Shown in pieces: positions 1 through 64,000 of a stretch of 64,000 bases of DNA; positions within the stretch are counted from its first letter, which is position 1; the number at the start of each line of letters is the position of its first letter. Source of the stretch: Bryobacter aggregatus MPL3 (GTDB lineage: Bacteria > Acidobacteriota > Terriglobia > Bryobacterales > Bryobacteraceae); NCBI RefSeq assembly GCF_000702445.1, contig NZ_JNIF01000003.1, positions 2,356,001-2,420,000 of the forward strand, given 5' to 3'. The position numbers were made by a program, and so were the translations under genes. The notes beneath the pieces are model-generated. The model was not told the DNA's origin. It did not search any database and worked only from the letters and a program-made list of their open reading frames with translations.

Positions 1-26
1 TACCGACACAGTCGAAACATGTTTCT

Positions 27-2138
27 GTGCCTCGCTCCGGAGCTTCGCCAAGTGCGGCGATGCCGTTGCTGAGCTGGGAGATTGTGCGGAATGCCGAGAT
101 CTTCGTTCCTTTGGCTGTGCTCGGAATCCTCATGGCGCTGATCCTGCCGATTCCTCCGCTGTTGCTCGATGCACTGATCTCGCTGAATATCGCAGTCAGT
201 GTCATCGTACTGCTCGTCTCGATGTACATTCGCAAGGCAGTCGAGTTCTCGATCTTTCCCACTGCGCTTCTTTTGCTGACTCTATTCCGGCTCGCTTTGA
301 ACGTTTCGTCGTCCCGCCTCATTCTGATGAATGGCAACCTCGGAACTTCCGCTGCTGGTGATGTGATCGAGTCCTTCGGGAAATTTGTTGTCGGCGGTAG
401 CTTCGTGATCGGGCTGGTGATGTTCCTGGTGTTGATTGCGATTCAGTATGTCGTCATTAACCACGGTGCGGTCCGGATCTCAGAGGTAACGGCGCGCTTC
501 ACTCTGGATGCGCTCCCAGGCAAGCAGATGTCGATCGATGCAGACTTGAATGCTGGCCTCATTGATGAGCCGGAAGCGAAAGATCGCCGGAAGAAGCTGA
601 ACCAAGAAGCAGAGTTCTATGGGGCGATGGACGGCGCGAGCCGTTTTACGCAACGGGATGCGGTAGCGGGTATCCTCATCCTGCTGATCAATGTCTGTGC
701 GGGTTTTCTGATTGGGGTTCTGCAATATGGGATGGATCTCTTCCGGGCCTTTGAAACCTATACCATCCTGACCATTGGTGATGGCCTCGTTACCGTGATC
801 CCTGCACTGATGATCTCGATGGCAGGCGGCCTCATTGTTACGCGGGCCTCCAGCGAAGGTCAGCTCGACGCTGAAGTGAAGCGCCAGGTGCTGACCAATC
901 CCGAACCGATTGCGCTCGCGGGGATTGTGCTGGTGTTGCTCGCGCTTGTGCCCGGGCTGCCGAAGCTGCCCTTTGCAGGATTGGGCGCACTGGCGCTTTA
1001 TGGCGCTAAGCGTCTGGCGGAGGCCAAGCGGCTGAAAGATCTGGCGAAGCCAGAACCGGCGGCTGCGGCCGCTTCGAACAAAGACACCATCGAGACCTTA
1101 CTGCGAGTCGACACGGTTGCGGTGGAAGTCGGTCTCGGACTGGTGCGGCTGGTGGAAGGAGGCGGGCAGAGTACGCTGCTGCAACGCATCTCCGGGGTCC
1201 GCAAGCAGATGGCTACGGATCTTGGCTTTGTACTTCCCGCCGTCCGGGTTACGGATAACCTGAGCTTGCGCGCGACGGAATACCGCATTCTGGTCAAGGG
1301 AAACGAGATGGCTCGTTTCGAGGTCAAGCGGGGATATGAGCTGGCGCTTCTTGCTGGCGATGCCAAAGATCCAGGTCACTTGCGGGCGATCGATGCACTG
1401 CTGAGTCAGGGAGCCTTTCGTACGAAGGAGCCGGCCTTCCAACTCGATGCGCTTTGGGTGCCGAATGAACTGGTGGAGCAAGCGCGGATGGAAGGCTGCA
1501 CGATTGTGGATACAGCCAGCCTAGTCGGGACTCATTTTTCCGAAATTGTGAAGCGCTCTGCTTGCGAGATCTTTACGCGTCAGGACACGAAGCGTTATGT
1601 CGATCGAGTGGCGGAAGAGACGCCGAAGTTAGTCGAAGATTTGGTCCCCAAATTGCTTCCCTTGAGTACTGTGCAGAAGATATTACAGAACTTACTGCGG
1701 GAACGCGTTTCAATTCGGGATGGCGTATCCATTTTGGAAGCGATGAGCGAAGGCGGAGCTGTTACCCGGAACCCCACTCTCATTACGGAGTTTGTTCGCC
1801 AATCCATCCGCCGCACGATTACGCGGCAGCTTTTGACCGGGGCCTCAGAACTGAACGCTTGGTTTCTCCATCCCGATCTGGAGCAGGATCTTGAGGCTTC
1901 TGTCGAGCACGGGGAGTTCAATAGCCACCTCACGGCCACACCTGCGAAGGTGCGCGAGTTGCTGGCGCGTTGTAAGCAAGTCTTTGACAATCCACTCTCT
2001 TCGGCGACGATTCTCTCTGGATCAAACTCGCGCTTCTTCCTGCGCCAGGTAACGGAAACCGCATTTCCAAATATGAACGTGCTCTCGCATTCGGAAATCG
2101 CATCGGGCATTCAGGTCAACTCCCTTGGACAGATTTAA
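27..2138 (+). CDS. flhA: Flagellar biosynthesis protein FlhA
   Basis: This is the large inner-membrane component of the flagellar type III export gate, which docks chaperone-substrate complexes. The N-terminal half has about eight membrane segments. Between them lies the conserved cytoplasmic loop region with LPGKQMSIDADLNAGLID and a GAMDGASRF-type motif near residues 165-205, close to other FlhA proteins. The C-terminal half is the soluble FlhA-C domain. The GTG start at 27 gives 703 residues; an ATG at 60 would give 692, nearer the usual length. The frame is open to the left edge, so the exact start is uncertain. It is the first gene here of a flagellar operon continuing with flhF, fliA and fliN. 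The family call is very secure. Confidence 0.96.
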   Translation: MPRSGASPSAAMPLLSWEIVRNAEIFVPLAVLGILMALILPIPPLLLDALISLNIAVSVIVLLVSMYIRKAVEFSIFPTALLLLTLFRLALNVSSSRLILMNGNLGTSAAGDVIESFGKFVVGGSFVIGLVMFLVLIAIQYVVINHGAVRISEVTARFTLDALPGKQMSIDADLNAGLIDEPEAKDRRKKLNQEAEFYGAMDGASRFTQRDAVAGILILLINVCAGFLIGVLQYGMDLFRAFETYTILTIGDGLVTVIPALMISMAGGLIVTRASSEGQLDAEVKRQVLTNPEPIALAGIVLVLLALVPGLPKLPFAGLGALALYGAKRLAEAKRLKDLAKPEPAAAAASNKDTIETLLRVDTVAVEVGLGLVRLVEGGGQSTLLQRISGVRKQMATDLGFVLPAVRVTDNLSLRATEYRILVKGNEMARFEVKRGYELALLAGDAKDPGHLRAIDALLSQGAFRTKEPAFQLDALWVPNELVEQARMEGCTIVDTASLVGTHFSEIVKRSACEIFTRQDTKRYVDRVAEETPKLVEDLVPKLLPLSTVQKILQNLLRERVSIRDGVSILEAMSEGGAVTRNPTLITEFVRQSIRRTITRQLLTGASELNAWFLHPDLEQDLEASVEHGEFNSHLTATPAKVRELLARCKQVFDNPLSSATILSGSNSRFFLRQVTETAFPNMNVLSHSEIASGIQVNSLGQI

Positions 2139-2154
2139 AAAATTGGCGAATGAA

Positions 2155-3090
2155 ATGAAGATCAAATCTTTCTATGCAGAAACCATGGACCAGGCGTTGC
2201 AAGCCGCCAGCAAGGAATTTGGAGAAGAGGCGCTGATCCTGAACACACGCGAGACTCCAGCCGAGTTCCGTCATTTTGGCCGGTATGAAGTGGTTTGCGC
2301 GACGACGAATCCGGCCGAGAGACCCGTCCCTTCGCCCTTGCCCAGTTCCAGGGCTGCAGCGCAAACGGGTCCTCGCGAGTTCCTTGCTTTTGTGGGCCCG
2401 AGTGGCTCTGGCAAGACGACCTCCTGCGCGAAGATCGCTGTCCGCTCGAAGTTCACCAATGGTCGCAACCCTGCAGTGCTCACATGGGACAGTGCGCAAG
2501 TGGGCGGGGCCGGTTTCCTGCGTGCCTATTGTGAACTCTCTGATATTCCATTTCAGGAAATCGAATGTGAGTCTGATCTGGAAGCTGCTCTCACGGATTT
2601 CCGCTCCCACGATCTCATTCTGATCGACACTCCAGCGCTCGCTCCTGCCTCCCCGCAGGCGTTGGCGATGGCGAAAGCCCACCGCACGTTGCCCTCGCTC
2701 AAGACTCATCTCGTGGTTTCTGGAACCTATGCCACGACTTTTCTGGCGGCGAGCTTTACCGCCGCCTCTATTTTTCATCCTGGTTACCTTTTACCCACAC
2801 ATTTAGACGAGTCTCCCCTTGACCTCCGGGCCACGGGTCTCGATGCGCTGCGGGAGCTTCGCATCGAATGGTGCGGAACCGGCCGCGCTGTTCCTGAGGA
2901 CCTGCATGCTTCGGAGCAGGTGGTGGCGCGGGCGGCGGAGATCGCCCCCGTGGATTTTGTGCCTCCGCAGCCAATCCCCGCGCCGCCTGCCTCGCACAAT
3001 GCCGTCGAGCAAATTCTGGCTCGCTTCCGTCGTGAAGTCATCTCTCCTGAGACGCACCACATCCGTACCTCCAGGCAGAGTGCCGCCTAG
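2155..3090 (+). CDS. flhF: Flagellar GTPase FlhF (compact, divergent)
   Basis: FlhF is an SRP-type GTPase that sets the site and number of flagella. The ATG at 2155 gives the canonical MKIKSFYAETM-type N-terminus; upstream in-frame TTG at 2125 overlaps flhA and is unlikely. The protein is 311 residues, shorter than most FlhF (roughly 360-430). The Walker A motif GPSGSGKTT sits at residues 81-89, only about 30 residues after the N-terminal B domain, so most of the usual helical N domain seems absent. The G3 motif reads DTPA (158-161) instead of DTAG, and the G4 motif reads THLDE (215-219) where TKLDE is usual. It lies 16 bases after flhA and 4 bases before fliA. No flhG partner follows. Confidence 0.88.
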   Translation: MKIKSFYAETMDQALQAASKEFGEEALILNTRETPAEFRHFGRYEVVCATTNPAERPVPSPLPSSRAAAQTGPREFLAFVGPSGSGKTTSCAKIAVRSKFTNGRNPAVLTWDSAQVGGAGFLRAYCELSDIPFQEIECESDLEAALTDFRSHDLILIDTPALAPASPQALAMAKAHRTLPSLKTHLVVSGTYATTFLAASFTAASIFHPGYLLPTHLDESPLDLRATGLDALRELRIEWCGTGRAVPEDLHASEQVVARAAEIAPVDFVPPQPIPAPPASHNAVEQILARFRREVISPETHHIRTSRQSAA

Positions 3091-3094
3091 CGCC

Positions 3095-3886
3095 ATGAGC
3101 AGCGAAGTTGCCCATCGAATCGGAGCCGAAGAAGAAATGTACTACTCGCCAACCCAGACCTCGCCGCCGGTAGAGGATCGAGAACGGCTCATCCTCGAGC
3201 ACTTACCGCAGGTCCGTCTGATCGCGCGCCGCATCCACGAACGCCTCCCAGAAAGCGTTAGCTTGGAGGACCTGGTTTCTACCGGGATTCTGGGACTCAT
3301 CCATGCCATCGATCGCTTCGATCCGCATCTCAACGTGAAGTTGAAGACCTATGCGGAGTATAAGATTCGTGGTGCCATCCTCGATAGCTTGCGAGGCCTG
3401 GACTGGGCGCCACGCCAACAGCGTAAGAAGGCGAAACAGATTGAGTCGGCGATTGCATCGGCGGAACAACGTCTCAAGCGGGCTCCACGGGAGGAGGAAG
3501 TGGCCGCGGAACTCAAGCTCAGCATTGAGGAGTACCACGAGTGGCTCATGGAAGTGCGTGGCGTCAATCTCGGGAGCCTGGAATCGGGTGGCGGCGATGA
3601 AGAAAATCGCGATCTCTTGCGCTTCATTGCAGATAAGGAAGAGAACTGGCCCTCCAACCTGTGCGAGCGTTCCGAACTCGAGCGGTTGCTGGCCGAAGCG
3701 ATCGGACGGATGCCGCAGATCGAGCGTACTGTGCTGAGCCTTTACTACCAGAAAGAGCTCACTTTGCGGGAGATCTCCCGGGTGGTGAATCTCCACGAAT
3801 CTCGCATCTCGCAGTTGAAGAGCCAAGCAGTGTTACGCCTGCGCTCTTACCTCGAAAAGCGTTGGCCCGTGATACGAGGGGCCTGA
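3095..3886 (+). CDS. fliA: RNA polymerase sigma factor for flagellar genes (FliA/sigma-28 type)
   Basis: This sigma-70 family factor directs late flagellar promoters. The 263-residue protein has region 2 with DLVSTGILGLIHAIDRFDP and LKTYAEYKIRGAILDSLR, followed by region 3, and region 4 near the C-terminus with LTLREISRVVNLHESRISQL. This arrangement and the WAPRQQRKK stretch after region 2 are characteristic of FliA/WhiG. The ATG at 3095 lies 4 bases after the flhF stop; an ATG at 3137 is an alternative. It sits in an operon with flhA, flhF and fliN, which supports the flagellar assignment. No anti-sigma factor FlgM was seen in the window. Confidence 0.92.
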   Translation: MSSEVAHRIGAEEEMYYSPTQTSPPVEDRERLILEHLPQVRLIARRIHERLPESVSLEDLVSTGILGLIHAIDRFDPHLNVKLKTYAEYKIRGAILDSLRGLDWAPRQQRKKAKQIESAIASAEQRLKRAPREEEVAAELKLSIEEYHEWLMEVRGVNLGSLESGGGDEENRDLLRFIADKEENWPSNLCERSELERLLAEAIGRMPQIERTVLSLYYQKELTLREISRVVNLHESRISQLKSQAVLRLRSYLEKRWPVIRGA

Positions 3887-3908
3887 GGTTCCGCTCCAGG
3901 ACGCGCGT

Positions 3909-4730
3909 ATGAAGACAAGTTTCAGCAGAGACGAGCTAGTCTCGAAGCTCAAAGACAACCTTTCCATCCGCATCGCTCAATCTCTTGAGGCGATGATCGG
4001 TGCGACGCAGCGTTGCCACCTCATCCCGGAGCCGCCCTCGGCCACCGCCGGCCAGGAGGGGAAGGATTTCCACGGCTGGACGGCGACCTACACGGCAGGC
4101 GCCAGAATTCAGTTTCGTGTCTTTGCGACGGCAGAAAATTGGCGGTTGATTGGCAAGACCGTTCTGGAAGCAGCAGGGCTCGACGAATTCGATGACGCGA
4201 CCTTGTTGAGTACTTATACTGAGACCCTTGCTCAGGCCGCCTCGTCCTTTGCACAGGATCTTTCGAGCCTGGCGGGTCAGAAGTGGGAAGTTTCTGAATC
4301 GCACAATGGCGCGGAGGCTGAAGGCAATGCAACCGCCTGGGGCTATGCCTTTCCGATGGGAGAGGCAGAAGCACAGATCGCGGTTCAGGTCTCAGAGGAC
4401 TTGCTTGCATTGCTGCTGCGGCCTGCCGCCTCACTCGAAATCCCTCCGCAATCGGAGATGCACGCCACGCCCTCGCAGTTTGACTTGCTGCTTGATGTCG
4501 AGCTTCCGGTCAGTGTGAGTTTTGGGCGTGCGCTGGTGCCGCTCAAAGAAATCTTGAAATTGAACTCCGGTTCCATTGTGGAACTGAATCGCGCCGTCAC
4601 GGAACCCGTCGAGGTGATCGTGAACAACTGTGTGATTGCCCGAGGAGAGGTCGTCGTCGTCGAGGGCAACTATGGCGTGCGGATCCAACAAATCATCAGC
4701 AGGCAAGATCGCTTACGTACGGTGAACTAA
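3909..4730 (+). CDS. fliN: Flagellar motor switch protein, FliN-type SpoA domain
   Basis: FliN forms the lower part of the cytoplasmic C-ring that reverses rotation. The last about 80 residues of this 273-residue protein are a SpoA domain: LLLDVELPVSVSFGRALVPL, then LNSGSIVELNRAVTEPVEVI, then ARGEVVVVEGNYGVRI, closely matching FliN. The first about 185 residues are not the short FliN leader and have no motif I can name; they could be a CheC/CheX-like or FliY-like domain, but the CheC signature is not evident. The gene starts 22 bases after fliA. The SpoA assignment is secure; whether the protein acts as FliN or FliY is less certain. Confidence 0.85.
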   Translation: MKTSFSRDELVSKLKDNLSIRIAQSLEAMIGATQRCHLIPEPPSATAGQEGKDFHGWTATYTAGARIQFRVFATAENWRLIGKTVLEAAGLDEFDDATLLSTYTETLAQAASSFAQDLSSLAGQKWEVSESHNGAEAEGNATAWGYAFPMGEAEAQIAVQVSEDLLALLLRPAASLEIPPQSEMHATPSQFDLLLDVELPVSVSFGRALVPLKEILKLNSGSIVELNRAVTEPVEVIVNNCVIARGEVVVVEGNYGVRIQQIISRQDRLRTVN

Positions 4731-4748
4731 CTGCTTCAGGAGAAATTC

Positions 4749-5165
4749 ATGAACCCGAATCACCTCATGCTGCTCTTTCTCGGTTTTGGCTTGCTTGGCT
4801 TGCTCTATCTGTCCATGCAGATCAAAGTGGAGATGCGGCGCAACGAATTGAATACGCAGAAGGAGATGGAGCAACTCCGCTTCCAACTGAACGAGCAGCG
4901 GAGCAAATGGATCCAGAGTTTTCAGCGTCCTGAAGATCTGGTACAGGCGGGCGCCTCTTTCCCGGAGCCGGTAAACCCGCTGAAGCTCCTGATGAAGGGT
5001 AAAGAGGAATCACTGTGGGGGATGAGTACAAAGTCGAAGGCCCTGGAGATGGCAAAGCGTGGCGAGACAAGCGCAAAAATAGCGGCAGTCTTATCTTTGC
5101 CGAAACCAGAAATTGAATTTCTGATCAAGCTGGAGAAGACTGCCGCTCAAGGTTCAGGGGCCTGA
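4749..5165 (+). CDS. Small membrane-anchored coiled-coil protein (DUF2802-like)
   Basis: The 138-residue protein has one N-terminal membrane span (LMLLFLGFGLLGLLYLSM), a charged, probably coiled-coil stretch at about 25-60, and a C-terminal helix-turn-helix-like segment with KALEMAKRGETSAKIAAVL then KPEIEFLIKLEK. That tail resembles the DUF2802/DUF6115 proteins often found at the ends of flagellar operons, where the last helices look like a small DNA-binding fold. Its molecular function is unknown. It starts 18 bases after fliN and is the last plus-strand gene of the flagellar run; the next gene is convergent and ends 8 bases away. Confidence 0.65.
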   Translation: MNPNHLMLLFLGFGLLGLLYLSMQIKVEMRRNELNTQKEMEQLRFQLNEQRSKWIQSFQRPEDLVQAGASFPEPVNPLKLLMKGKEESLWGMSTKSKALEMAKRGETSAKIAAVLSLPKPEIEFLIKLEKTAAQGSGA

Positions 5166-5173
5166 AGAGGCAC

Positions 5174-6100
5174 TTAGTTTTCGTGCAGTTTATTCTGCAC
5201 CGAGCGGCCTCGAATTCCTACCGGTGCGGGGCCCTCGTCTTCAAAGGTCACCTTGACCACATGTTCTTTCTTCTCGCGAATGAGGCCCAGACTGATCGTC
5301 TTCGTCTTGGCGGTGCGGACGGCATTGGTCACCTCGCGCGGCGAACTGACCTTTGTCTCGTCGACTTTAACGATGACATCTCCGGCTTTCACCCCGGCCT
5401 TGTCGGCGGGAGTGCCCTTGGTGACCGAGCGAACCAGGACGCCCTCTCGCACTCCGAAGAAGTCGGCCAGTTGATTGTCGAGTGCCTCGGCCTCAACTCC
5501 GAGACTGCCGTTATGCCAATACATGATGGAGCGCGGGCTATCGACTGCCCAGCCCGGGATTGCCGTTCCAGGCCCTTGCGGCCGGATGGGCAGAACGCGG
5601 ATTGTGCGCTCGACACGATTCCGTCCACTCTCAGGTCTCGCCGTCAGTGAGACGGCAGAGCCGGCTCGCAGGACACTGAGCTTCACTTCCCGGCCTGCGG
5701 GGGTCTCCCGCACCATCCGGATGAACTGCTCCATGCTCTCGACTTGCTGGCCGGCATATTCGAGCACCACATCACCTGTTTTCAATCCTGCTTTGGCCGC
5801 GGGGGAGTCTTCCTCGACGCTTGTCACTTCGGCGCCGCGCTCTTCCTTCAGATTCAGTACCCGTTTCCGCTCCGCATCGATGTCCCTGACGCCCACTCCC
5901 AGGTAGCTGCCATTCAATGCCATCAATCGAACGAGATCCTGCATTTGCGGAAGCTGTGGAGGGGGCGGCGGGGCAGGCGCAACTTGTCCGTAATAAACAG
6001 CCTCACCGGGCTGTCCACCCAGAACAATCTGGGCCGACCCCCGTGTTTCCAATCCTGCCAGCAGCAACGAACTGCCGATCACCAATGATTCAAACTTCAT
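5174..6100 (-). CDS. Secreted protein with two PDZ domains
   Basis: The 308-residue protein starts at the ATG at 6100, which gives an N-terminal signal peptide (hydrophobic SLVIGSSLLLAGL, cleavage after RGSAQ). Two PDZ domains follow. The first contains YLGVGVRDIDAER and SPAAKAGLKTGDVVLEYAG; the second contains SLGVEAEALDNQLADFFGV and TPADKAGVKAGDVIVKVDE. These resemble the PDZ domains of DegP/HtrA proteases, but no trypsin-like protease domain is present. It probably acts as a periplasmic adaptor or ligand-binding protein. It lies downstream of the ECF sigma/anti-sigma pair on the same strand, 73 bases after the anti-sigma gene, and may be part of that regulon. Confidence 0.8.
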   Translation of the reverse strand: MKFESLVIGSSLLLAGLETRGSAQIVLGGQPGEAVYYGQVAPAPPPPPQLPQMQDLVRLMALNGSYLGVGVRDIDAERKRVLNLKEERGAEVTSVEEDSPAAKAGLKTGDVVLEYAGQQVESMEQFIRMVRETPAGREVKLSVLRAGSAVSLTARPESGRNRVERTIRVLPIRPQGPGTAIPGWAVDSPRSIMYWHNGSLGVEAEALDNQLADFFGVREGVLVRSVTKGTPADKAGVKAGDVIVKVDETKVSSPREVTNAVRTAKTKTISLGLIREKKEHVVKVTFEDEGPAPVGIRGRSVQNKLHEN

Positions 6101-6173
6101 ATCTATTCCGACGGACTGTCTGGGCTTTCGTCTCAACGCACCGGTGCCCAACGGGCCTTGTGCGTAACTCTAC

Positions 6174-7067
6174 CTAGAATACGCCGGGCGAGGCTCGCAT
6201 CTCGCTCAACACCCGCAGGCAGCGGGCACGCACATAGTCATTCTCATCGTGGCGAATGACTTCTTGCAAGGTGCCAATGATCTCCGCCGGTGGACGATCG
6301 ACCAACAGGTCGATGGCCTGCACGCGGATATTGGGATTCACGTCGCTGAGCAGCACTCGTGCGAGAGCTTGGCGTACATTGCCTTCTGTCGCACAGGGAC
6401 GCAAGCCTTCGAGAGCCCGCAGGCGGACACTCGGGCTATCGTCTTTCTCCAGAGTCTGGAGCATGGTCTGGCGCACATCGTCGCGGCTGCAACGATTGCG
6501 TAACAGATCGAGGCTCTCGATGCGCATCACCGGGTCCGGGGACTGCCGGGCTGCCACCATCAGGGCCTGCTCGATTCCCTCTTCATTCAGTCCACCCACG
6601 ATCATCCGCTGCCGCGGCTCTTCGAGGACAATCTGAACCATCCCATTGCCAGTTCCCTGGATGGTCCGGATCCGCGCCGTCTGGACTCCCGCGGCCGATA
6701 CGGACTTCCGTTCTTCAAATTGTTTTCCGGCATAGAAACTGATGGCCAGCATCGCGAACCCAATCACCGGCCGCAAGAGCCGTGACCAATCCGGAAACAA
6801 CTCCCGAATCCGTCCCTGCCAACTGCGCTGCACTGCCTGCTGAGCATTCAAGCGGGAATGCAACCCCGAGCGGCATTCCGCCAGCAAGGATGGAGGCATC
6901 TCGGTCTCGGCCTGATGCATCAACTGCAGAATGGTCTGATGCTCGGCGACCAGTGCGGCACACTCTGCGCAAGCCTGGATGTGCTGCTCAAACTTCTCTT
7001 CCTGATCGAAGTCCAGCTCTCCAAACACGTAAAGTTCAACGTGCTCTTTGCACCAGCCGCAGTTCAT
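6174..7067 (-). CDS. Anti-sigma factor with zinc-finger domain and HEAT repeats
   Basis: The 297-residue protein opens with a zf-HC2 anti-sigma domain (cysteines in MNCGWCKEH, then HIQACAEC), which holds an ECF sigma factor inactive in the cytoplasm. A single membrane span follows (LLRPVIGFAMLAISFYAG, about residue 115-135). The extracytoplasmic part ends in HEAT-like repeats, for example DPVMRIESLDLLRN, SPSVRLRALEGLRP and NPNIRVQAIDLLVD. The ATG at 7067 overlaps the stop of the upstream sigma gene as ATGA, indicating translational coupling and supporting a cognate pair. HEAT repeats as the sensor side of an anti-sigma factor are notable; the signal sensed is unknown. Confidence 0.82.
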   Translation of the reverse strand: MNCGWCKEHVELYVFGELDFDQEEKFEQHIQACAECAALVAEHQTILQLMHQAETEMPPSLLAECRSGLHSRLNAQQAVQRSWQGRIRELFPDWSRLLRPVIGFAMLAISFYAGKQFEERKSVSAAGVQTARIRTIQGTGNGMVQIVLEEPRQRMIVGGLNEEGIEQALMVAARQSPDPVMRIESLDLLRNRCSRDDVRQTMLQTLEKDDSPSVRLRALEGLRPCATEGNVRQALARVLLSDVNPNIRVQAIDLLVDRPPAEIIGTLQEVIRHDENDYVRARCLRVLSEMRASPGVF

Positions 7068-7633
7068 ACAAAATCCCCAAGCGCGACTCGCATCTTCTGC
7101 GTTGCGCGAAACAGGCAATTTTTCGCTGCTTCTTCTGTTGTACCCAGACTCTCGCCAATGGCCCGCAACCGCATGCCTTGATAGTGCCGCATTTCGAACA
7201 CCAGCCGCTCGCGCGGTGTGAACTCAGAGAGCACGCCATCGATCCGGTCCCGCAATTCGCGGCTGAACAGTTTCCGCTGCGGGTCCATCTCGGCGCGGTC
7301 CTCGGCGGCGAGTTCCAGCCGGTCCCGCGGGCCGTCGCTGGTATCGATTACGGCCTGCTCTTCTTTGCGCACTTTCTTTTTACGCAGTGCGTCCAGACAC
7401 AAATTCGTGACGATGCGATACAGCCAAGTGTGAAAGCTGCAATCGAAGCGGAACTTGCCGAGATTCCGGTGCACCCGCAAGAAGGCTTCCTGATAAATGT
7501 CGTAAGCCTCTTCGGTGGATCGCAAGAGATTGTAGGCTAAGCGCAAAACCTGCTGATCATAGCTTTGGACGAGACCTTCAAACGCGTCCTGGTCTCCCGC
7601 CTGTGCGGCGCGTATCAATGCGGCTTCGTCCAT
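7064..7633 (-). CDS. ECF RNA polymerase sigma factor (RpoE family)
   Basis: The 189-residue protein has sigma region 2 (AFEGLVQSYDQQVLRLAYNL, EEAYDIYQEAFLRVHRNL, FHTWLYRIVTNLCLDALRK) and region 4 (LSEFTPRERLVFEMRHYQG and LRAIGESLGTTEEAAKNCL), typical of group 4 (ECF) sigma factors. The ATG at 7633 gives MDEAALIRAAQAGDQDAF, the usual ECF opening; longer upstream frames are shadows. Its stop overlaps the start of the anti-sigma factor by ATGA. A perfect 11-base palindrome lies 66-93 bases upstream of the start, between this gene and the S1 gene. Target promoters are not known. Confidence 0.92.
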   Translation of the reverse strand: MDEAALIRAAQAGDQDAFEGLVQSYDQQVLRLAYNLLRSTEEAYDIYQEAFLRVHRNLGKFRFDCSFHTWLYRIVTNLCLDALRKKKVRKEEQAVIDTSDGPRDRLELAAEDRAEMDPQRKLFSRELRDRIDGVLSEFTPRERLVFEMRHYQGMRLRAIGESLGTTEEAAKNCLFRATQKMRVALGDFV

Positions 7634-7698
7634 GTTGCGTCGATCTGCGGGCAGAGGGAGCGATGCCGCAAGCGCCGCCTGTCCTGTAAATTGAGAGC

Positions 7699-7726
7699 TC
7701 ACCAATCGGTTAGACGATTGGTGAGC
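7699..7726. repeat. Perfect 11-bp inverted repeat between S1 and ECF sigma genes
   Basis: The arms CTCACCAATCG (7699-7709) and CGATTGGTGAG (7716-7726) are perfectly complementary with a 6-base spacer. The element is 50 bases after the stop of the S1 gene and 66 bases before the ECF sigma start, both on the minus strand. There is no T run after it on the minus strand, so it is not a typical intrinsic terminator. It could be an operator or a leader hairpin of the sigma gene. Confidence 0.55.
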
Positions 7727-7776
7727 AAAAAGGTCACAAAACTGATAGGCGAATTGTCGCTGCAGAACAAGGAAAC

Positions 7777-9504
7777 CTAGTCGATGAGTTCGACGTCGAT
7801 CCGCTTCTGTTCTTTGTCCATTGCGAGAATCTTGAACTGCCGGATCTGGCCGACGCGCACCGGTTCTTTTTCTGAAGCGGCGCCTGTCCCCTCTTTCCAG
7901 CGAGCATTCAGCATCGCACCGAGCGAGGAGATGTCCACCTTGCCGGTCGAGGCTCCTGCACTGGCCGCTACCGCGGCACCGGTTTTGGGAAGCGCGCAAT
8001 GGCCCGTCACGCCCTCGGCCAACTGCACCTTCAGGCGTCCTTCCCGGACATCGCTGACGCGTGCCGTAACGACATCACCGACGGCATTTTCCGCGATAAA
8101 GTGATCGGCATTGGTCGGCTCCAGCTGCTTGATGCTCAAGCGGATGCGGCGGCGTTCTGCTTCAAACTCGGTGACTGCGGCCTTAATCGTCTGGCCCACG
8201 GCGAGAACATCCTTCGGATGCTCAATCCGCTTTTCGCGCGTGATGTCGGCGACATGAACCATGCCCTCCACACCCGCGCCCAAGCTGACGAAGGCGCCAA
8301 ACTTCTGCAGGTCCGTCACCACGGCTTCGACAATGCTGCCGAGCGGGTACTTTTCCTTCGCGGCGGCCCAGGGGTCTTCCACCAACTGCTTCAGGCCCAG
8401 GCCGATCTTCTTGTCGGCAGGCTTCAGGTCGAGGATCTGCACCTCCACCACATCGCCTACCTTCACGACGTCTTCGGGCTTGCGCACGCGGCGGTCCCAG
8501 GTCATGTCCATCATGCGGACCAGGCCTTCGATGCCGGGCAACAGCTCGACAAAGGCGCCAAAGTCGGTCAAACGCATGACCTTGCCCTGCACGCGCTGGC
8601 CAGGGCTGAAGGTCTCGGCTACCTGAGCCCAGGGCTCCGGCTGCAACTGCTTCAGGCCGAGCGAAATCTTGCGTGTCGTCGGGTTGATCTTGAGGATCTT
8701 GACTTCAATTTCGTCGCCTTCCTTCAACAGATCGGCAGGCTTGGCGATGCGCGTCCAGCTCATGTCACTGACATGCAGCAGGCCATCCACGTCGCCGATG
8801 CTGACAAAGGCGCCAAAGTCGGTGAGGGTGCGCACGCGTCCCTTGAGAACCGTTCCCTCGGCGAGGGAGGCGAAGGCTTCCTGCTTCCGCTTGGCGGCCA
8901 ACTCTTCGAGAATCACGCGGCGGTCCACCACCACGTCTTCCTTCTCTTTGTCGAACTTGGTGATGCGGCACTCGACCTTTTGTCCCACCAGTTTCGCCAT
9001 TTCACTGACGTCCCGGGCGCCGCTGCGAGAAGCAGGCATGAAGGCGCGTTCGCCGACATCGACGCGCAAGCCCCCCTTCACCACTTCGAGCACAGTTCCG
9101 GTTACGATCGCTTTGCTTTCGAAGGCTTGTTCAATGCCGCTCCAATCCTTGGGGGCCTCCACCTTCTGCACCGTCAGGCGATAGTAGCCGTCGTCTGTAC
9201 GTCCAGCGACATTCACTTCGAGCTGCTGGCCCACCTGGACAATGACTGTGCCATCGCGGCCCTTCACAAGATCGAGAGCAAGAATGCCTTCCATCTTCCG
9301 GCCGATATCGATAACAACGCCATCTGGCGTGATGCGCAGAACTGTGCCCTTGAGGAGCCCTCGTCCCACTTCGTCACGTTCCGGCGTGTGCTGCGTTTCA
9401 AAGTCGCGCAGGATGTCGCCAAAGCCCGTATCTTCTACTGTGTCCGCTAGGGTTTCCGCGGCTTCCGGCAAATGGTCCGGTGCCAACGGCTGAGTGTTTT
9501 CCAT
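7777..9504 (-). CDS. rpsA: 30S ribosomal protein S1
   Basis: S1 binds mRNA and helps 30S subunits initiate on structured or SD-poor messages. The 575-residue protein contains six S1 (OB-fold) repeats; the third, fourth and fifth show the best motifs, LTDFGAFVSIGDVDGLLHVS, LTDFGAFVELLPGIEGLV and LQKFGAFVSLGAGVEGMVHV, while the first two and last are more divergent, as in other S1 proteins. The start at 9504 (MENTQPLAPD) is preceded by AGGAA 6-7 bases upstream; an ATG at 9537 would add 11 residues. A charged, alanine-rich linker precedes the last about 40 residues. It is divergent from the aminotransferase gene, with only 43 bases between the starts. Confidence 0.93.
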   Translation of the reverse strand: MENTQPLAPDHLPEAAETLADTVEDTGFGDILRDFETQHTPERDEVGRGLLKGTVLRITPDGVVIDIGRKMEGILALDLVKGRDGTVIVQVGQQLEVNVAGRTDDGYYRLTVQKVEAPKDWSGIEQAFESKAIVTGTVLEVVKGGLRVDVGERAFMPASRSGARDVSEMAKLVGQKVECRITKFDKEKEDVVVDRRVILEELAAKRKQEAFASLAEGTVLKGRVRTLTDFGAFVSIGDVDGLLHVSDMSWTRIAKPADLLKEGDEIEVKILKINPTTRKISLGLKQLQPEPWAQVAETFSPGQRVQGKVMRLTDFGAFVELLPGIEGLVRMMDMTWDRRVRKPEDVVKVGDVVEVQILDLKPADKKIGLGLKQLVEDPWAAAKEKYPLGSIVEAVVTDLQKFGAFVSLGAGVEGMVHVADITREKRIEHPKDVLAVGQTIKAAVTEFEAERRRIRLSIKQLEPTNADHFIAENAVGDVVTARVSDVREGRLKVQLAEGVTGHCALPKTGAAVAASAGASTGKVDISSLGAMLNARWKEGTGAASEKEPVRVGQIRQFKILAMDKEQKRIDVELID

Positions 9505-9547
9505 GGAATTCCTGTCAATCCGTGAGAGAATTTTCATTGTCGCATAG

Positions 9548-10741
9548 ATGTTACGCCGTCAATTCCTCCATACTACGGCGCTTGCCGCCGCTCCGCTAGC
9601 CCCCCTCGCCAACGACGATGCTGCCTGGTTGCGCATTCGCAAAGAGCAGTTCTCGTTGCCGGACTGGCGCGCCTATCTCAACACGGGCAGTGTGGGCGCT
9701 GCGCCCAATCGTGTGGTGAAGGCGACCAACGATTATCTCGCTCAGGGCGCCTCCTACGTCACGGACCAATACCCGCGCTGGGGCTATGAACCGATGGAGA
9801 GCCACCGTGCGGCTTTGGCCAAGTTCCTGGGCACTACCAAGGAAGAACTCGCGCTCACGCACAACGCCACCGAGTCGATGAACCTCATCGCCAATGGTCT
9901 TGATCTCAAGGCGGGCGACGAAGTGCTGATCACCGATCAGGAACATCCCTCCGGGCGTGGGTGCTGGTTCTTGAAGCAAGCCCGCACAGGCATTCGCATT
10001 CGCGAAGCGGCGATCCCCATCCCGCCCAAGACTTCCGATGAGATTGCGCAAGCGGTGATTGCGGCGATTCGTCCCGAAACCAAAGTCCTCTCCTTCTCTG
10101 GCATCACCACTCACACCGGTCTGCGTTTTCCCATCGCGCAGATTTGCGCTGCCGCTCGTGCGAAGGGCGTTATCACGGTGGTCGATGCGGCGCACTTGCC
10201 TGGTCAGGTGCCGATGAATATTGAAAGCTTCGGCTGCGATGTTCTCGCCGCCAGCCTGCACAAGTGGATGCTCACGCCTCCTGGTTGCGGCATTCTCTAT
10301 GTGCGCAAAGACTTCCAATCGAAGCTCTGGCCCACCATCGTCGTCGACGGCTGGCAAACGGCCAAAGACGCAGTGAAGTACATGCAGCTTGGCTGTAATA
10401 ACCGTGCGGAGCTCGAAGGCACGCTCGCCGCTTTGGCCTTCATCGAAGAGCTCGGCGCCGACCGCATCTATGCGCGCATCCATCACCTGGCGCGCTATGC
10501 CTACCAGCGCGCCTCGCAGTTTTCCTATGTGAAGCTGCTGAGTTCGCCCAACCACGAACTCTACGGCGGCATGGTCGCCTTTGAAGTGGATCGTCCGGAC
10601 TACGCGCCGCTCTGGAAGAAATTAGCCGAGCGTAAGGTCTGGACCTTGCGGGGGCAAAAGATCCGCATCTCCTCGCACATCCACACGCGCCCTTCGGACA
10701 TCGATCTCTTCTTCGACACCCTCAAGGAAGTCTTCGGCTAG
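9548..10741 (+). CDS. Secreted class V aminotransferase-like PLP enzyme
   Basis: This 397-residue protein belongs to the class V aminotransferase / cysteine desulfurase / isopenicillin N epimerase-like fold. The PLP-binding lysine is in ASLHKWM (about residue 240), preceded by VVDAAHLPGQ, the aspartate that contacts the pyridine nitrogen. Other motifs are YLNTGSVGAAP and LTHNATESMNLIANGL. It begins with a Tat-like leader, MLRRQFLHTTALAAAPLAP, common in acidobacterial proteins, so it may be exported or membrane-tethered. The substrate is unknown. Its TAG stop is the reverse of the next gene's stop: the four bases CTAG at 10738-10741 serve both convergent genes. Confidence 0.85.
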   Translation: MLRRQFLHTTALAAAPLAPLANDDAAWLRIRKEQFSLPDWRAYLNTGSVGAAPNRVVKATNDYLAQGASYVTDQYPRWGYEPMESHRAALAKFLGTTKEELALTHNATESMNLIANGLDLKAGDEVLITDQEHPSGRGCWFLKQARTGIRIREAAIPIPPKTSDEIAQAVIAAIRPETKVLSFSGITTHTGLRFPIAQICAAARAKGVITVVDAAHLPGQVPMNIESFGCDVLAASLHKWMLTPPGCGILYVRKDFQSKLWPTIVVDGWQTAKDAVKYMQLGCNNRAELEGTLAALAFIEELGADRIYARIHHLARYAYQRASQFSYVKLLSSPNHELYGGMVAFEVDRPDYAPLWKKLAERKVWTLRGQKIRISSHIHTRPSDIDLFFDTLKEVFG

Positions 10742-11436
10742 CTGCGCTCCAGTCGATAGCCGACTCCACGCACGGTCAGCAGGCACTTCGGTTGCGCCGG
10801 GTCGGTCTCGATATACTTGCGCAGCCGCACCACAAAGTTATCGATCGCCCGCGTGTCGGTGTCTCCATGTACCTGCCACACTTTATCAAGCAAATCGGCG
10901 CGGCTCACCACCTCGCCCTCATGCGCGATCAGGTACTTGAGGAAATTCACTTCCATGATCGTCAGCGGTTGCTTGTCGCCTTCAAACTCAATCGAGAGAT
11001 TCTTGAAGTCGATCACCCGCCCGTTAATCGTGACGCGATCGCCCGAATCCGGCGCGCTGCCTACAATCCATTCCCGCCTCCGCATCAAGCCTTTGATGCG
11101 TGCGATCAATACGCCCAGATCGAAGGGCTTTGCCAGATAGTCGTCCGCTCCGGCCGCAATGCCCTTCACGACATCTTCGGCCCTGCCTCGCGCCGTCAAC
11201 ATGAGCGTCGGCAGATACTCGCCGATCTCGCGCAGCTTCTTGATCACTTCAAAGCCGTCGATGCCGGGCAGCATCACATCGAGCACTAACAGGTCGTAAG
11301 CTGGCTGCCCCTCACCAAACTCGCGCAGTGCGTCTTCTCCGTTCTCACGCACCGTTACGTCGAAACCTTCGGCCTCGAGATTGAATCGCAACCCCTCTGC
11401 CAGATGCTCTTCGTCTTCTACTACCAGAACTCGCAT
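10738..11436 (-). CDS. OmpR/PhoB-family response regulator
   Basis: The 232-residue protein has a receiver domain with the phosphoacceptor aspartate in LLVLDVMLPG (about residue 53), the acidic pair in VVEDEEH and the conserved lysine in DDYLAKPFD. A winged-helix DNA-binding domain follows, ending with VDKVW-like and TVRGVGYRLERS motifs typical of OmpR/PhoB. It is downstream of its partner histidine kinase; the kinase TGA and this ATG overlap by one base (TGATG), indicating translational coupling. The signal and target genes are unknown; the divergent PepSY gene is a possible target. Confidence 0.93.
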   Translation of the reverse strand: MRVLVVEDEEHLAEGLRFNLEAEGFDVTVRENGEDALREFGEGQPAYDLLVLDVMLPGIDGFEVIKKLREIGEYLPTLMLTARGRAEDVVKGIAAGADDYLAKPFDLGVLIARIKGLMRRREWIVGSAPDSGDRVTINGRVIDFKNLSIEFEGDKQPLTIMEVNFLKYLIAHEGEVVSRADLLDKVWQVHGDTDTRAIDNFVVRLRKYIETDPAQPKCLLTVRGVGYRLERS

Positions 11437-12365
11437 CAGAGGACTACCTTTGCTGGAAACACGCTCTCTAACTCCATCGTAAAGGTGCTTCCTTTTCCGA
11501 TTCCGTCACTAGCTGCATAAGCCCGGCCTCGATGCTTCTTGGCGACACTGCGCACAATAAAAAGGCCCAGCCCGGCTCCCTTCACCTTTTGCGCCGCCGT
11601 TCCTGAAGTGCGGTAAAAGCGGCCAAAGATCCGCTTCAATTCTTCCTGGGCGATGCCGATTCCCTGATCCTTTACCCGAATTGCGACCCGCTTCCCATCG
11701 AGCCGCTCCACCTCGATCGCCACCTTGATCTCACCGCTTCGGTATTTGATCGCGTTCTCGATCAGATTGCTCACCGCGCTCTTCAACTCCTGGGCATCGC
11801 CGATCACAATGGCGGAATCTCCGGTGGGGAGCCTGCGTTCCAGATGAATCGCCCCATCGGGCAGATGATGCCGCGTCCCTGCCATCTCCACGCAGTCGGC
11901 CACCACCGCGGTGAGGCTCACGCTCTGCTTGCCGCGGGCATCGCGATTGCCCACCCGGCTTGCTTCCAGCACTTGCTCAATCGTGTTCATCAGGCGGTTC
12001 GAGTCGTCGAGCATCACCCGATAGAACTCCTTGCGCTTCTCCGGGGGCACCTCGCGCCGCTCTAGGGTTTCGAGATAGAGCTTGATCGAGGCCACCGGCG
12101 TTTTCAATTCATGGGTCACCGCATTGAGAAACGCGTTGTGTTGTTCGTTCTTACGGATCTCGCGCACCAGAAAGATCGAGTTCAGCGTTACACCGGCGAT
12201 CAGGAGCAGAAAGAAGATCGAACCCAGCACCAGCAGCACGCTGAAACGCCAGTTCACCACCACCCAGACGCTCTGCAAGGCCACGGCCAGCGCCACCATC
12301 ACAATTCCCAACACGGTAAAGAGGATGGCTTGCCGTCGCCGTCCGGGCATAGTCATACTTTCCAT
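11436..12365 (-). CDS. Sensor histidine kinase
   Basis: The 309-residue kinase has two N-terminal membrane spans (about residues 15-35 and 40-65) with almost no periplasmic domain between them, so it probably senses within the membrane or through a partner. The catalytic core has the H box NAVTHELKTPVASIKLYLE, N box SNLIENAIKYR, G1 VKDQGIGI, F box IFGRFYRT and G2 GAGLGLFIV, all intact. It is co-transcribed with the response regulator. The first ATG at 12365 is used; ATGs a few codons in are alternatives. The start is only 10 bases from the divergent PepSY gene. Confidence 0.9.
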   Translation of the reverse strand: MESMTMPGRRRQAILFTVLGIVMVALAVALQSVWVVVNWRFSVLLVLGSIFFLLLIAGVTLNSIFLVREIRKNEQHNAFLNAVTHELKTPVASIKLYLETLERREVPPEKRKEFYRVMLDDSNRLMNTIEQVLEASRVGNRDARGKQSVSLTAVVADCVEMAGTRHHLPDGAIHLERRLPTGDSAIVIGDAQELKSAVSNLIENAIKYRSGEIKVAIEVERLDGKRVAIRVKDQGIGIAQEELKRIFGRFYRTSGTAAQKVKGAGLGLFIVRSVAKKHRGRAYAASDGIGKGSTFTMELESVFPAKVVL

Positions 12366-12375
12366 CTAACATCAA

Positions 12376-13458
12376 ATGATGTCTCCACGGGCGATTCGTG
12401 TGCTTTATCGGGTCCACAAATGGTGTGGCCTCGTGGGAGCAGCTTTTGTATTTACCCTCTGCCTGAGCGGCTGCCTGCTCTTGTTTCGAGAAGAGATTGA
12501 CGTCTGGCTCCAGCCGGCACGCAAAGTGGAAGTCTTGGCTCACCGCCTGCCGCTCCAGCAACTTCTCGCAGCGGTTCCTGGAGAAACCGTCACTGGACTC
12601 ACCTTCTATCCCCAACATCCGGACTACGCCCTGACCCTCTATCTCGGCGCTCCCAGTTACCGGCAGCTCTTCATCGATCCCTACACCGCGCAAGTGATGG
12701 GCGAGCCTTCTCCCGAGTCCTTCATGGCTCTTGTCCGCCGCATCCACATTCGCCTGCTACTGCCGAACCCAGCAGGCAAACTTCTCGTCGGCTTTTTCGG
12801 CTTGCTCCTGCTACTGAGTACGTTCTCTGGGCTCGCGATCTACAGTGCCTTCCGGAAGGGCAACACGGAGGGGGCGGTTCGTGGTGCCTGGCAACTCCGG
12901 GTTTCGGATGCGCACAAGGCGATTGCGATCCAGAGTGCGCTCTTCCATCTCATGATGGCTCTCACCGGAATCCTGCTGGTGGGCTACTCGTTTCTGCCCC
13001 GCTCGACGCCACTCCCAGTGCCCGGTTTCTCTTCGACGGCAACTCCGATTTCTCCAGATGAAGCGCTCGCCCATGCCACCAAGATCAGTCAGCCGACCGG
13101 ACTCATTTTCCCCACCGCAAAGTCCTTCCGTTATGTCGTCTACGGCAACTCCGGCGCCTTTCTGGCGCAGGATTCCAGCGCCTTCGAGGTGATCTCGGCA
13201 GCGGATGGTGCACCGCTTGATTCCTACATGCCTGGCCTCCACCCGCTGCACATTTCGCAAGGCCTGCACTTTGGCAACTATGGCTCCCTCGCGCTCCGCA
13301 TCTTCTATGCCTTCTTCGGCCTCTGCGCCTGTGCGCTCACGTGGAGTGGGGCTTACTTAAGCTGGCTCAAGCGCCGTCATAGAAATGCCGCAGCCTCTCC
13401 GCTTCCCCATCGATCTGTGTCCGGATCGCCCGCGAAACCGGACGGAACATCTCGATGA
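12376..13458 (+). CDS. PepSY-associated membrane protein
   Basis: The 360-residue protein has an N-terminal span (WCGLVGAAFVFTLCLSGCLL) after RVHKWCG, a pattern seen in PepSY_TM proteins linked to iron or haem uptake, then two central spans, and a last span near residue 320-345. A histidine in VHKW and paired HLMMALTG and LHPLH segments fit the family, in which histidines may bind metal or haem. No direct evidence of the substrate is present. It is divergent from the sensor kinase and its 3' end overlaps the convergent winged-helix gene by 92 bases. Confidence 0.75.
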   Translation: MMSPRAIRVLYRVHKWCGLVGAAFVFTLCLSGCLLLFREEIDVWLQPARKVEVLAHRLPLQQLLAAVPGETVTGLTFYPQHPDYALTLYLGAPSYRQLFIDPYTAQVMGEPSPESFMALVRRIHIRLLLPNPAGKLLVGFFGLLLLLSTFSGLAIYSAFRKGNTEGAVRGAWQLRVSDAHKAIAIQSALFHLMMALTGILLVGYSFLPRSTPLPVPGFSSTATPISPDEALAHATKISQPTGLIFPTAKSFRYVVYGNSGAFLAQDSSAFEVISAADGAPLDSYMPGLHPLHISQGLHFGNYGSLALRIFYAFFGLCACALTWSGAYLSWLKRRHRNAAASPLPHRSVSGSPAKPDGTSR

Positions 13459-14422
13459 GGACCTTGCTCTCCTTCTTGCCGCGCTCGATCTTCCAGGCTC
13501 CCGCCACAAAGCCGTCGACTAATACGGTGGCGCGCACCCGGCCTGCAGAAAGCAACACCAGCTTCCGGTACTCCTCCGGCACGATGCGGCTCCGATCGGC
13601 ATGGCTGAGTACGAGATTGTCGTATTCCGGCACCAGCCGTACCGGAGCCGCTTCCTCGCCCGTCACAATCTTGCCCTGCTGCAAGTCAAACAGCGTCCGT
13701 CCCGTCTCATCGCGATACTCCACCAACTCTTCGCGCATCCCTAACATCACTTTGCCAATGGCGGCATAGCCAGCCCAGGCTTGTAAATCCTTGACCGATG
13801 CCGGTCCGAAGGCTGCGAGATAACGCCGTACGAACTCTTCCGGGGCCTTGGCTGTCACCTCCAGCATCCGGTACTTTGCGCTGGTTCCACCCTTCCACAT
13901 CCCAGCCGGTGGCACCTGCACCAGGGGCAAATGTGTGCGCGCGCCGTACTCCATCGCTTCCTTGTTCCAGCCTGGAAAGTGACCGAGCAAGCCATCGCTT
14001 AACTCGCTCATACTCAGCGGCCCGCTTGCGATCAAGTCCCGTGCCGCAGCGGTCAGCGCACGGGTGTCGATTCCGGACTTGCGTGCTCCAAAGAAACCTT
14101 GCCATGCTCTTTCCAGCGCAGGCTGCAGCAGCGGGCGGATCCAGGCGAAATCCGCTGCCGTCACCAGATGTAATGTCGATCGCAAGAACGGAGCCCGCAC
14201 GACAGCCCCTTGCTGCATCGCAGCGACCAGCTCCGCCACGGCAAACCCCTCCACTCTCGTCCAAAGTCCCAGATAAGGCGGAGTCGCGAGTTGTGCCTGC
14301 AACGCCACCAGCCGTTGTACTGCTTCTGCCGCGCTCCAAGTTTTTCGTGCCAGCAGCATCTGGCGGTCCAGGAGCGTCCGGTTCAGATCACGGAGTGTGA
14401 GGGGGGAAGAAGTCCTGGACAT
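13367..14422 (-). CDS. Winged-helix DNA-binding domain protein (HTH_42-like)
   Basis: The 351-residue protein resembles the winged-helix HTH_42 family: the N-terminus has LTLRDLNRTLLDRQMLLARK and VQRLVALQAQLATPPYLGLW, followed by VRAPFLRSTLHLVTAADF and, at the C-terminus, RATVLVDGFVAGAWKIERG. Family members include DNA-interacting proteins, some linked to interstrand crosslink repair (YcaQ branch), but I cannot assign it to that branch. It is transcribed alone, convergent with the PepSY gene and overlapping it by 92 bases. It is downstream of the desaturase terminator on the same strand, so probably has its own promoter. Confidence 0.72.
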   Translation of the reverse strand: MSRTSSPLTLRDLNRTLLDRQMLLARKTWSAAEAVQRLVALQAQLATPPYLGLWTRVEGFAVAELVAAMQQGAVVRAPFLRSTLHLVTAADFAWIRPLLQPALERAWQGFFGARKSGIDTRALTAAARDLIASGPLSMSELSDGLLGHFPGWNKEAMEYGARTHLPLVQVPPAGMWKGGTSAKYRMLEVTAKAPEEFVRRYLAAFGPASVKDLQAWAGYAAIGKVMLGMREELVEYRDETGRTLFDLQQGKIVTGEEAAPVRLVPEYDNLVLSHADRSRIVPEEYRKLVLLSAGRVRATVLVDGFVAGAWKIERGKKESKVLIEMFRPVSRAIRTQIDGEAERLRHFYDGA

Positions 14423-14441
14423 TCTTCTATGCTACAAACGC

Positions 14442-14477
14442 AAAAATCCCGCCAGAGCACGCTGCCCTGGCGGGATT
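14442..14477 (-). terminator. Intrinsic terminator after the desaturase gene
   Basis: Perfect 11-base arms AATCCCGCCAG (14445-14455) and CTGGCGGGATT (14467-14477) enclose an 11-base loop. On the minus strand the hairpin is followed by a T run (A bases at 14442-14446). It lies 24 bases after the desaturase stop. Confidence 0.85.
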
Positions 14478-14500
14478 GAAATTGAAAAGAGTGGGGAACC

Positions 14501-15358
14501 CTAAGCGGCCTTCTTCACCGCGATATAACCATCCACACTCGCCACCTGCAGTCCTTTGATGACGCCAATCTTCTCCAGCAGCCAGAGCTGGATGAAGGTT
14601 ACGTCGAGCTCATACCAGGCGAGGCCATGACGCGCGCTCACCGGATGGGCATGGTGGTTATTGTGCCAGCCTTCTCCGAAGGTCAGCAGCGCCACCCACC
14701 AGTTGTTCCGCGAGTCGTCGGTCGTCTCAAAGCGGCGGGCGCCCCACAGATGCGTCGCACTATTGACGAGCCAGGTGGAATGCAGCCCGAGCGTCACGCG
14801 CAGGAAAACACCCCACAACACCATCGTGAAGCCGCCGATGGCCCACAGTGTCAATCCGATGACGACCAATGGCAGCCAATGCCAGTTGTTCAGCCAGACC
14901 ATGAATGGGTCGCGGGCCAGATCCGGTGCGTACTTCGACAACCCTTCCGTATCGCTATGCTTGGAATCGCCAACGCACATCCAGATCAGATGCGCCCACC
15001 AGGCTCCGTCGCGCGGCGAATGCGGGTCGCCCGGCTTATCGCTCTTCTGATGGTGCACGCGATGCGTTGCTACCCAGAAAATCGGACCGCCTTCCAGGCT
15101 CGATGCGCCGCAAACAGCCAGAAAACGCTCGAACCAACGCGGTGCTTTGAAGCCCCGATGCGTCAGCAAGCGGTGGTAGCCCATTCCGATTCCCCAACTG
15201 ATCGAGAACCAGTAGACGACGAATGCAGCGAGCAGATTCGCCCAGCTAAAGTAAAAAAGTGCAGCAATCGCGCCCACGTGGAAAAGGCCAAACACGATGA
15301 TCGTGAGCCAATTCGGCTTTGTGGGGTTGGTATGGACGACGGACAGATTGGATGCCAT
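14501..15358 (-). CDS. Acyl-CoA (delta-9 type) fatty acid desaturase
   Basis: Membrane di-iron desaturases introduce a double bond in fatty acyl chains. The 285-residue protein has the three histidine boxes: HRLLTHRG, HRVHHQKSD and, near the C-terminus, EGWHNNHHAHP, arranged with four hydrophobic spans as in acyl-CoA delta-9 desaturases. The start at 15358 (MASNLSVVH) is preferred; a longer frame reaching upstream lacks similarity. It ends at a strong intrinsic terminator. Reading family knowledge, it probably adjusts membrane fluidity; electron donor genes are not adjacent. Confidence 0.92.
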   Translation of the reverse strand: MASNLSVVHTNPTKPNWLTIIVFGLFHVGAIAALFYFSWANLLAAFVVYWFSISWGIGMGYHRLLTHRGFKAPRWFERFLAVCGASSLEGGPIFWVATHRVHHQKSDKPGDPHSPRDGAWWAHLIWMCVGDSKHSDTEGLSKYAPDLARDPFMVWLNNWHWLPLVVIGLTLWAIGGFTMVLWGVFLRVTLGLHSTWLVNSATHLWGARRFETTDDSRNNWWVALLTFGEGWHNNHHAHPVSARHGLAWYELDVTFIQLWLLEKIGVIKGLQVASVDGYIAVKKAA

Positions 15359-15515
15359 AGAGCTTACATCGTCTAAACTAGCAGCCCCCGGAATTCCATC
15401 GTGTAAGAGTTGTGTAATTCCTGGACAGCACCCGGAAAGCATTGAAATGCCTCATCGAAATGGCCGTCTCCGGGTTTTGTACGGTGTCATCTCCTGATAG
15501 AATCCCCCCATCCCC

Positions 15516-16169
15516 ATGTACAAAGGCACTCTGATTCTGCTTTCCTGCGCTGCTGCCGCTTTGGCCCAGACGGCGCCGAAAGTCTTCCTCGACAACGATG
15601 AAATTCGCGTGACCGAATCGATCGCCCAACCGCATCTCAAGCAGAAGATGCATGACCACAAGAACAACCGTGTCATGATCTATCGCGTTGCTGGAGCGGA
15701 GCGTTTTGAGTTCGCCGACGGACGTTCTCCCGTGGTTCTGAAGTTCACTAAGAACGAAGTGAAGTGGAGTCCGCCTGACACGATGCACTCGCCGGAGATT
15801 GTCACCGACGAGCCGGTTCCCGTGGTGCAGATTGAGTTGAAGAAGCCCCGCAGCGGCCGGAAGATCACCACCGGACTCGACCCGCTGCAGATCGACCCCA
15901 AGCACTACAAGCTTGAGTTTGAGAACGATCAGGTTCGTGTCGTCCGCGTGAAGTTTGGCCCGCGCGAATCCGCTCCGCTCCACGAACACCAACTGGATCG
16001 CGTCGTTTTCTACCTGACCGACGCCGAGATCCGTGTCACCAATGCCGAGGGCAAGGCGGAAATCACTCCGCGCAAGGCAGGCGAGGTGGTCTACGGCAAG
16101 GCCGCCAAGCACGAGGAATTGAACACCACCGGCAAGGCGGTCGAGATCCTCATGACCGAACTCAAATAG
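15516..16169 (+). CDS. Secreted double-cupin protein
   Basis: The 217-residue protein has a signal peptide (LILLSCAAAALAQ) and two cupin-like repeats. The first contains MHDHKNNRVMIYRV and DTMHSPEIVTDEP; the second contains RESAPLHEHQLDRVVFYLTD and AKHEELNTTGKAVEI. Each keeps histidines expected to bind a metal ion (HDH, HEH). No enzyme activity can be assigned; similar small secreted cupins are common in Acidobacteria. It is divergent from the desaturase gene. A decayed gene lies 5 bases after its stop on the other strand. Confidence 0.78.
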   Translation: MYKGTLILLSCAAAALAQTAPKVFLDNDEIRVTESIAQPHLKQKMHDHKNNRVMIYRVAGAERFEFADGRSPVVLKFTKNEVKWSPPDTMHSPEIVTDEPVPVVQIELKKPRSGRKITTGLDPLQIDPKHYKLEFENDQVRVVRVKFGPRESAPLHEHQLDRVVFYLTDAEIRVTNAEGKAEITPRKAGEVVYGKAAKHEELNTTGKAVEILMTELK

Positions 16170-16174
16170 CCTGG

Positions 16175-16857
16175 CTACTGACCCGCGCTCCGTTTCTCTG
16201 CCGTCACGATGCCCGGCAGGGAAACGGAAGTCTGGGTGCCGCCCTTCAGCTCCAATAGCGGACACAGCTTGTCGTTGGAAAAGAATGGCGCGATGCTCTC
16301 CTGGCGGAAGATCGGGGAGGTCAAATTGGCCATCTTCGGCCAATCGAAGATCGTTGAACTGAGTAGCGTCGGGAGAATTATTCAGAATGATACGGTTCGG
16401 CAGCTTCCATTCCTCTCCGGGGGAGGACGCTGGCAGATGGACCTGCTCCCGCACTCTGGTCTGCGGCAGCAGGAGTAACTCTACTTTGGCAAGATCCTTG
16501 TTCGGGTTCGCGGCGTATTTGATCTGGTCGAAGGGAGTCAGCAGCGGTGTCCGAACTGGATCGATCAGGATCTCGCGCGCGCCGCCAAACTTGCGCACCA
16601 ATTCCAAACGCAGAGGTGTCTTCTTCCGATCGATCGACGGATCGGCGCGCACCATGCCCGAGATCGTATGCACAGCTGCCCGGCTCATCTCCACGCGCAG
16701 CGCGCGTGGATCTTCCCCGGCGCTCAGTCGAATCGGGATCGCTCCATCAAAAGAACTGCTCAGCGGATAGAAGGTGGGCACCCACTGCCAGGCGGGCTCT
16801 TTCGCACTGCTCGCTGTCTGCTGCTGGTTTCGAATGCCACGGAAGCCGCAGAGGCTG
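16175..16857 (-). pseudogene. Decayed carboxypeptidase-regulatory-like secreted protein
   Basis: The frame read from about 16857 downward gives [20 protein letters not shown], then [20 protein letters not shown] and LAEDGQFDLPDLPPGEHRAI, a pattern typical of the long secreted carboxypeptidase-regulatory-like proteins of Solibacter relatives. There is no signal peptide and no credible start, so the N-terminal part is missing. Around position 16275 the reading seems to shift to another frame, which continues as SNDKLCPLLELKGG and stops at 16175. This points to truncation plus a frameshift. A long antisense frame over the cupin gene that joins it is a shadow. Confidence 0.55.
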
Positions 16858-16936
16858 CCCGACTCAGTTCATTTTCCGGGAAGCAGGTGGTGACGGTACT
16901 ACTGATCTCCTTCCGTTTGGATTAAACTCTCTGCGC

Positions 16937-17308
16937 ATGAGCGATCCTTTGGAACGAGTGCGAAGTCTCTGCTTCGCACTCCCCGGTGTCACCGAAAAGC
17001 TCTCGCACGGCGAGCCCACCTTCTTCACCAACAAGCGTGTTTTTGCGATGTTTGCGAACAACCACCACAACGACGGCCACATCGCAGTGTGGCTTGCTGC
17101 TGCCGCAGGCGAGCAGGCTGCTCTCATCGATCTCGACCCACGCAAATACTTCCGTCCGCCCTATGTTGGCGTCAAGGGCTGGATTGGCGTTGCACTTTCA
17201 GAAGTGAGCGACGAGGAACTCGCCACTCATCTCACCCATGCCTGGCAACTTCTGCAGAAAAAATCAGGCTCGCGCGGTGCGAACCCGGAAAAAGGTCACA
17301 AACAGTAG
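16937..17308 (+). CDS. MmcQ/YjbR family protein
   Basis: The 123-residue protein matches the MmcQ/YjbR fold (CyaY-like DNA-binding domain): [20 protein letters not shown] near the start, [31 protein letters not shown] and a terminal helix [16 protein letters not shown]. The biological role is poorly known; E. coli YjbR binds DNA in vitro. The ATG at 16937 begins [11 protein letters not shown]; upstream frames are spurious. It is followed by and overlaps (45 bases) the convergent transporter gene. Confidence 0.85.
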
Positions 17309-18460
17309 CGCGCAAATGATGGTGAGGACCAGGGGCACCAGAAAGACTCTGGAGTAGTCCACCTCGCCACCCACCCGGAATGCATCGCTCACCGCACCGG
17401 CGAACCAGCTTCCCACCACGAGGCCCGCGCCCAGCAGCACAAATGCGATCAGGCCTTGTGCCGACGCTCGCACATCGGGCGGGGCGATCTGGTCCACATA
17501 GATATAGCTGGCGGTGAAGAAGCAGACGTAGCAGAGCCCGTGGAGACTGAGCGAGGCAAGAATCAGCCAGAGCGGCCCACCCATCGCGAACACCGCATAA
17601 CGCAAGGGCCAGGCGAGAATCCCCACCATCATCGTGCCGCGAATCCCCCAACTCTTCAGCATCTTCGGCAGAAAGATCATCGTCCCAATCTCAGCGGCCT
17701 GCGCAATGGCCATCCAGGCCGGTGCGCTGCCGGATGAAATCCCCACCTTGTACAGAAAAGGGCCGGTCAAAATGAAATAGAACATCAACTCGGTCGCCAC
17801 AACAAATGCAATCCCGAGGAAGATCGCGAAATCTTTGTCGCGGAGCATTTTCAACGCACCCAGGAACGCGAGCGGACTCGTACTTTGCTGTGCCGGCGGC
17901 GTATGCGGCAAGGTGAAGCAGAACAAGCCAAGGATGATCGATAAGACGCAAGCGAGCCACATTCCATCGAAACCACCGAGCGGCCTCAGCACTCCGGGTA
18001 ACCACTCCCGCAACCCCACTCCTAACAGGAGCCCGACAACAATCCACCCAATCGTTCCCCACACACGAACCAATCCGAAATTTCCTTCGGCGGCAGGCAT
18101 GTGGTAGAAGCAGATCGAATTGGTCAGCGCGAGTGTCGGGCCAAAGAGCAGCGCCCAGACAAACATCCACACCCAGATGCCGTCATAGCTCTGCGCACTG
18201 GCCATGATGAACAACGGTATGGCCCCCAGCAGATGTAAGACAGCAAGCAAACGATCCGTTGGAAAGTACCGGTCTGCGATCTGCCCGGCAACAAAGGGAG
18301 CCACCATACACCCAATCGGTAAAAGTGCGTAGATCGATCCTACTTGTCCGTCCGTCCATCCAAGTGTTTTCCCGAGATAGGCCGAAAAGTCTGGGTACCA
18401 AGCGCCCCAAACCATGTATTCCAGCAACATCATGACGCTGAATCGAAACCGAATACTCAT
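17264..18460 (-). CDS. MFS transporter, nucleoside:H+ symporter family
   Basis: The 398-residue protein has about 12 membrane spans and resembles the NupG/XapB nucleoside permease family: [20 protein letters not shown] at the start, [13 protein letters not shown] in the middle, and [18 protein letters not shown]. The start at 18460 has GAAGGAC 7 bases upstream; a longer frame at 18505 is disfavoured. The family moves nucleosides or related sugars into the cell with protons. Substrate here is inferred. The gene overlaps the 3' end of the MmcQ gene. Confidence 0.82.
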
Positions 18461-18617
18461 AGGTAGTCCTTCAGGATAAGCGAAAGAAAGAGCCTTTCTT
18501 GGCAAGGTGTTACATCACTCTGTAGATTTTTCGCACAGGGTAAAAAAGTCCCCGGGATTATGGGCCAAGATTGCGGAGAACTGTTCCAACTTCCACACAT
18601 TCCCGCCACTCCAGAGA

Positions 18618-18635
18618 TTGGCACGCTTCGTGCAA
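18618..18635 (+). promoter_or_regulatory. Sigma-54-like -24/-12 motif upstream of an ECF sigma gene
   Basis: The bases TTGGCACG-CTTC-GTGCA match the sigma-54 consensus TGGCACG-N4-TTGCA at all but one position, with the GG and GC dinucleotides 12 bases apart. It would start transcription about 2 bases before the ATG at 18647, giving almost no leader, so it may be a chance match. Confidence 0.3.
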
Positions 18636-18646
18636 CAAGGATTGCC

Positions 18647-19207
18647 ATGAATGCCATCGCTATCGACATCAACCCAAATTTTCAGCCCTCGCTCAATGAG
18701 GCACTTTTGACTCGTGATGATTATGCGAAGGCATATCAGGATGGGTTCAACAAAACAGTACGCTTTCTGGCCGCGAATGGAGCCAGCCTGGAACTGGCAG
18801 AAGAAGTCGCGCAAGCCGCTTGGGTCCGGGGATGGGAGCGTTTGTCGCAACTCCGCCATGTTGCTGCTCTCACCTTCTGGATCAACTCGATTGCCAAGAA
18901 TCTCCTCCGCAGCAATTTCCGCAAGCTGCAGTCCTCGACCGAACTTCTCGAAACCACGCTGGTCGAGACGCCTCTCGAATCGGAATCGATCGATGCCCAT
19001 CGTATGTTTGCGGGTTGCACTGAAACAGAGAAACAGCTTCTGAAGCTCTACTACGTGGAAGGGTATACGAGCCAGGAACTTTCCAGTACCTTTGGTCTCT
19101 CAGCAGTGGGTGTGCGTGTACGTCTCACCCGGCTGAAAAAGAATCTGGTGGGTAGGATGAACCTGGAGGTGAGTTCTACTGCGGCCTACGCGCAAGAAGC
19201 CGCCTAA
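18647..19207 (+). CDS. ECF-type RNA polymerase sigma factor
   Basis: The 186-residue protein has sigma region 2 (LELAEEVAQAAWVRGWERL and LTFWINSIAKNLLRSNFRK) and region 4 (CTETEKQLLKLYYVEGYTS, then LSAVGVRVRLTRLKKNL). The ATG at 18647 follows AAGG and gives MNAIAIDINPNF, an ordinary start. A frame beginning at 18560 is not supported. No anti-sigma gene is adjacent, so this is an orphan ECF sigma. It is followed by a hairpin and the mono-haem protein on the same strand. Confidence 0.85.
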   Translation: MNAIAIDINPNFQPSLNEALLTRDDYAKAYQDGFNKTVRFLAANGASLELAEEVAQAAWVRGWERLSQLRHVAALTFWINSIAKNLLRSNFRKLQSSTELLETTLVETPLESESIDAHRMFAGCTETEKQLLKLYYVEGYTSQELSSTFGLSAVGVRVRLTRLKKNLVGRMNLEVSSTAAYAQEAA

Positions 19208-19216
19208 CACTAGAGA

Positions 19217-19252
19217 CTGCGACGGCGGGCAGGGCAGTGTCTGCCGTCGCAG
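19217..19252 (+). terminator. Hairpin after the orphan ECF sigma gene
   Basis: Perfect 10-base arms CTGCGACGGC (19217-19226) and GCCGTCGCAG (19243-19252) enclose a 16-base loop, 9 bases after the sigma stop. No T run follows, so it is a weak terminator candidate. Confidence 0.4.
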
Positions 19253-19282
19253 GCGCACAAGAGGGGTCACAATAGGATTAAG

Positions 19283-20419
19283 GTGACCTCATCTATCCTA
19301 GTTCTGCCTCTGCTCCTCAGCCAACTCCCCGCGGGTCCTCTCCCCTTGCAGTACGAGCCAGATCGTGGCTATTTGCTTTCTCTTCTCAAAACTCTCGATA
19401 TTCCCCTTTCCTCCCAAACGCTGGTCTTTTCAAAGACGAGCGCGCAGTTCCCCTTGATCTTCCCCGCAGCCCCGCGTGCGATCTACTTTAACGACGACAC
19501 CTATGTGGGGTGGGTGCGAGGGGGCGATTTCCTCGAAGTCTCCTACGCCGATCCCGTTCGTGGGGCTACTTTCCACGTCATTGAGCAGGACCCGTCCAGG
19601 AAGCCTCGATTGGCGCAGCGGGAAATCTGTCTGCAATGCCACGAGTCCAGCCGCACTCATTCCATTCCGGGGCATCTGATGCGCAGTGTCCACCCCGAGC
19701 CGACCGGCTACTTCCACACCAACCGCTCAAACTTCATCACCGATGACACCAGCCGCTTCGAAGAGCGCTGGGGGGGATGGTATGTCACTGCGAAGAAGAG
19801 TCTGAACTTTCCACACATGGGAAATCAAATTTACCCAACGGTCGAGACACCGCGAGCCCTCCAGCCCTTTGATAACCCAACCTGGCCGAGTTCCTCTTCA
19901 GACGTCGTTGCTCTTCTGGTGCTGGGCCATCAGGTTGCCGGCCACAATCATCTGGCTTGGCTCGATCATGAGAGCCGCGCCGCGCTGGCCCTCCAACACA
20001 CGATGAACCAGATGGACCAGAAGGAGGACAAAGTGTCCACCTGGTCTGCCTCCACCCAACGCCGTGTCGCCCGAGCGATCGAATCCGCCGTTCGCTACCT
20101 GACCTTCGCCGACGAAGAGCCGCTTCCGCAGCGCATCGAAGGCGATACGGATTTTGCCAAAGACTTTGAGAAGCGCGGGCCGCTCCGTAAGTTCAATCTC
20201 GAAACCCGGCTCTTTGAATACCCGCTCTCTTATCTCATCGAATCGAAATCCATCGATCATCTGGATCCTGTCATTCGGCTCCAGTTCCTGCAACGGATTC
20301 AAGAAGTCCTGCTCCAAGAAGCAGGCCGCGGTGATTATAAAAAGCTCGATCCGGAAAAGGCCAAAGAGGCATACCGGATCTTCGAGCAGACCCATCCCGC
20401 AAAAGCAAAGGTTCAATAA
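19283..20419 (+). CDS. Secreted mono-haem c-type cytochrome-like protein
   Basis: The 378-residue protein starts with GTG at 19283 behind AGGA and has a short hydrophobic leader (ILVLPLLLSQLPAG). It holds a single CXXCH haem-binding motif, CLQCHESS at about residue 116, and histidines further on (GHLMRSVH, HMGNQ, GHNHLAWLDHE) that could be distal ligands or metal sites. I do not recognise the family beyond a cytochrome c-like periplasmic protein. It is immediately followed by the dehydrogenase gene whose ATG is the next base after this stop. Confidence 0.6.
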   Translation: MTSSILVLPLLLSQLPAGPLPLQYEPDRGYLLSLLKTLDIPLSSQTLVFSKTSAQFPLIFPAAPRAIYFNDDTYVGWVRGGDFLEVSYADPVRGATFHVIEQDPSRKPRLAQREICLQCHESSRTHSIPGHLMRSVHPEPTGYFHTNRSNFITDDTSRFEERWGGWYVTAKKSLNFPHMGNQIYPTVETPRALQPFDNPTWPSSSSDVVALLVLGHQVAGHNHLAWLDHESRAALALQHTMNQMDQKEDKVSTWSASTQRRVARAIESAVRYLTFADEEPLPQRIEGDTDFAKDFEKRGPLRKFNLETRLFEYPLSYLIESKSIDHLDPVIRLQFLQRIQEVLLQEAGRGDYKKLDPEKAKEAYRIFEQTHPAKAKVQ

Positions 20420-21259
20420 ATGGCAAAAATTGGTTTCATTGGTCTTGGCGTCATGGGTGCCGGAATGGCGGCCCGTCTCGCCCAGGCCGGACACGAATTG
20501 GCGGTCTGGAATCGCACCCCTGCCCGTGCGGAACCCCTGGCGGCGCTTGGGGCACGTGTCGCGGAATCTCCGGCGGATTGTGCAAAAGATGCCGAATTTC
20601 TATTCAGCATGGTGGCTGACGACGAGGCCTCCCGCCGCGTTTGGTTGGGCGAGGATGGCGTGCAACAAACCAATGCGCTCTGCATTGAATGCAGTACGCT
20701 CAGCCCGCAATGGATCGAAGAACTTGGACGGACACGCCGTCTCCTGGATGCTCCGGTTACCGGTTCCATTGTCCAGGCGAGAGAAGGACAGTTGCTCCTG
20801 TTGGTTGGCGGCGATGCTGATGACATTGCGGCGGCGCAGCCCCTCTTCGCCGCCATCAGCCGTGGTGTCGTTTCTCTCGGCCCGCTGGGCAGTGGGGCGC
20901 GCATGAAGCTCATCAATAATTTCCTTTGCGGTGTGCAGGCGGCTGCTTTGGCGGAAGGGCTGGCGCTGGCTGCGCGTTGTGGTCTCGATTTGAAGCAAGC
21001 GCACCAACTGCTCTGTGATGGCGCTCCTGGCAGTCCGCTGGTCAAGGCCGTGGGAGGCCGCATGGTTGAGGCTTCCACCGATCATTTCTTCGATCTCGAA
21101 CTGATGGCCAAAGACCTGCGCTACGCAGCCGCTCTCGGCGAACAGCGCGGACTCACCCTGCACACGGCGCAAGCGGCCATTGCCGAGTTTGACAACGCGA
21201 TCGCCGCCGGTTTGGGTGAACGGGACTTCTCCCAGGTGATTCAGCCGCTTCGTCACTAA
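20420..21259 (+). CDS. NAD(P)-dependent beta-hydroxyacid dehydrogenase family
   Basis: This is a 279-residue 3-hydroxyisobutyrate/6-phosphogluconate dehydrogenase-like enzyme. The N-terminal Rossmann motif is IGFIGLGVMGAGMA; the mid-protein segment has DAPVTGSIVQAREG; the catalytic lysine lies in GSGARMKLINNF (about residue 163). Such enzymes oxidise small beta-hydroxy acids or reduce semialdehydes; the exact substrate is unknown. It begins on the base after the upstream stop, so it is likely co-transcribed with the cytochrome-like gene. Confidence 0.88.
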   Translation: MAKIGFIGLGVMGAGMAARLAQAGHELAVWNRTPARAEPLAALGARVAESPADCAKDAEFLFSMVADDEASRRVWLGEDGVQQTNALCIECSTLSPQWIEELGRTRRLLDAPVTGSIVQAREGQLLLLVGGDADDIAAAQPLFAAISRGVVSLGPLGSGARMKLINNFLCGVQAAALAEGLALAARCGLDLKQAHQLLCDGAPGSPLVKAVGGRMVEASTDHFFDLELMAKDLRYAAALGEQRGLTLHTAQAAIAEFDNAIAAGLGERDFSQVIQPLRH

Positions 21260-21267
21260 ACTCTTGG

Positions 21268-21311
21268 CGAGTATAACGAACTCAACTATACTCGAAACGA
21301 GTATAGTTGAG
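21268..21311. promoter_or_regulatory. Palindromic operator of the PadR gene
   Basis: A perfect 14-base inverted repeat, CTCAACTATACTCG (21281-21294) and CGAGTATAGTTGAG (21298-21311), has a 3-base spacer and ends one base before the padR ATG. A third half-site, CGAGTATA, lies at 21269-21276. The repeated CGAGTATA half-site and its position fit an autoregulatory binding site for the PadR protein. A start at TTG 21307 would fall inside it. Confidence 0.72.
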
Positions 21312-21312
21312 C

Positions 21313-21669
21313 ATGTCACAGTTCGATCCTGAATCTCTCCTGCCGCTACCCACCGCGGTCTTTCATATCCTGGTTGCTCTTGCCGATCGTGACCGTCACG
21401 GTTACACGATCATGCAGGACGTCTCGGTGCGCACGGGGGGACGCGTGCGTCTGAGCGCGGGCACTCTCTACAGTTCCATCCGGCGCATGCTCGAACAAGG
21501 GCTCGTCGAGGAACTGCGTGAAAGCCCCGATGCCGATAGCCAGGACGAGCGCCGTCGCTATTACCGATTGACCCAGTTCGGCCGCGAGGTCGCGCTTGCT
21601 GAGGCAAGACGTTTGAATGAGATGCTTTCGAGCGCCCGCGCCACCGGACTCATTCCGAAAAAGCTATAG
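21313..21669 (+). CDS. PadR-family transcriptional regulator
   Basis: The 118-residue protein is a PadR winged-helix repressor: LPTAVFHILVALADRDRHGY, VRLSAGTLYSSIRRMLEQGL and ERRRYYRLTQFG are the typical helix-turn-helix and wing segments. The ATG at 21313 follows the palindrome at 21281-21311, so it most likely represses its own operon. It is 4 bases upstream of the ADOP permease, the arrangement known for these permeases in Acidobacteria. The effector ligand is unknown. Confidence 0.92.
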   Translation: MSQFDPESLLPLPTAVFHILVALADRDRHGYTIMQDVSVRTGGRVRLSAGTLYSSIRRMLEQGLVEELRESPDADSQDERRRYYRLTQFGREVALAEARRLNEMLSSARATGLIPKKL

Positions 21670-21673
21670 ACCG

Positions 21674-24385
21674 ATGCTGCCCCTGCACTGCTACCGGACT
21701 CTTCTGCTCTGTTACCCCAAGCCCTTCCGGGCGGAGTACGGCGCCGAGATGTTGGCCGCATTCAGCGAGCAGATCCAACAGGCCAGACGAAGGCGAAGCC
21801 TGCGGGCGGAGTTGTCGATCTGGTTTTTCACCCTCCTTGACCTCATCCAAACCGCACCCCAGGAGCATCTGCACGTGATCTCACAAGACCTTCGTTACGC
21901 CGCTCGCAATCTCGCCACCACTCCTGGCTTCACCACAGTTGCCATTGCCTCACTCGCCCTCGGCATCGGCGCGAATCTGGCCATCTTCAGCCTCCTCAAC
22001 AGCGTTCTGCTCAGTTCTCTGCCGGTGCGCAATCCGCAAGAGCTCGTCATGCTCACCAATCCCGGCTCCGCAGGCCGCTCCACCGGATCCCAACGGGGGG
22101 AGCGCTCCCTGCTCACCTACGGTGAGTTTCTGCAGCAGCGGGAGCAATCGCAGATCTTCTCGAAGCTGATGGCGGCACAGAGCTACAGTGAGCGCATTTC
22201 GGTGCGTATTGATGGAGCGCCAGCGGAGGATGTCCGGAGCCAGATGGTGTCGGGCGACTACTTCTCCGGCCTCGGCATCGATGCGAGCATCGGCCGCACG
22301 CTGAGTGATGTCGACACCAACACGATCGGCGCGGCTCCCTATGCCGTTCTCAGCCACTCGTTCTGGGAGCGCCGCTTCGAGCGTTCCTCGGCAGTACTCG
22401 GAAAACCGATTGCCTTGCGCGGCGGCATCTTTACGATCATCGGGGTCGCGCCGCCCGGCTTCTTTGGTGACAGTGTGGGCCAACATCCTGATGTCTGGCT
22501 ACCGCTGACGATGCAGACGGTAATCCTGCCGGGCACCGATCGGCTGCGAGATCTTCCGGGCGACATCGACAAGGTGATGTGGCTGCACGTCTATGGACGT
22601 TTGCAACCAGGGCAGAATCTGGCTCGTGCCGAGGCGGCCGCGAATGCCATTTTCCAGCAGGGGCTCATTCGCTACTACAACGTCGGGCTGAGTCCGGAGA
22701 ACCTCAAGAAGTTTCTGGACCAGCGCTTGAAGTTGCGGTCCGCCGCGAGCGGCGCCTCCCAGACCCGCGAGCAGTTTGCCAATCCGCTCACCATGCTGCT
22801 GGCTGCGGCCGGCGTGGTGCTCTTGATTGCTTGCGCGAATCTGGGCAATCTGCTGCTGGCGCGGGTGGTGGCGCGCAATCGCGAAATCTCAGTTCGTCTC
22901 GCGCTCGGCGCCAGCCGCTCCCGGCTGGTCCGCCAGCTGCTCACCGAGAGCATGTTTCTGGCCTTTCTGGGGGGCTGCGCCGGTGTGGCTACGGCCATCC
23001 TCATGCGCATGGGCCTGGTGCATCTCGTTTCAGAATCGACTGTGATCTCTGCGGCGATCGATGCGCGGCTGATTGGCTTTGCTTTCGGTCTCACTGTGAT
23101 CACAGGCCTCGCCCTCGGTCTGCTTCCGGCACTACGCGTGACGAGAATGGACAATGCCGCGGGGCTCAAGGAGCAGGGCAGGGGAGTCAGCGGGTCGCTG
23201 GCCTGGCAGCGCGTCGGCAGGCTGGTTGTTGTCGGGCAACTCGCGCTGTCGCTGCCGCTACTGATCGGGGCCGGACTGCTGCTGCGGACGCTCAACAAGC
23301 TGCAAAGCGTCGATCTCGGCTATCAGCAAGAGCGCCTCTTCAGTGTCAGTGTCGATGCGCAGACCGCAGGCTATGCCGAAGCCCTGCGGCCCGCCCTGTT
23401 TACCGATCTCAGCGAGCGGATTCGCGCTGTGCCTGGAGTGAAGGCCGTTACATTTTCTGGCAACGGCCTGTTTACGGGTTCGGACTCTGGCGACGAGATC
23501 GTAGTCGAGGGTTATGAAAAGAAGGGTAACGAATCGATTGGCTCCCGCTACGATCATGTCGGGCCGAACTACTTCTCTACGGTCGGGATTCCGATGCTGC
23601 AAGGCCGCGAAATCTCCGATCGCGATACCCCGGCCGGCAACAAGGTTTGCGTCATCAACGAGTCTTTCGCGAAGCGTTTCTTTGAGGGCCGCAATCCGCT
23701 CGGTCTTCATGTCACCCAGGTCTACGGCAAGCAACGCAACACCTATGAGGTCATTGGCCTTTCTCATATCTCCAGAAGCAATTCACTGCGCCGTGAAGAG
23801 GGCCCCCGCTTCTATGTTCCCGCTGCGCAACCGGTCACTCCGCTTGGCGTTGCTACCTATGTCATCCATACGCCTGGGGATCCAGCGCTACTTACCGAGC
23901 CCATTCGGCGCGCCATTCTCGCTCGTGACCCGAATCTGCCGCTGATTGCCCCTCGTCCTCTGGCTCGCTCCATCGACGAGTATGTGATCACGGAGCGGAT
24001 GCTGGCCAAGCTCTCCTTTGCCTTTGGCTTGGTCGCGCTGCTGCTGGCCGCGATTGGGCTCTATGGGGTCTTGTCCTACGGCGTCACGCGCCGCACCAGC
24101 GAAATTGGTTTGCGCAAGGCTCTTGGGGCGCAGCAGAGCGAAGTCTTAAGCATGATCCTGCGCGAAACCTGCGTGCTGCTTGCGGTTGGCCTCGGCTTGG
24201 GTGTGCTGCTCTCCTACGCTGGAATGAAAGCGATCACCAGCCAGCTCTACGGCCTGGCCCCCACCGATCCCCTCGCCTTTGCCGCCGCGACAGGCATCCT
24301 CGTCCTGGTCGCCATCCTCGCCACTGCGATCCCGGCACTTCGCGCGGCTCGTGTCGATCCTCTGGTTGCGCTCCGTTATGAGTAA
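21674..24385 (+). CDS. ADOP family permease (Acidobacterial duplicated orphan permease)
   Basis: The 903-residue protein has an N-terminal prefix segment (about residues 1-75, including YPKPFRAEYGAEMLAAF), then a membrane span, a MacB-type periplasmic core domain, and an FtsX-type three-span block starting LLAAAGVVLLIACANLGNLL with VRLALGASRSRLVRQLL. A second core domain and second FtsX block (IGLYGVLSYGVTRRTSEIGL, RKALGAQQSEVLSMIL) follow. This is the TIGR03434 ADOP architecture. No ABC ATPase is encoded nearby, hence orphan. The gene pairs with padR 4 bases upstream and ends at a terminator. Substrate is unknown. Confidence 0.93.
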   Translation: MLPLHCYRTLLLCYPKPFRAEYGAEMLAAFSEQIQQARRRRSLRAELSIWFFTLLDLIQTAPQEHLHVISQDLRYAARNLATTPGFTTVAIASLALGIGANLAIFSLLNSVLLSSLPVRNPQELVMLTNPGSAGRSTGSQRGERSLLTYGEFLQQREQSQIFSKLMAAQSYSERISVRIDGAPAEDVRSQMVSGDYFSGLGIDASIGRTLSDVDTNTIGAAPYAVLSHSFWERRFERSSAVLGKPIALRGGIFTIIGVAPPGFFGDSVGQHPDVWLPLTMQTVILPGTDRLRDLPGDIDKVMWLHVYGRLQPGQNLARAEAAANAIFQQGLIRYYNVGLSPENLKKFLDQRLKLRSAASGASQTREQFANPLTMLLAAAGVVLLIACANLGNLLLARVVARNREISVRLALGASRSRLVRQLLTESMFLAFLGGCAGVATAILMRMGLVHLVSESTVISAAIDARLIGFAFGLTVITGLALGLLPALRVTRMDNAAGLKEQGRGVSGSLAWQRVGRLVVVGQLALSLPLLIGAGLLLRTLNKLQSVDLGYQQERLFSVSVDAQTAGYAEALRPALFTDLSERIRAVPGVKAVTFSGNGLFTGSDSGDEIVVEGYEKKGNESIGSRYDHVGPNYFSTVGIPMLQGREISDRDTPAGNKVCVINESFAKRFFEGRNPLGLHVTQVYGKQRNTYEVIGLSHISRSNSLRREEGPRFYVPAAQPVTPLGVATYVIHTPGDPALLTEPIRRAILARDPNLPLIAPRPLARSIDEYVITERMLAKLSFAFGLVALLLAAIGLYGVLSYGVTRRTSEIGLRKALGAQQSEVLSMILRETCVLLAVGLGLGVLLSYAGMKAITSQLYGLAPTDPLAFAAATGILVLVAILATAIPALRAARVDPLVALRYE

Positions 24386-24395
24386 CGAAAAAACA

Positions 24396-24428
24396 GGGGG
24401 TAGGCTCATCGCTACCCCCGTCTCTTTT
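24396..24428 (+). terminator. Intrinsic terminator after the ADOP gene
   Basis: Arms GGGGGTAG (24396-24403) and CTACCCCC (24412-24419) are perfectly complementary around an 8-base loop, followed by GTCTCTTTT. It lies 10 bases after the ADOP stop. Confidence 0.65.
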
Positions 24429-24468
24429 CGATCTCTTTCCCCAGACGACACCTCGCCGGGCAAAATTG

Positions 24469-25164
24469 TTACCGCCTTTGGATACTGACGTTCCGCACGC
24501 GGCCGGAGTCGAAATCAACCGAGCACTCGAATCGATAATCTTCGCCCCGGCGTCCTGAGGCAAAGCCCGTCACATAGTCCCGGCGTCCTGGATTGCTATC
24601 CAGATTGGCGCTGGTGATCTTGGGGTTGCGCACTCCGTCGCGCTGCATTCGATGGAGCACCTCATTGCGGCAGCCGTTCACTGCTTGTGCGGTGGTCCAT
24701 CGGTTGCCACCCGGAGGTCTGCCAAAACCGGGTCCCGGAGGCGGATAGCCGCCGCCAACGCCCGGGCCATTTTGTCCATTCCACTCGATATCAAAGGTAT
24801 AGCCTTCGCGGCCTCCCCGGTTATCTTCAATGCGCACAATGGCTTCTCCGTTGCGGCCCGGATCGGAAATGAGTGTCTGCCGGCCGCGGCCATCAATCCC
24901 CCGGAAACGGAAGTTTGCAGGATTCAACGGCATGGGCTGATTGCACTGGAAGCGGCGGAAATTTGCCCGCTGCCCACGAGAAGCCCGAATCGTCGCCCGT
25001 GTTCCCCGAATGCTCACGTCGGCGCCTTGTTCCACTTCGACCTCGATCGTGCACTTGCCATTCGACCCGCCACCCCCGGTGATCGACGCATTCATGCTCT
25101 GTCCAAATCCAACCGGCGACAGGAGTGTCAGCATGCCTACAAGTGTTGTGATTTTTAAGTACAT
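24469..25164 (-). CDS. Secreted protein of unknown function
   Basis: The 231-residue protein has a signal peptide (KITTLVGMLTLLSPVGFGQS) and a glycine/proline-rich linker in the middle (about 135-155). The N-terminal half looks like a beta-sandwich with one cysteine early and one at RFQCNQ. The C-terminal half (AVNGCRNEVLHRMQRDGV, then YRFECSVDFDSGRVRNV) has two cysteines that may pair. No enzymatic motif is seen; such exported proteins are frequent in Acidobacteria. It is transcribed convergently with ADOP and precedes the mutarotase-like gene's 3' end. Confidence 0.6.
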   Translation of the reverse strand: MYLKITTLVGMLTLLSPVGFGQSMNASITGGGGSNGKCTIEVEVEQGADVSIRGTRATIRASRGQRANFRRFQCNQPMPLNPANFRFRGIDGRGRQTLISDPGRNGEAIVRIEDNRGGREGYTFDIEWNGQNGPGVGGGYPPPGPGFGRPPGGNRWTTAQAVNGCRNEVLHRMQRDGVRNPKITSANLDSNPGRRDYVTGFASGRRGEDYRFECSVDFDSGRVRNVSIQRR

Positions 25165-25231
25165 GGTTCCTCTGTACTGTGGGACTTCCGCGTGGACTGT
25201 CTTGTTTCAACCACACTTCGCAGAATTGGGG

Positions 25232-26188
25232 TTAGAAGGTGTAGAAGTCATACCGGATCTGCCAATGGAAGGTCTTCCCCGGGGCGACATCGATCTTGAT
25301 GTAGGGCTCGGGCGACAGAACGGTGGGGATCGACCAGAACACCAGCTTCGACAACGGCTGATCGCCGCGAACCCGCACCCCAGCCCGCGTCTTATGGTTT
25401 TCGATGCGGAAGTCGTAGTCCTTTGCCTCCTCCCCGAAGCCACGCAACTCCGTAAATACGGATTCGCCTTTCGCTAGTGTGCGGTGGTAGGTCAGCTTGG
25501 AATCCTCTACTTTCGCCGCCATGGCGCTCATGTCGCGATCGGGATGCGCTGCAAAGGCGAACTTGACTTCCAGGTTGGGGCCGGATGGTTCCCCGTCAAT
25601 CATGAAGAAGTTGTGATTATAGGTTTCGCTCAGGATCGATTGGGAGCCCGTATTTTTCAGTTTGTGTTCGATCCACATCGTCTCTCCCTCAAAACGCACG
25701 GTCTTCTCGTAGCGATAGGCATAACCACTCCCGTTGTCCTTCAGGTCTTGCAGGAAGACGATGCGATCTTTTTTCTGGGTGACACTCCATTTTCCAGGAT
25801 CCACCACCTTGTAGCGGCCGAATCGTTGGAATGGTTTGTCATCCGGCTTCAGCAAGCTGCCCACCCCGATCCGCACAAACTGGCCGCCAACCTTGGCAGA
25901 ACTCCAGCCCAGCGCCTCCTCGCCGGTGAGAAACTCTTCCACCGGGCCGGTGATCGCATCGTGCAGCTCCGGGTCATAGCGGTTGAACCAGACGCCAAAG
26001 TACTCGTGTCCCTGCGCATTGAGGCTCTTCATCGCCCCGCTCCAGTCAAATCGGGCGCCCCGGTAATAGCCCGTCTCGGCACTCGGGAGATAAAAGACGG
26101 CCTTCAGCTTGCCATTCTCAATTCGGGCCTCGGGGGCTTCAGCCGCCATCATTCCCACAACGGTCAGGGCCAGGAGTATCGATCGCAT
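25232..26188 (-). CDS. Secreted galactose-mutarotase-like superfamily protein
   Basis: The 318-residue protein has a signal peptide (SILLALTVVGMMAAEA) and resembles the galactose mutarotase-like fold used by aldose 1-epimerases and uncharacterised secreted relatives: YYRGARFDWSGAMKSL near the start, and WIEHKLKNTGSQSILSETY, with YNHNFFMIDGEPSGP, in the middle. The histidine of YNHNFF could match the catalytic region of mutarotases, but the usual His/Glu pair is not clear. The ATG at 26188 is used (26194 is alternative). It is divergent from the amidohydrolase, 19 bases away. Confidence 0.65.
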   Translation of the reverse strand: MRSILLALTVVGMMAAEAPEARIENGKLKAVFYLPSAETGYYRGARFDWSGAMKSLNAQGHEYFGVWFNRYDPELHDAITGPVEEFLTGEEALGWSSAKVGGQFVRIGVGSLLKPDDKPFQRFGRYKVVDPGKWSVTQKKDRIVFLQDLKDNGSGYAYRYEKTVRFEGETMWIEHKLKNTGSQSILSETYNHNFFMIDGEPSGPNLEVKFAFAAHPDRDMSAMAAKVEDSKLTYHRTLAKGESVFTELRGFGEEAKDYDFRIENHKTRAGVRVRGDQPLSKLVFWSIPTVLSPEPYIKIDVAPGKTFHWQIRYDFYTF

Positions 26189-26207
26189 ATGCATTATCGT
26201 ATCTGTA

Positions 26208-27149
26208 ATGCAAAGACGATCTTTCCTTGCCGCCGCGGCCGCGGGCTTGGCCCCAGCCGCCACCCCTGTCCCCATCATTGATACCCACATCCACCTCTTT
26301 GACCCGCGCCGCCCGCAGGGAGTCCCCTGGCCTCCCAAGGAAGATAGGGTCAAATACCAGCCCGCGCTCCCCGAACGCTACGTCGGACTCAGCAAAAAGC
26401 ACAATGTCGTTGGCGCGATTGAGGTCGAGTGCAGCCCCTGGTTTGACGACAACCAATGGGTGCTCGACATCGAAGCGCCCGCGCCGATCATGGTCGGCAT
26501 GATTGGGAACCTCAACCCGGCGGACTCGAAATTCCGCTCGCATCTCGATACCTTTACGAAAAATCCCCTCTATCTCGGCATCCGCTACGGCAATCTTTGG
26601 GGTACCGACTTGGGCACAGAGCTCAAAAAACCGGAATTCGTCGCCGGGCTGAAGGACTTCGCCTCCCGCAAGCTCATCCTCGACTCGGCAAATCCCACCC
26701 TCCAACTCCTCGCCGACCTCCGCCGCGCCTCGGATCTGGTTCCAAACCTACGCATGATGATTGACCACCTACCCGGAATGGAGGTTCCCGACACCGCAGA
26801 AGCTAAGTCGAAACGCCTAGAGTTGCTTAAGGATCTTTCAGGTAGGAGGCAAATCTATGTCAAAGGCTCTGCAGTCCTCAAAAAAATCAAGGGTGCTACA
26901 AATACAGACTCAAAATCTTATTACCCGAAGCTCGATGAGTTGTGGCATTTTTTTGGCGAAGATCGAGTCGTCTTTGGCAGTGATTGGCCCAATAGTGATG
27001 GTGTTGGAACCTACGACCAAGTCATAAAAGTCGTTCAGGACTATCTGGCAAACAAGCCGCAACTTGTTGCAGAGAAATACTTTTGGCGAAACTCCCAAGC
27101 CGCCTACGCCTGGAAACCCCGCACCCAGACGCAACGCCAACTCGCCTGA
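26208..27149 (+). CDS. Secreted amidohydrolase (Amidohydro_2-like)
   Basis: The 313-residue protein begins with a Tat-like leader (MQRRSFLAAAAAGLAPAA) followed by IIDTHIHLFDP, the HxH metal-binding strand of the amidohydrolase superfamily. Later motifs include MMIDHLPG with a metal histidine and VVFGSDWP with the conserved aspartate. This matches the Amidohydro_2 group (aminocarboxymuconate-semialdehyde decarboxylase/2-pyrone-4,6-dicarboxylate hydrolase-like), which act on lactones or carboxylates. The substrate is unknown. A hairpin follows. Confidence 0.82.
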   Translation: MQRRSFLAAAAAGLAPAATPVPIIDTHIHLFDPRRPQGVPWPPKEDRVKYQPALPERYVGLSKKHNVVGAIEVECSPWFDDNQWVLDIEAPAPIMVGMIGNLNPADSKFRSHLDTFTKNPLYLGIRYGNLWGTDLGTELKKPEFVAGLKDFASRKLILDSANPTLQLLADLRRASDLVPNLRMMIDHLPGMEVPDTAEAKSKRLELLKDLSGRRQIYVKGSAVLKKIKGATNTDSKSYYPKLDELWHFFGEDRVVFGSDWPNSDGVGTYDQVIKVVQDYLANKPQLVAEKYFWRNSQAAYAWKPRTQTQRQLA

Positions 27150-27170
27150 ACTCTCTTCTTTTGCCTGCAA

Positions 27171-27204
27171 TCGGGGCTTAGGTTGCGCTCGAGCTAAGCC
27201 CCGA
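27171..27204 (+). terminator. Hairpin after the amidohydrolase gene
   Basis: Perfect 11-base arms TCGGGGCTTAG (27171-27181) and CTAAGCCCCGA (27194-27204) with a 12-base loop lie 21 bases after the stop. The following bases lack a T run, so termination is inferred from position and stem strength only. Confidence 0.5.
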
Positions 27205-27394
27205 AATTCCCCCTCGCATTCCACTCACTCTCGCCCTCAAATCCTCCCTATCCAGCTATGCAAAAAATTCACTCTCACTATGTAGCATCTACACCGTCGA
27301 TGTTCTCTACTAGGAGACTGAGGAAATTAACCTGAAGTCGTCAGGCAAAACACCTTAGGTTGCGGGACGAATGCTGAGGGGAATGGGACTACCT
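27205..27394. other. Non-coding stretch, nothing recognised
   Basis: Part of the 340-base gap before the PEP-CTERM gene. I see no gene, repeat or RNA in it. Its right end leads into the 20-base conserved element at 27395. Confidence 0.5.
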
Positions 27395-27414
27395 AGTACT
27401 AAATACCTAAGCGG
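27395..27414 (+). promoter_or_regulatory. Conserved 20-base element, copy 1 (upstream of the PEP-CTERM gene)
   Basis: AGTAC-N5-ACCTAAGCGG, starting 95 bases before the ATG at 27490. A second copy, 18/20 identical, lies upstream of the acyltransferase-like gene at 29966-29985. A possible -10 box (TAAGAT, 27434-27439) follows 20 bases later, which would place the element at about the position of an activator site. Nothing of the sigma-54 type is present. Confidence 0.6.
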
Positions 27415-27489
27415 AAAACCTCAGACCTGCTGATAAGATTAGAGCCTGAGCGAGGGTTGTTTCCCTTCACTCATTCGGAGGACCCAAAC

Positions 27490-28236
27490 ATGTTTCAATC
27501 TCAATTTTCCCTGACCGGAATCAAGACCACTCTTGCTCTCGGTATGATCGGCTTCTTTTTAGCCTTGGCGCCAGCATCGGCGACTGTAGTGACTGGCCAC
27601 CTTGGCATCTCAGCAGGCCCCGGAGGCGGCGTGACTGTAGATACTGGCACCATCATCTTTGGCAACAATCTTTTCTCGGTCGGTGGGAGCCCCCCGAATA
27701 CCGGTTATTTCACGAACCCCTTTGATGCCGGCGGCGCAAATCCCTATCAGGGCACAATTTTGAATTTGGACAATGGTGTCCAGATTACCGGCTCCACCTT
27801 CTCTCTCCCCAACTTCCTGACCTTTTATAACGATGTCACGACCTTCGAGCTTACCTATATTGCTCCTGGTGTGAATGGCAGTGGCGATTGCGGTCTCCCT
27901 GCGGCTGCCGGTCAGAAATGCACTCCGATCCTCCCCATGGGCCTTTCGCCGTTCAACTTGGCGAATACTCCGGATGGTGGCTCAACCGCTTCCTTTAGCG
28001 TTTCTGGTTTAGTTCACAATGGTTCGGATGTTTCTGCGTTCACTGGTACTTTCAGCAATACCTTCAACAACATGACCTTCCAGCAGGTTCTGCTCGTACT
28101 GGCGAATGAGGGTCAGGTATCCTCTACCTGGTCTGCAACCTTCGATGTGTACGCCGTTCCCGAACCCGCCTCCATGGGTCTGGTCGGTTTGACCTTGGCA
28201 GGCATTGCTACCTACCTGCGCCGCCGGAACGCCTAG
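27490..28236 (+). CDS. PEP-CTERM sorting domain surface protein
   Basis: The 248-residue protein has an N-terminal signal peptide (TLALGMIGFFLALAPASATV) and ends with a PEP-CTERM exosortase signal: VPEPASMGLVGLTLAG from about residue 223, then a span and RRR. The middle is a beta-rich glycine/asparagine/threonine-rich region with two cysteines (GDCGLP, QKCTP). The ATG at 27490 is preceded by GGAGG. Such proteins are cut and anchored by exosortase (EpsH family) in the inner membrane; no exosortase gene is in the window. It heads a small accessory module and shares a 20-base upstream element with the acyltransferase-like gene. Confidence 0.88.
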   Translation: MFQSQFSLTGIKTTLALGMIGFFLALAPASATVVTGHLGISAGPGGGVTVDTGTIIFGNNLFSVGGSPPNTGYFTNPFDAGGANPYQGTILNLDNGVQITGSTFSLPNFLTFYNDVTTFELTYIAPGVNGSGDCGLPAAAGQKCTPILPMGLSPFNLANTPDGGSTASFSVSGLVHNGSDVSAFTGTFSNTFNNMTFQQVLLVLANEGQVSSTWSATFDVYAVPEPASMGLVGLTLAGIATYLRRRNA

Positions 28237-28259
28237 CCTGTTATCTCCAATCTCGCGAT

Positions 28260-28283
28260 ACGGCCCGGGCTTGCCCGGGCCGT
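28260..28283 (+). terminator. Hairpin between PEP-CTERM and oxidase genes
   Basis: Perfect 10-base arms ACGGCCCGGG (28260-28269) and CCCGGGCCGT (28274-28283) with a CTTG loop lie 23 bases after the PEP-CTERM stop. No long T run follows, but the stem is very strong. It would separate the structural gene from the oxidase gene and could leave limited read-through. Confidence 0.6.
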
Positions 28284-28293
28284 CGTGATTCTT

Positions 28294-29883
28294 ATGCACC
28301 AATCTCCACCTAAGTCGCTGGATCTCAAGCCCTTTGAGCTTGTTCTTGGTGCGGCAAACATCATCTCTGCTGCATCTCTCTCTACTGCCACATTTCCGAC
28401 TGCAGTTCAAATTCCTGCTGTTCTCCGTCCGGGTTCCGTGAGCGAAGTCCAAGAATGCCTTCGCCTGGCCGCGAGCCATGACATCCGTCTCCATCCCATT
28501 AGCACTGGAATGAACTGGGGCTACGGCTCAGCTGTTCCCTATGCAGACTCCACGCTGCTTCTGGATCTCGGCCGGATGAACCGGATTCTCGATTACGACG
28601 ACCGCCTCGGTTATGTCGTGATTGAGCCTGGGGTCACGCAGCAACAGCTCTACGACTTCCTGCAAGAGAAGGGAGGACGCTACTGGATGGATGCCACCGG
28701 CTCCTCTCCTTCCTGCAGCATCATCGGAAACACCTTGGAGCGTGGCTTTGGTCACACTCCGCTGAGCGACCACTTTGCCAATTCCTGTTCCTATCAAGTA
28801 GTACTCGCGACCGGCGAAGTGATTGAGACCGGCCTTGGTGCCCTCACCGGCTCGGCCTCTCGCAACGTATTCCGCTGGGGCGTTGGCCCCTTCATCGATG
28901 GGCTCTTTTCGCAGTCCCGATTGGGCGTAGTCACGCGAATGACCATCTGGCTCATGCCCGCACCGGAAGCTTTTCTCCCTTTCTTCTTCCGCTGCGGGGC
29001 CCCGGACGCTCTCCCTCCCCTGGTGGAGACCTTGCGGGACCTGCGCATGAACGGCATCCTCCAAAGTGCTGTGCACATCGTGAATGACTATCGGGTTCTT
29101 GCCGGAATCCAGCAGTATCCCTGGCAGGAAACACATGGCGAAACGCCCCTGGGGCCATTAGTACTTGCAGTACTTCGGAAGCGGGACGGCTTCGGTGCTT
29201 GGAACGGTTCGGGTGCGCTTTATGGACCGAAGAAGATGGTGCGTACCATGCAAAAATTACTCAGTCGAACTCTGCGCCCTAAGGTCGACTCCTTAAATTT
29301 TGCGAGCGAAAGACTCCTTTCATTTGCGAAAAGTCACTCTGCTATTTTGAGTCCTTTTGCCGGAATGAACTTGGATAAAACGCTCGGACTCATCGCGCCA
29401 TCGATTGATCTTCTTCGTGGCCGACCTTCAAACCATGCTCTTCGAAGTATCTATTGGCGCAAAAAAAGACCGATTCCTGGATTGCCGGACCCCAATTCCG
29501 ACAGATGCGGGCTTCTTTGGTCTGCGCCCGTTTGTTCTGCGGACGGCGAATCGGCAGCTAAACTCGACCAGATTGTACGTGACACTTTGCTTCCCGGCGG
29601 GTTCGAGCCCTTTGTTTCCTTCACTTTGGCGACTCCTCGAGCCTTGATCTGCGTCGTCTCGATCATCTATGATCGGGATATCATTGGCGAAGACGACCGG
29701 GCCATGACCGTGAATCGAACTTTGAACGAGCGTCTGCTGGCAGCTGGCTTTCCTCCCTACCGCCTTGGAGTACAATCCATGGAATTTTGGGACAAACACC
29801 AGAAGCTAAAAGCGCTCTCAAACCTGGAAACTAGCTTGGATCCTAAGGTATTGCTCTCACCGGGGCACTACGGACTATCTTAG
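28294..29883 (+). CDS. FAD-linked oxidase of the vanillyl-alcohol oxidase type
   Basis: The 529-residue protein has an FAD-binding PCMH-type domain: VQIPAVLRPGSVSEVQECLR, HPISTGMNWGYGSAVPYAD with the ISTG-N-GYG flavin-binding motif, VVIEPGVTQQQLYDFLQEKG, and DATGSSPSCSIIGNTLERG. The C-terminal half resembles the substrate-cap domain of VAO/4-cresol dehydrogenase. Such enzymes oxidise phenolic or alcohol side chains. The ATG at 28294 is preferred over GTG 28285, which abuts the hairpin. No strong SD is seen. It lies between the PEP-CTERM and acyltransferase-like genes. Substrate is unknown. Confidence 0.82.
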   Translation: MHQSPPKSLDLKPFELVLGAANIISAASLSTATFPTAVQIPAVLRPGSVSEVQECLRLAASHDIRLHPISTGMNWGYGSAVPYADSTLLLDLGRMNRILDYDDRLGYVVIEPGVTQQQLYDFLQEKGGRYWMDATGSSPSCSIIGNTLERGFGHTPLSDHFANSCSYQVVLATGEVIETGLGALTGSASRNVFRWGVGPFIDGLFSQSRLGVVTRMTIWLMPAPEAFLPFFFRCGAPDALPPLVETLRDLRMNGILQSAVHIVNDYRVLAGIQQYPWQETHGETPLGPLVLAVLRKRDGFGAWNGSGALYGPKKMVRTMQKLLSRTLRPKVDSLNFASERLLSFAKSHSAILSPFAGMNLDKTLGLIAPSIDLLRGRPSNHALRSIYWRKKRPIPGLPDPNSDRCGLLWSAPVCSADGESAAKLDQIVRDTLLPGGFEPFVSFTLATPRALICVVSIIYDRDIIGEDDRAMTVNRTLNERLLAAGFPPYRLGVQSMEFWDKHQKLKALSNLETSLDPKVLLSPGHYGLS

Positions 29884-29965
29884 TTAAGTCTCTTTTAGGC
29901 ACTAGTCCTTTCGATTCCCTAATGGCGCTGTCCCGTCTCGACGATCAGTGGTATGCTAATCGAAC

Positions 29966-29985
29966 AGTACGAAAAACCTAAGCGG
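29966..29985 (+). promoter_or_regulatory. Conserved 20-base element, copy 2 (upstream of the acyltransferase-like gene)
   Basis: AGTAC-N5-ACCTAAGCGG, starting 93 bases before the ATG at 30059; 18 of 20 bases match copy 1 at 27395-27414, with identical spacing between the two conserved blocks. The 175-base gap around it contains no other recognisable feature. Confidence 0.6.
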
Positions 29986-30058
29986 TACCAGTACTCTTTA
30001 GCGGCTGTTCAATTCTTGTCCGAGTGTCCTCCAACTCTCGGAAAGGGAGCTTAAGAGA

Positions 30059-30919
30059 ATGTCTTCATATCCTTGCGGTCTTCTTGCACCGTCTCGAGGA
30101 CCAGGTCTTCGGCCTGTGCTTCTGGCGCCGTCTCCTCGTGCGGCCTCACGGCACTTCGATCAGGCCTCGAACTCTTCGTCAGCGCATCGCCATCTTTTGA
30201 TGGAAGTGCAACGTTTCCGAGGGGCTCACTATCTTGCCGACGGTGCGCTGCAGGCTTGTGAACTCACCTCCGATGGCCGCCACATCCAGGCAGTCGATCC
30301 AGCGAGTTGGCATTTCCTGGTGCTCGATGAAGAGGAGCGCATTATGAGTTGCGCTCGTTATTACGAGAATCCGGAACCTTCCTTTGAAGGAACGGCTGCT
30401 GCTCAATCGGCCTTGGCTCGCAATCCCCTTTGGCGGGCCCCGCTGCGCAGTGCCATCCACAGTGCCATCGAATCTGCCCGGTCGCGCGGAATGCGTTTTG
30501 CCGAACTTGGAGGTTGGTGTGTTTCCAGCTCTTGTCGAAATTCCACGCAGGCCTTGCGTACCGTTCTCTCGATGTACGCACTTGGAGAAATCCTTGGTGG
30601 CACAGTCGGCCTGAGCACGGCGACGAAACGTCATTCCTCGTCAACTATCTTGCAACGGCTTGGGGGATCGGTCCTCGAAGAGTCCGGCCGTCCGTTGCCC
30701 TCCTATATCGATCCGAAGTATCGCTGTGAGATGGAACTCCTGCAATTTGATACCTCACGTCCGGCGACTCGCTATGTGGACGCCATTGCGTCCTTGGGAA
30801 AAGAGCTACGCAGCCGGGTGGAAGTGATTTCCGCAGGTGAGGTCTCGTTTACGAATTCGATCCTGGCGCTGTCCACCGCAATCAACGCACACGAACCCAA
30901 AGTGGCTACTGTTGCTTAG
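30059..30919 (+). CDS. GNAT-fold acyltransferase-like protein (autoinducer-synthase-like)
   Basis: The 286-residue protein looks like a GNAT-fold enzyme of the N-acyl amino acid synthase / LuxI-like group: EVQRFRGAHYLADGALQACE with DGRHIQAVDPASWHFLVLDE, then CARYYENPEPSFEG, and ARSRGMRFAELGGWCVSSSC. The FRG/YLADGA opening, the SWHFLVLDE strand and the CARYY segment sit where acyl-homoserine-lactone synthases carry their conserved residues, but a full match is not visible. It might be the exosortase-associated acyltransferase known near PEP-CTERM genes. The first about 45 residues are low-complexity; ATG 30200 is a possible start. RBS AAGGGAG precedes 30059. Identity beyond GNAT is inference. 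Confidence 0.5.
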   Translation: MSSYPCGLLAPSRGPGLRPVLLAPSPRAASRHFDQASNSSSAHRHLLMEVQRFRGAHYLADGALQACELTSDGRHIQAVDPASWHFLVLDEEERIMSCARYYENPEPSFEGTAAAQSALARNPLWRAPLRSAIHSAIESARSRGMRFAELGGWCVSSSCRNSTQALRTVLSMYALGEILGGTVGLSTATKRHSSSTILQRLGGSVLEESGRPLPSYIDPKYRCEMELLQFDTSRPATRYVDAIASLGKELRSRVEVISAGEVSFTNSILALSTAINAHEPKVATVA

Positions 30920-31803
30920 GCAACGCGATTAACTTCCAAACGGGAATCTCGACCGTTGCGTCCGCTGCGCTGTGAAATGCGCTTGCCTTCGCGCGGTCGA
31001 GAGTCCCTGGGTAGTAAAGGATCGGGGCGGCCTTCTGGATTCCTGGTGTCTGCGGAGCCCGAATCTCGAAGCTGCCGTCCGTTTCTATCTGTCGCCTCAC
31101 CCTCTCGGCTTTTTGCTCGAGCGGGATCACCTGAACCGAGATCTCCTCTTGCATGGACTGCCGGATCCCAGGATTTTCTCCCCACACACTCAGATCCACT
31201 TCACGTTGTTCGCGAAAATGATACCCGGAGAAGCTCGCGCTTAGCTGATACACGCTCGCGTCGAGTCCTATGAGGCGGAAGCGGCCATTCTCGTCAGCCC
31301 AGACCTTCTTGCTTTGCATGCCCGATTGAGGCTGTACCGCGATGCGAGCGAGCGGGAGCGAATGATCTTCAAGCTCTTCATCGACAAGAGTGGGTTGAAA
31401 TTCCTCGATCATGCCGGAGAGCTCGCGAGGGGCTGGCTCTCCTTCTTCGAGGCCCGCAGTGTGTTGACGAGATCAAGCGCGTTGGAAAGTCTCTTGCACC
31501 TTTCAGTCGGGCAATCTCCTCTGCTGTCAACACACTGCTCCAGATGCGGAGGAGGTTGGTCCGAATGGTTTCGAGCTTTGGTACATATTTCTCCGAGGAA
31601 ATATCAAAAGCCGGATCCAGTTGCAGGAGATAGTGGCGCATCAATTCTTCTGGATAGACTTCACGAACCACCCCAACGAAGACAGCGGTGCGGACATCGA
31701 CGATTGGGAGCGCACAGGGAGAGCGGGGCACGCATTTGCACCCTTGTACGGTGGCCAGGCCAGCCAGAAAGATGACGAAGAACCTCGAAATGATGCAGAT
31801 CAT
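30906..31803 (-). pseudogene. Frameshifted secreted protein (carboxypeptidase-regulatory-like family)
   Basis: The N-terminal piece starting at 31803 has a signal peptide (SRFFVIFLAGLATVQGCKC) and CVPRSPCALPIVDVRTAVFV, a known start of acidobacterial secreted proteins. It runs to STHCG near 31460, after which the reading changes frame and continues as LEEGEPAPRELSGMIEEF and on to YYPGTLDRAKA at the C-terminus, stopping at 30906. The usual protein is longer, so an internal deletion plus a frameshift is likely. The two pieces alone are 141 and 168 residues. It ends inside the last bases of the convergent acyltransferase-like gene. A sequencing error would be the alternative. Confidence 0.6.
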
Positions 31804-31854
31804 TTGGATCCACTATCGATCGAAGCTGCAATCAAGCGAGATAAACTAAGCCTC

Positions 31855-32064
31855 ATGCCGCTCCCGCCGACCCCTGATTGGGCCAAACTCACTGAAGCCA
31901 CCTATCCAAACCTGAGTGAGGCCGAGCGGGAAGTGCTCCGCAAAATCTGGGCCACCAACTACCAGAACTTTGAAGCCCTCAAGCTGAAAATCAATGGGGA
32001 GCTCGATCCCGATCCTGTCTTTGACCCCAGTGGCTCCGGCAGCCTCGGCGAGGTGAAAGCATGA
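31855..32064 (+). CDS. Small protein coupled to an amidase (AtzG/GatC-like)
   Basis: The 69-residue protein is acidic and helical, with LSEAEREVLRKIWATNYQNF and a C-terminal LDPDPVFDP. Small AtzG-type (DUF4089) partners of amidases end similarly, with EPAPVF, and GatC also precedes or accompanies GatA. Its stop overlaps the ATG of the amidase as ATGA, so the two are translationally coupled. The similarity is weak and the assignment is inference from size, context and the terminal motif. Longer frames starting at 31621 read across the pseudogene and are not supported. Confidence 0.55.
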   Translation: MPLPPTPDWAKLTEATYPNLSEAEREVLRKIWATNYQNFEALKLKINGELDPDPVFDPSGSGSLGEVKA

Positions 32065-33452
32065 CGCTCCTGGAAGCTGCCGTCTCGCTGCGCGCGAAAC
32101 AAGTCTCTAGCGTCGAGCTCACCACGCAAAGCCTCGAGCGCAGTAGAACTCTCCAATCAAAACTCAACGCCTTCCTCACCTTCACGGAAGAACAGGCGTT
32201 TGCGCAGGCCCGGCAAGCCGATTCCGACTTCGCCAAGGGCATCGACCACGGTCCGCTGCAAGGAATTCCGGTCGCAGCCAAAGATCTCTTCTATACCAAA
32301 GGCACGCGAACCACAGGTGGCAGTAAGATCTTTGCGGACTTCGTTCCTTCTTACGACTCCGCTGTGGTCGAGCGGCTGCGATCCGCTGGCGCTGTCCTCA
32401 CCGGCAAGCTTGGCATGCACGAGCTAGCCTTTGGCATCACATCGAACAACGCCCACTATGGTGCTATTCGGAATCCCTGGGATCCGGCGCGGATTCCGGG
32501 AGGATCCAGTGGCGGCAGTGGGGCCGCGGTTAGTGCGGGAATGGTCTTTGCCGCGATGGGAAGTGATACGGGAGGCAGCATCCGGATTCCGGCCAGTTAC
32601 TGCGGCACTGCCGGGATCAAGCCCACCTATGGGCTCGTCAGCCGCTATGGCACGATGCCGCTCGGCTTCAGTCTTGATCATATGGGGCCACTGGCCCAGA
32701 CCAGCCGGGATTGCGCCGCTGTTCTCAATGCGATTGCCGGTCCCGACGCCCGTGACGCCTATTGCCGCAAGCAACCAAACGAAGCCATTTCGATTCCCGA
32801 TCACCCTTCTCTTGCCGGACTCCGCATCGCATATAGCTCCGACTTCCTTCTTGAAGCGGTGGATCCCGAGATTCGGGCGATGGTAGAGTCTGCCCTCCGC
32901 GCCTTCCACGAGTGGGGCGCTACGATTGTTGAACTGAAGCTCGGCTGGTTGCGAGAGGTCGTGGCCGTGAGCCATGTCCTGCTGCCTGCCGAGGCGGCAA
33001 GTGTCATGGAGCCTCATCTGGGCCGCCGCGAGGATTTTAGCCCCGAAGTACGTCCTCTCTTTGAGGCGGGCCGTCTCATTCCGGCGGTGGATTATCTCCA
33101 GGCGCAGAAGCTTCGCCGTTTGTATCGCGCGCAGTCGGAACGGGACATCTGGAGCCATTGCGATATTCTTCTCGCCCCTTCCACTGGCATCACCGCGCCG
33201 AAGATCGGAGAGCAGATGGTGACTCTCTCTACCGGGCAGCAACTGGAGGTGCGTGCCGCTTCCACCTTGCTGGTCCGGGCTTTCAACGTACTCGGAACGC
33301 CTGCCCATTCCGTGGTGGGTGGCTTCCACTCGAACGGACTCCCGATGTCTCTCCAACTCATCGCGAAGCCTGGAGCTGACGCGAAGGTGTTGCACGCCGG
33401 AGCGCGTTTTGAAGAGGAGACCGGGCACTTTCGCCGCCGTCCTCCCCTCTAG
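32061..33452 (+). CDS. Amidase (amidase signature family, GatA/AtzE-like)
   Basis: The 463-residue protein has the Ser-cisSer-Lys triad of amidase signature enzymes: the lysine in PVAAKDLFYTKG (about residue 73), PGGSSGGSGAAVSAG, and GSDTGGSIRIPASYCG with the nucleophilic serine. These enzymes hydrolyse amides and include GatA of the Asp/Glu-tRNA amidotransferase. Absence of GatB nearby makes a stand-alone amidase more likely; the coupled small gene suggests an AtzE-AtzG-like pair acting on carboxybiuret-like or other small amides. The substrate is not determined. ATG at 32061 is fixed by the overlap. Confidence 0.9.
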   Translation: MTLLEAAVSLRAKQVSSVELTTQSLERSRTLQSKLNAFLTFTEEQAFAQARQADSDFAKGIDHGPLQGIPVAAKDLFYTKGTRTTGGSKIFADFVPSYDSAVVERLRSAGAVLTGKLGMHELAFGITSNNAHYGAIRNPWDPARIPGGSSGGSGAAVSAGMVFAAMGSDTGGSIRIPASYCGTAGIKPTYGLVSRYGTMPLGFSLDHMGPLAQTSRDCAAVLNAIAGPDARDAYCRKQPNEAISIPDHPSLAGLRIAYSSDFLLEAVDPEIRAMVESALRAFHEWGATIVELKLGWLREVVAVSHVLLPAEAASVMEPHLGRREDFSPEVRPLFEAGRLIPAVDYLQAQKLRRLYRAQSERDIWSHCDILLAPSTGITAPKIGEQMVTLSTGQQLEVRAASTLLVRAFNVLGTPAHSVVGGFHSNGLPMSLQLIAKPGADAKVLHAGARFEEETGHFRRRPPL

Positions 33453-33709
33453 AGGCTGTATTCACTTTTGAGAGGCTAGGGGGATGGTCACTTCCCCGAA
33501 GCCCGAAAGCGATGCACGTCGGATGTAAGCGAGGAAGAATCTGACGTTGGTGGAGGAGGGCGCCCGCAACGGAGATGAGTTGCTGCGCTACATCGGCAAG
33601 ATGGGAGCGCCTGGGGAGGTTGTCTCTCAGCAGAGGTGGCTGCGGGGCGAAGTCTTCGCAACCATGGTGGGTGACCTGTTGGAATTGCTCCGGCTGAAAA
33701 CGGGGCTAA
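33453..33709. other. Non-coding stretch after the amidase
   Basis: This 257-base part of the 661-base gap holds no gene I can support; small frames read here have no recognisable content. Confidence 0.5.
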
Positions 33710-33820
33710 ATGGAGAAGGGGTACCAAGGTGCATCTGGCCTAGACACGCTGGGACATCTACTCGCTCTCCAGGTCTCTCCGGCCGAGAAACAGGATCGTA
33801 CTCAAGTTGAGCGCTCGCTC
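33710..33820 (+). mobile_element. IS5-family transposase remnant
   Basis: A short frame reads GLDTLGHLLALQVSPAEKQD then RTQVERSL, matching the DTLG(L/H)LLA.V-type segment of IS5-group DDE transposases. Only about 35 residues survive, with no inverted repeats or target duplications visible. A similar remnant is on the minus strand at about 63045-63152. The flanks (33453-33709 and 33821-34113) show no further coding similarity. Confidence 0.5.
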
Positions 33821-34113
33821 TCAAATCCAGCAGGGGAACTGGAGAGAATGTCACTTTGTCTTGGAGAGATCAGCGGGATACCGGCCAAGCCACAGTAGCC
33901 GCAGTCCAACACCACGGCAAATCGTGCCCATCTCCGGAAGGGACTGCGTTTGCGGAAAGTACGGATCCAGTGCTGCAAGGGGAGTAATGTCCCGTTCTGT
34001 CGCCCTGCACTGTTCCTGGCACACCCTAGGCATACGGCAAAAATCAAGATACTTACCACTCCCCTCTATTTCTTCCGCGCGGTCCGACCGATAGAACAAG
34101 AAGGAACTGGAGA
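33821..34113. other. Non-coding stretch before the Tad operon
   Basis: No gene recognised. The leader of the NarL-type regulator lies at its right end. The promoter of the operon should be here; no confident box was chosen. Confidence 0.4.
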
Positions 34114-34767
34114 ATGTCTTCGCATCGCATCTTCCTTTGTGAAGCACAACCCGTTGTTGTTGAGGGGCTCGCTAGGATCTTAGCCGAGACTCCTGATTTG
34201 CAGCTGATTGGGGCTGCGTCCACCCCGCGCGATGCAATCGCCAAGGTGTCTGAACTCCAGCCGGACATCGTCATGATCGATCAGTCTTCCGGACTGCGTC
34301 CCGTCTTTTCCTTCCTCACGGAAATGAAGATTGCCAGCCCGTCTTCTCGCACAGTGCTTTGGGTCCTGGAACTGGCAGAGATTGAGTGCTTTCGCGCCTT
34401 GCAGCTAGGCGCACGCGGCATTCTGCGCCGAACTCTTCCTATTGTCACCTTGCTCGACTGCCTTCGTTCGGTCGGGGCAGGCAATCTCTGGCTTGAGAAT
34501 TCAATTAGCGATCAGGTGGTTGGTTTCCTCAACCGTAAGAACACGACCCGTCTGACGCCCCGCGAGCGGGAGATTGTCCGCGCCGTCTGCCGCGGCATGA
34601 AGAACAAGGAAGTTGCCGATCTACTGCAGATCACTGCGGGTACGGTGAAGGTGCACCTGATGCACATCTTTGAAAAGACGGGCGTCAAGGATCGCTTTGA
34701 ACTCGCGGCCCAGGGGCCTAAGCTTCTCGGTCTGGACCAGGACGAACGCATCTCGGCCAGCTCATGA
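34114..34767 (+). CDS. NarL/LuxR-type response regulator at the head of the Tad operon
   Basis: The 217-residue protein has a receiver-like domain with a candidate phosphoacceptor aspartate in DIVMIDQSS (about residue 54) and a LuxR-type helix-turn-helix (RLTPREREIVRAVCRGMKNK, then EVADLLQITAGTVKVHL). The conserved receiver lysine is replaced by arginine at ILRRTLP, and the usual acidic pair near the N-terminus is reduced to CEAQ, so phosphorylation may be altered. No sensor kinase is adjacent. Its stop overlaps the next ATG as ATGA, so it is co-expressed with the Tad genes and probably regulates them. Confidence 0.85.
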   Translation: MSSHRIFLCEAQPVVVEGLARILAETPDLQLIGAASTPRDAIAKVSELQPDIVMIDQSSGLRPVFSFLTEMKIASPSSRTVLWVLELAEIECFRALQLGARGILRRTLPIVTLLDCLRSVGAGNLWLENSISDQVVGFLNRKNTTRLTPREREIVRAVCRGMKNKEVADLLQITAGTVKVHLMHIFEKTGVKDRFELAAQGPKLLGLDQDERISASS

Positions 34768-36323
34768 TGAAGAAACATTGGTTCCTTCCCGGTTTCGTGG
34801 ATCTGATCTTTGCCGCACTCATCGCCTGGCTCTTCCTCTTGTCGTCCAAAGGCTGGGGCTTACTGCTCAGCGATGGGGATACCGGCTGGCATATCCGCAC
34901 CGGCGAATGGATTCTAAAGAACCATCGAGTTCCTTTCGAAGACCTGTTTTCCTATACCCGCCCTGGCGCGGAATGGTTCGCCTGGGAATGGGGCGCAGAT
35001 GTTTTGTTTGCGCTGCTGCACGGCTTGGGTGGCCTACCGCTGCTCGTCTTTGTCTGTGGTTTCGTCCTGGTGGCCACCAGCATTGTGGCCTTGCGCTGGA
35101 TGATTTGGCGCGGCTCGAGTGTGCTGGTCGCCTTCCCCCTGATGATGCTCGCCGTGGGCGGGTCCACCATGCACTATCTGGCGCGGCCGCATGTCTTTAC
35201 CCTGTTCCTGCTGGTGAGTTCACTGTGGTTGCTTGATGCAGAGCGGCGCCGGCCCTCGCCACGCATCTGGCTGCTCGTGCCACTCACCGTACTGTGGACC
35301 AATCTCCATGGGGGATGGCCGGCGCTTTTTGTTTTCCTTGGCATTCAGATTGTGGTGCATCTGTTTTACCGGGATCCCCTGTGGCGCAAGGAACTTCTCG
35401 TGACGATGGTCTGTGCGGTGGCTACTCTCTGCAATCCCTACGGTTGGCATCTCCACCAGCACATCCTCGGCTATCTCCAGAGCAGCTGGATCCGGGATGC
35501 GGTTGACGAGTTCCAAAGTCCAAAATTCCGGGCAGAGAATCTGCTGCAGTTTGAAGTGCTGTTGCTGCTCGGCATTGCGACCGCCTGGGGCCGGGCCTTC
35601 CGCTGCTCCCGCGGACTCATTGAAGCGGCGGGCGTCTGGCTTTGGGCCCATCTGGCGCTCGGCGCCGTGCGCCATGCTCCGATTTTTATCCTGGCGGCTT
35701 GCCCCGTGATCTCCTCGGAACTCACGTGCTTGCTCGAGTCTGTCTGGGCTCCGGCGAAGCGCTCCTCGACGCTTGGGATTTTTCGCGATCTCGATGCCGA
35801 TCTCCGCCCCAAGTTCGCGTGGACTTCCATCTGGGCGTTCCTGCTGCCGCTCCTGCTGTTTTTCCTGAGCCCGCAATCCCACCCCAGTGACTTTCCGGAA
35901 AAGCTGTTCCCGGTGGTGGCCGCCAACACCCTGGGCGCGAAACTCCAGGGACCGCGCGTCTTCACCAGTGACCAGTGGGGCGATTACCTGCTCTACCGCT
36001 TCTGGCCATCGACACGGGTCTTCATGGATGGCCGCAGCGACTTCTTTGGGCCCGATCTGGGCCGGCAATACCTTGCGATCGTCAACGGCGCGCCGGATTG
36101 GCGGCAGCAACTTGATGCGCATCGGGTGACGCTGGTGCTGTTGCCGGCCGGTAGCGATCTCGGAGGCCTCTTACAACGCGATCCGGAGTGGCAAACGATT
36201 CATTCTGATGGAGTTAGCGTTGCATTTGAGCGAAAACCCACAAACGCGGCCAAGCTTTTTTCCCCGCTCGGACTAATGAAAGGCTCCCCCCCGTCCGAAG
36301 GAATAGTGGAGACCCGCCAATGA
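34764..36323 (+). CDS. GT-C-like polytopic membrane protein in the Tad operon
   Basis: The 519-residue protein has about ten membrane spans and a soluble C-terminal segment. Near the start it reads LLSDGDTGWHIRTGEWILKN then HRVPFEDLFSYTRPGAEWFA, an acidic loop after the first span that resembles the catalytic loops of GT-C glycosyltransferases (DGDxxWH). A late segment has TSDQWGDYLLYRFWPSTRV and MDGRSDFFG. The family is widespread in Acidobacteria as a hypothetical protein. It is coupled by ATGA to both neighbours, the response regulator and the prepilin peptidase, so it may glycosylate pilin or surface components. Function is inference. Confidence 0.6.
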   Translation: MMKKHWFLPGFVDLIFAALIAWLFLLSSKGWGLLLSDGDTGWHIRTGEWILKNHRVPFEDLFSYTRPGAEWFAWEWGADVLFALLHGLGGLPLLVFVCGFVLVATSIVALRWMIWRGSSVLVAFPLMMLAVGGSTMHYLARPHVFTLFLLVSSLWLLDAERRRPSPRIWLLVPLTVLWTNLHGGWPALFVFLGIQIVVHLFYRDPLWRKELLVTMVCAVATLCNPYGWHLHQHILGYLQSSWIRDAVDEFQSPKFRAENLLQFEVLLLLGIATAWGRAFRCSRGLIEAAGVWLWAHLALGAVRHAPIFILAACPVISSELTCLLESVWAPAKRSSTLGIFRDLDADLRPKFAWTSIWAFLLPLLLFFLSPQSHPSDFPEKLFPVVAANTLGAKLQGPRVFTSDQWGDYLLYRFWPSTRVFMDGRSDFFGPDLGRQYLAIVNGAPDWRQQLDAHRVTLVLLPAGSDLGGLLQRDPEWQTIHSDGVSVAFERKPTNAAKLFSPLGLMKGSPPSEGIVETRQ

Positions 36324-36796
36324 CCCTGGAAACGGCAGTTGCGCTCAGTGTTGGCCTAGCCGCTTCCGGCGAAGACCTCTGGCGCCGCAATATTTCAAAT
36401 GGAATCCCCCTCGCCGCCCTCGTCGGTGCGCTGGTGGTGCAGACGAACCGGAGCGGATGGCATGGTTTGGGCCAATGGGCTCTGGGAGCGATCTGTGGAT
36501 TCTGTGTTTTCTTGATTTTCTTTATTCTCGGCGGCATGGGCGGTGGGGACGTCAAGCTCATGGCTGGTTTTGGTGCGCTGCTCGGACCTTCCCGTCTGGT
36601 CGAGGCGGCACTGTTGACGGCAGGGATCGGTGGCATCCTCGCCATGATCCTGGTCCTCAGCCGCGAAGCGCTCCGTGCCTGGCGTGGCCGCCATTTATCC
36701 GATAAGGCACAGGTGCCTCCGATCGACAACTACATTCCGTACGCACCCGCTATCACCCTTGGCAGTTGGTTGGCGTTGATACCGAAAGGGGTTTGA
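36320..36796 (+). CDS. cpaA: Prepilin peptidase, A24 family (TadV/CpaA)
   Basis: TadV/CpaA cuts the leader of Flp-type prepilins. The 158-residue protein has about four spans and the A24 signature aspartates: one in EDLWRRNISNGIP near residue 19 and the other in GGGDVKLMAGFGALLG (about residue 75). It lacks the N-methyltransferase domain of type IV PilD, as TadV does. The start overlaps the upstream stop (ATGA). Its presence implies Flp-type prepilin substrates, which are not encoded in the window. Confidence 0.88.
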   Translation: MTLETAVALSVGLAASGEDLWRRNISNGIPLAALVGALVVQTNRSGWHGLGQWALGAICGFCVFLIFFILGGMGGGDVKLMAGFGALLGPSRLVEAALLTAGIGGILAMILVLSREALRAWRGRHLSDKAQVPPIDNYIPYAPAITLGSWLALIPKGV

Positions 36797-36804
36797 GCTT
36801 TCTT

Positions 36805-37773
36805 ATGGACCGCAGATTTTTAACCGTACTCGGCGTCAGCTTGTTGTTCGCGCTGGTCATCTCGAGTGTCTTCTACCAGATGTCGGCGCGCTCGAGTTCG
36901 TCGCCGGCTAGACCCGAGGCGGTCGAGATGAAAGATCTTGTTGTGGCGGCAAAGCCACTGAATGTGGGAACAACGATCAAGCCCGGAGATGTCACCATCA
37001 GCAAGGTTCCCGTCGCTGCCTTCCCCAAGGGCGGTTTTATGAAGGTCGAGGAAGTGCTCGATCGTCCTGTCGTTTCCAACATCCTGGCCGAGGAATCGGT
37101 CATCGAAGGACGTCTTGCGCCGCGTGGTTCCGGTGCCGGTCTGGCTCCGATCATTCCAGTGGGCATGCGTGCGGTGACTGTGCGCGTCAATGACGTGGTC
37201 GGCGTAGCCGGCTTTGTTCTGCCCGGCATGCGGGTAGATATTACCGTGACTGGCCGTCCCCCCTCGGGGATTGAAACGATTACCACCACGGTTCTCCAAA
37301 ACATTACGGTCTTGAGCGCGGGACAGACGATGGCGCCCGACGCCCGTGGCCAGGCAATCAACGCGCCGACCGTTACTTTGCTGGTTACTCCCGAGCAGGC
37401 CGAAGTGATCATCCTGGCGGGATCGGAAGGGCGTATCCAGTTGGTTCTCCGCAACGGAAGTGACAACGATGTGCAGAAAACTAGCGGTGTCAATGTGGAT
37501 TCGCTGTACGGCAATCGAAAGTCTTCCGGGCGCCGCGGCGCTGTGATGAATGACCCGAACAATCCTGGGGATCCCGAACTCGATGCCATGAAGCGCCGCC
37601 AGCGTCGCTCCAGTGTTGCGGTTACCCCGGTCAATGTGGCTGCCCCGGCGGCGCCAGCGCTCCCGCCGGTTCCCGAGCAGATCGTTGTCATCCGAGGCAA
37701 CAACCGCAGTGTCGAGACAGTTGGGATGAAGCCCGGCACTCCCGGTGCACCGCCTCCCGTCGCCATCCCGTAA
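36805..37773 (+). CDS. cpaB: Flp pilus assembly protein CpaB/RcpC
   Basis: The 322-residue protein has an N-terminal membrane anchor (FLTVLGVSLLFALVISSVFY), a SAF-like domain (KDLVVAAKPLNVGTTIKPGD) and the RcpC/CpaB core with RAVTVRVNDVVGVAGFVLPG and MRVDITVTG. The C-terminus is proline/alanine-rich. CpaB sits in the periplasm and is thought to connect the secretin to the inner-membrane apparatus. The ATG at 36805 is 8 bases after the prepilin peptidase stop and gives MDRRFLTVLG. Confidence 0.9.
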   Translation: MDRRFLTVLGVSLLFALVISSVFYQMSARSSSSPARPEAVEMKDLVVAAKPLNVGTTIKPGDVTISKVPVAAFPKGGFMKVEEVLDRPVVSNILAEESVIEGRLAPRGSGAGLAPIIPVGMRAVTVRVNDVVGVAGFVLPGMRVDITVTGRPPSGIETITTTVLQNITVLSAGQTMAPDARGQAINAPTVTLLVTPEQAEVIILAGSEGRIQLVLRNGSDNDVQKTSGVNVDSLYGNRKSSGRRGAVMNDPNNPGDPELDAMKRRQRRSSVAVTPVNVAAPAAPALPPVPEQIVVIRGNNRSVETVGMKPGTPGAPPPVAIP

Positions 37774-37788
37774 TTGAGGAACGCAAGA

Positions 37789-39348
37789 ATGTCCTATCTC
37801 ATGAATGCCCAACAGGCTTTGGCCTATGCCCTCATCGGGTTGATCGTGCTCCCTATGCCCGCTCCGCTTGCCGCGCAGTCGATGAGCGTCGTCGATCTCA
37901 GCATGACGATTGGCAAAAGTCTCGTCATCGACTATCCCGTTGATATCGGCCGGATCTCCACCTCCAATCCAGAGGTGGTGGATGCCGTCCCGGCCACCGC
38001 AAAAGAGTTTTTGCTGCATGGCAAAGGCCATGGCGCGGCGACGGTCGTGGTCTGGGCGAAGACCGGTTCCCGCACGATGTACAACGTGACGGTTGAGCAC
38101 AATCTTGATCCGATTCGGAAGCTGTTGAGTGAAACCTTTCCGGCGGAAGACATCCGCGTGCAGAGCGCACGGGACTCGATCAGTTTAGTCGGTAAAGTTT
38201 CGAGTAAGGAAGTCTCAGACCGTGCGGTTGCGATTGCCACTCCCATGGCGAAGACCGTGGTGAATAACCTCCAGATTGCCAATGGGCCGATTGAGCAGCA
38301 GATCGTTCTGCACGTCAAGTTTGCCGAACTGAATCGCAATGCCGGTATGCAGTTTGGCGTCAATCTGATCAGCACTGGAGCGGCCAACACGGTCGGCCGT
38401 ACCACCACGGGGCAGTATGCGGCTCCGACCGCAACCACTGTTGGCGGTAGCGGCAACAACAATAACTTCAATCTCTCCGATGCGCTGAATATCTTTGCCT
38501 TCCGGCCCGATCTGAACCTGGGCGCTGTCATTCGTGCGCTCCAGAATCAGGATGTGCTGCAGATTCTTGCCGAGCCGAACTTGACCACCTTGAACGGAAA
38601 AGAAGCAAGTTTCCTTGCTGGTGGCGAGTTTCCTGTGCCGATCCTGCAAGGGGGCGCCAATGCTGGCGCCGTCACCATCCAATTCCGGGAGTATGGTATC
38701 CGCCTGAATTTCAACCCGACGATCACTCCGAACGGGACCATCCGGATGTATGTCAAACCGGAGGTCTCGACGATCGATCTTTCGAATTCCGTTTCGTTGT
38801 CGGGCTTTACGATCCCGGCCTTAGCGACGCGCCGGATGGAAACCAACGTCGAGCTCAAGGAAGGGCAGAGCTTTGTGATCGCCGGTTTGATCGACGACCG
38901 TGTGACGGATCAGATGTCGAAGCTGCCGGGTCTGGCAAGCATCCCGATTCTGGGCAACATCTTCAAGAGCCGTCTCGAGCGCAAGAGCAAGACCGAACTG
39001 ATTGTTCTGGTGACGCCGGAAATCGTGAAGCCTTACAATCCCGGGGATAAATTGCCGATGCCCGAGTTCCCGAAAGAGTGGCTGCAACCTTTCAAGATGA
39101 ACAAGAGGATTGCTGAACCCGTGAACCAGACCATCACTTCGCCGAATGATTCGGCCAAGAACAATAACCACGACGGCGGACGCAATCCATTCTTATTCTG
39201 GAAGCCGGTCCGCAAGGCCGAACACGCGACAACAGCTGCACCGGACTCTGCTCCGGCGGGGAAGCCTGTGCCGATTGCCGGCACAAATTCGAGCAACGGG
39301 CTGAGCGCCATTCCGGATCACACTGTCGTTGCAGGAGGCGGAAACTAG
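37789..39348 (+). CDS. cpaC: Type II/IV secretin, CpaC/RcpA
   Basis: The 519-residue protein forms the outer-membrane channel of the Tad apparatus. After a signal peptide (LIGLIVLPMPAPLAAQS) it has the pilus-assembly N-domain (DLSMTIGKSLVIDYPVDIGR) and then the secretin domain: LAEPNLTTLNGKEASFLAGG, FVIAGLIDDRV and SIPILGNIFKSR. The C-terminal tail is Asn/Pro-rich. The ATG at 37789 has GAGGAAC upstream; a TTG at 37774 lies on the RBS and is not used. The gene follows cpaB by 15 bases. Confidence 0.93.
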   Translation: MSYLMNAQQALAYALIGLIVLPMPAPLAAQSMSVVDLSMTIGKSLVIDYPVDIGRISTSNPEVVDAVPATAKEFLLHGKGHGAATVVVWAKTGSRTMYNVTVEHNLDPIRKLLSETFPAEDIRVQSARDSISLVGKVSSKEVSDRAVAIATPMAKTVVNNLQIANGPIEQQIVLHVKFAELNRNAGMQFGVNLISTGAANTVGRTTTGQYAAPTATTVGGSGNNNNFNLSDALNIFAFRPDLNLGAVIRALQNQDVLQILAEPNLTTLNGKEASFLAGGEFPVPILQGGANAGAVTIQFREYGIRLNFNPTITPNGTIRMYVKPEVSTIDLSNSVSLSGFTIPALATRRMETNVELKEGQSFVIAGLIDDRVTDQMSKLPGLASIPILGNIFKSRLERKSKTELIVLVTPEIVKPYNPGDKLPMPEFPKEWLQPFKMNKRIAEPVNQTITSPNDSAKNNNHDGGRNPFLFWKPVRKAEHATTAAPDSAPAGKPVPIAGTNSSNGLSAIPDHTVVAGGGN

Positions 39349-39353
39349 CCTCC

Positions 39354-40568
39354 ATGTTGTCCCCCTCGTTCGGAGCGATCAATGTCGATCTGACCGCAAT
39401 CCTGATTTGCCAGGATCGTGAGTTGGCCTCTGCGCTGACGCAATCCGTCGAATCCTCTCGATCGTTTCAGATCATGGCGGATCTCAAGCATTACCCGCCG
39501 AATCAGACGCTCGAGATCCGGCTCCGCCAAGTGCAGCCAGATGTTGTACTCCTCGATCTGGCTTCGAATCTGGACACCGCCTGCGAGCTGATCCAACTGA
39601 TCGGTCATGCCTCTCCTGGTACCCACGTGATTGGAATCCACCGGGAGAACAGTTCCGAGGCCTTGCTGCGCAGTCTTCGCCTCGGGGCGCGAGATTTTCT
39701 TTATTTCCCCTTTGATTCGAGTGCGCAACTGGACGCGGCGAGCCGCATCCGCAAGTTGAAGGAGCCAGAACCGGCCGCGGAGCGGGAACTCGGGAAGGTG
39801 ATTGCCTTTGCCAGTTCCAAGCCCGGGTCCGGATCCTCCACGCTCAGCGCACAAATGGCCTTTACCTTGAAGCGCTTGACGGGGAAAAAAGTGTTGCTAC
39901 TCGATCTGGACCTGATGGGGGGCACCATTGGCTTCTATCTCAAGTTGAATCATCCCTACTCGATGCTCGACGCGATCGAGCAGTCCGGCCGTCTGAATCC
40001 GGCCATATGGGGTTCGCTGGTCTCGCACTTTGCCGGGATCGACATTTTGCCGGCGCCTGAAGCGCCTGTTTCTGCGGAGGTAGCCAGCGACCGCTTGCAT
40101 CAGGTCCTGCAATACGCGCGCCTGGTGTATGACTGGATTGTCGTCGACCTGCCAGCCATCTTCTATCGCCCCAGTCTCCTCATGCTCACTGAGACCGAAC
40201 AGATGTATCTAGTCTCGACCAGTGAGCTGCCTAGTCTGCATCTGGCCCGCAAGGCGATCGCGATGCTGACGAATCTGGGGTTGACCAAGGACCGTTACCG
40301 GCTCCTCGTCAATCGCGTGAACAAGCGTGACGAAATTGGCTTGAGCGATCTGGAAAAGATTTTTAACTCGCCGGTCGAGGCGATGTTTCCGAATGACTAC
40401 TTCTCATTGCACCGGGTCGTGACCCTCGGTCAGCCGCTCGGCGCGGATTGTGAACTGGGGAAAGCGGTGGAAGGACTCGCAAAGAAGATGTCTGGTACCA
40501 AAGATGCCGAAAAGAAGAAGTCGGCCACGATGCTCGAGACAGCCCGCCCGGCGCTCTCTCAGACCTAG
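39354..40568 (+). CDS. tadZ: Pilus localisation ATPase TadZ/CpaE
   Basis: TadZ/CpaE is a MinD/ParA-like protein that positions the Tad apparatus at the pole. The 404-residue protein starts with a receiver-like domain (DVVLLDLASN, GARDFLYFPFD) followed by a P-loop domain: IAFASSKPGSGSSTLSAQMA at about residue 148, KKVLLLDLDLMGGTIGFYLK and DWIVVDLPA. The P-loop lacks the usual GKS/T lysine (SGSST), and the first signature lysine is followed by P, so ATP use may be altered, as in some TadZ proteins. Six bases separate it from cpaC. Confidence 0.87.
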   Translation: MLSPSFGAINVDLTAILICQDRELASALTQSVESSRSFQIMADLKHYPPNQTLEIRLRQVQPDVVLLDLASNLDTACELIQLIGHASPGTHVIGIHRENSSEALLRSLRLGARDFLYFPFDSSAQLDAASRIRKLKEPEPAAERELGKVIAFASSKPGSGSSTLSAQMAFTLKRLTGKKVLLLDLDLMGGTIGFYLKLNHPYSMLDAIEQSGRLNPAIWGSLVSHFAGIDILPAPEAPVSAEVASDRLHQVLQYARLVYDWIVVDLPAIFYRPSLLMLTETEQMYLVSTSELPSLHLARKAIAMLTNLGLTKDRYRLLVNRVNKRDEIGLSDLEKIFNSPVEAMFPNDYFSLHRVVTLGQPLGADCELGKAVEGLAKKMSGTKDAEKKKSATMLETARPALSQT

Positions 40569-40595
40569 TGCGAAGGAAGCAAGGATTCTCCCATC

Positions 40596-41957
40596 ATGAT
40601 TAGCACGCAAGACAACGGATCGAAATCCCAACTGAGCTGGGAGCAGCGGCTGCTGAAAAACGCTGCGAAGCCAAAGGTCCAACTGAAGCCTGAATACCAG
40701 GAACTGAAGTTCACGCTCCATCGGAAGCTGCTGGATAAAATCAACCTCGAAGCGCTGGCCACGATCGACAATCAGCGCGTGCGCAGCGAAGTGCGCCAGG
40801 CCTTGATCTCCCTGATCGATGCAGAGCCGACGCTGCTCAGCTCGATTGAAAAGCAGCAGATCTGCGATGAGGTTCTCGATGAGGTGTTCGGCCTGGGGCC
40901 GCTCGAGGCGATGCTGCAGGATGCAACGATCTCCGACATCCTGGTCAATACGCACAAGCAGGTTTACGTGGAACGGCGCGGGCAACTGGAGCTGACCAAT
41001 GTCACCTTTCGCGATGATCCGCATCTGCTGCGCATCATCGACAAGATCGTCAGCCAAGTCGGCCGCCGCATCGATGAATCGAATCCGATGGTGGACGCCC
41101 GCCTGCTGGACGGCAGCCGTGTCAATGCGATCATTCCGCCACTTGCCGTCGATGGCCCTTTGCTCTCGATCCGCCGCTTTTCGGCGGACAAACTCATGCC
41201 GCCCGATCTGGTCGACCGCAAGGCCATGACCAAGGGCATGATGGAGTTGCTCGAAGCGGCAGTCAAGGCGAAGCTGAACATCATCATTGCCGGTGGTACG
41301 GGCGCTGGTAAGACGACCCTGTTAAATGCACTCAGCTTCTTCATCAACCCGAAGGAACGCATCGTCACGATTGAAGACGCGGCTGAATTGCAACTGAAGC
41401 AGCCGCATGTGGCGCGGCTGGAAACCCGGCCGGCAAATCTCGAAGGCAATGGCGCCATCCGCCAGCGGGAACTGCTGGTCAACAGCTTGCGTATGCGGCC
41501 TGACCGGATTGTTGTCGGCGAAGTCCGTGGCGAGGAAGCACTCGACATGTTGCAGGCCATGAACACAGGTCATGATGGCAGTCTGACTACGGTCCACGCG
41601 AATACGCCCCGTGACGCCGTCTCCCGTCTCGAAGTGATGGTGAGTTTGGCGAACTCAAACATGAAGCTTGAATCGGTGCGGCAACAGATCTCTAGCGCCG
41701 TGAATCTGTTTGTCCAGGCTGCTCGTTTGAGCGATGGTTCGCGCCGCGTCACCTCGATTACGGAAGTGACCGGGATGGAAGGCGAAATCATCACGATCCA
41801 GGACATCTTCGTGTTCGAGAAGCGGGGGCTTTCGCCGGAAGGCAAGGTACTGGGCCGCTTCGCCGCTACCGGTATCCGGCCGAAGTTCTACGAGAAGCTG
41901 CTCTCTGCCGGGATCCGCCTCCGTCCCGATCTCTTCGACGAAGTCGAAGAAGTCTAA
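40596..41957 (+). CDS. cpaF: Tad secretion ATPase CpaF/TadA
   Basis: This is the hexameric assembly ATPase of the Tad system. The 453-residue protein has the Walker [15 protein letters not shown] (about residue 234), Asp box [11 protein letters not shown], Walker [17 protein letters not shown] and His box [13 protein letters not shown], all typical of TadA-type GspE ATPases. An N-terminal domain of about 170 residues precedes the motor. ATG at 40596 follows a 27-base gap after tadZ. All catalytic motifs are intact. Confidence 0.95.
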
Positions 41958-41975
41958 GAATTCAGGGCCCCGAAA

Positions 41976-42953
41976 ATGGTTTTCTTCATCACAGTTGCGC
42001 TCGCCGTGTGGGTAGGCTCCATGGTGATCTGGTATCTCGTCTCGAATGTCTTCAAGAGCAAAGACGTGGACAAGATCAAGTCCCGCCTGGCAGGTAAAGA
42101 GCCGAAAGCCACGGTCAAAACGAAGGAGCGGCGTCCAGCGCTGATTGAGACCGAGGATCTGCAGACTGGCAAGTTCGCAATCAAACTGCTGAAGAAGTTT
42201 GACCTGCAGCCGCGGCTGCAGGCCTTGCTCGAGCAAGCTGGTCTGAAGTGGCGCGTCGCCCGCTTGGTGCATGCCTGCCTGGGCTGCTTCTTGCTCGGTT
42301 ATCTCTGTGTGCATTTCTTTCTGCCGCCGAAATACCGCATTCTCGGATTGATTCCGGCCGCCCTCTGCGGGATGTTGCCGATTCTCCATGTCTCGCGGAA
42401 GCGAGCCTCCCGCTTGCATCGTTTTGAAGAGCTATTCCCCGATTCGCTCGAATTCGTGTCCCGGTCCATGCGTGCGGGGCATGCCTTCTCGGTATCACTC
42501 GAGATGATCCATCGCGAGTTCCAGGAGCCTCTCTCGAGCGAGTTTAAACGGGCTTTTGAGGAACACAATCTCGGTCTGCCCTTGGATGTCGCACTGGAGA
42601 AGCTGGCCAAGCGAGTGCCACTGCTCGATGTTCAGTTCTTTGTTTCTGCGGTGATCCTACAGAAACGGACGGGCGGCAATCTCGCGGAAATTCTGGACAA
42701 GCTTGCCTTTATCATCCGAGAGCGGTTTAAGCTGCGCGGTAAGATTCGCGCGATTTCGGCGCATGGCCGCATGACCGGCATGGCGCTCAGCAGCATCCCG
42801 ATGGTGGTGGCGGTGCTCATGTTTTTCTCCAACCGCGAGTACATCCTGTTCTTCTTCAACGAGGAGATTGGCATGTACTTGGCCGGGGCGGGGCTGACGC
42901 TCCAACTCCTCGGCTATTGGGTCATTCAACAGATCGTCAAGATCGAGGTCTAA
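41976..42953 (+). CDS. tadB: Tad inner-membrane platform protein TadB
   Basis: The 325-residue protein has an N-terminal span, a central T2SSF domain (FPDSLEFVSRSMRAGHAFSV, VPLLDVQFFVSAVILQKRTG, FIIRERFKLRGKIRAISAHG) and C-terminal spans. It is one of two platform proteins that form the inner-membrane base of the pilus. It starts 18 bases after cpaF and is followed 4 bases later by tadC. Confidence 0.9.
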   Translation: MVFFITVALAVWVGSMVIWYLVSNVFKSKDVDKIKSRLAGKEPKATVKTKERRPALIETEDLQTGKFAIKLLKKFDLQPRLQALLEQAGLKWRVARLVHACLGCFLLGYLCVHFFLPPKYRILGLIPAALCGMLPILHVSRKRASRLHRFEELFPDSLEFVSRSMRAGHAFSVSLEMIHREFQEPLSSEFKRAFEEHNLGLPLDVALEKLAKRVPLLDVQFFVSAVILQKRTGGNLAEILDKLAFIIRERFKLRGKIRAISAHGRMTGMALSSIPMVVAVLMFFSNREYILFFFNEEIGMYLAGAGLTLQLLGYWVIQQIVKIEV

Positions 42954-42957
42954 ATTC

Positions 42958-43878
42958 ATGATGATCGTGATCGCATTTGCTATTTTCATCATCGTTGCGC
43001 TCGTCGTTTCCACGCTGGGGATGCGCATGTGGGTGCAACCGAAGGAGGCGATTGAGCGGGTGACCGGCGTCTCAATGGAGGTGCAGGAGCATGCTCCCAA
43101 GCACCCGAGCCTGGTCTTCCACGAGCTTGTACAGCGGTTGGGGAATGTCTTGCCGGCTTCCCCGAAGGATGTGTCGCTGATGCAGCGGCGCTTGATCCGC
43201 GCGGGCATGCGAGGGCCGAATGCGCTCAAGATCTTCTATGGCTCGAAGGTCATTCTCGGCGCGGCTGTCCCCATTCTGATGAGCTTACTGGTCGCCGGTT
43301 CTCCTGCCGATGCGAGCAACAAGTTTATTGCCGTGCTGGCGAGCGTCGCGGCGGGCTTTTTCGGTCCCAACGAATACGTCAACATCATGGGCAAACGCCG
43401 GCAAAAACAGATCCAGCGTGGCTTGGCCAATGGTCTTGATCTGCTAGTGGTCTGCGTCGAGAGTGGTCTGGGGCTGGACCAGGCGATCTTGCAGGTGTCC
43501 AAGGAACTGGAGCATGCGCATCCGGAAATTTGTGAAGAGTTCATGCTCGTCAATCTGGAGCTGAAGGCGGGGAAACGGCGTGCGGAGGCGCTTCGGAACC
43601 TTGCTGAACGGACTTCGGTTGACGACTTGAAAAAGCTGGTCGCAGTTCTGATCCAGGCCGACCGCTTCGGTACCGGAGTCGCGCAAAGCCTGCGTGCCCA
43701 TGCCGATTACATGCGGGTCCAAGCGCGGCAAATCGCCGAGGAAAAGGCCGCCAAGCTGGGTGTCAAACTCGTGTTCCCCATCTTCTTCTGCATTCTTCCC
43801 ACCTTGTTCATCGTGACGGTGGGACCCATTGCCGTGAAGATTGTTCGCGAGTTACTTCCGATGATGAACGGCATGTAG
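42958..43878 (+). CDS. tadC: Tad inner-membrane platform protein TadC
   Basis: The 306-residue protein has an N-terminal span (IVIAFAIFIIVALVVSTLG), two central hydrophobic segments, and a T2SSF domain with GLDLLVVCVESGLGLDQAIL, LVNLELKAGKRRAEALRNLA and SVDDLKKLVAVLIQADRFGT. A C-terminal span follows (KLVFPIFFCILPTLFIVTVG). It pairs with TadB in the inner membrane. This is the last conserved Tad gene here; TadD, TadE/F pseudopilins and Flp are missing from the window. Confidence 0.9.
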   Translation: MMIVIAFAIFIIVALVVSTLGMRMWVQPKEAIERVTGVSMEVQEHAPKHPSLVFHELVQRLGNVLPASPKDVSLMQRRLIRAGMRGPNALKIFYGSKVILGAAVPILMSLLVAGSPADASNKFIAVLASVAAGFFGPNEYVNIMGKRRQKQIQRGLANGLDLLVVCVESGLGLDQAILQVSKELEHAHPEICEEFMLVNLELKAGKRRAEALRNLAERTSVDDLKKLVAVLIQADRFGTGVAQSLRAHADYMRVQARQIAEEKAAKLGVKLVFPIFFCILPTLFIVTVGPIAVKIVRELLPMMNGM

Positions 43879-43975
43879 GCCTGAAGTTTTTAAGGCTAAC
43901 TGCCGAATCAATAACTATAGACGGCCTAAGGTCGCGGGAATGTGGAATGAATGCAACTGGAAAGGAGAACTCGAA

Positions 43976-44074
43976 ATGCTTGATGCCTCAATGTTTCGAA
44001 TCATCTGTGCTGTGCTCGCTGTCAGCCTGCTTGGACTGATTGTGTTGCGCCGTAAAAAGAACGTAGACGAGTAG
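43976..44074 (+). CDS. Small single-span membrane protein (32 residues)
   Basis: An ATG at 43976 with AAGGAG 8-9 bases upstream opens a 32-residue frame: MLDASMFRIICAV, a hydrophobic core (VLAVSLLGLIVL) and the basic tail RRKKNVDE. It ends at 44074 before the TIGR03437 gene. It is too short for an Flp pilin and lacks the G-XXXXEY prepilin cut site. The good RBS, the 97-base gap after tadC and the classic membrane-plus-positive topology make it likely real. It may be part of the Tad locus. Function is unknown. Confidence 0.55.
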   Translation: MLDASMFRIICAVLAVSLLGLIVLRRKKNVDE

Positions 44075-44083
44075 TGAATTTAG

Positions 44084-44122
44084 GGCCGGGTGTTCCCGGA
44101 GGGAAACGAGAAACCCCCGGCC
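44084..44122. repeat. Hairpin upstream of the TIGR03437 gene
   Basis: Arms GGCCGGG (44084-44090) and CCCGGCC (44116-44122) enclose a 25-base interior with a smaller stem. It is 9 bases after the small membrane protein and 23 bases before the next ATG. No poly-T follows, so it is a candidate terminator or leader structure. Confidence 0.4.
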
Positions 44123-44145
44123 TTCCCAGTTCGGAGAGCTGACCT

Positions 44146-47100
44146 ATGAAAGGCAATTTCGGCATGAGATTGGCATTGCAGTTAAAAAAATGGACTTCGA
44201 ATGGGCTGAGGTTGGCATCCGCCACCGCAGTTCTGGCCAGCTTCCTCTGGGCCAACGGGGCGGGCAGCGCATCCGCCGCGACATTCGGAACGCCAATCGT
44301 CATCGGGGGACAAGCGGCAGATCTGGCGCTCGATGAGCAGCGCGGGGTCCTCTATATCGCAAACTTCACCGCAAACCGGATTGAAGTGATGTCTCTGGCC
44401 ACAGGCAGTATCCAAACTTCGATGAATGTGGCGCCGCAACCAGGATCGATCTCGATCTCACCGGATCACCGTTGGCTCCTGGTTGCCCATTTCGGGAATT
44501 TCGCCACCCCGAATCAACCTCGCAATGCTCTGACGCTCATCAACCTCGACAATAACCAACGGCAGACCTTCAGTTTGTCGGCGGTACCGCTCAGCGTTGC
44601 TTTTGGTTCCGACGGGAACGCCCTGGTGGCCACCTCAAATGCTTTTCTCCTGTTTGATCCGGTCACCGGCGCCACTCGTACCTTGCTGACCATGGCGGAG
44701 TTGGCGTTGAAAACGCTGCCGCAGCCTTTCAATAACTTTCCCCAGAATATTGTGGCCAGCTCGAGTCAGGCGACCAAGGATTTCACACGGATCTACGGCG
44801 TGATCCAAGGCTCGGCTGCTGACACCGAGGTGATTGTGTATCGCTTTGATGTCGGGCAGGGCCTGATCGTCGGCGGCCGGGTTTCAGAGCCTGCTCTGGC
44901 TCCGCGGACGCTGAGTCTGAATGCAAATGGAACGAATGTACTCGTTGGTTGGGCGCTGCTCGACCAGAACTTTACGAACATTGCCCAGTTCCCGAACGCG
45001 AGCGGGGTTCTGAATATTGGCGGGCACGTGATTGATAGTGCGCGTGGTCTGATCTATGCGCAGATGAATGAGACGATCACCTCATCGAGTACTGGCACGT
45101 CGAGCTCAGGGCCGACGATCGATCAGGAAAAAATTTTGCAGGTCCTCGACGCCGATAATCTGACGGTGCGCGAACGGATCAAACTGCCTGAAAACCTTGC
45201 CGGAAAGGCGATTCTGAGCAGCGATGGCAATACGATGTTTGCCAACAGCGATAGCGGAGTCATGATCCTGCCGGTCGGCGACCTCTATAAACAACGCAAA
45301 GTGGTGCCGAGCGTTTCCGATTTAGTCTTCCAGGGGAATTTCTGCGATCGCCGCGTGGCGGTGCAGACCTTTGTGATTGGCGACTCCAGCGGCCAGTCAA
45401 CCGACTTTGCTTTTGCGAATGTGCCGAATGGAGTCACCGTCAGTCCGCTGACGGGCACGACACCGGCGACGGTGACGGTGAGTGTCGATCCCCTTACTTT
45501 TAGTAACACGCGGGGCACGGTCGTCCGCTCCCTGGATATCGTTTCCGACGGCTCGATTCTCCGGAGCGCGAAGCTTCGCCTCCTGATCAACTCCAAGGAA
45601 CCGGACCAGCGCGGAACGAGTATTCATGTGCCGGGAACCTTGGTGGATATTGCTTCCGATCCGACGCGAGACCGCTTCTTCATCATCCAACAGGACACCA
45701 ACAGTGTGCTGGTCTTCGATGGCACCACCTATCAACAGTTGGCTACGTTGCGGACTGGCAACACGCCAACGCAGTTGGCCTTCAGTTTTGACAAACGCTA
45801 TCTTTTGGTTGGCAATGATAACTCTCAGGTGATCTCTGTTTTTGCACTCGACACCTTGCGTCCGCAGCCCTCCATTCAGATGCCGGGTGGCCACTATCCA
45901 CGCAGCATTGCAAGCGCCGCGGGTACCACGCTGGTGGCAAGCCGTGTGGCCGGACCCATCAATATGATCTCGAGGGTCGACTTTGTGTCCCGAACTGCGA
46001 CTGCGCTGCCGACTCTCGATACCTTTACGAATGACATCAACGTTGACACCGTGTTGGTGGCCTCGCCGAATGGCGCTAAGATCATGGGCGCCTCCAAGGA
46101 TGGCACCACCTTCCTGTTCGATGGCAATTCCAACTCTTTCGTGACCTCCCGCAAAGATGTCACCGTGTTGGGTGGCGCTTATGCCGCTTCCAGCTTTGAT
46201 CAGTTCGTTGTCGGCAACTTCCTTCTCAATGGATCGCTGGTTCCAACGAAGCGTTTGGGGCCCGACACCCAAACCACCTACGGCTTCTCTTTTGTCGACA
46301 ACCTCGGGTTCCGGCTGACTTCTGCCGGCGCTGATGGACCCGGAACGATCCAGCGTCTGGTCTTTCCGACCGCCACTACGCAGATCGGCACACGAACGGT
46401 GGAGTCGCCGGTGCTCTCGAATGCAACGACGCAACCCTTCATTCGCACTATTGCTCCGCTTTACTCGCGGAACGCAATCGTTCTGCTGACGGTGTCTGGT
46501 TTTACCGTCCTGCCCTGGAGCTATGATGCGGCGGTTGCTACTCCGCGGATTACGAAGGTAACCAACCTTGCTGATGGCTCGACCGCCATTGCGCCAGGAA
46601 GTCTGGTGAAGATTGAGGGAATCGATTTAAGCCCCATCAATCAGGCCAGCCGTGAGCGTCCGTTGCCGACGGCGCTGGGCGAGAGCTGCATTACGGTCAA
46701 CGGGCAGCCGATCCCGCTCATTTTCGTTAGCGGCCATGAAATCAACGCCCAGATTCCTTACGAAGCGGTGGGAAACACAACCTTAATTCTGCGCACGCCT
46801 GGAGGGGTGAGCGATAACTATAACTTAAACGTTGCCTCGACGGCGCCGAGTATCTTCCGTACCATGCTTGAGGGCATGGAGGGACAGGTGGCAACGATTG
46901 TGAATGGCCGCAATGGTCTGATCGTCACCAACTCGAACCCGGTCAAGCGCGGCGATACGATCGTGATTTACCTGACAGGGCTTGGAAAGACAAACCCGGC
47001 AGTCGATTCCGGACTCAGTGCCCCGGTTGATCCTTTGGCGAGGGCGCTTGTCGAGCCGAAGATCAGCATTGGCGGTGTGGAACAGCCGGTGAGCTACGCC

Positions 47101-47238
47101 GGTTTGACGCCGGGCGAGGTGGGGGTCTATCAGATCAATGCGAAGATCCTGACCTGGACTCCGACGGGCTTCACGGTTCCGCTGACCATCAGTCAGGGCG
47201 GATCGGTCACAACGCTCAATGTGCGCGTCATTGAATAG
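44146..47238 (+). CDS. Secreted beta-propeller protein with TIGR03437 C-terminal domain
   Basis: The 1030-residue protein has a signal peptide (LRLASATAVLASFLWANGAG). Residues about 45-390 and 510-790 look like two beta-propellers with short repeated strands (GGQAADLALDEQRGVLYIAN and SIHVPGTLVDIASDPTRDRF). Between them, about 400-500, is a BACON/Ig-like module (SVSDLVFQGNFCDRRV). The last about 220 residues match the TIGR03437 domain of Solibacter: ITKVTNLADGSTAIAPGSLV, INAQIPYEAVG and GLTPGEVGVYQINAKI. The domain is thought to mark surface or secreted proteins; its role is unknown. GGAGAG precedes the ATG. Confidence 0.85.
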   Translation: MKGNFGMRLALQLKKWTSNGLRLASATAVLASFLWANGAGSASAATFGTPIVIGGQAADLALDEQRGVLYIANFTANRIEVMSLATGSIQTSMNVAPQPGSISISPDHRWLLVAHFGNFATPNQPRNALTLINLDNNQRQTFSLSAVPLSVAFGSDGNALVATSNAFLLFDPVTGATRTLLTMAELALKTLPQPFNNFPQNIVASSSQATKDFTRIYGVIQGSAADTEVIVYRFDVGQGLIVGGRVSEPALAPRTLSLNANGTNVLVGWALLDQNFTNIAQFPNASGVLNIGGHVIDSARGLIYAQMNETITSSSTGTSSSGPTIDQEKILQVLDADNLTVRERIKLPENLAGKAILSSDGNTMFANSDSGVMILPVGDLYKQRKVVPSVSDLVFQGNFCDRRVAVQTFVIGDSSGQSTDFAFANVPNGVTVSPLTGTTPATVTVSVDPLTFSNTRGTVVRSLDIVSDGSILRSAKLRLLINSKEPDQRGTSIHVPGTLVDIASDPTRDRFFIIQQDTNSVLVFDGTTYQQLATLRTGNTPTQLAFSFDKRYLLVGNDNSQVISVFALDTLRPQPSIQMPGGHYPRSIASAAGTTLVASRVAGPINMISRVDFVSRTATALPTLDTFTNDINVDTVLVASPNGAKIMGASKDGTTFLFDGNSNSFVTSRKDVTVLGGAYAASSFDQFVVGNFLLNGSLVPTKRLGPDTQTTYGFSFVDNLGFRLTSAGADGPGTIQRLVFPTATTQIGTRTVESPVLSNATTQPFIRTIAPLYSRNAIVLLTVSGFTVLPWSYDAAVATPRITKVTNLADGSTAIAPGSLVKIEGIDLSPINQASRERPLPTALGESCITVNGQPIPLIFVSGHEINAQIPYEAVGNTTLILRTPGGVSDNYNLNVASTAPSIFRTMLEGMEGQVATIVNGRNGLIVTNSNPVKRGDTIVIYLTGLGKTNPAVDSGLSAPVDPLARALVEPKISIGGVEQPVSYAGLTPGEVGVYQINAKILTWTPTGFTVPLTISQGGSVTTLNVRVIE

Positions 47239-47292
47239 AACATTTTTGGCCAGAATTGTTTTCCTTTACAATCTGCCTAGAGGAGTTTGCGA

Positions 47293-47949
47293 ATGCGGAA
47301 GTCGTGTATCCATACCCTGAGGGGTATCATTTTGAGCCTGGGCCTGCTGGCCGCGCTGCCTGCGATGGCGCAGCGCTGGGAATTTGGCGCTGGCGCGGCG
47401 GGCACCTTCTATACATCGAAGGATGTATCCACCAGCAGTCTGAAAGCTTCGGCTGGTTTTAACAATGGCTTCGGTTTCAGTGCATGGCTCGGCAACGATA
47501 TGCACAAGTACCTGGGCGGCGAAATCCGCTACATGTATCAGAACAACGACCTGAAGCTCCAGCAAGGAGGGACAACCTATACCTTTGGTTCCCGGTCGAA
47601 CACGATTCACTATGATTTCCTGCTTCATACGGCTCCGCGTGGCTCGCGGCTTCGCCCCTTTGTGGCGTTTGGTGCTGGCTTCCGGGGGTATGAAGGGACA
47701 GGGCGGGAAGTGGCCGTGCAGCCTCTGAACAATTTTGCGTTTTTGACAAAAACCAAGGAATGGGTTCCTGTGGTGTCAGTGGGTGCTGGTATCAAGTTTA
47801 TGCCGGTGAAGCACTTGGCCCTTCGCGCAGAGTTCCGGGACTACATTTCTCCGGTGCCGACCAAGGTGATTGCCCCGGCTCCCGGGGCGAAGCTTGATGG
47901 CTGGTTCCAGAACTTCGTCGCCCAGTTCGGTGTTTCGATTCTGTTCTAG
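47293..47949 (+). CDS. Outer-membrane beta-barrel protein
   Basis: The 218-residue protein has a signal peptide (GIILSLGLLAALPAMAQ) and alternating strand-like segments rich in glycine and aromatics: WEFGAGAAGTFYTSKD, GEIRYMYQNNDLKLQ, LRPFVAFGAGFRGYEG and a C-terminal LDGWFQNFVAQFGVSILF ending in phenylalanine, as OmpA-type barrels do. The ATG at 47293 has GAGGAG upstream; a TTG at 47287 is not used. Its terminator is strong. It may act with the TIGR03437 gene, 54 bases upstream, or the Tad system, but that is inference. Confidence 0.78.
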   Translation: MRKSCIHTLRGIILSLGLLAALPAMAQRWEFGAGAAGTFYTSKDVSTSSLKASAGFNNGFGFSAWLGNDMHKYLGGEIRYMYQNNDLKLQQGGTTYTFGSRSNTIHYDFLLHTAPRGSRLRPFVAFGAGFRGYEGTGREVAVQPLNNFAFLTKTKEWVPVVSVGAGIKFMPVKHLALRAEFRDYISPVPTKVIAPAPGAKLDGWFQNFVAQFGVSILF

Positions 47950-47970
47950 ATCCTCTTGACCGCAAAAGGC

Positions 47971-48006
47971 AAAGATACCTCCCGGCTTCGGGAGGTATCT
48001 TTTTTA
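47971..48006 (+). terminator. Strong intrinsic terminator after the beta-barrel gene
   Basis: Perfect 12-base arms AGATACCTCCCG (47973-47984) and CGGGAGGTATCT (47989-48000) with a 4-base loop are followed directly by TTTTTT. It lies 23 bases after the stop. This is the clearest terminator in the window. Confidence 0.93.
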
Positions 48007-48070
48007 GAATTGCGGCCTCTGCGGAAGGAACGCTTGGTCGAGCAGCCCTCTCTTTCGCGAGAATAGAGAT

Positions 48071-48451
48071 ATGGCAACCGGAGTTATAGTTTTTGCGCAT
48101 GGATCGAGTGTGGAGAGTGCGAATGAAGCGGTCCGCATCGTTGCTCGTACGATTACGGACGAAGGTGGCTTTGCGTTGATGGCTACCAGTTTCCTGGATG
48201 GCGGAAAGCCAGATCTCCGCGGCGCGGTGGAAGATCTCCTGGGGCGGGGCGCAGACCGCATTCTGGTTGTGCCATATTTTCTGACGGTTGGCTTACATCT
48301 GAAGCGGGATCTTCCCGAACTCATCGCCAAAATCCAAGCGGAGCGGCCTGGCTTACCCATTGCGGTGACGCCGCCCCTTGACGGGCATCCGGGTTTGGGA
48401 GCGATTCTGCTCGATCGTGCAAAGGAGGGTGTCGCACAATGGCGCTCGTAG
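48071..48451 (+). CDS. cbiX: Sirohydrochlorin cobaltochelatase-like CbiX
   Basis: CbiX-type chelatases insert Co or Fe/Ni into sirohydrochlorin. The 126-residue protein has the catalytic histidines in IVFAHGS (residue about 10) and in PYFLTVGLHLKRDLPELIAK (about residue 75-80). The size fits the short single-domain CbiX(S)/SirB branch. Its stop overlaps the start of the reductase gene by 13 bases, indicating one operon. The product may feed sirohaem or cobalamin synthesis; other genes of those pathways are not in the window. Confidence 0.82.
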   Translation: MATGVIVFAHGSSVESANEAVRIVARTITDEGGFALMATSFLDGGKPDLRGAVEDLLGRGADRILVVPYFLTVGLHLKRDLPELIAKIQAERPGLPIAVTPPLDGHPGLGAILLDRAKEGVAQWRS

Positions 48452-49143
48452 AGTATAAGGCTCGTCTGGTCGAGATCCGGGATCTTGGACCAGGGATCCG
48501 GCATTTCCGATTTGAGTTGCCCGATACGGAACTGTTTGAATTTGTTCCTGGGCAATGGGTTTCGATGACTGAACTCGTTGATGGGAAGAAGACGACCCGC
48601 GCTTATTCGATTGCGTCTCTGCCTGGCTCTAACCAGTTTGAGATCTGTTTGAACAAGGTAGATGATGGCGTGTTCTCGCCGCATCTGTTCTCGCTGCAGC
48701 CCGGCGATCTAGTTCCAACCAAGGGCCCGGTGGGGTCCTTTGTCTTGAAGTCAAAGGAGCGGGAAGCGATCTTCGTAGCCACCGGAACAGGTGTGGTTCC
48801 TTTCCGGCCCATGCTGCGCCAGGTGGATTATCTCGAGCACGGCGTGCCGGCGACGCTCATCTTTGGCGCACGCTACACACACGGCTTGATGTTCCATGAT
48901 GAGTTCCAGGCGCTTGCCGAACGGCATCCGAACCTGCACTACATCCCCACCGTCACGCGTCCCGAAGGCGTCTGGGCCGGTAAGATCGGACGTGTCCAAC
49001 CCTTGTTGTGGGAAGTGATTGGAGATCGGACAGACCTGGATGTCTATGTGTGTGGCTTAAAAGAAATGGTGGAGAGCGTGCGCGACGAACTGAAGGCGCG
49101 CGGCTTCGATCGCAAACAGATCATCGTTGAGAAGTACGATTAG
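48439..49143 (+). CDS. FAD/NAD(P)-binding ferredoxin-NADP reductase-like protein
   Basis: The 234-residue protein has the flavin-binding RAYSIAS motif (about residue 55), GPVGSFVLK, and the NAD(P) loop FVATGTGVVPFRPMLRQ, then YVCGLKEMVESVRDELKARG at the C-terminus. It is a soluble FNR-family reductase without an iron-sulfur domain. It may deliver electrons to ferredoxin or an oxygenase. It overlaps the chelatase gene, which supports co-expression. The partner is unknown. Confidence 0.85.
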   Translation: MALVEYKARLVEIRDLGPGIRHFRFELPDTELFEFVPGQWVSMTELVDGKKTTRAYSIASLPGSNQFEICLNKVDDGVFSPHLFSLQPGDLVPTKGPVGSFVLKSKEREAIFVATGTGVVPFRPMLRQVDYLEHGVPATLIFGARYTHGLMFHDEFQALAERHPNLHYIPTVTRPEGVWAGKIGRVQPLLWEVIGDRTDLDVYVCGLKEMVESVRDELKARGFDRKQIIVEKYD

Positions 49144-49148
49144 AAAAC

Positions 49149-49400
49149 ATGCAGATCAGCGGATCGCGGATGGCCGCCCTTGTTCTATTCGACCTCATCC
49201 TTTTTGGATTCGTCGCATTTCTAATGTTGCAGTGGTTGCCCAAGCCACTCCGTCCGCTAGACTACTTTCTGGTGGGCGGGGTCGCGACATTGGTGAGCCT
49301 CCTGGGTGTTTGGCTGCTTCTCCTGCGAGAAGCCCCCAATCGCACGGAAGTCCTCTACAAAAAGCGCGCCCGCAAATTAACACCTGAGGACTTGGATTGA
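49149..49400 (+). CDS. Small two-span membrane protein
   Basis: The 83-residue protein has two hydrophobic segments (ALVLFDLILFGFVAFLML and VGGVATLVSLLGVWLLLL) and a basic C-terminal tail with KKRARKLTPEDLD. I do not recognise the family. It begins 5 bases after the reductase stop and its TGA overlaps the next ATG as TGATG, so it is in the same operon. Confidence 0.6.
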   Translation: MQISGSRMAALVLFDLILFGFVAFLMLQWLPKPLRPLDYFLVGGVATLVSLLGVWLLLLREAPNRTEVLYKKRARKLTPEDLD

Positions 49401-50038
49401 TGGCCTGGCGCTATTGGGATATCAGCGTTGCGTTGCGCGATGGAATGGTGTGTTGGCCGGGCGATCCGCTCCCGCGTATTGAACAGGTTGCTGCCATCGA
49501 TCAAGGCGATGTCTGCAACCTCACCCGGCTCGACATGAGTGCCCACACGGGCACACACATGGATGCCCCGCGCCACTTTGTTCCGGCTGGCTCCGCGATC
49601 GACCAACAAGACCTCGACGCCCTGATCGGCCCGGCCCGGGTCGTCGAGATCCACCATCCGAATGCAATTGGGCGCGACGAACTCCGCCAACTCCATCCCC
49701 AGCCTGGCGAACGCCTCCTCTTCAAGACGCGCAATGCGAATACGGACTGGAATAGCGCGGTCTTCAACAAAGACTTCATCTACCTGTCGGACGAAGGGGC
49801 TCAATATCTGGTCGCATGCGGCGTCCGCACCATCGGAGTCGACTATCTCTCGATCGGCGGCTTCCACCACGACACTGTCGAGACTCATGTCACCATTCTG
49901 AGCGCCGGAATCTCCGTTATTGAAGGCCTCGATCTGAGCGCGGTCGAACCGGGTGATTACGAACTCATCTGTTTGCCACTCAAGATTGCTGGAGCGGACG
50001 GCGCTCCCGCCCGCGCGCTTCTCCGGCGGCCTGCCTAA
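49400..50038 (+). CDS. Cyclase/kynurenine formamidase family protein
   Basis: The 212-residue protein has the family's metal motif SAHTGTHMDAPRHF (HxGTHxDxPxH; about residue 47-60) and the later IYLSDEGAQYL and GVDYLSIGGFHHDTVETH, with a histidine that completes the site. These are manganese or zinc hydrolases; KynB hydrolyses N-formylkynurenine, and others act on cyclic substrates. The substrate is not known here. The ATG at 49400 overlaps the upstream stop. A non-coding gap follows. Confidence 0.85.
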   Translation: MAWRYWDISVALRDGMVCWPGDPLPRIEQVAAIDQGDVCNLTRLDMSAHTGTHMDAPRHFVPAGSAIDQQDLDALIGPARVVEIHHPNAIGRDELRQLHPQPGERLLFKTRNANTDWNSAVFNKDFIYLSDEGAQYLVACGVRTIGVDYLSIGGFHHDTVETHVTILSAGISVIEGLDLSAVEPGDYELICLPLKIAGADGAPARALLRRPA

Positions 50039-50501
50039 GTTTTGGCGGGTCGATTGCTCCCTGAATGGCATGTGACTCTCTGCTGCCATGCTGCTGGGGG
50101 GCTCTCTTTTGGCACAAGCCCTCTAGCTCCAACTCTGGCCCCAGAAGGCGTATCATACCAGTGCGCTCATTCCAGCACAGTTGCGTCTCACGGCGCTCAC
50201 AGGCTCTGCGCCCACTGCCCCGGTCTACAGCGTCCGTCTCCTTCTTGAGCCACATTCCATCTGGGGCAGCGTTTCGATGCCCTGTTCTGATTCCAGTGCT
50301 CTTGGTGCCGCCTCCAGGCAGATCATTCTGAATCGCGATCTTCCCCCGTTGCGGCCTGGATGGTACCGGGTCGCGGCTGTCACTGGCTCCGTCACTTCCA
50401 ATTGGATTAGCCTCACCATTGTTCCAGCGTCGAAGGCATGGTTGCGGCCACTGTGCAGCATAGCCTCTTCCACCTGAAGCCCGAAGGCAGCTCAGACTCC
50501 G
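50039..50501 (+). pseudogene. Possible remnant of a secreted protein
   Basis: This 463-base gap shows a signal-like start (ATG near 50088 reading MLLGGSLLAQAL and then a stop) followed, in another frame, by QLRLTALTGSAPTAPVYSVR, then SVSMPCSDSSALGAASRQII and RPGWYRVAAVTGSVTSNWIS. The second segment looks like a beta-strand-rich secreted domain. The break suggests a decayed gene, but no known family was identified, so it may equally be chance. Confidence 0.3.
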
Positions 50502-51473
50502 CTAAACTTCGGCCGGATCTCCATCCCGATGTACCGCATGATGCATGGCGGTGGATTCCTTCTTCTTATAGCTCTCGATCTTCGAACCCACCGGGCCCTT
50601 CGAGGTGCGATCGAGAATGGACGACATCTCCGCCGGTGTCATCTTCTTTAGGGTCTTCAACACTGCGACGTTCTGCTCCAACTGATCGACAGATTCCACA
50701 CCTGACACCAAGGTATTCGGATTCTGAGTCCAGGCAAAGCGCAGGCACTCCTCGATCGTTGCAATGCGCATCTTCGTGATGCTCCCGATTGCATTGCTCT
50801 TCATTCCGATCAAGCCCAGCCCACGCTCCCGAACCTTCGGGTGGACATTCTTGATGAAACTCAGATAATGCGGATCGATGAGATTTACCGGGCACTGCAC
50901 CGTTTCCCAGCCGTTGTAGCCATTCAGCAGCGCCAGATGCGTATTGGGGTCGGCATGGCCGGTGAATCCGATGTGGCGCACCTTGCCTTGCTCCTTGGCC
51001 TTCACAAAGGCTTCGAGCGAGCCGCCGGGGCCGAAGATCTGTTTCACTTCCTCGAGCGTCACCACTTCGTGGCATTGCCAGAGATCGAGATAGTCCGTTT
51101 TCATGCGGCGCAAGGTATTCTCCAACTGGAGCATGGCGCCGTCGCGGGTTCGATTCTCCGCTTTGGACATGAGCAGTACGCGCTGGCGCAAGCTGGGGGA
51201 GTCCCCGAAGACTTTGCCGTAAGTCACGTCGCTTTCTCCGTTGTGATACTTTGCGGCGGAGTCAAAGAAATTGACTCCCAGTTCCAGCGCCCGGCGGATG
51301 ATACGGATGCCACCGATCTCGCCCCCCACGCGCATGTGATAGCCGCCGACACAAATCTTGGAGACTTTCAATTGCGATTTGCCAAGGACGTCCATCGGCA
51401 TCGGTGTTTGTGCCAGGGCGGCCGAAGAGATGCCGAGTGCGGCACTGGTATTGAGGAATTCGCGACGCTGCAT
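50502..51473 (-). CDS. Secreted aldo/keto reductase
   Basis: The 323-residue protein begins with a Tat-like leader (MQRREFLNTSAALGISSAALA) and is an aldo/keto reductase: GVNFFDSAAKYHNGESD holds the Asp-Tyr pair, LMSKAENRTRDG the catalytic lysine and LDLWQCHEV the histidine. All four tetrad residues are present. Such enzymes reduce carbonyls with NADPH; the Tat leader on a cytoplasmic-type enzyme is frequent in Acidobacteria. Substrate unknown. Confidence 0.87.
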   Translation of the reverse strand: MQRREFLNTSAALGISSAALAQTPMPMDVLGKSQLKVSKICVGGYHMRVGGEIGGIRIIRRALELGVNFFDSAAKYHNGESDVTYGKVFGDSPSLRQRVLLMSKAENRTRDGAMLQLENTLRRMKTDYLDLWQCHEVVTLEEVKQIFGPGGSLEAFVKAKEQGKVRHIGFTGHADPNTHLALLNGYNGWETVQCPVNLIDPHYLSFIKNVHPKVRERGLGLIGMKSNAIGSITKMRIATIEECLRFAWTQNPNTLVSGVESVDQLEQNVAVLKTLKKMTPAEMSSILDRTSKGPVGSKIESYKKKESTAMHHAVHRDGDPAEV

Positions 51474-51487
51474 GTCGCGATTGTAGC

Positions 51488-52714
51488 CTAGTTCAACCAG
51501 GGGATTAACTTTTTGAAACGATTAAGCCAGGACACTTCTTCTTTTGGCGGAAGAGGTGCGCCCGTGGTGAGCAACTCTTCGTCTTTGGGCCGCTCATAGG
51601 GCTGTTTCGAGAGCAGCTTCACGCGCGTTCCATCGAAGGCATAATGCTTCTGCACCAGTTGTCCTTCTTCTTCGACGATGATCTTAAACTCGGGCCGCGG
51701 TTTGGACAGATCCGTCGTGGCAGGGAAGAAGCCGCGCAGGTTCCGTTCGCGATAAGCCGTCTCGTAACGATGGCGGCGCGTGTTGTAGGTGAAGAGGCGC
51801 AGACCGTCAAAGTCAGTGGGGGCGTAGCGCTGGCTTTGCGTGGTCCAGAGCCAGTGGTTGTGCTTGCGATCCTCATCCATCACCTCGCCCATTGAAAAGT
51901 AGGAGGTAATCCGGCTGCCTTCCGCATATTGGGCGACGTCGTCCGGCACTTCGAGAAAGAGGCCATTGGTCAGCACCCAGCCAACCTTGCCATCCTTGGT
52001 GCGTATCAGCGAAAGGTCATCCATCTGTTGGGTGGGCGCCGTCGAGGGCTTGGGATTGCCCTTTTTGTCGAGTTCGGGCACTACGGTGGTGCGGGACATC
52101 TCGAGCCAGTTCTCTGGAACCTTCGGGGTCGGGGGAGCCGGAGGCGGTTCAATCTTGGGTGGCTTCTTCGTGGAGCGCTTCCGCTGCGAGATCGGGGTGG
52201 GCCGATCATCTTCGATGTCGATCGTTTCGCCTTGGTAGGGCACGCGAACCACCACGCGATGGCCGATCACGTCGAAGTGCTCCTTCTCCTGAATCTGGAG
52301 AAAGGTGGGAGAGTAGCGGTTCGGATCGGTATGGACGTTCAGGACATCGAAGACCGTGGCGCGTCCCAGTGCGGGAGTGTCTTTGTACTTCTTCGACATC
52401 GCCTCGAGCTCGTCCATCTGCTTGGCGCTGATGAGCAGACGCAAATCAACCCAGCCCACCATATTGTTCTTGAGACGAACCTGGACATAGCGGCGGCGGC
52501 GATCCACGATCTCGAGCCGGTCTCCATGCTTGACTGTGGTCACCACAGGAGAACGGAGAGAAAGTTCCTGCCGGATGGGGAGCTCATTCGGACCGGCAAA
52601 GGCTTCCCCAATCACCCGGTAAACGGGACCCTCCTTCTCCTGCTTCTTACAGGAGAGGAGGGTCAATAGGAGGGCAAAGATGACGAACGAACTGACGCGG
52701 GCTAGCTGCAACAT
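51488..52714 (-). CDS. SH3-domain lipoprotein
   Basis: The 408-residue protein has a lipobox (FALLLTLLSCKKQ) and a bacterial SH3 domain (RQELSLRSPVVTTVKHGDRL, then YVQVRLKNNMVGWVDLRL) at about 45-95, possibly a second at 110-150 (RATVFDVLNVHTDPNRYSPT). A proline-rich linker (PPPAPPTPKVP) is followed by a third SH3-like part (LIRTKDGKVGWVLTNGLFLE). It probably sits at the cell envelope and binds peptidoglycan. Its C-terminal half is unassigned. It is transcribed with the epimerase and inositol synthase genes on the minus strand. Confidence 0.68.
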   Translation of the reverse strand: MLQLARVSSFVIFALLLTLLSCKKQEKEGPVYRVIGEAFAGPNELPIRQELSLRSPVVTTVKHGDRLEIVDRRRRYVQVRLKNNMVGWVDLRLLISAKQMDELEAMSKKYKDTPALGRATVFDVLNVHTDPNRYSPTFLQIQEKEHFDVIGHRVVVRVPYQGETIDIEDDRPTPISQRKRSTKKPPKIEPPPAPPTPKVPENWLEMSRTTVVPELDKKGNPKPSTAPTQQMDDLSLIRTKDGKVGWVLTNGLFLEVPDDVAQYAEGSRITSYFSMGEVMDEDRKHNHWLWTTQSQRYAPTDFDGLRLFTYNTRRHRYETAYRERNLRGFFPATTDLSKPRPEFKIIVEEEGQLVQKHYAFDGTRVKLLSKQPYERPKDEELLTTGAPLPPKEEVSWLNRFKKLIPWLN

Positions 52715-52732
52715 CTGCTAGTCCTAGTGTAG

Positions 52733-53719
52733 TTATACAGCTTGCGCGAGTTCGAGCAAAGAATCCTCAAATGAGTAATCAATGCGCTTGCGCTTGACTG
52801 AATTGCGAAGATACCAGCGATAAGTTTCCTTCAGGCCAGTGGCAAAATCACGCGGCTTCAGCTTCAACATCCGCTGGGCTTTGTTGGTCACCATGGTGAT
52901 CGGAGCCACATCGAAGTAATAGCCGAAGTAGAGCTGAGGACCCATCGGATGTCCACCAGCCATCGCAATCTGACGGCGCGGCACCCGGATGATTTCCGGC
53001 TTCTTCCCTGTCGCCGATGCGAGAGCGTGAACCACTTCCTCCTGCGTGAGCGGCCGCGAGTTGGCGACATTGAATGCGTTGCCTACTGCTTGAGGATGCT
53101 CCAGCACTTTTTGACAAGCGAGGATCAGATCGGCCACGTGAACAAACTGCATGAGCCGGCGGCCATCGCCAGGAAGAATGAGCGGACGGCCTGCGCGCAA
53201 GCGATCCCAGAAGAAGGCTTCGCGATAGTAGTTGTTCCCGGGCCCGTAGATGAAAGGAGGACGCAAGGTAATCACGGGTACGTGATAGCGATAGAACATG
53301 CGGAAGAGCATGCGTTCACTCATCGCCTTATTCCGAACATAGGCATCCGGATGGTCGTCCGGCGCCAGCGCGTCTGCCTCGTGATGATTGAGGCCGTCGC
53401 CGTAGGCTGCCACGCTCGACATAAAGATGTACTTCGAGAAATTGCCTTCCATCGTCTTGATGGTGTGTTCGACTTGGGAGGCGTTGGTTCCGCGCTCCCA
53501 ATCGTAAACATTGTCGAAGACCACGTCGAACTTCTCGCGAGCGAGCACCTTCTTGATCTGCTCCGGATCGTTGCGGTCTGCAACGATGTTGCCGATCTTT
53601 TTCTTAAACGGATGCGCCTGCTTGCGGTGAAGAATCGTGACGTCGTTCTTCTGCTTCAAGAGGTTTTCTACCAGCAGGCGGCCGACGAACTGAGTGCCGC
53701 CGATCACAAGAATGCGCAT
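52733..53719 (-). CDS. NAD-dependent epimerase/dehydratase
   Basis: The 328-residue protein is an extended SDR: ILVIGGTQFVGRLL at the N-terminus holds the GxxxxxG dinucleotide motif, FMSSVAAYGDG the serine and YVRNKAMSE the YxxxK catalytic pair. LRPPFIYGPGNNYY is a substrate-site segment. Family members act on NDP-sugars. The start at 53719 (MRILVIGG) is the usual one; a GTG at 53755 with GAAGAA upstream would add 12 residues. It lies downstream of the inositol-phosphate synthase. Confidence 0.82.
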   Translation of the reverse strand: MRILVIGGTQFVGRLLVENLLKQKNDVTILHRKQAHPFKKKIGNIVADRNDPEQIKKVLAREKFDVVFDNVYDWERGTNASQVEHTIKTMEGNFSKYIFMSSVAAYGDGLNHHEADALAPDDHPDAYVRNKAMSERMLFRMFYRYHVPVITLRPPFIYGPGNNYYREAFFWDRLRAGRPLILPGDGRRLMQFVHVADLILACQKVLEHPQAVGNAFNVANSRPLTQEEVVHALASATGKKPEIIRVPRRQIAMAGGHPMGPQLYFGYYFDVAPITMVTNKAQRMLKLKPRDFATGLKETYRWYLRNSVKRKRIDYSFEDSLLELAQAV

Positions 53720-53803
53720 GCCGGAGGAATTGCTTCGGGCTAATGATTCAAACACTTTTCTTCTTCAGCTCTTCTTTGTTTAGCTCCGTAAGGAGCGGGT
53801 TAC

Positions 53804-55138
53804 TTAGTCGTAATAGTCGAGGCCCAGGTGTGTGATCAGATCTTCGCCGCGCATCCAGCGCAACGTGTTCTTCAGCTTCATCAACTGGATGAACAAATCA
53901 TGCTCGGGATACAGTCCAGGAGCGGTCATTGGGCCTTTGAAGTAAAAGCTCAGCCATTCCTGAATCCCGCGCATGCCAGCGCGTTGCGCCAGATCGAGAA
54001 ATAACACCAGGTCCAGAACCAGCGGTGCGGCCAGGATGGAATCGCGGCAGAGGAAATCTACCTTGATCTGCATCGGATAGCCGAGCCAGCCGAAAATATC
54101 GATGTTGTCCCAGCCCTCTTTGGCATCGCCGCGAGGAGGGTAATAGTTGATGCGAACCGCGTGGTAGAGATCCTTATAGAGGTCCGGATAAAGATCGGGC
54201 TGCAGGATCTCATCGAGAACACTGAGCTTGGTCTCTTCCTTCGTCTTGAAACTGCCGGGATCTTCCAGCACCTCTCCATCGCGATTGCCGAGGATGTTGG
54301 TAGAGAACCAGCCAGACATACCCAGCATCCGCGCCTTAAAGCCCGGCGCGAGAACGGTCTTCATGAAGGTCTGACCGGTTTTGAAATCCTTACCGCAAAT
54401 CGGTAGACTCCTCTCCCGGGAGAGCTCGAGCATCGCAGGAATATCAGTCGTCAAATTCGGAGCACCGTTGGCAAACGGCACACCGCTCATCAATGCTGCA
54501 TAAGCATACATCTGAGAGGGAGCGATATCCGGATCGCTCGCCTTAAGACCTGCTTCAAAATCCTTGACGCTTTGATGAACCTGCGTCGGCTTCTTAAACG
54601 TTTCCGTCGAGCCGCACCAAATCATGGTGGCGCGGGTGGCTCCCGTACGTTCCTTGAAATTCTTGATGTCATCCATCAAGGCCTGTACCAGTTCAAACTT
54701 GTCTTTACTTTGTTTGACGTTCGGGCCGTGAATCCGCTTCACGTATTCCTGATCGAACACGGCGGACATCGGTTTGATGGACTCAAGAGGTCCCTTCAAC
54801 TTGTCGAGGAGCGGCGCATCGAGAACATTTGCGTTCTTGGCGGCCTCGTAGCAGTTGTCGTTATAAATGTCCCAGCCGCCGAACACAAGCTGGTCCAGTT
54901 TGGCGAGTGGTACAAAGTCCCGGATATAGGGGGTATTATTGTCAGTGCGCTTTCCCAGGCGAATGGTCGCCAATTGGGTCAGCGAGCCGACAGGCTTGCC
55001 CAATCCTTGCTTGATTGCTTCAACACCGGCAATCGTGGTGGTAGCGACAGCGCCGAGGCCGGGAATCAGGATTCCCAGTTTGCCATCAGCAGGCGCAATT
55101 TTTACGTTTTGTTTGGGTTCAACGGGCTGGTCGGACAA
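53804..55138 (-). CDS. ino1: Inositol-3-phosphate synthase
   Basis: This enzyme converts glucose 6-phosphate to 1L-myo-inositol 1-phosphate, the first step to inositol lipids. The 444-residue protein has the NAD loop GLGAVATTTIAGVEAIKQG, the motif WCGSTE, SGVPFANGAPN, GKDFKTGQTFMKTVLAPGF, GWFSTNILGNRDG and, near the C-terminus, KVDFLCRDSILAAPLVLDL. These are characteristic of the MIPS family. In Acidobacteria inositol lipids and solutes are not common knowledge; the product could serve stress solutes. It is followed by the epimerase and SH3 lipoprotein on the same strand. Confidence 0.9.
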   Translation of the reverse strand: MSDQPVEPKQNVKIAPADGKLGILIPGLGAVATTTIAGVEAIKQGLGKPVGSLTQLATIRLGKRTDNNTPYIRDFVPLAKLDQLVFGGWDIYNDNCYEAAKNANVLDAPLLDKLKGPLESIKPMSAVFDQEYVKRIHGPNVKQSKDKFELVQALMDDIKNFKERTGATRATMIWCGSTETFKKPTQVHQSVKDFEAGLKASDPDIAPSQMYAYAALMSGVPFANGAPNLTTDIPAMLELSRERSLPICGKDFKTGQTFMKTVLAPGFKARMLGMSGWFSTNILGNRDGEVLEDPGSFKTKEETKLSVLDEILQPDLYPDLYKDLYHAVRINYYPPRGDAKEGWDNIDIFGWLGYPMQIKVDFLCRDSILAAPLVLDLVLFLDLAQRAGMRGIQEWLSFYFKGPMTAPGLYPEHDLFIQLMKLKNTLRWMRGEDLITHLGLDYYD

Positions 55139-55212
55139 CGGAGAGCCTTCCTTGGAGATTGAGACAGCTTAATTAAAAGGCCGAGGGCACCAATTGCTAT
55201 ACTACCAACCGG

Positions 55213-55983
55213 ATGAGCCTTCGCGCTACGGCGACGATCACGACAGTGTTGGTAGATGACGAGCGACTGGCCCGGGAAGAGCTGGAATTCCTGCTACGCG
55301 ATTTTGGCGACGTCGAGGTTGCCGGGGTGGCTGAGAATGGCATTCAGGCCCTGGAACTCATTGAAAAGATTGAGCCGGACCTAGTATTCCTGGATGTGCA
55401 AATGCCCGGATTAGACGGGTTAGGCCTCATTCGCAGACTTCAGGACAAAAATGTGCAGTTGCCATATTTTGTTCTGGCTACGGCATATGATCAGTACGCA
55501 ATAGAGGCTTTTCGCCTGGAAGCTATGGACTATCTCCTAAAGCCGATTGACAAGGAGAGATTGGGTGTCACCATCCAGCGTGCGAAAAAGTACCTTTCTG
55601 AGTTGCCAGCTCCAGAGGAAGAAAATCTGGTCCGCACGGCTGCTCCGAAGAGCAAAGTGGTGGTTCGCACAGGAGCCAGGAACCTCCTCATTGATGTAGG
55701 CGACTTAATTTACGCCACGATCGAGGGTGGTGTCGTCCGCATCGTTGCCAGCGGGGTGACTGGCGAGAGCAGCTATAAGACCATTGATGAGTTGCAAGGC
55801 GATCTGGACTCTGAGGTCTTCTGGCGGGTGCATCGCGGCTATCTTGTGAATCTGAACCGCATCCGCGAAGTGAACCCTTGGTTCAATTCCAGCCTGATGT
55901 TGAAAATGGACGATGCGAAGGGCACTGAGGTCCCGGTGAGCCGCGCTCACGCCAAGAAGTTGCGCTCATTTTTCAAGTTGTAG
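55213..55983 (+). CDS. LytTR-family response regulator
   Basis: The 256-residue protein has a receiver domain with LVFLDVQMPGLDGLGL (phosphoaspartate) and DYLLKPIDKERL, followed by a LytTR DNA-binding domain with EGGVVRIVASG and VFWRVHRGYLVNLNRIREV. Such regulators usually pair with a membrane kinase, absent here, so it is an orphan. A TATACT box lies about 10 bases before the ATG. It is divergent from inositol synthase by 74 bases. The small gene behind it may be its partner. Confidence 0.9.
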   Translation: MSLRATATITTVLVDDERLAREELEFLLRDFGDVEVAGVAENGIQALELIEKIEPDLVFLDVQMPGLDGLGLIRRLQDKNVQLPYFVLATAYDQYAIEAFRLEAMDYLLKPIDKERLGVTIQRAKKYLSELPAPEEENLVRTAAPKSKVVVRTGARNLLIDVGDLIYATIEGGVVRIVASGVTGESSYKTIDELQGDLDSEVFWRVHRGYLVNLNRIREVNPWFNSSLMLKMDDAKGTEVPVSRAHAKKLRSFFKL

Positions 55984-55991
55984 GAGTTTCC

Positions 55992-56261
55992 ATGGCATCT
56001 GTATATAAAGAGCGAGCGGAGGAACTGGAGCGTTTTGAGTTCCAGTTTGGCGTCGAGCGAGGTCGTCTTGCCGTTGCCCAGGATCTTCTTACCGATGCCC
56101 TGGCATTGATCGGGCAACACGGAGTCTATTGCCAGAGTGTCCGCCAACCGGGCAAGCCGGCCATGGATCTCCAGATCATCTTGAAGCTGCTGAACGATAG
56201 CAAAGAGTTGGTGACGGATGTGATGGAGATGAAGAAGCCCTCAAGCGCCCACGGCGGATAA
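55992..56261 (+). CDS. Small helical protein behind the LytTR regulator
   Basis: The 89-residue protein is strongly helical and charged (YKERAEELERFEFQFGVERG, then LLTDALALIGQHGVYCQSV and LNDSKELVTDVMEMKK). I recognise no family. It lies 8 bases after the LytTR stop, with GGAG in front (aggagtttcc). It is probably co-transcribed. Its 3' end overlaps the convergent sbcC by 21 bases. Confidence 0.6.
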   Translation: MASVYKERAEELERFEFQFGVERGRLAVAQDLLTDALALIGQHGVYCQSVRQPGKPAMDLQIILKLLNDSKELVTDVMEMKKPSSAHGG

Positions 56262-59200
56262 GAGCGTGTTGTCCATCGAGCCGTCCACGATCTGGATGCT
56301 CGAATAGCCGTTGCCTTGTTTGCGAACCCGAATCTGCACCGCGATCCGGTCCATCATCGCCGGGACATGGGTGATGACCCCCACCCGGCGTCCCGAACTG
56401 GGCAGCGTCTCCAGCGCCACCATCACCAGATCGAGCGACTCGGCATCGAGCGATCCAAAGCCCTCATCAATAAACAGACAATCGACAAACGAGTCTTTGC
56501 CCTCGAGACTGGACAGCGCGAGCGCCAGCCCCAGGCTGATGAGGAAGCGCTCCCCGCCAGAGAGCGTTGAGACAGGCCGGGTTGCCCCAGCCATCTCATG
56601 ATCGACAATCTGAAGGGTGAGCTCCTCCGGGCTGGTACGAGCGAGGCGGTAGCGGACCGAGAAGGCGGCCAGATGATAATTCGCCAGTTGCACCAGATGC
56701 TCGAGCGTCAGGGCCTGGACAAACTTGCGGAATTTGTCGCCTCCAGCAGAACCAATCGCGTGGTTCACCTCCTGCCAGATCTTCGCTTCTTCTCTGGCTC
56801 GTTCCATTTCGGCCAGCATTGCCTCATACCGTGTCCGGTGCTGGTTGTCCTGATGCAGCTTCTGTTGCTCGATTCCGATCTGCTGGAGCGCCGCGCTCCG
56901 AGCTGCTTCGGTCGCGGTCTGGGCTTCGAGGAGAGAAGCTTCGGCGGGCAGCTCCGCGCACTGGGTGGCGATGCCCGCCAGCGTTGCAGTTGCTTCTTCG
57001 CGCTTGGCACGCGCGGTGTGAAGTTGCTGGTCGAGCCGCTGCAAGCCTTCTTGCAGGGCCAGCCGCTGTTGTGGCTTGGTTTCGAGAAGACGGAGTGCCT
57101 GGCTTGTCTCTACGGATCCTGCGGCACAGGCCTGGGTCCAATCGAGCTTGGCCAGCCGTGCCGCCTCTTCGGTCATCGCCAGCCGTTGTTGGCTCCGTGC
57201 CTGATGTGCCTCTGCCGCCTCCACCCGGGAATGGACGGATGCTAGTGCCGTGCTGGCTTCGAGATGGAGAGCGGCCGCCCGGCGCTGCTGTTCCAGATGC
57301 CACTCGCGATGGGGCTGGACGGGTTGCCCATCCAGTTGCAGCCGTCGCTGGGCAACCCGTTGGTCTAACTCGGCTTGGCTCTGCGCCGCGGCTTGCTGTG
57401 TTCTGGCTGTATTCTCGTGCGCCGCCCGGAGTGTGGATTCGCTGCCCGCGAGCTGTGTGTCGAGATACTGGAGCCCTTGGGCAATTGCACCCGCCAGGGC
57501 GGCGTGTTCGGTGTAGCTCTGCACACACTGGCGAAACTCTGCAAGAGAGTTGTTGCGAAGTGCGAGGGGCGTGAGCAATGGGTCCAGTTGACGGTGCAAG
57601 TTGCGTGCCTGCTCATACACCCTCTGACCGTCCTTGGCTGCTAACAGGCGTTGCTGCATCTGGTTGCGCCGTTCGCTGCCTTGCCGGTGGCTTTGCAACT
57701 GTTCGCGCAAGGCATCGAGATCCTGTTGGGTTTTGCCATGCGCCTGCGGGAAGGCATGGAATTGGTTCTGTGCTGCTTGTAGCTGCTGGCGATGTTGATC
57801 CCACTGTGCTTGGGTGGTGGCAAGCTCTTGCACGAGCCGGGTTTGTTCGGCGTTCTGCTGCTTCCACGCTGCTTGCAACTGATCCCGGCGAAGCCGATAG
57901 TCTGCAGCAAGCGCTGCGAGTTGCGGATTGTTCTGGTGGATCGGGTGCTCGGTGCTGCCACACACCGGACAGGCTTCTCCAGGACGCAGGTTCTCCCGCA
58001 GAGACGAGGCAGCTGCTGAGGCTGTCTGATCGGCTCGCTGGCTGGTAAGTGTCGCTTCATCCAGGCGAATTTGCAGGGTGTGGATCGTCGTGGCGACGGC
58101 GGCGCGACTCGCCTCCAACTGGAGACGGGTTGCTTCTGCCTCCGCGGCGCCTGCCGTGTGCGTGTGGCACAAGCGTGCCGCCTCGAGGGTCTGCGAAAGG
58201 TCCTCGGCGAACTGCGCCTGCTCCGGGTAAGGAAAGGCATCGAGTTGCGGGGCCAGTGCGGCCAGTTCGCTTTCGAGCTGGCCGATGAGGGCCTGGGCGT
58301 CCGTGGGCGCACCCAATTGGCTTCGTTCTGCGATCAGCCTCTCGACTGTGGCCTGCTGCGTGACGGCGGGCGCCCAGGCACTGTGCTCCTCGAGCCAACG
58401 TGTGGTCTCGATCTGCTGCCCGGCACTCTGCTGTCGCTGTTCAATGAGTCTCTGATGGCTGGTGGTCTGTTCGGCTTCGGCACGTTGTGCTTCGAGCCAG
58501 GTCTGGGCGGCAAGATTGGCTTGCTCGGCAGCATTCCGCACCTGGACATCGAGTGCTTCCGCTGCTTGCCATTGCGGCACGAACGCGGCCACTTGCTGGT
58601 CGATGATCTGTTTCGCCGTGCCAGCTTCGAGCAGCTTCGCCTCCGCAACGCGGCGCTGCTCTTCTGCCGCCATTCGCTCCTTCCCGGCCTCTACAAGTGC
58701 CTGCGAGGCTTGCTCGTTCTCTCGTGTTGCTTGCTGCGCTGTGATTGCCAGGGGGCGCAGAGGCTCTACCTGGTCCAGATCGCGCAGCAAGCTCCGGTCC
58801 TGCTCGTGCTCCTCCCAGGCGGCCAGTGCGTTCGAATGCTGCTCCGCTGCTGCCTCCAGGAACGTGGTGGCGGTCTTGTGATCCTGCCAGAGGCGTAGCG
58901 AGCGGTTGGTGGTCTCCAGCTCCACTCGCGCCTGCTCCGCTGCTCGCTGCAAGCTGTGGAGAGACTCTTCAATGGCCAGGCGCTCTTCCGGGGTGAGGCA
59001 GTGGATCTCGTTCCGTTTGGCTTCCATCGTCAGGAGGGCCTGGCGGCGGGATTCGGCTCCACCGTAGATGGCCTTTGAGATAAGTGCGTAGATCTCAGAG
59101 CCGGTGATGCGTTCGAGTAGCTCGGCGCGCTCATTGGCGCTGGCTACCAGGAACTTGTCGAATTGGCCTTGGGCGAGCAGACTGGTGCGGCGGAACTGCT

Positions 59201-59678
59201 GGAAGTTCAGGCCGGTGAGGTCTTCCACCTGCTGCAATACTTCCCTTGTCTTATCGGCGAGGGTCTGGCCGTCTGCCACGCGGATGAGGCTGCGCTTCTC
59301 TTTCTGCAGATTGCCGATCGCGTTCCCCTTCGAGCGGCGGAGCTCCCAGCGGGCGCGATAGCGATGACCATCGCGTCCTTCAAAGTCGGCTTCCGCATAG
59401 CCGCTGCTCGCGCCCCGGCGCAGGATGTGGCGCGGGTCGTTGGCCCGGATCGCTTCGCCGCTGGGGTCGGGAGTACTTTCGGCGCTTTGGTAGTCTACGC
59501 GCGGGTACTCGGCGTAGAGGGCGAGGCAGAGCGCATCGAGGAGAGTGGATTTTCCGGCGCCAGTTTCGCCAGTGATTGCAAAGAGGCCCGCACCAGCCAG
59601 CGGTGTGGCGGTGAAGTCAATGCTGAAGCTTCCGGCGAGGCTCGCCAGATTTTCACCCCGCAGGGATAGGATCTTCAT
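56241..59678 (-). CDS. sbcC: Nuclease SbcC subunit (SMC-like ATPase)
   Basis: SbcC is the ATP-driven subunit of the SbcCD complex, which opens and cleaves hairpins and protein-blocked DNA ends. The 1145-residue protein has Walker A GETGAGKSTLLDAL near residue 37, a long coiled coil with the zinc-hook CPVCG at about residue 569 in the middle, and at the C-terminus the ABC signature LSGGERFLISLGLALALS and Walker B LFIDEGFGSLDAESL. Length and architecture match SbcC. Its start overlaps the sbcD stop by 4 bases. Confidence 0.94.
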   Translation of the reverse strand: MKILSLRGENLASLAGSFSIDFTATPLAGAGLFAITGETGAGKSTLLDALCLALYAEYPRVDYQSAESTPDPSGEAIRANDPRHILRRGASSGYAEADFEGRDGHRYRARWELRRSKGNAIGNLQKEKRSLIRVADGQTLADKTREVLQQVEDLTGLNFQQFRRTSLLAQGQFDKFLVASANERAELLERITGSEIYALISKAIYGGAESRRQALLTMEAKRNEIHCLTPEERLAIEESLHSLQRAAEQARVELETTNRSLRLWQDHKTATTFLEAAAEQHSNALAAWEEHEQDRSLLRDLDQVEPLRPLAITAQQATRENEQASQALVEAGKERMAAEEQRRVAEAKLLEAGTAKQIIDQQVAAFVPQWQAAEALDVQVRNAAEQANLAAQTWLEAQRAEAEQTTSHQRLIEQRQQSAGQQIETTRWLEEHSAWAPAVTQQATVERLIAERSQLGAPTDAQALIGQLESELAALAPQLDAFPYPEQAQFAEDLSQTLEAARLCHTHTAGAAEAEATRLQLEASRAAVATTIHTLQIRLDEATLTSQRADQTASAAASSLRENLRPGEACPVCGSTEHPIHQNNPQLAALAADYRLRRDQLQAAWKQQNAEQTRLVQELATTQAQWDQHRQQLQAAQNQFHAFPQAHGKTQQDLDALREQLQSHRQGSERRNQMQQRLLAAKDGQRVYEQARNLHRQLDPLLTPLALRNNSLAEFRQCVQSYTEHAALAGAIAQGLQYLDTQLAGSESTLRAAHENTARTQQAAAQSQAELDQRVAQRRLQLDGQPVQPHREWHLEQQRRAAALHLEASTALASVHSRVEAAEAHQARSQQRLAMTEEAARLAKLDWTQACAAGSVETSQALRLLETKPQQRLALQEGLQRLDQQLHTARAKREEATATLAGIATQCAELPAEASLLEAQTATEAARSAALQQIGIEQQKLHQDNQHRTRYEAMLAEMERAREEAKIWQEVNHAIGSAGGDKFRKFVQALTLEHLVQLANYHLAAFSVRYRLARTSPEELTLQIVDHEMAGATRPVSTLSGGERFLISLGLALALSSLEGKDSFVDCLFIDEGFGSLDAESLDLVMVALETLPSSGRRVGVITHVPAMMDRIAVQIRVRKQGNGYSSIQIVDGSMDNTLLSAVGA

Positions 59679-60889
59679 TGGCCTTGGGCGATCTCGTGCG
59701 CCAGTTGGAAGACCGTGAGATGAGCGTCAGTGGGGGGCTGTCCGTAGCTGCGCTGGTAGGCGAGCTGGAAGAAGTGTGCGGGGTCGAAGTCGGCAATGGT
59801 GCGGGTTTCGATCGGTGTGTTGCTGGTTGGTTCCAGATCTTCGATGCGGGTGTCGACGAGACGTAGCCCCGCTTTCTCGGCCTCTTGGGCAAGTTGTTCG
59901 CGGAAGACCGCAGTGAGTCCTTCACGGCGGAGCCGCACTTGCGCAAAGGGGCGCTGCCCTGTTGCTGTCTTCACGGCATCGAAGAGCCCCGGAATTTCAT
60001 TGACGCTTGCGAAGCCCTTGTCCGGGATGCGATGGAAGGAGACGGGACGGGTAAGCGGAAGGTGCTGGGTGCGCAGTTGCGCGTTGTCGATTTCGACGAG
60101 GGTGACGCCGTGTTTGTAATCGATCTCGCTAGCGCTTAAGGGAAGGATGGAGCCGCTGTAGCGGATGTGATCGGCTCCGGCGCGCTGTGGCTTGTGGAGG
60201 TGGCCGAGCGCAACGTAGCTGGCCTCACTGGGAAAGAGCGAGGCGGGGAAGGCGTTTTCGCCGCCGATGAGGATACCGCGTTCTGCCCCTTCGCTTTGTT
60301 GTGCACCCGAGACGTGGAGGTGTCCGGTGAGGATGAGCGGCTTGTTCTGCCATTGCGGACGAGTTTGCTCGACGAGGTCGGTGTAGAGGTGTTGGAGCGA
60401 GTGGATGAGCCGCGATTGGCCCTCGGGTGTAGGGATAGAGGGCAGGCAGGAACTGGTGGGGTAAGACAGGGCCAGAACATGGGCCAGTACCTCGCCTTGT
60501 GGAGATGCGATCGGGATCAGATGCGGCGCGGCCAGTGTGGCGCCCTCTTGCCGCCGGACGTTGCCGACGACCCGAACGCCGATGCTCGCGAAGATTTCGC
60601 GCGGCGCTTCGAGTCGCGAGGCGGCGTCGTGGTTGCCCGCTGTGAGCACGGTCGTCATGGTTGGGCAAGCCCTGTGAAACTGCACCAGGGTGCGGTAGAA
60701 GAGGCGCTGCGATTCGGCAGAAGGGTTCGGGGAGTCAAAGATATCGCCAGCAACGAGGAGGGCGTTGGGTTGGTGGGCTGCGACGAGTTCGATGAGCTCT
60801 TCGAGCACTGCGGCATGTTCGTGGTCCCGCGAATAGCCGCGCAGCGTTTGTCCGAGATGCCAGTCGGCGGTATGGAGAATACGGAGCAA
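59675..60889 (-). CDS. sbcD: Nuclease SbcD subunit
   Basis: SbcD is the metal-dependent phosphoesterase partner of SbcC. The 404-residue protein opens with LHTADWHLGQTLRGYSRDHE (Asp/His metal ligands), then ALLVAGDIFDSPNPSAESQR, VLTAGNHDAASRLEA with the GNHD motif, and HLIPIASPQGE. A conserved histidine pair appears later in TGHLHVSGAQQSEG and ALGHLHKPQ. All Mre11/SbcD phosphoesterase motifs are present. It is translationally overlapped with sbcC and follows the MBL-fold gene. Confidence 0.94.
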   Translation of the reverse strand: MLRILHTADWHLGQTLRGYSRDHEHAAVLEELIELVAAHQPNALLVAGDIFDSPNPSAESQRLFYRTLVQFHRACPTMTTVLTAGNHDAASRLEAPREIFASIGVRVVGNVRRQEGATLAAPHLIPIASPQGEVLAHVLALSYPTSSCLPSIPTPEGQSRLIHSLQHLYTDLVEQTRPQWQNKPLILTGHLHVSGAQQSEGAERGILIGGENAFPASLFPSEASYVALGHLHKPQRAGADHIRYSGSILPLSASEIDYKHGVTLVEIDNAQLRTQHLPLTRPVSFHRIPDKGFASVNEIPGLFDAVKTATGQRPFAQVRLRREGLTAVFREQLAQEAEKAGLRLVDTRIEDLEPTSNTPIETRTIADFDPAHFFQLAYQRSYGQPPTDAHLTVFQLAHEIAQGQ

Positions 60890-60893
60890 CGCG

Positions 60894-61526
60894 CTAGTCC
60901 TGAAGATAGGGATTGTAACGGGCTTCTGAGGTAATAGTGGTTTCTGGGCCGTGGCCTGGGAACACTTCTGTGTCGGGAGGAAGCGTCATGAGCTTGGTCC
61001 GGATGCTCTTTAGCAGGCGTTGTGCGTTGCCGCCGGGCAGGTCGGTGCGGCCGATGGAGCGGCGGAAGAGTGTATCTCCGGCAATGACGCGCTTTGCTTG
61101 CGGGATGTAGAAGCTGACGCTGGCGGGCGAGTGGCCGGGCGTCTCGAGCGCCTGGAAGGTGTACTTGCCGAGTTGTAGCTTGTCGCCTTCGGCGAGCGGG
61201 TGGTCGATGGTGGTTTTCCGTGGCTTGGGCAGGCCGAACATCATCGCCTGGGCCTCGATGGAGTCATAGAGTTCCTGTTCGCCGGGGTGCATGTAGACCG
61301 GGACTCCGAGCGCATCCTTGACTTCGGCGAGCGCGCCGACGTGATCGAGGTGGGCGTGTGTGATGAGGATGGCCTGCACCTTCACTTGCAGCTTGTCAAT
61401 CTCGCCGAGGATGATGCCCGGTTCGTCGCCCGGATCAATGAGAAAGGCTTCGTGGGTTTCTTCGTCCGCGAGCACTGCGCAGTTCTGTTGGAACAAAAGG
61501 CCGACCGGAATCACCGCGTGGATCAT
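60894..61526 (-). CDS. MBL-fold hydrolase (glyoxalase II-like)
   Basis: The 210-residue protein has the metallo-beta-lactamase metal motif ILITHAHLDHVGALAE, then DPGDEPGI near the N-terminus, GHSPASVSFYI with a metal histidine, AGDTLFRRSIGRTDLPGGN with the bridging aspartate, and VFPGHGPETT. This matches the YcbL/glyoxalase II-like group, which hydrolyse thioesters such as lactoylglutathione; the exact substrate is unknown. It lies just upstream of sbcD on the same strand. ATG at 61526. Confidence 0.87.
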   Translation of the reverse strand: MIHAVIPVGLLFQQNCAVLADEETHEAFLIDPGDEPGIILGEIDKLQVKVQAILITHAHLDHVGALAEVKDALGVPVYMHPGEQELYDSIEAQAMMFGLPKPRKTTIDHPLAEGDKLQLGKYTFQALETPGHSPASVSFYIPQAKRVIAGDTLFRRSIGRTDLPGGNAQRLLKSIRTKLMTLPPDTEVFPGHGPETTITSEARYNPYLQD

Positions 61527-61537
61527 ACACTGAGATT

Positions 61538-61921
61538 ATGGATAGTTTTGTGGACGTATTGCTGCGCTGGCTTCATATTTTTCCGGTGATCGTGCTGGTG
61601 GGCGGCGCCGTGGGTGGAAAGTTCCTGAATGTGCCGATTGTTAGCCCGCTGAGTAGAAACGCGGTCTTCCTTGCCGGAGCGGCGCTCGTCGGCTCCGGGC
61701 TTGTGAACATGATGCGGGTGATGCCGACGGTGCCGAAGGGCTGGCATATGTGGTTTGGGATCAAGGTGCTGCTGTCGTTGCATGTGCTGACGATGATCTT
61801 TCTGATGACGAAGGTGGATGTGCCGCAAGCGAAGCGGGCGCGGTGGCAGACTTCGGCCTTGATTGGGGCGGCTCTGATTGTGGCGGTCGCGGCCTACATG
61901 CGGCACCTGCGAGGCATCTAA
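61538..61921 (+). CDS. Small membrane protein (CopD-like fold, four spans)
   Basis: The 127-residue protein has about four membrane spans: WLHIFPVIVLVGGAVGG, LAGAALVGSGLVNMM, WHMWFGIKVLLSLHVLTMIF and ALIGAALIVAVAAYM. An early WLH and later histidines occur in positions like CopD-type or other haem/copper-related membrane proteins, but identity is not certain. Its TAA is immediately followed by the ygfZ ATG. It is divergent from the MBL gene by 11 bases. Confidence 0.6.
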   Translation: MDSFVDVLLRWLHIFPVIVLVGGAVGGKFLNVPIVSPLSRNAVFLAGAALVGSGLVNMMRVMPTVPKGWHMWFGIKVLLSLHVLTMIFLMTKVDVPQAKRARWQTSALIGAALIVAVAAYMRHLRGI

Positions 61922-62854
61922 ATGCTGGGTTATGAAGCACTCCGGACCCACGCGGCTTGGAAAGACCTGAGCGCACGCGGGCGCATTCTTGCCCATGGAG
62001 AAGACAACACTCGCCTGCTGCATGCGATGAGTTCGAATCATGTGCAGGCGCTTGCTGAGGGGCAGGGCTGCTATGCCTTTTTCCTGAATGCGCAGGGGCG
62101 TATTCAGGGGGATGCGACGATCTTGCGGGTGGGCGCCGATCTCTTGATTGACGTGGAGGCGGTTGCGGCGCAACGGATCTTCCATCATCTGGATCAGTAC
62201 ATCATTGCCGATGATGTGACGCTCGAGGACCTCGCGGAATCTCACTTTGAGATTGGCATCGAAGGGCCCGCTGCTCTTGAGGTTGCGGGCGAACTGGGAG
62301 TGCCGGCGCCGGAAGGGATTGTCCGCTTTGCGGGCGGCTATGTTGCCCGCTTGAGCGAGACCGGGCTTCCCGGTGTGCGATTGATTCTTCCGGTAGCCGA
62401 GCGCGAGACTTGGATCGGGAAATTGCAAGGTGTCGAGCAGGCCGATGATGAGGCTTGGGAAGTTGTGCGGCATGAACAGGGCAAGCCGCGCTTTGGCGTG
62501 GAGATTCTGGAGAAGCACCTGATCCAGGAGACCCGCCTGCTGCATGGGGTTCACTTCTCGAAGGGCTGCTATCTGGGCCAGGAGATCGTGGAGCGAGTGC
62601 GGGCCCGCGGCGCGGTGCATAAGGGCTTGGCTGCAATCTCGATTGAGACTGCGACGCCTCCTGCTCTTGATACCGAGGTGTTGGGGGAGAAGGGGAAGGT
62701 GGGCAACTTGCTGAGTGTGGTGTATTCGCCAGCTGAGGGCAAGACCATCGCGATCGCCATGCTGGCTGTCGATGCCTTGAGCGGCACGCAGCCGATGACG
62801 GTAGGTGGGGTGAGCGCCAGCTTGCGGGCGTCTAGTTCGTTTGCGGGCCACTAG
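61922..62854 (+). CDS. ygfZ: Folate-binding YgfZ/GcvT-like protein
   Basis: YgfZ binds tetrahydrofolate and supports iron-sulfur cluster enzymes. The 310-residue protein carries the conserved motif GVHFSKGCYLGQEIVERV (K-G-C-Y-x-G-Q-E), with the reactive cysteine at about residue 219, and an N-terminal GcvT-like fold (AEGQGCYAFFLNAQGRIQGD). It begins on the base after the upstream stop. It likely works in FeS cluster biogenesis; no isc/suf gene is in view. Confidence 0.88.
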   Translation: MLGYEALRTHAAWKDLSARGRILAHGEDNTRLLHAMSSNHVQALAEGQGCYAFFLNAQGRIQGDATILRVGADLLIDVEAVAAQRIFHHLDQYIIADDVTLEDLAESHFEIGIEGPAALEVAGELGVPAPEGIVRFAGGYVARLSETGLPGVRLILPVAERETWIGKLQGVEQADDEAWEVVRHEQGKPRFGVEILEKHLIQETRLLHGVHFSKGCYLGQEIVERVRARGAVHKGLAAISIETATPPALDTEVLGEKGKVGNLLSVVYSPAEGKTIAIAMLAVDALSGTQPMTVGGVSASLRASSSFAGH

Positions 62855-62866
62855 GGGTTGCCAGGC

Positions 62867-62879
62867 GGGGGGGGGGGGG
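62867..62879 (+). repeat. G13 homopolymer
   Basis: Thirteen consecutive G bases lie 13 bases after the ygfZ stop. Such tracts vary in length by slippage and are frequent sequencing-error sites. Confidence 0.8.
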
Positions 62880-63300
62880 CGCGTTTGAGGAAGAGGCATG
62901 CAACGGCCACGCGGGCAAATGTTCTCTTGAGGACTCATCGTTGAGGTCGCAAATTCCTCTTTCGCGTTGAGAGCTTCACAATGTCCAGTTGGATACTGTG
63001 GCATCGGCTGCAGGTGATCCGATGTCGACTGGGGCTACCCAGGCCAAGGCGACAGTGTTCGCGGTGACCTCCTGCACTGGGGGAGTCACGTGGAGCGATA
63101 ACAGATGTCCCAGAGTATCGAGGGCAATATTCGGCAGCACCCACTTGTACCCGGTCTTGCGTTGTAACCGCTCCTGGCCCCGTTCGGCAGGTCGTGCTGC
63201 ATTTGGCCAGGTAACGGAGTCCATGGAAGACTTCGGGCAGGGATTACTCCGTGACTTCGGCCCGGTTCCTTTCCCTAAGCTGAAGGACGGGTCGATTGGG
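62880..63300. other. Non-coding stretch with transposase remnant
   Basis: The 421 bases between the G tract and the partial gene hold the IS5-like fragment at 63045-63152 and otherwise nothing I can support. Confidence 0.4.
63045..63152 (-). mobile_element. IS5-family transposase remnant
   Basis: A minus-strand frame reads YKWVLPNIALDTLGHLLSLH then VTPPVQEVTANTVALAW, again the DTLGHLL segment of IS5-group transposases and similar to the fragment at 33710-33820. Only about 35 residues survive, without inverted repeats. Confidence 0.5.
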
Positions 63301-64000
63301 TTATCGCCAGCTTGCGAGCTTCCAGTGCGTTCGCCGCCCGCTGGTCGCAGGCTTCACTTTGTTTGCGGCCAGGGTGATTCCCTGGTTGTGAGCGGTGGCG
63401 TGTTCGATGCTATGGACGGGAATGGCCAGCGTGTTGAGGTCGAAGTTGGGGTTTGCTGCGAGGTCGAGTTCGAGGTCAAAGTCGCGGTGGAGTGTTTCTT
63501 GGAGCGCTTCGTAGAAGGGCACGATGGATTGCGGATCTTCCACCTGGTAACTGAAGCGGGTGTAGGGGGCGGCTTGCTCGGGACTAGGAACTTTCGTGAG
63601 TCCGGTCAGGATGTTGACGAAGCCGTTGGGCGGTGGGGCCGCGAGGATCGGGAGGTAGGCATTCCAACTGGGTTCGTTTGAACGGAAGGCGGGGAGCAGG
63701 TCATACTTCTTGGGAAGCTTCTGGCAGAAAGCGATCGCTGCGGGGTCAGTGGCCGGGATGCTGCAGAGGCTTTCTTGTTTTGCTGTTCTTGCAAAGAGTT
63801 CGGGATAAAGATGGCGCAGGATGGTGGGGAGATTTGCTTCAAGTTCGATGGCCGTGATGAGGATTTCTCGCTCCCCAGCCGGACGGGCTCGGGCCAAGAG
63901 CATCGGGGAGGGGAAGAGCGTTGATTCCGGGGCAGAACTCGGGACGATCTGGAGCAGCCAGGGCGCGACGACGAGGAAGAAGCTGGTAGGGTTTGCGGGG
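63301..64000 (-). CDS. Partial gene of unknown function, running off the right edge
   Basis: The minus-strand frame is open from the window edge to 63301 (233 codons). It includes a hydrophobic stretch (PTSFFLVVAPWLLQIVPSSA) followed by REILITAIELEANLPTILRH, AFRSNEPSWNAYLPILAAPP and LDLAANPNFDLNTLAIPVH. No family is recognised. An ATG at 63903 could start a shorter 200-residue protein, but the upstream hydrophobic segment suggests a longer gene beginning beyond the window. Confidence 0.5.
   Translation of the reverse strand, partial: PANPTSFFLVVAPWLLQIVPSSAPESTLFPSPMLLARARPAGEREILITAIELEANLPTILRHLYPELFARTAKQESLCSIPATDPAAIAFCQKLPKKYDLLPAFRSNEPSWNAYLPILAAPPPNGFVNILTGLTKVPSPEQAAPYTRFSYQVEDPQSIVPFYEALQETLHRDFDLELDLAANPNFDLNTLAIPVHSIEHATAHNQGITLAANKVKPATSGRRTHWKLASWR

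Follow-up and report, generated by a model that had tools for sequence, protein, structure and literature searches.

The closest known systems to the locus described here are the gene clusters for the stieleriacines, the thalassotalic acids and the kyonggic acids (NasY together with ThiF and nitroreductase proteins; TyzB/TyzC-like proteins). Besides its synthases, the stieleriacine cluster has genes for a desaturase, a PEP-CTERM protein and a proposed oxidoreductase (PMC7293339); the presence of both PEP-CTERM and fatty acid desaturase genes in the cluster of Stieleria maiorica (PMC7293339; PMC12479983) is a likeness to the genes that we discuss below. In 2011, N-acyl amino acid synthase genes were reported to be linked with the PEP-CTERM/exosortase system (Craig et al., as cited in PMC7293339), and the authors of the latter paper state that the functional connection of synthase and PEP-CTERM protein calls for more study. 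These PEP-CTERM-linked synthases share the GNAT superfamily fold and the connection to a PEP-CTERM gene with the acyltransferase of our locus (abbreviated as ACT), which differs from them by scores below the FeeM and TIGR03694 cut-offs, an invariant GGW and an oxidase partner. In the known clusters, desaturation is ascribed to a nitroreductase-family enzyme and a ThiF protein, whereas here a VAO/PCMH-type flavoenzyme recurs next to ACT.

We analysed a 64,000-nucleotide stretch of DNA from Bryobacter aggregatus MPL3 (the window), in which an ORF listing recovered three genes, and a pattern match the two copies of a 20-base element, as an earlier note on this DNA had described them (Table 1). 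With a probability of roughly 55%, we read the locus as a small biosynthetic module in which ACT and the flavoenzyme work on one and the same phenol amide, with a PEP-CTERM protein as their partner. The product would probably be an oxidised amide of a fatty acid with tyrosine, or with a similar phenol, that is linked to a surface protein. So compact a module, with three genes that include a specific oxidase, offers testable chemistry for the link of synthase and PEP-CTERM protein in little-studied soil bacteria. The start codons adopted in Table 1 lie within slightly longer frames for the PEP-CTERM gene (from TTG 27457) and the flavoenzyme gene (from GTG 28285).

Table 1. Features of the three-gene module; positions are those of the window.
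Feature	Position	Strand	Remarks
Element copy 1	27395..27414	+	exact match to AGTAC-N5-ACCTAAGCGG; first base 95 bases 5' of the PEP-CTERM ATG
PEP-CTERM protein, 248 aa	27490..28236	+	PF07589 26.5 bits; in relatives, too, the family is found next to ACT
G+C-rich hairpin, 10 pairs	28260..28283	+	between PEP-CTERM and flavoenzyme genes (gap of 57 bases)
VAO/PCMH-type 4-phenol-oxidising flavoenzyme, 529 aa	28294..29883	+	PF01565, fold, triad; FAD predicted to be non-covalent
Element copy 2	29966..29985	+	exact match; first base 93 bases 5' of the acyltransferase ATG
GNAT-fold acyltransferase (ACT), AHL-synthase / N-acyl amino acid synthase superfamily, 286 aa	30059..30919	+	model, Foldseek, weak family matches

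The three genes form a real module, as their linkage recurs in relatives. The ACT family is present in 47 of 200 genomes of the order, and 36 of the 37 genomes with an orthologue of the flavoenzyme (326 bits or more) also hold ACT (Fisher p 9e-29); in 35 of these 36, both genes lie no more than 10 kb apart on one contig. Among 40 fetched loci, the flavoenzyme is found in 32, the PEP-CTERM family in 29 and at least one of the two partners in 36, leaving four with neither. ACT and the flavoenzyme gene follow each other on one strand with a gap of -100 to 300 bases in 22 of the 40 loci (start codons chosen by script). The distances of the two proteins correlate across 29 loci (Mantel rho 0.40, 0 of 5000 permutations), for which shared species history alone could suffice. 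In one metagenome-assembled genome (L068), ACT and the flavoenzyme occupy a single open frame, with AGAGG and then an in-frame ATG at the point where the two join; this frame may yield two products or may stem from an assembly error.

These data bear on the alternative that the flavoenzyme and ACT have separate substrates, the former acting on lignin-type phenols and the latter acylating something else, so that they merely share a neighbourhood. Characterised vanillyl alcohol oxidases have indeed been proposed to serve in lignin degradation (PMC12909556), and a close flavoenzyme orthologue is missing from 11 of the 47 genomes with ACT. Against such independence speak the near-complete co-occurrence, the adjacency, the correlated distances and the one shared open frame, as well as the fact that, apart from the PEP-CTERM family, the clustering of neighbours brought out no family shared by more than 10 of 41 stretches. 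We consider separate substrates unlikely.

The flavoenzyme is a VAO/PCMH-type 4-phenol oxidase or dehydrogenase. Besides PF01565 (97.8 bits), its profile matches include nsVAO (9ffk), p-cresol methylhydroxylase (PCMH; 1dii), EUGO and VAO, to which it is alike in its whole-length fold, in 26-30% identity upon structural alignment and in a phenolate triad. Its structural model (pLDDT 80) superimposes on 9ffk with Z 41.3 and an rmsd of 2.2 over 486 aligned residues, and 4-phenol oxidases make up all of the 34 best structural matches (Z 41.3 to 37.3). The triad Y77/Y489/R490 is invariant in 29 of 29 relatives and aligns with Y95, Y473 and R474 of PCMH; in VAO, Y108/Y503/R504 form the phenolate pocket (PMC12909556). 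In the published mechanism, hydride transfer leads to a quinone methide (PMC7617285). What sets the flavoenzyme apart from nsVAO, PCMH, EUGO and VAO is its linkage to an acyltransferase. At the site of the VAO catalytic acid D170 (A154 in PCMH), the flavoenzyme differs in having Gly136, again in all 29 relatives, which makes any electron acceptor and reaction outcome assigned to it tentative. A further difference concerns the N5 site (residue 137), which is Ser in 15 and Ala in 14 of the relatives; the Asp/Glu plus Leu pair of the oxidases at N5 is absent from all 29, so that the enzyme may be either an oxidase or a dehydrogenase. An assignment of D159 as the counterpart of VAO Asp170 was dropped, as Table 1 of PMC7617285 places Gly136 there.

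The FAD cofactor is predicted from the alignment to be bound non-covalently. At positions 397-400, the 29 relatives lack the conserved Tyr/His for a covalent linkage, and Leu407 (28 of 29) stands at the inferred place of nsVAO L418, the His-linkage site. A likeness to nsVAO emerges here, an enzyme that is likewise devoid of covalent FAD (PMC7617285), so that the subgroup does not demand such a linkage.

For ACT, a Foldseek comparison of the model (pLDDT 92) agrees with the LuxI/FeeM-type GNAT fold that the earlier note had assigned. The first nine rows of the PDB search are AHL synthases or FeeM, with E 5.5e-8 for BjaI and E 3.7e-6 (TMt 0.60) for FeeM (2g0b). A second structural aligner, VIA, gave Z 15.3 against FeeM (rmsd 3.0, 175 aligned residues) and does not single out a class, because a simple GNAT protein scores as high (Z 15.5). 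The proposed placement with FeeM, LuxI and TIGR03694 held for the superfamily and failed for membership in TIGR03694, since the curated cut-offs were not reached. The protein itself has no match to TIGR03694 at E<=1 (cut-off 111.95 bits), its own genome has none at E<=0.001, and 8 of 45 ACT family members match weakly (best 0.0015). Its score against the FeeM model PF21926 is 13 bits (E 0.091), below the gathering score of 27, with matches in 18 of the 45 members (best 5.3e-4), and it lacks a curated-level match to AHL-synthase models of the LuxI type. Profile homology to true TIGR03694 members is indicated by an hhalign comparison with a small template set of four proteins that exceed the cut-off (probability 88.2, E 2.9e-6, 197 columns). 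Against a second acidobacterial acyltransferase family, the probability was 20.9. We discarded a PDB sequence search with the ACT profile, the rows of which were mostly MHC proteins and hence chance matches (LasI E 1.2).

In ACT, E-x-G-G-W stands where the four TIGR03694 members carry E-x-S-R, a correspondence that was placed by motif and that the hhalign alignment does not reproduce; at this motif-equivalent site, the Glu is present in 43 and GGW in all 45 family members. We take the E-x-S-R motif to be E101/R104 in LuxI. The handling of the substrate by ACT may differ from that of the E-x-S-R enzymes, judging by this apparent exchange.

Could the module serve in signalling? ACT would then be an AHL-synthase-like autoinducer synthase, the product of which is tailored or inactivated by the flavoenzyme and read by a LuxR-type regulator (34114-34767) that binds the 20-base element. 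AHL synthases do top the Foldseek rows (BjaI, LasI, MesI and RpaI, the last with a p-coumaroyl adduct), 13 of the 45 ACT members weakly match the TraI AHL synthase model (best 6.8e-4), and the regulator, 3.2 kb downstream, has a GerE domain (54.6 bits). However, this regulator is receiver-like (PF00072 22.6 bits, under the cut-off of 30.2; NarL model 101 bits), has no match to the autoinducer-binding domain, and its family occurs in just 8 of 41 stretches, the window counted. ACT also differs from the AHL synthases in its scores against the curated models, in the GGW that seems to replace SR after the conserved Glu, and in its linkage to a phenol oxidase; a para-phenol oxidase is unsuited to the AHL ring unless the acyl group is phenolic. 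We regard a signalling role as distinctly improbable.

The first gene encodes a genuine PEP-CTERM protein by two measures, a PF07589 score above the cut-off of 20.7 bits and an exosortase in the genome. Its signal peptide was judged by eye, and its family has this single match in its own genome. The one exosortase gene found (C3:1281094; PF09721, 241.9 bits) is located about 1.1 Mb from the module, and the genome search with PF09721 detected none nearby.

Taken as a biosynthetic module, the locus suggests the following pathway. Putatively, ACT would attach a fatty acyl group to the amino nitrogen of an aromatic amino acid, or of an aromatic amine, that has a free para-phenol, with tyrosine as the likeliest candidate, a substrate that no computed result names. 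The flavoenzyme would hold the phenol as phenolate and abstract a benzylic hydride, and the resulting para-quinone methide would lead to an alpha,beta-dehydro, a beta-hydroxy or a decarboxylated enamide N-acyl product. The PEP-CTERM protein would be a co-made surface or matrix partner, as has been reported for other N-acyl amino acid synthase genes. An oxidase that acts on an acyl amino acid conjugate, as the earlier note had supposed in proposing a small surface-polymer or signalling regulon, is our best reading as well, and with the module it is the part of that proposal that stands; a regulon marked by the element is not (see below). If our reading is true, lipid amides would join the substrates of the 4-phenol oxidases, fungal members of which are tied to lignin breakdown.

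In our best reading, this route is unlike the known one via ThiF and nitroreductase. Among the eight neighbour families that recur in at least four loci, three of them named by eye, neither ThiF nor nitroreductase was recognised. More tentatively, as a conjecture that we would sooner expect to fail than to hold, we propose a previously undescribed two-enzyme route in which ACT and a VAO/PCMH flavoenzyme make oxidised lipids resembling N-acyl-tyrosine, coupled to a PEP-CTERM surface protein dedicated to them. Some species would add a desaturase and a glycosyltransferase and obtain glycolipids; a fatty-acid desaturase is encoded in 6 and an MGT-like glycosyltransferase in 10 of the 41 stretches. 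Our literature search did not find vanillyl alcohol oxidase and N-acyl tyrosine together. In these searches, the combination was seen only in Acidobacteriota, and a contig scan with one C-terminal peptide pattern returned at least 48 loci, all labelled Acidobacteria or subgroups thereof.

The module seems to be split into two transcription units, PEP-CTERM/flavoenzyme and ACT, each of which would be headed by the same 20-base element. Both copies match the 15 fixed bases without mismatch and are identical in 18 of 20 positions. With up to three mismatches, the window contains five matches, of which two are exact and the others have 2-3 mismatches, compared with a mean of 0.44 and a maximum of 2 in shuffled sequence. 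When two 200-base stretches were compared, a best common 20-mer with 18/20 identity came up once in 2000 order-1 Markov resamplings, and among 2959 random window pairs, with the real copies possibly among them, 2 reached this level. Chance is an unlikely source of such a pair before two promoters of one module, with the proviso that the test is post hoc.

The element is real and seems to be private to this one locus. The 5.7 Mb genome has two exact matches, one with 1 mismatch and five with 2; weaker matches are meaningless, because at up to three mismatches the reversed control pattern yields more (107+117) than the element itself (30+32). We reject the notion of a PEP-CTERM regulon marked by the element, which the earlier note had advanced, naming a lack of further copies near PEP-CTERM genes as its refutation: the single further near-copy precedes a TonB-receptor-like gene, and in the upstream regions scored for 30 of the 37 loci above the PEP-CTERM cut-off, the 15/15 at 27490 contrasts with at most 11/15 at the other 29. 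Five of these 29 reach 11/15, compared with 48 of 594 random window stretches at 11 or above (the two copies excluded; p 0.08), which leaves room for a slight excess. A search with the core TNNNNACCTAAGCNG gave three matches, one of them the present locus; the second lies upstream of a PEP-CTERM gene (C3:1185606, 9/10 of the core) and the third on C4, on the opposite strand inside an apparent enolase gene (judged by eye). We treat these two as chance, because the control gave 7+4.

That the element itself has no function, being a repeat that arose by chance or has decayed, comes somewhat short of an even bet. It would account for its rarity in the genome and before other PEP-CTERM genes, and the upstream regions of relatives (44 ACT, 20 PEP-CTERM) resemble random DNA, scoring 12 and 10 of 15 at best, without enrichment at offsets 80-119; a score of 10 is reached by 9 ACT regions (6.1 expected) and 7 PEP-CTERM regions (3.0 expected), with one at 12. 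In six relatives of one genus (g8), footprinting made no common element apparent by eye, and footprinting at close range is impossible, since of the 8 same-genus genomes searched no other one has the acyltransferase. Yet the 18/20 identity, the matching offsets ahead of both presumed transcription units and the two null models argue for function, and a private binding site is plausible.

No sigma-70-like promoter is listed close to either copy, and the leaders of both units have no better RNA structure than shuffled sequences. Within the first unit, the RNA of positions 28237-28300 folds with -28.3 kcal/mol (z -4.43; 0 of 200 shuffles equally stable), and the hairpin in the gap between the two genes is possibly an attenuator or an mRNA-stabilising stem. 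This hairpin is also listed as terminator-like, a type of site of which the region has 4, compared with 4.1 in shuffles.

The three genes that the earlier note had read as a module, and both copies of the 20-base element before two of them, lie where it had placed them, and linkage in related genomes now supports the module beyond anything its reader could have known. With the window's acyltransferase as query, 200 genomes of the order were searched and 47 gave a match; none of seven further genomes of the genus did. Besides the window's own, 46 genomes were thus positive, and in 40 loci fetched from 39 of them the flavoenzyme was present in 32, the PEP-CTERM family in 29 and at least one of them in 36, counts that are lower bounds because several contigs end close by. 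Neither was found in four loci (L080, L085, L086, L091); in L097 and L099 the nearest flavoenzyme gene is on the opposite strand, that of L097 being distant (34% identity). An oxidase orthologue (326 bits or more) occurs in 37 genomes, 36 of which also carry the acyltransferase (Fisher p 9e-29), no more than 10 kb away in 35 of these 36, the exception being genome G083. In G151, a nearby oxidase piece of 190 bits is cut by a contig end, and in G107, where the oxidase and a PEP gene are present, no acyltransferase match was found. Of 25 PEP-family matches scoring at least 36 bits, 18 have an acyltransferase match no farther than 10 kb away; the window's PEP protein found no other match in its own genome. 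In a MAG sequence (L068, genome G176), acyltransferase and flavoenzyme share a single open frame of 880 codons (855 aa translated), from which two products are possible since the junction carries an ATG after AGAGG. Two acyltransferase copies were seen inside L073, L079, L087 and L088.

Features of the locus and of fetched stretches (L) or contigs (C); plain coordinates are window positions
Feature	Position	Strand	Remark
Element, copy 1	27395-27414		starts 95 bases 5' of PEP-CTERM start codon
PEP-CTERM gene	27490-28236	+	
Hairpin	28260-28283		very stable, G+C-rich; in 57-base gap between PEP-CTERM and flavoenzyme genes
Flavoenzyme gene	28294-29883	+	
Element, copy 2	29966-29985		starts 93 bases 5' of GNAT start codon
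Acyltransferase gene	30059-30919	+	GNAT fold
NarL/LuxR-type response regulator	34114-34767		closest paralogue in genome C4:239758-240447
519-aa protein	34764-36323		follows regulator; no Pfam or NCBIfam match
One-mismatch element	L003 1501-1520		between PAS/kinase-like and TonB-receptor-like genes (named by eye); begins 205 bases 5' of the latter's ATG
Exosortase gene	L189 5389-6958		the one found; overlaps EpsI-like gene, no acyltransferase seen beside it (both by eye)
Recurrent ~260-290 aa protein	L070 6070-6879; L087 5470-6261; L093 11811-12677; L099 13920-14738		near module

For the window's acyltransferase, curated profile models stayed below their cut-offs, and by Foldseek the predicted fold is closest to AHL synthases and FeeM. 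PF13444 reached 16.1 bits (cut-off 22.4), FeeM 13 (27), and no NCBIfam model matched; among 45 family members, matches at E<=1 were to Acetyltransf_5 (19), FeeM (18), TraI-type AHL synthase (13), TIGR03694 (8) and Autoind_synth (7), all weak, with best E values of 5e-4 to 0.07. The first nine Foldseek rows for its model (pLDDT 92) include BjaI, LasI, MesI, FeeM and RpaI, other GNATs starting at rank 10; VIA gave Z 16.2 for BjaI, with FeeM (15.3) and a plain GNAT (15.5) tied. Profile comparison of the family with four true TIGR03694 members gave a probability of 88, and with a second acidobacterial acyltransferase family 21. R54, D80, R100 and GGW at 151-153 are invariant (45/45), and E149 is kept in 43. 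The E, S and R of E-x-S-R are invariant in the four TIGR03694 members, so that the present family differs at that site, the E-x-S-R/GGW correspondence being our own motif reading.

All structural rows 1-34 for the flavoenzyme are of the 4-phenol oxidase subgroup of VAO/PCMH (Z 41.3 to 37.3), while pinoresinol hydroxylase (Z 29.8) ties with D-lactate dehydrogenase (29.6). The PDB profile search returned nsVAO (9ffk, 375 bits), p-cresol methylhydroxylase (370), Marinicaulis VAD (~352), pinoresinol hydroxylase (297), EUGO (~295) and VAO (276-281). The phenolate triad, described as the phenolate pocket in PMC12909556, is invariant in 29/29 relatives. By Table 1 of PMC7617285, the FAD linkage residues are apparently absent, as in nsVAO; at the N5 sites given there, the acidic partner is replaced by Gly and the other residue is Ser or Ala. 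From triad and site residues, the enzyme is expected to take a para-substituted phenol and convert it to a quinone methide, oxygen or another acceptor both being possible.

Characterised enzymes of the acyltransferase's superfamily produce N-acyl amides, and its commonest partner enzyme belongs to a subgroup that acts on para-substituted phenols. The two would probably be reconciled by an intermediate resembling N-acyl-tyrosine. In published N-acyl dehydrotyrosine clusters (PMC12479983), the synthase is accompanied by a ThiF protein and a desaturase of the nitroreductase family, whereas oxidation here would fall to another enzyme class, a VAO/PCMH-type flavoenzyme; one such cluster contains a PEP-CTERM gene (PMC7293339, accessible text). 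Our literature search, mainly of open-access papers, found no paper joining vanillyl alcohol oxidase with N-acyl tyrosine.

The two element copies share 18 of 20 bases, a match reached between 200-base stretches in 1/2000 and 2/2959 pairs under two nulls; the pair is therefore probably not due to chance, although the regions compared were picked after it had been seen. The element stands before both presumed transcription units, PEP-CTERM-flavoenzyme and acyltransferase, which we infer to be separate, and the response regulator is a candidate reader. The regulon inferred in the earlier note found no support. In the 5.75 Mb genome the pattern occurs twice without mismatch, once with a single mismatch, before a TonB-receptor-like gene, and five times with two; at <=3 mismatches a reversed control outnumbers the pattern (107+117 against 30+32 matches). 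The genome has 37 PEP-CTERM matches above cut-off; among 30 loci scored, the upstream of the window's PEP-CTERM gene has 15/15 fixed bases. None of the remaining 29 exceeds 11, a score reached by five, against 48/594 random window stretches with at least 11 (p 0.08). When the same scoring was applied to relatives, before 44 acyltransferase genes and 20 PEP genes, 12 was reached once and the rest stayed at 10 or below, scores of 10 being slightly commoner than in random stretches, with no enrichment at offsets 80-119. The element is thus at most a private site of the window's locus.

When script-predicted proteins of 41 stretches were clustered, the acyltransferase/flavoenzyme and PEP families alone recurred in most. 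An MGT-like glycosyltransferase occurs in 10 (three scanned: PF00201 above, TIGR01426 below cut-off) and a fatty-acid desaturase in six (two scanned: PF00487), in several stretches immediately 3' of the flavoenzyme gene; window 16001-44000 has no member of either family. Extended clusters with a desaturase and MGT-like glycosyltransferases near the gene pair were seen in L073, L081, L083, L088, L090 and L094. The recurrent ~260-290 aa protein, with no Pfam or NCBIfam match in two members scanned, looks by eye like a methyltransferase.
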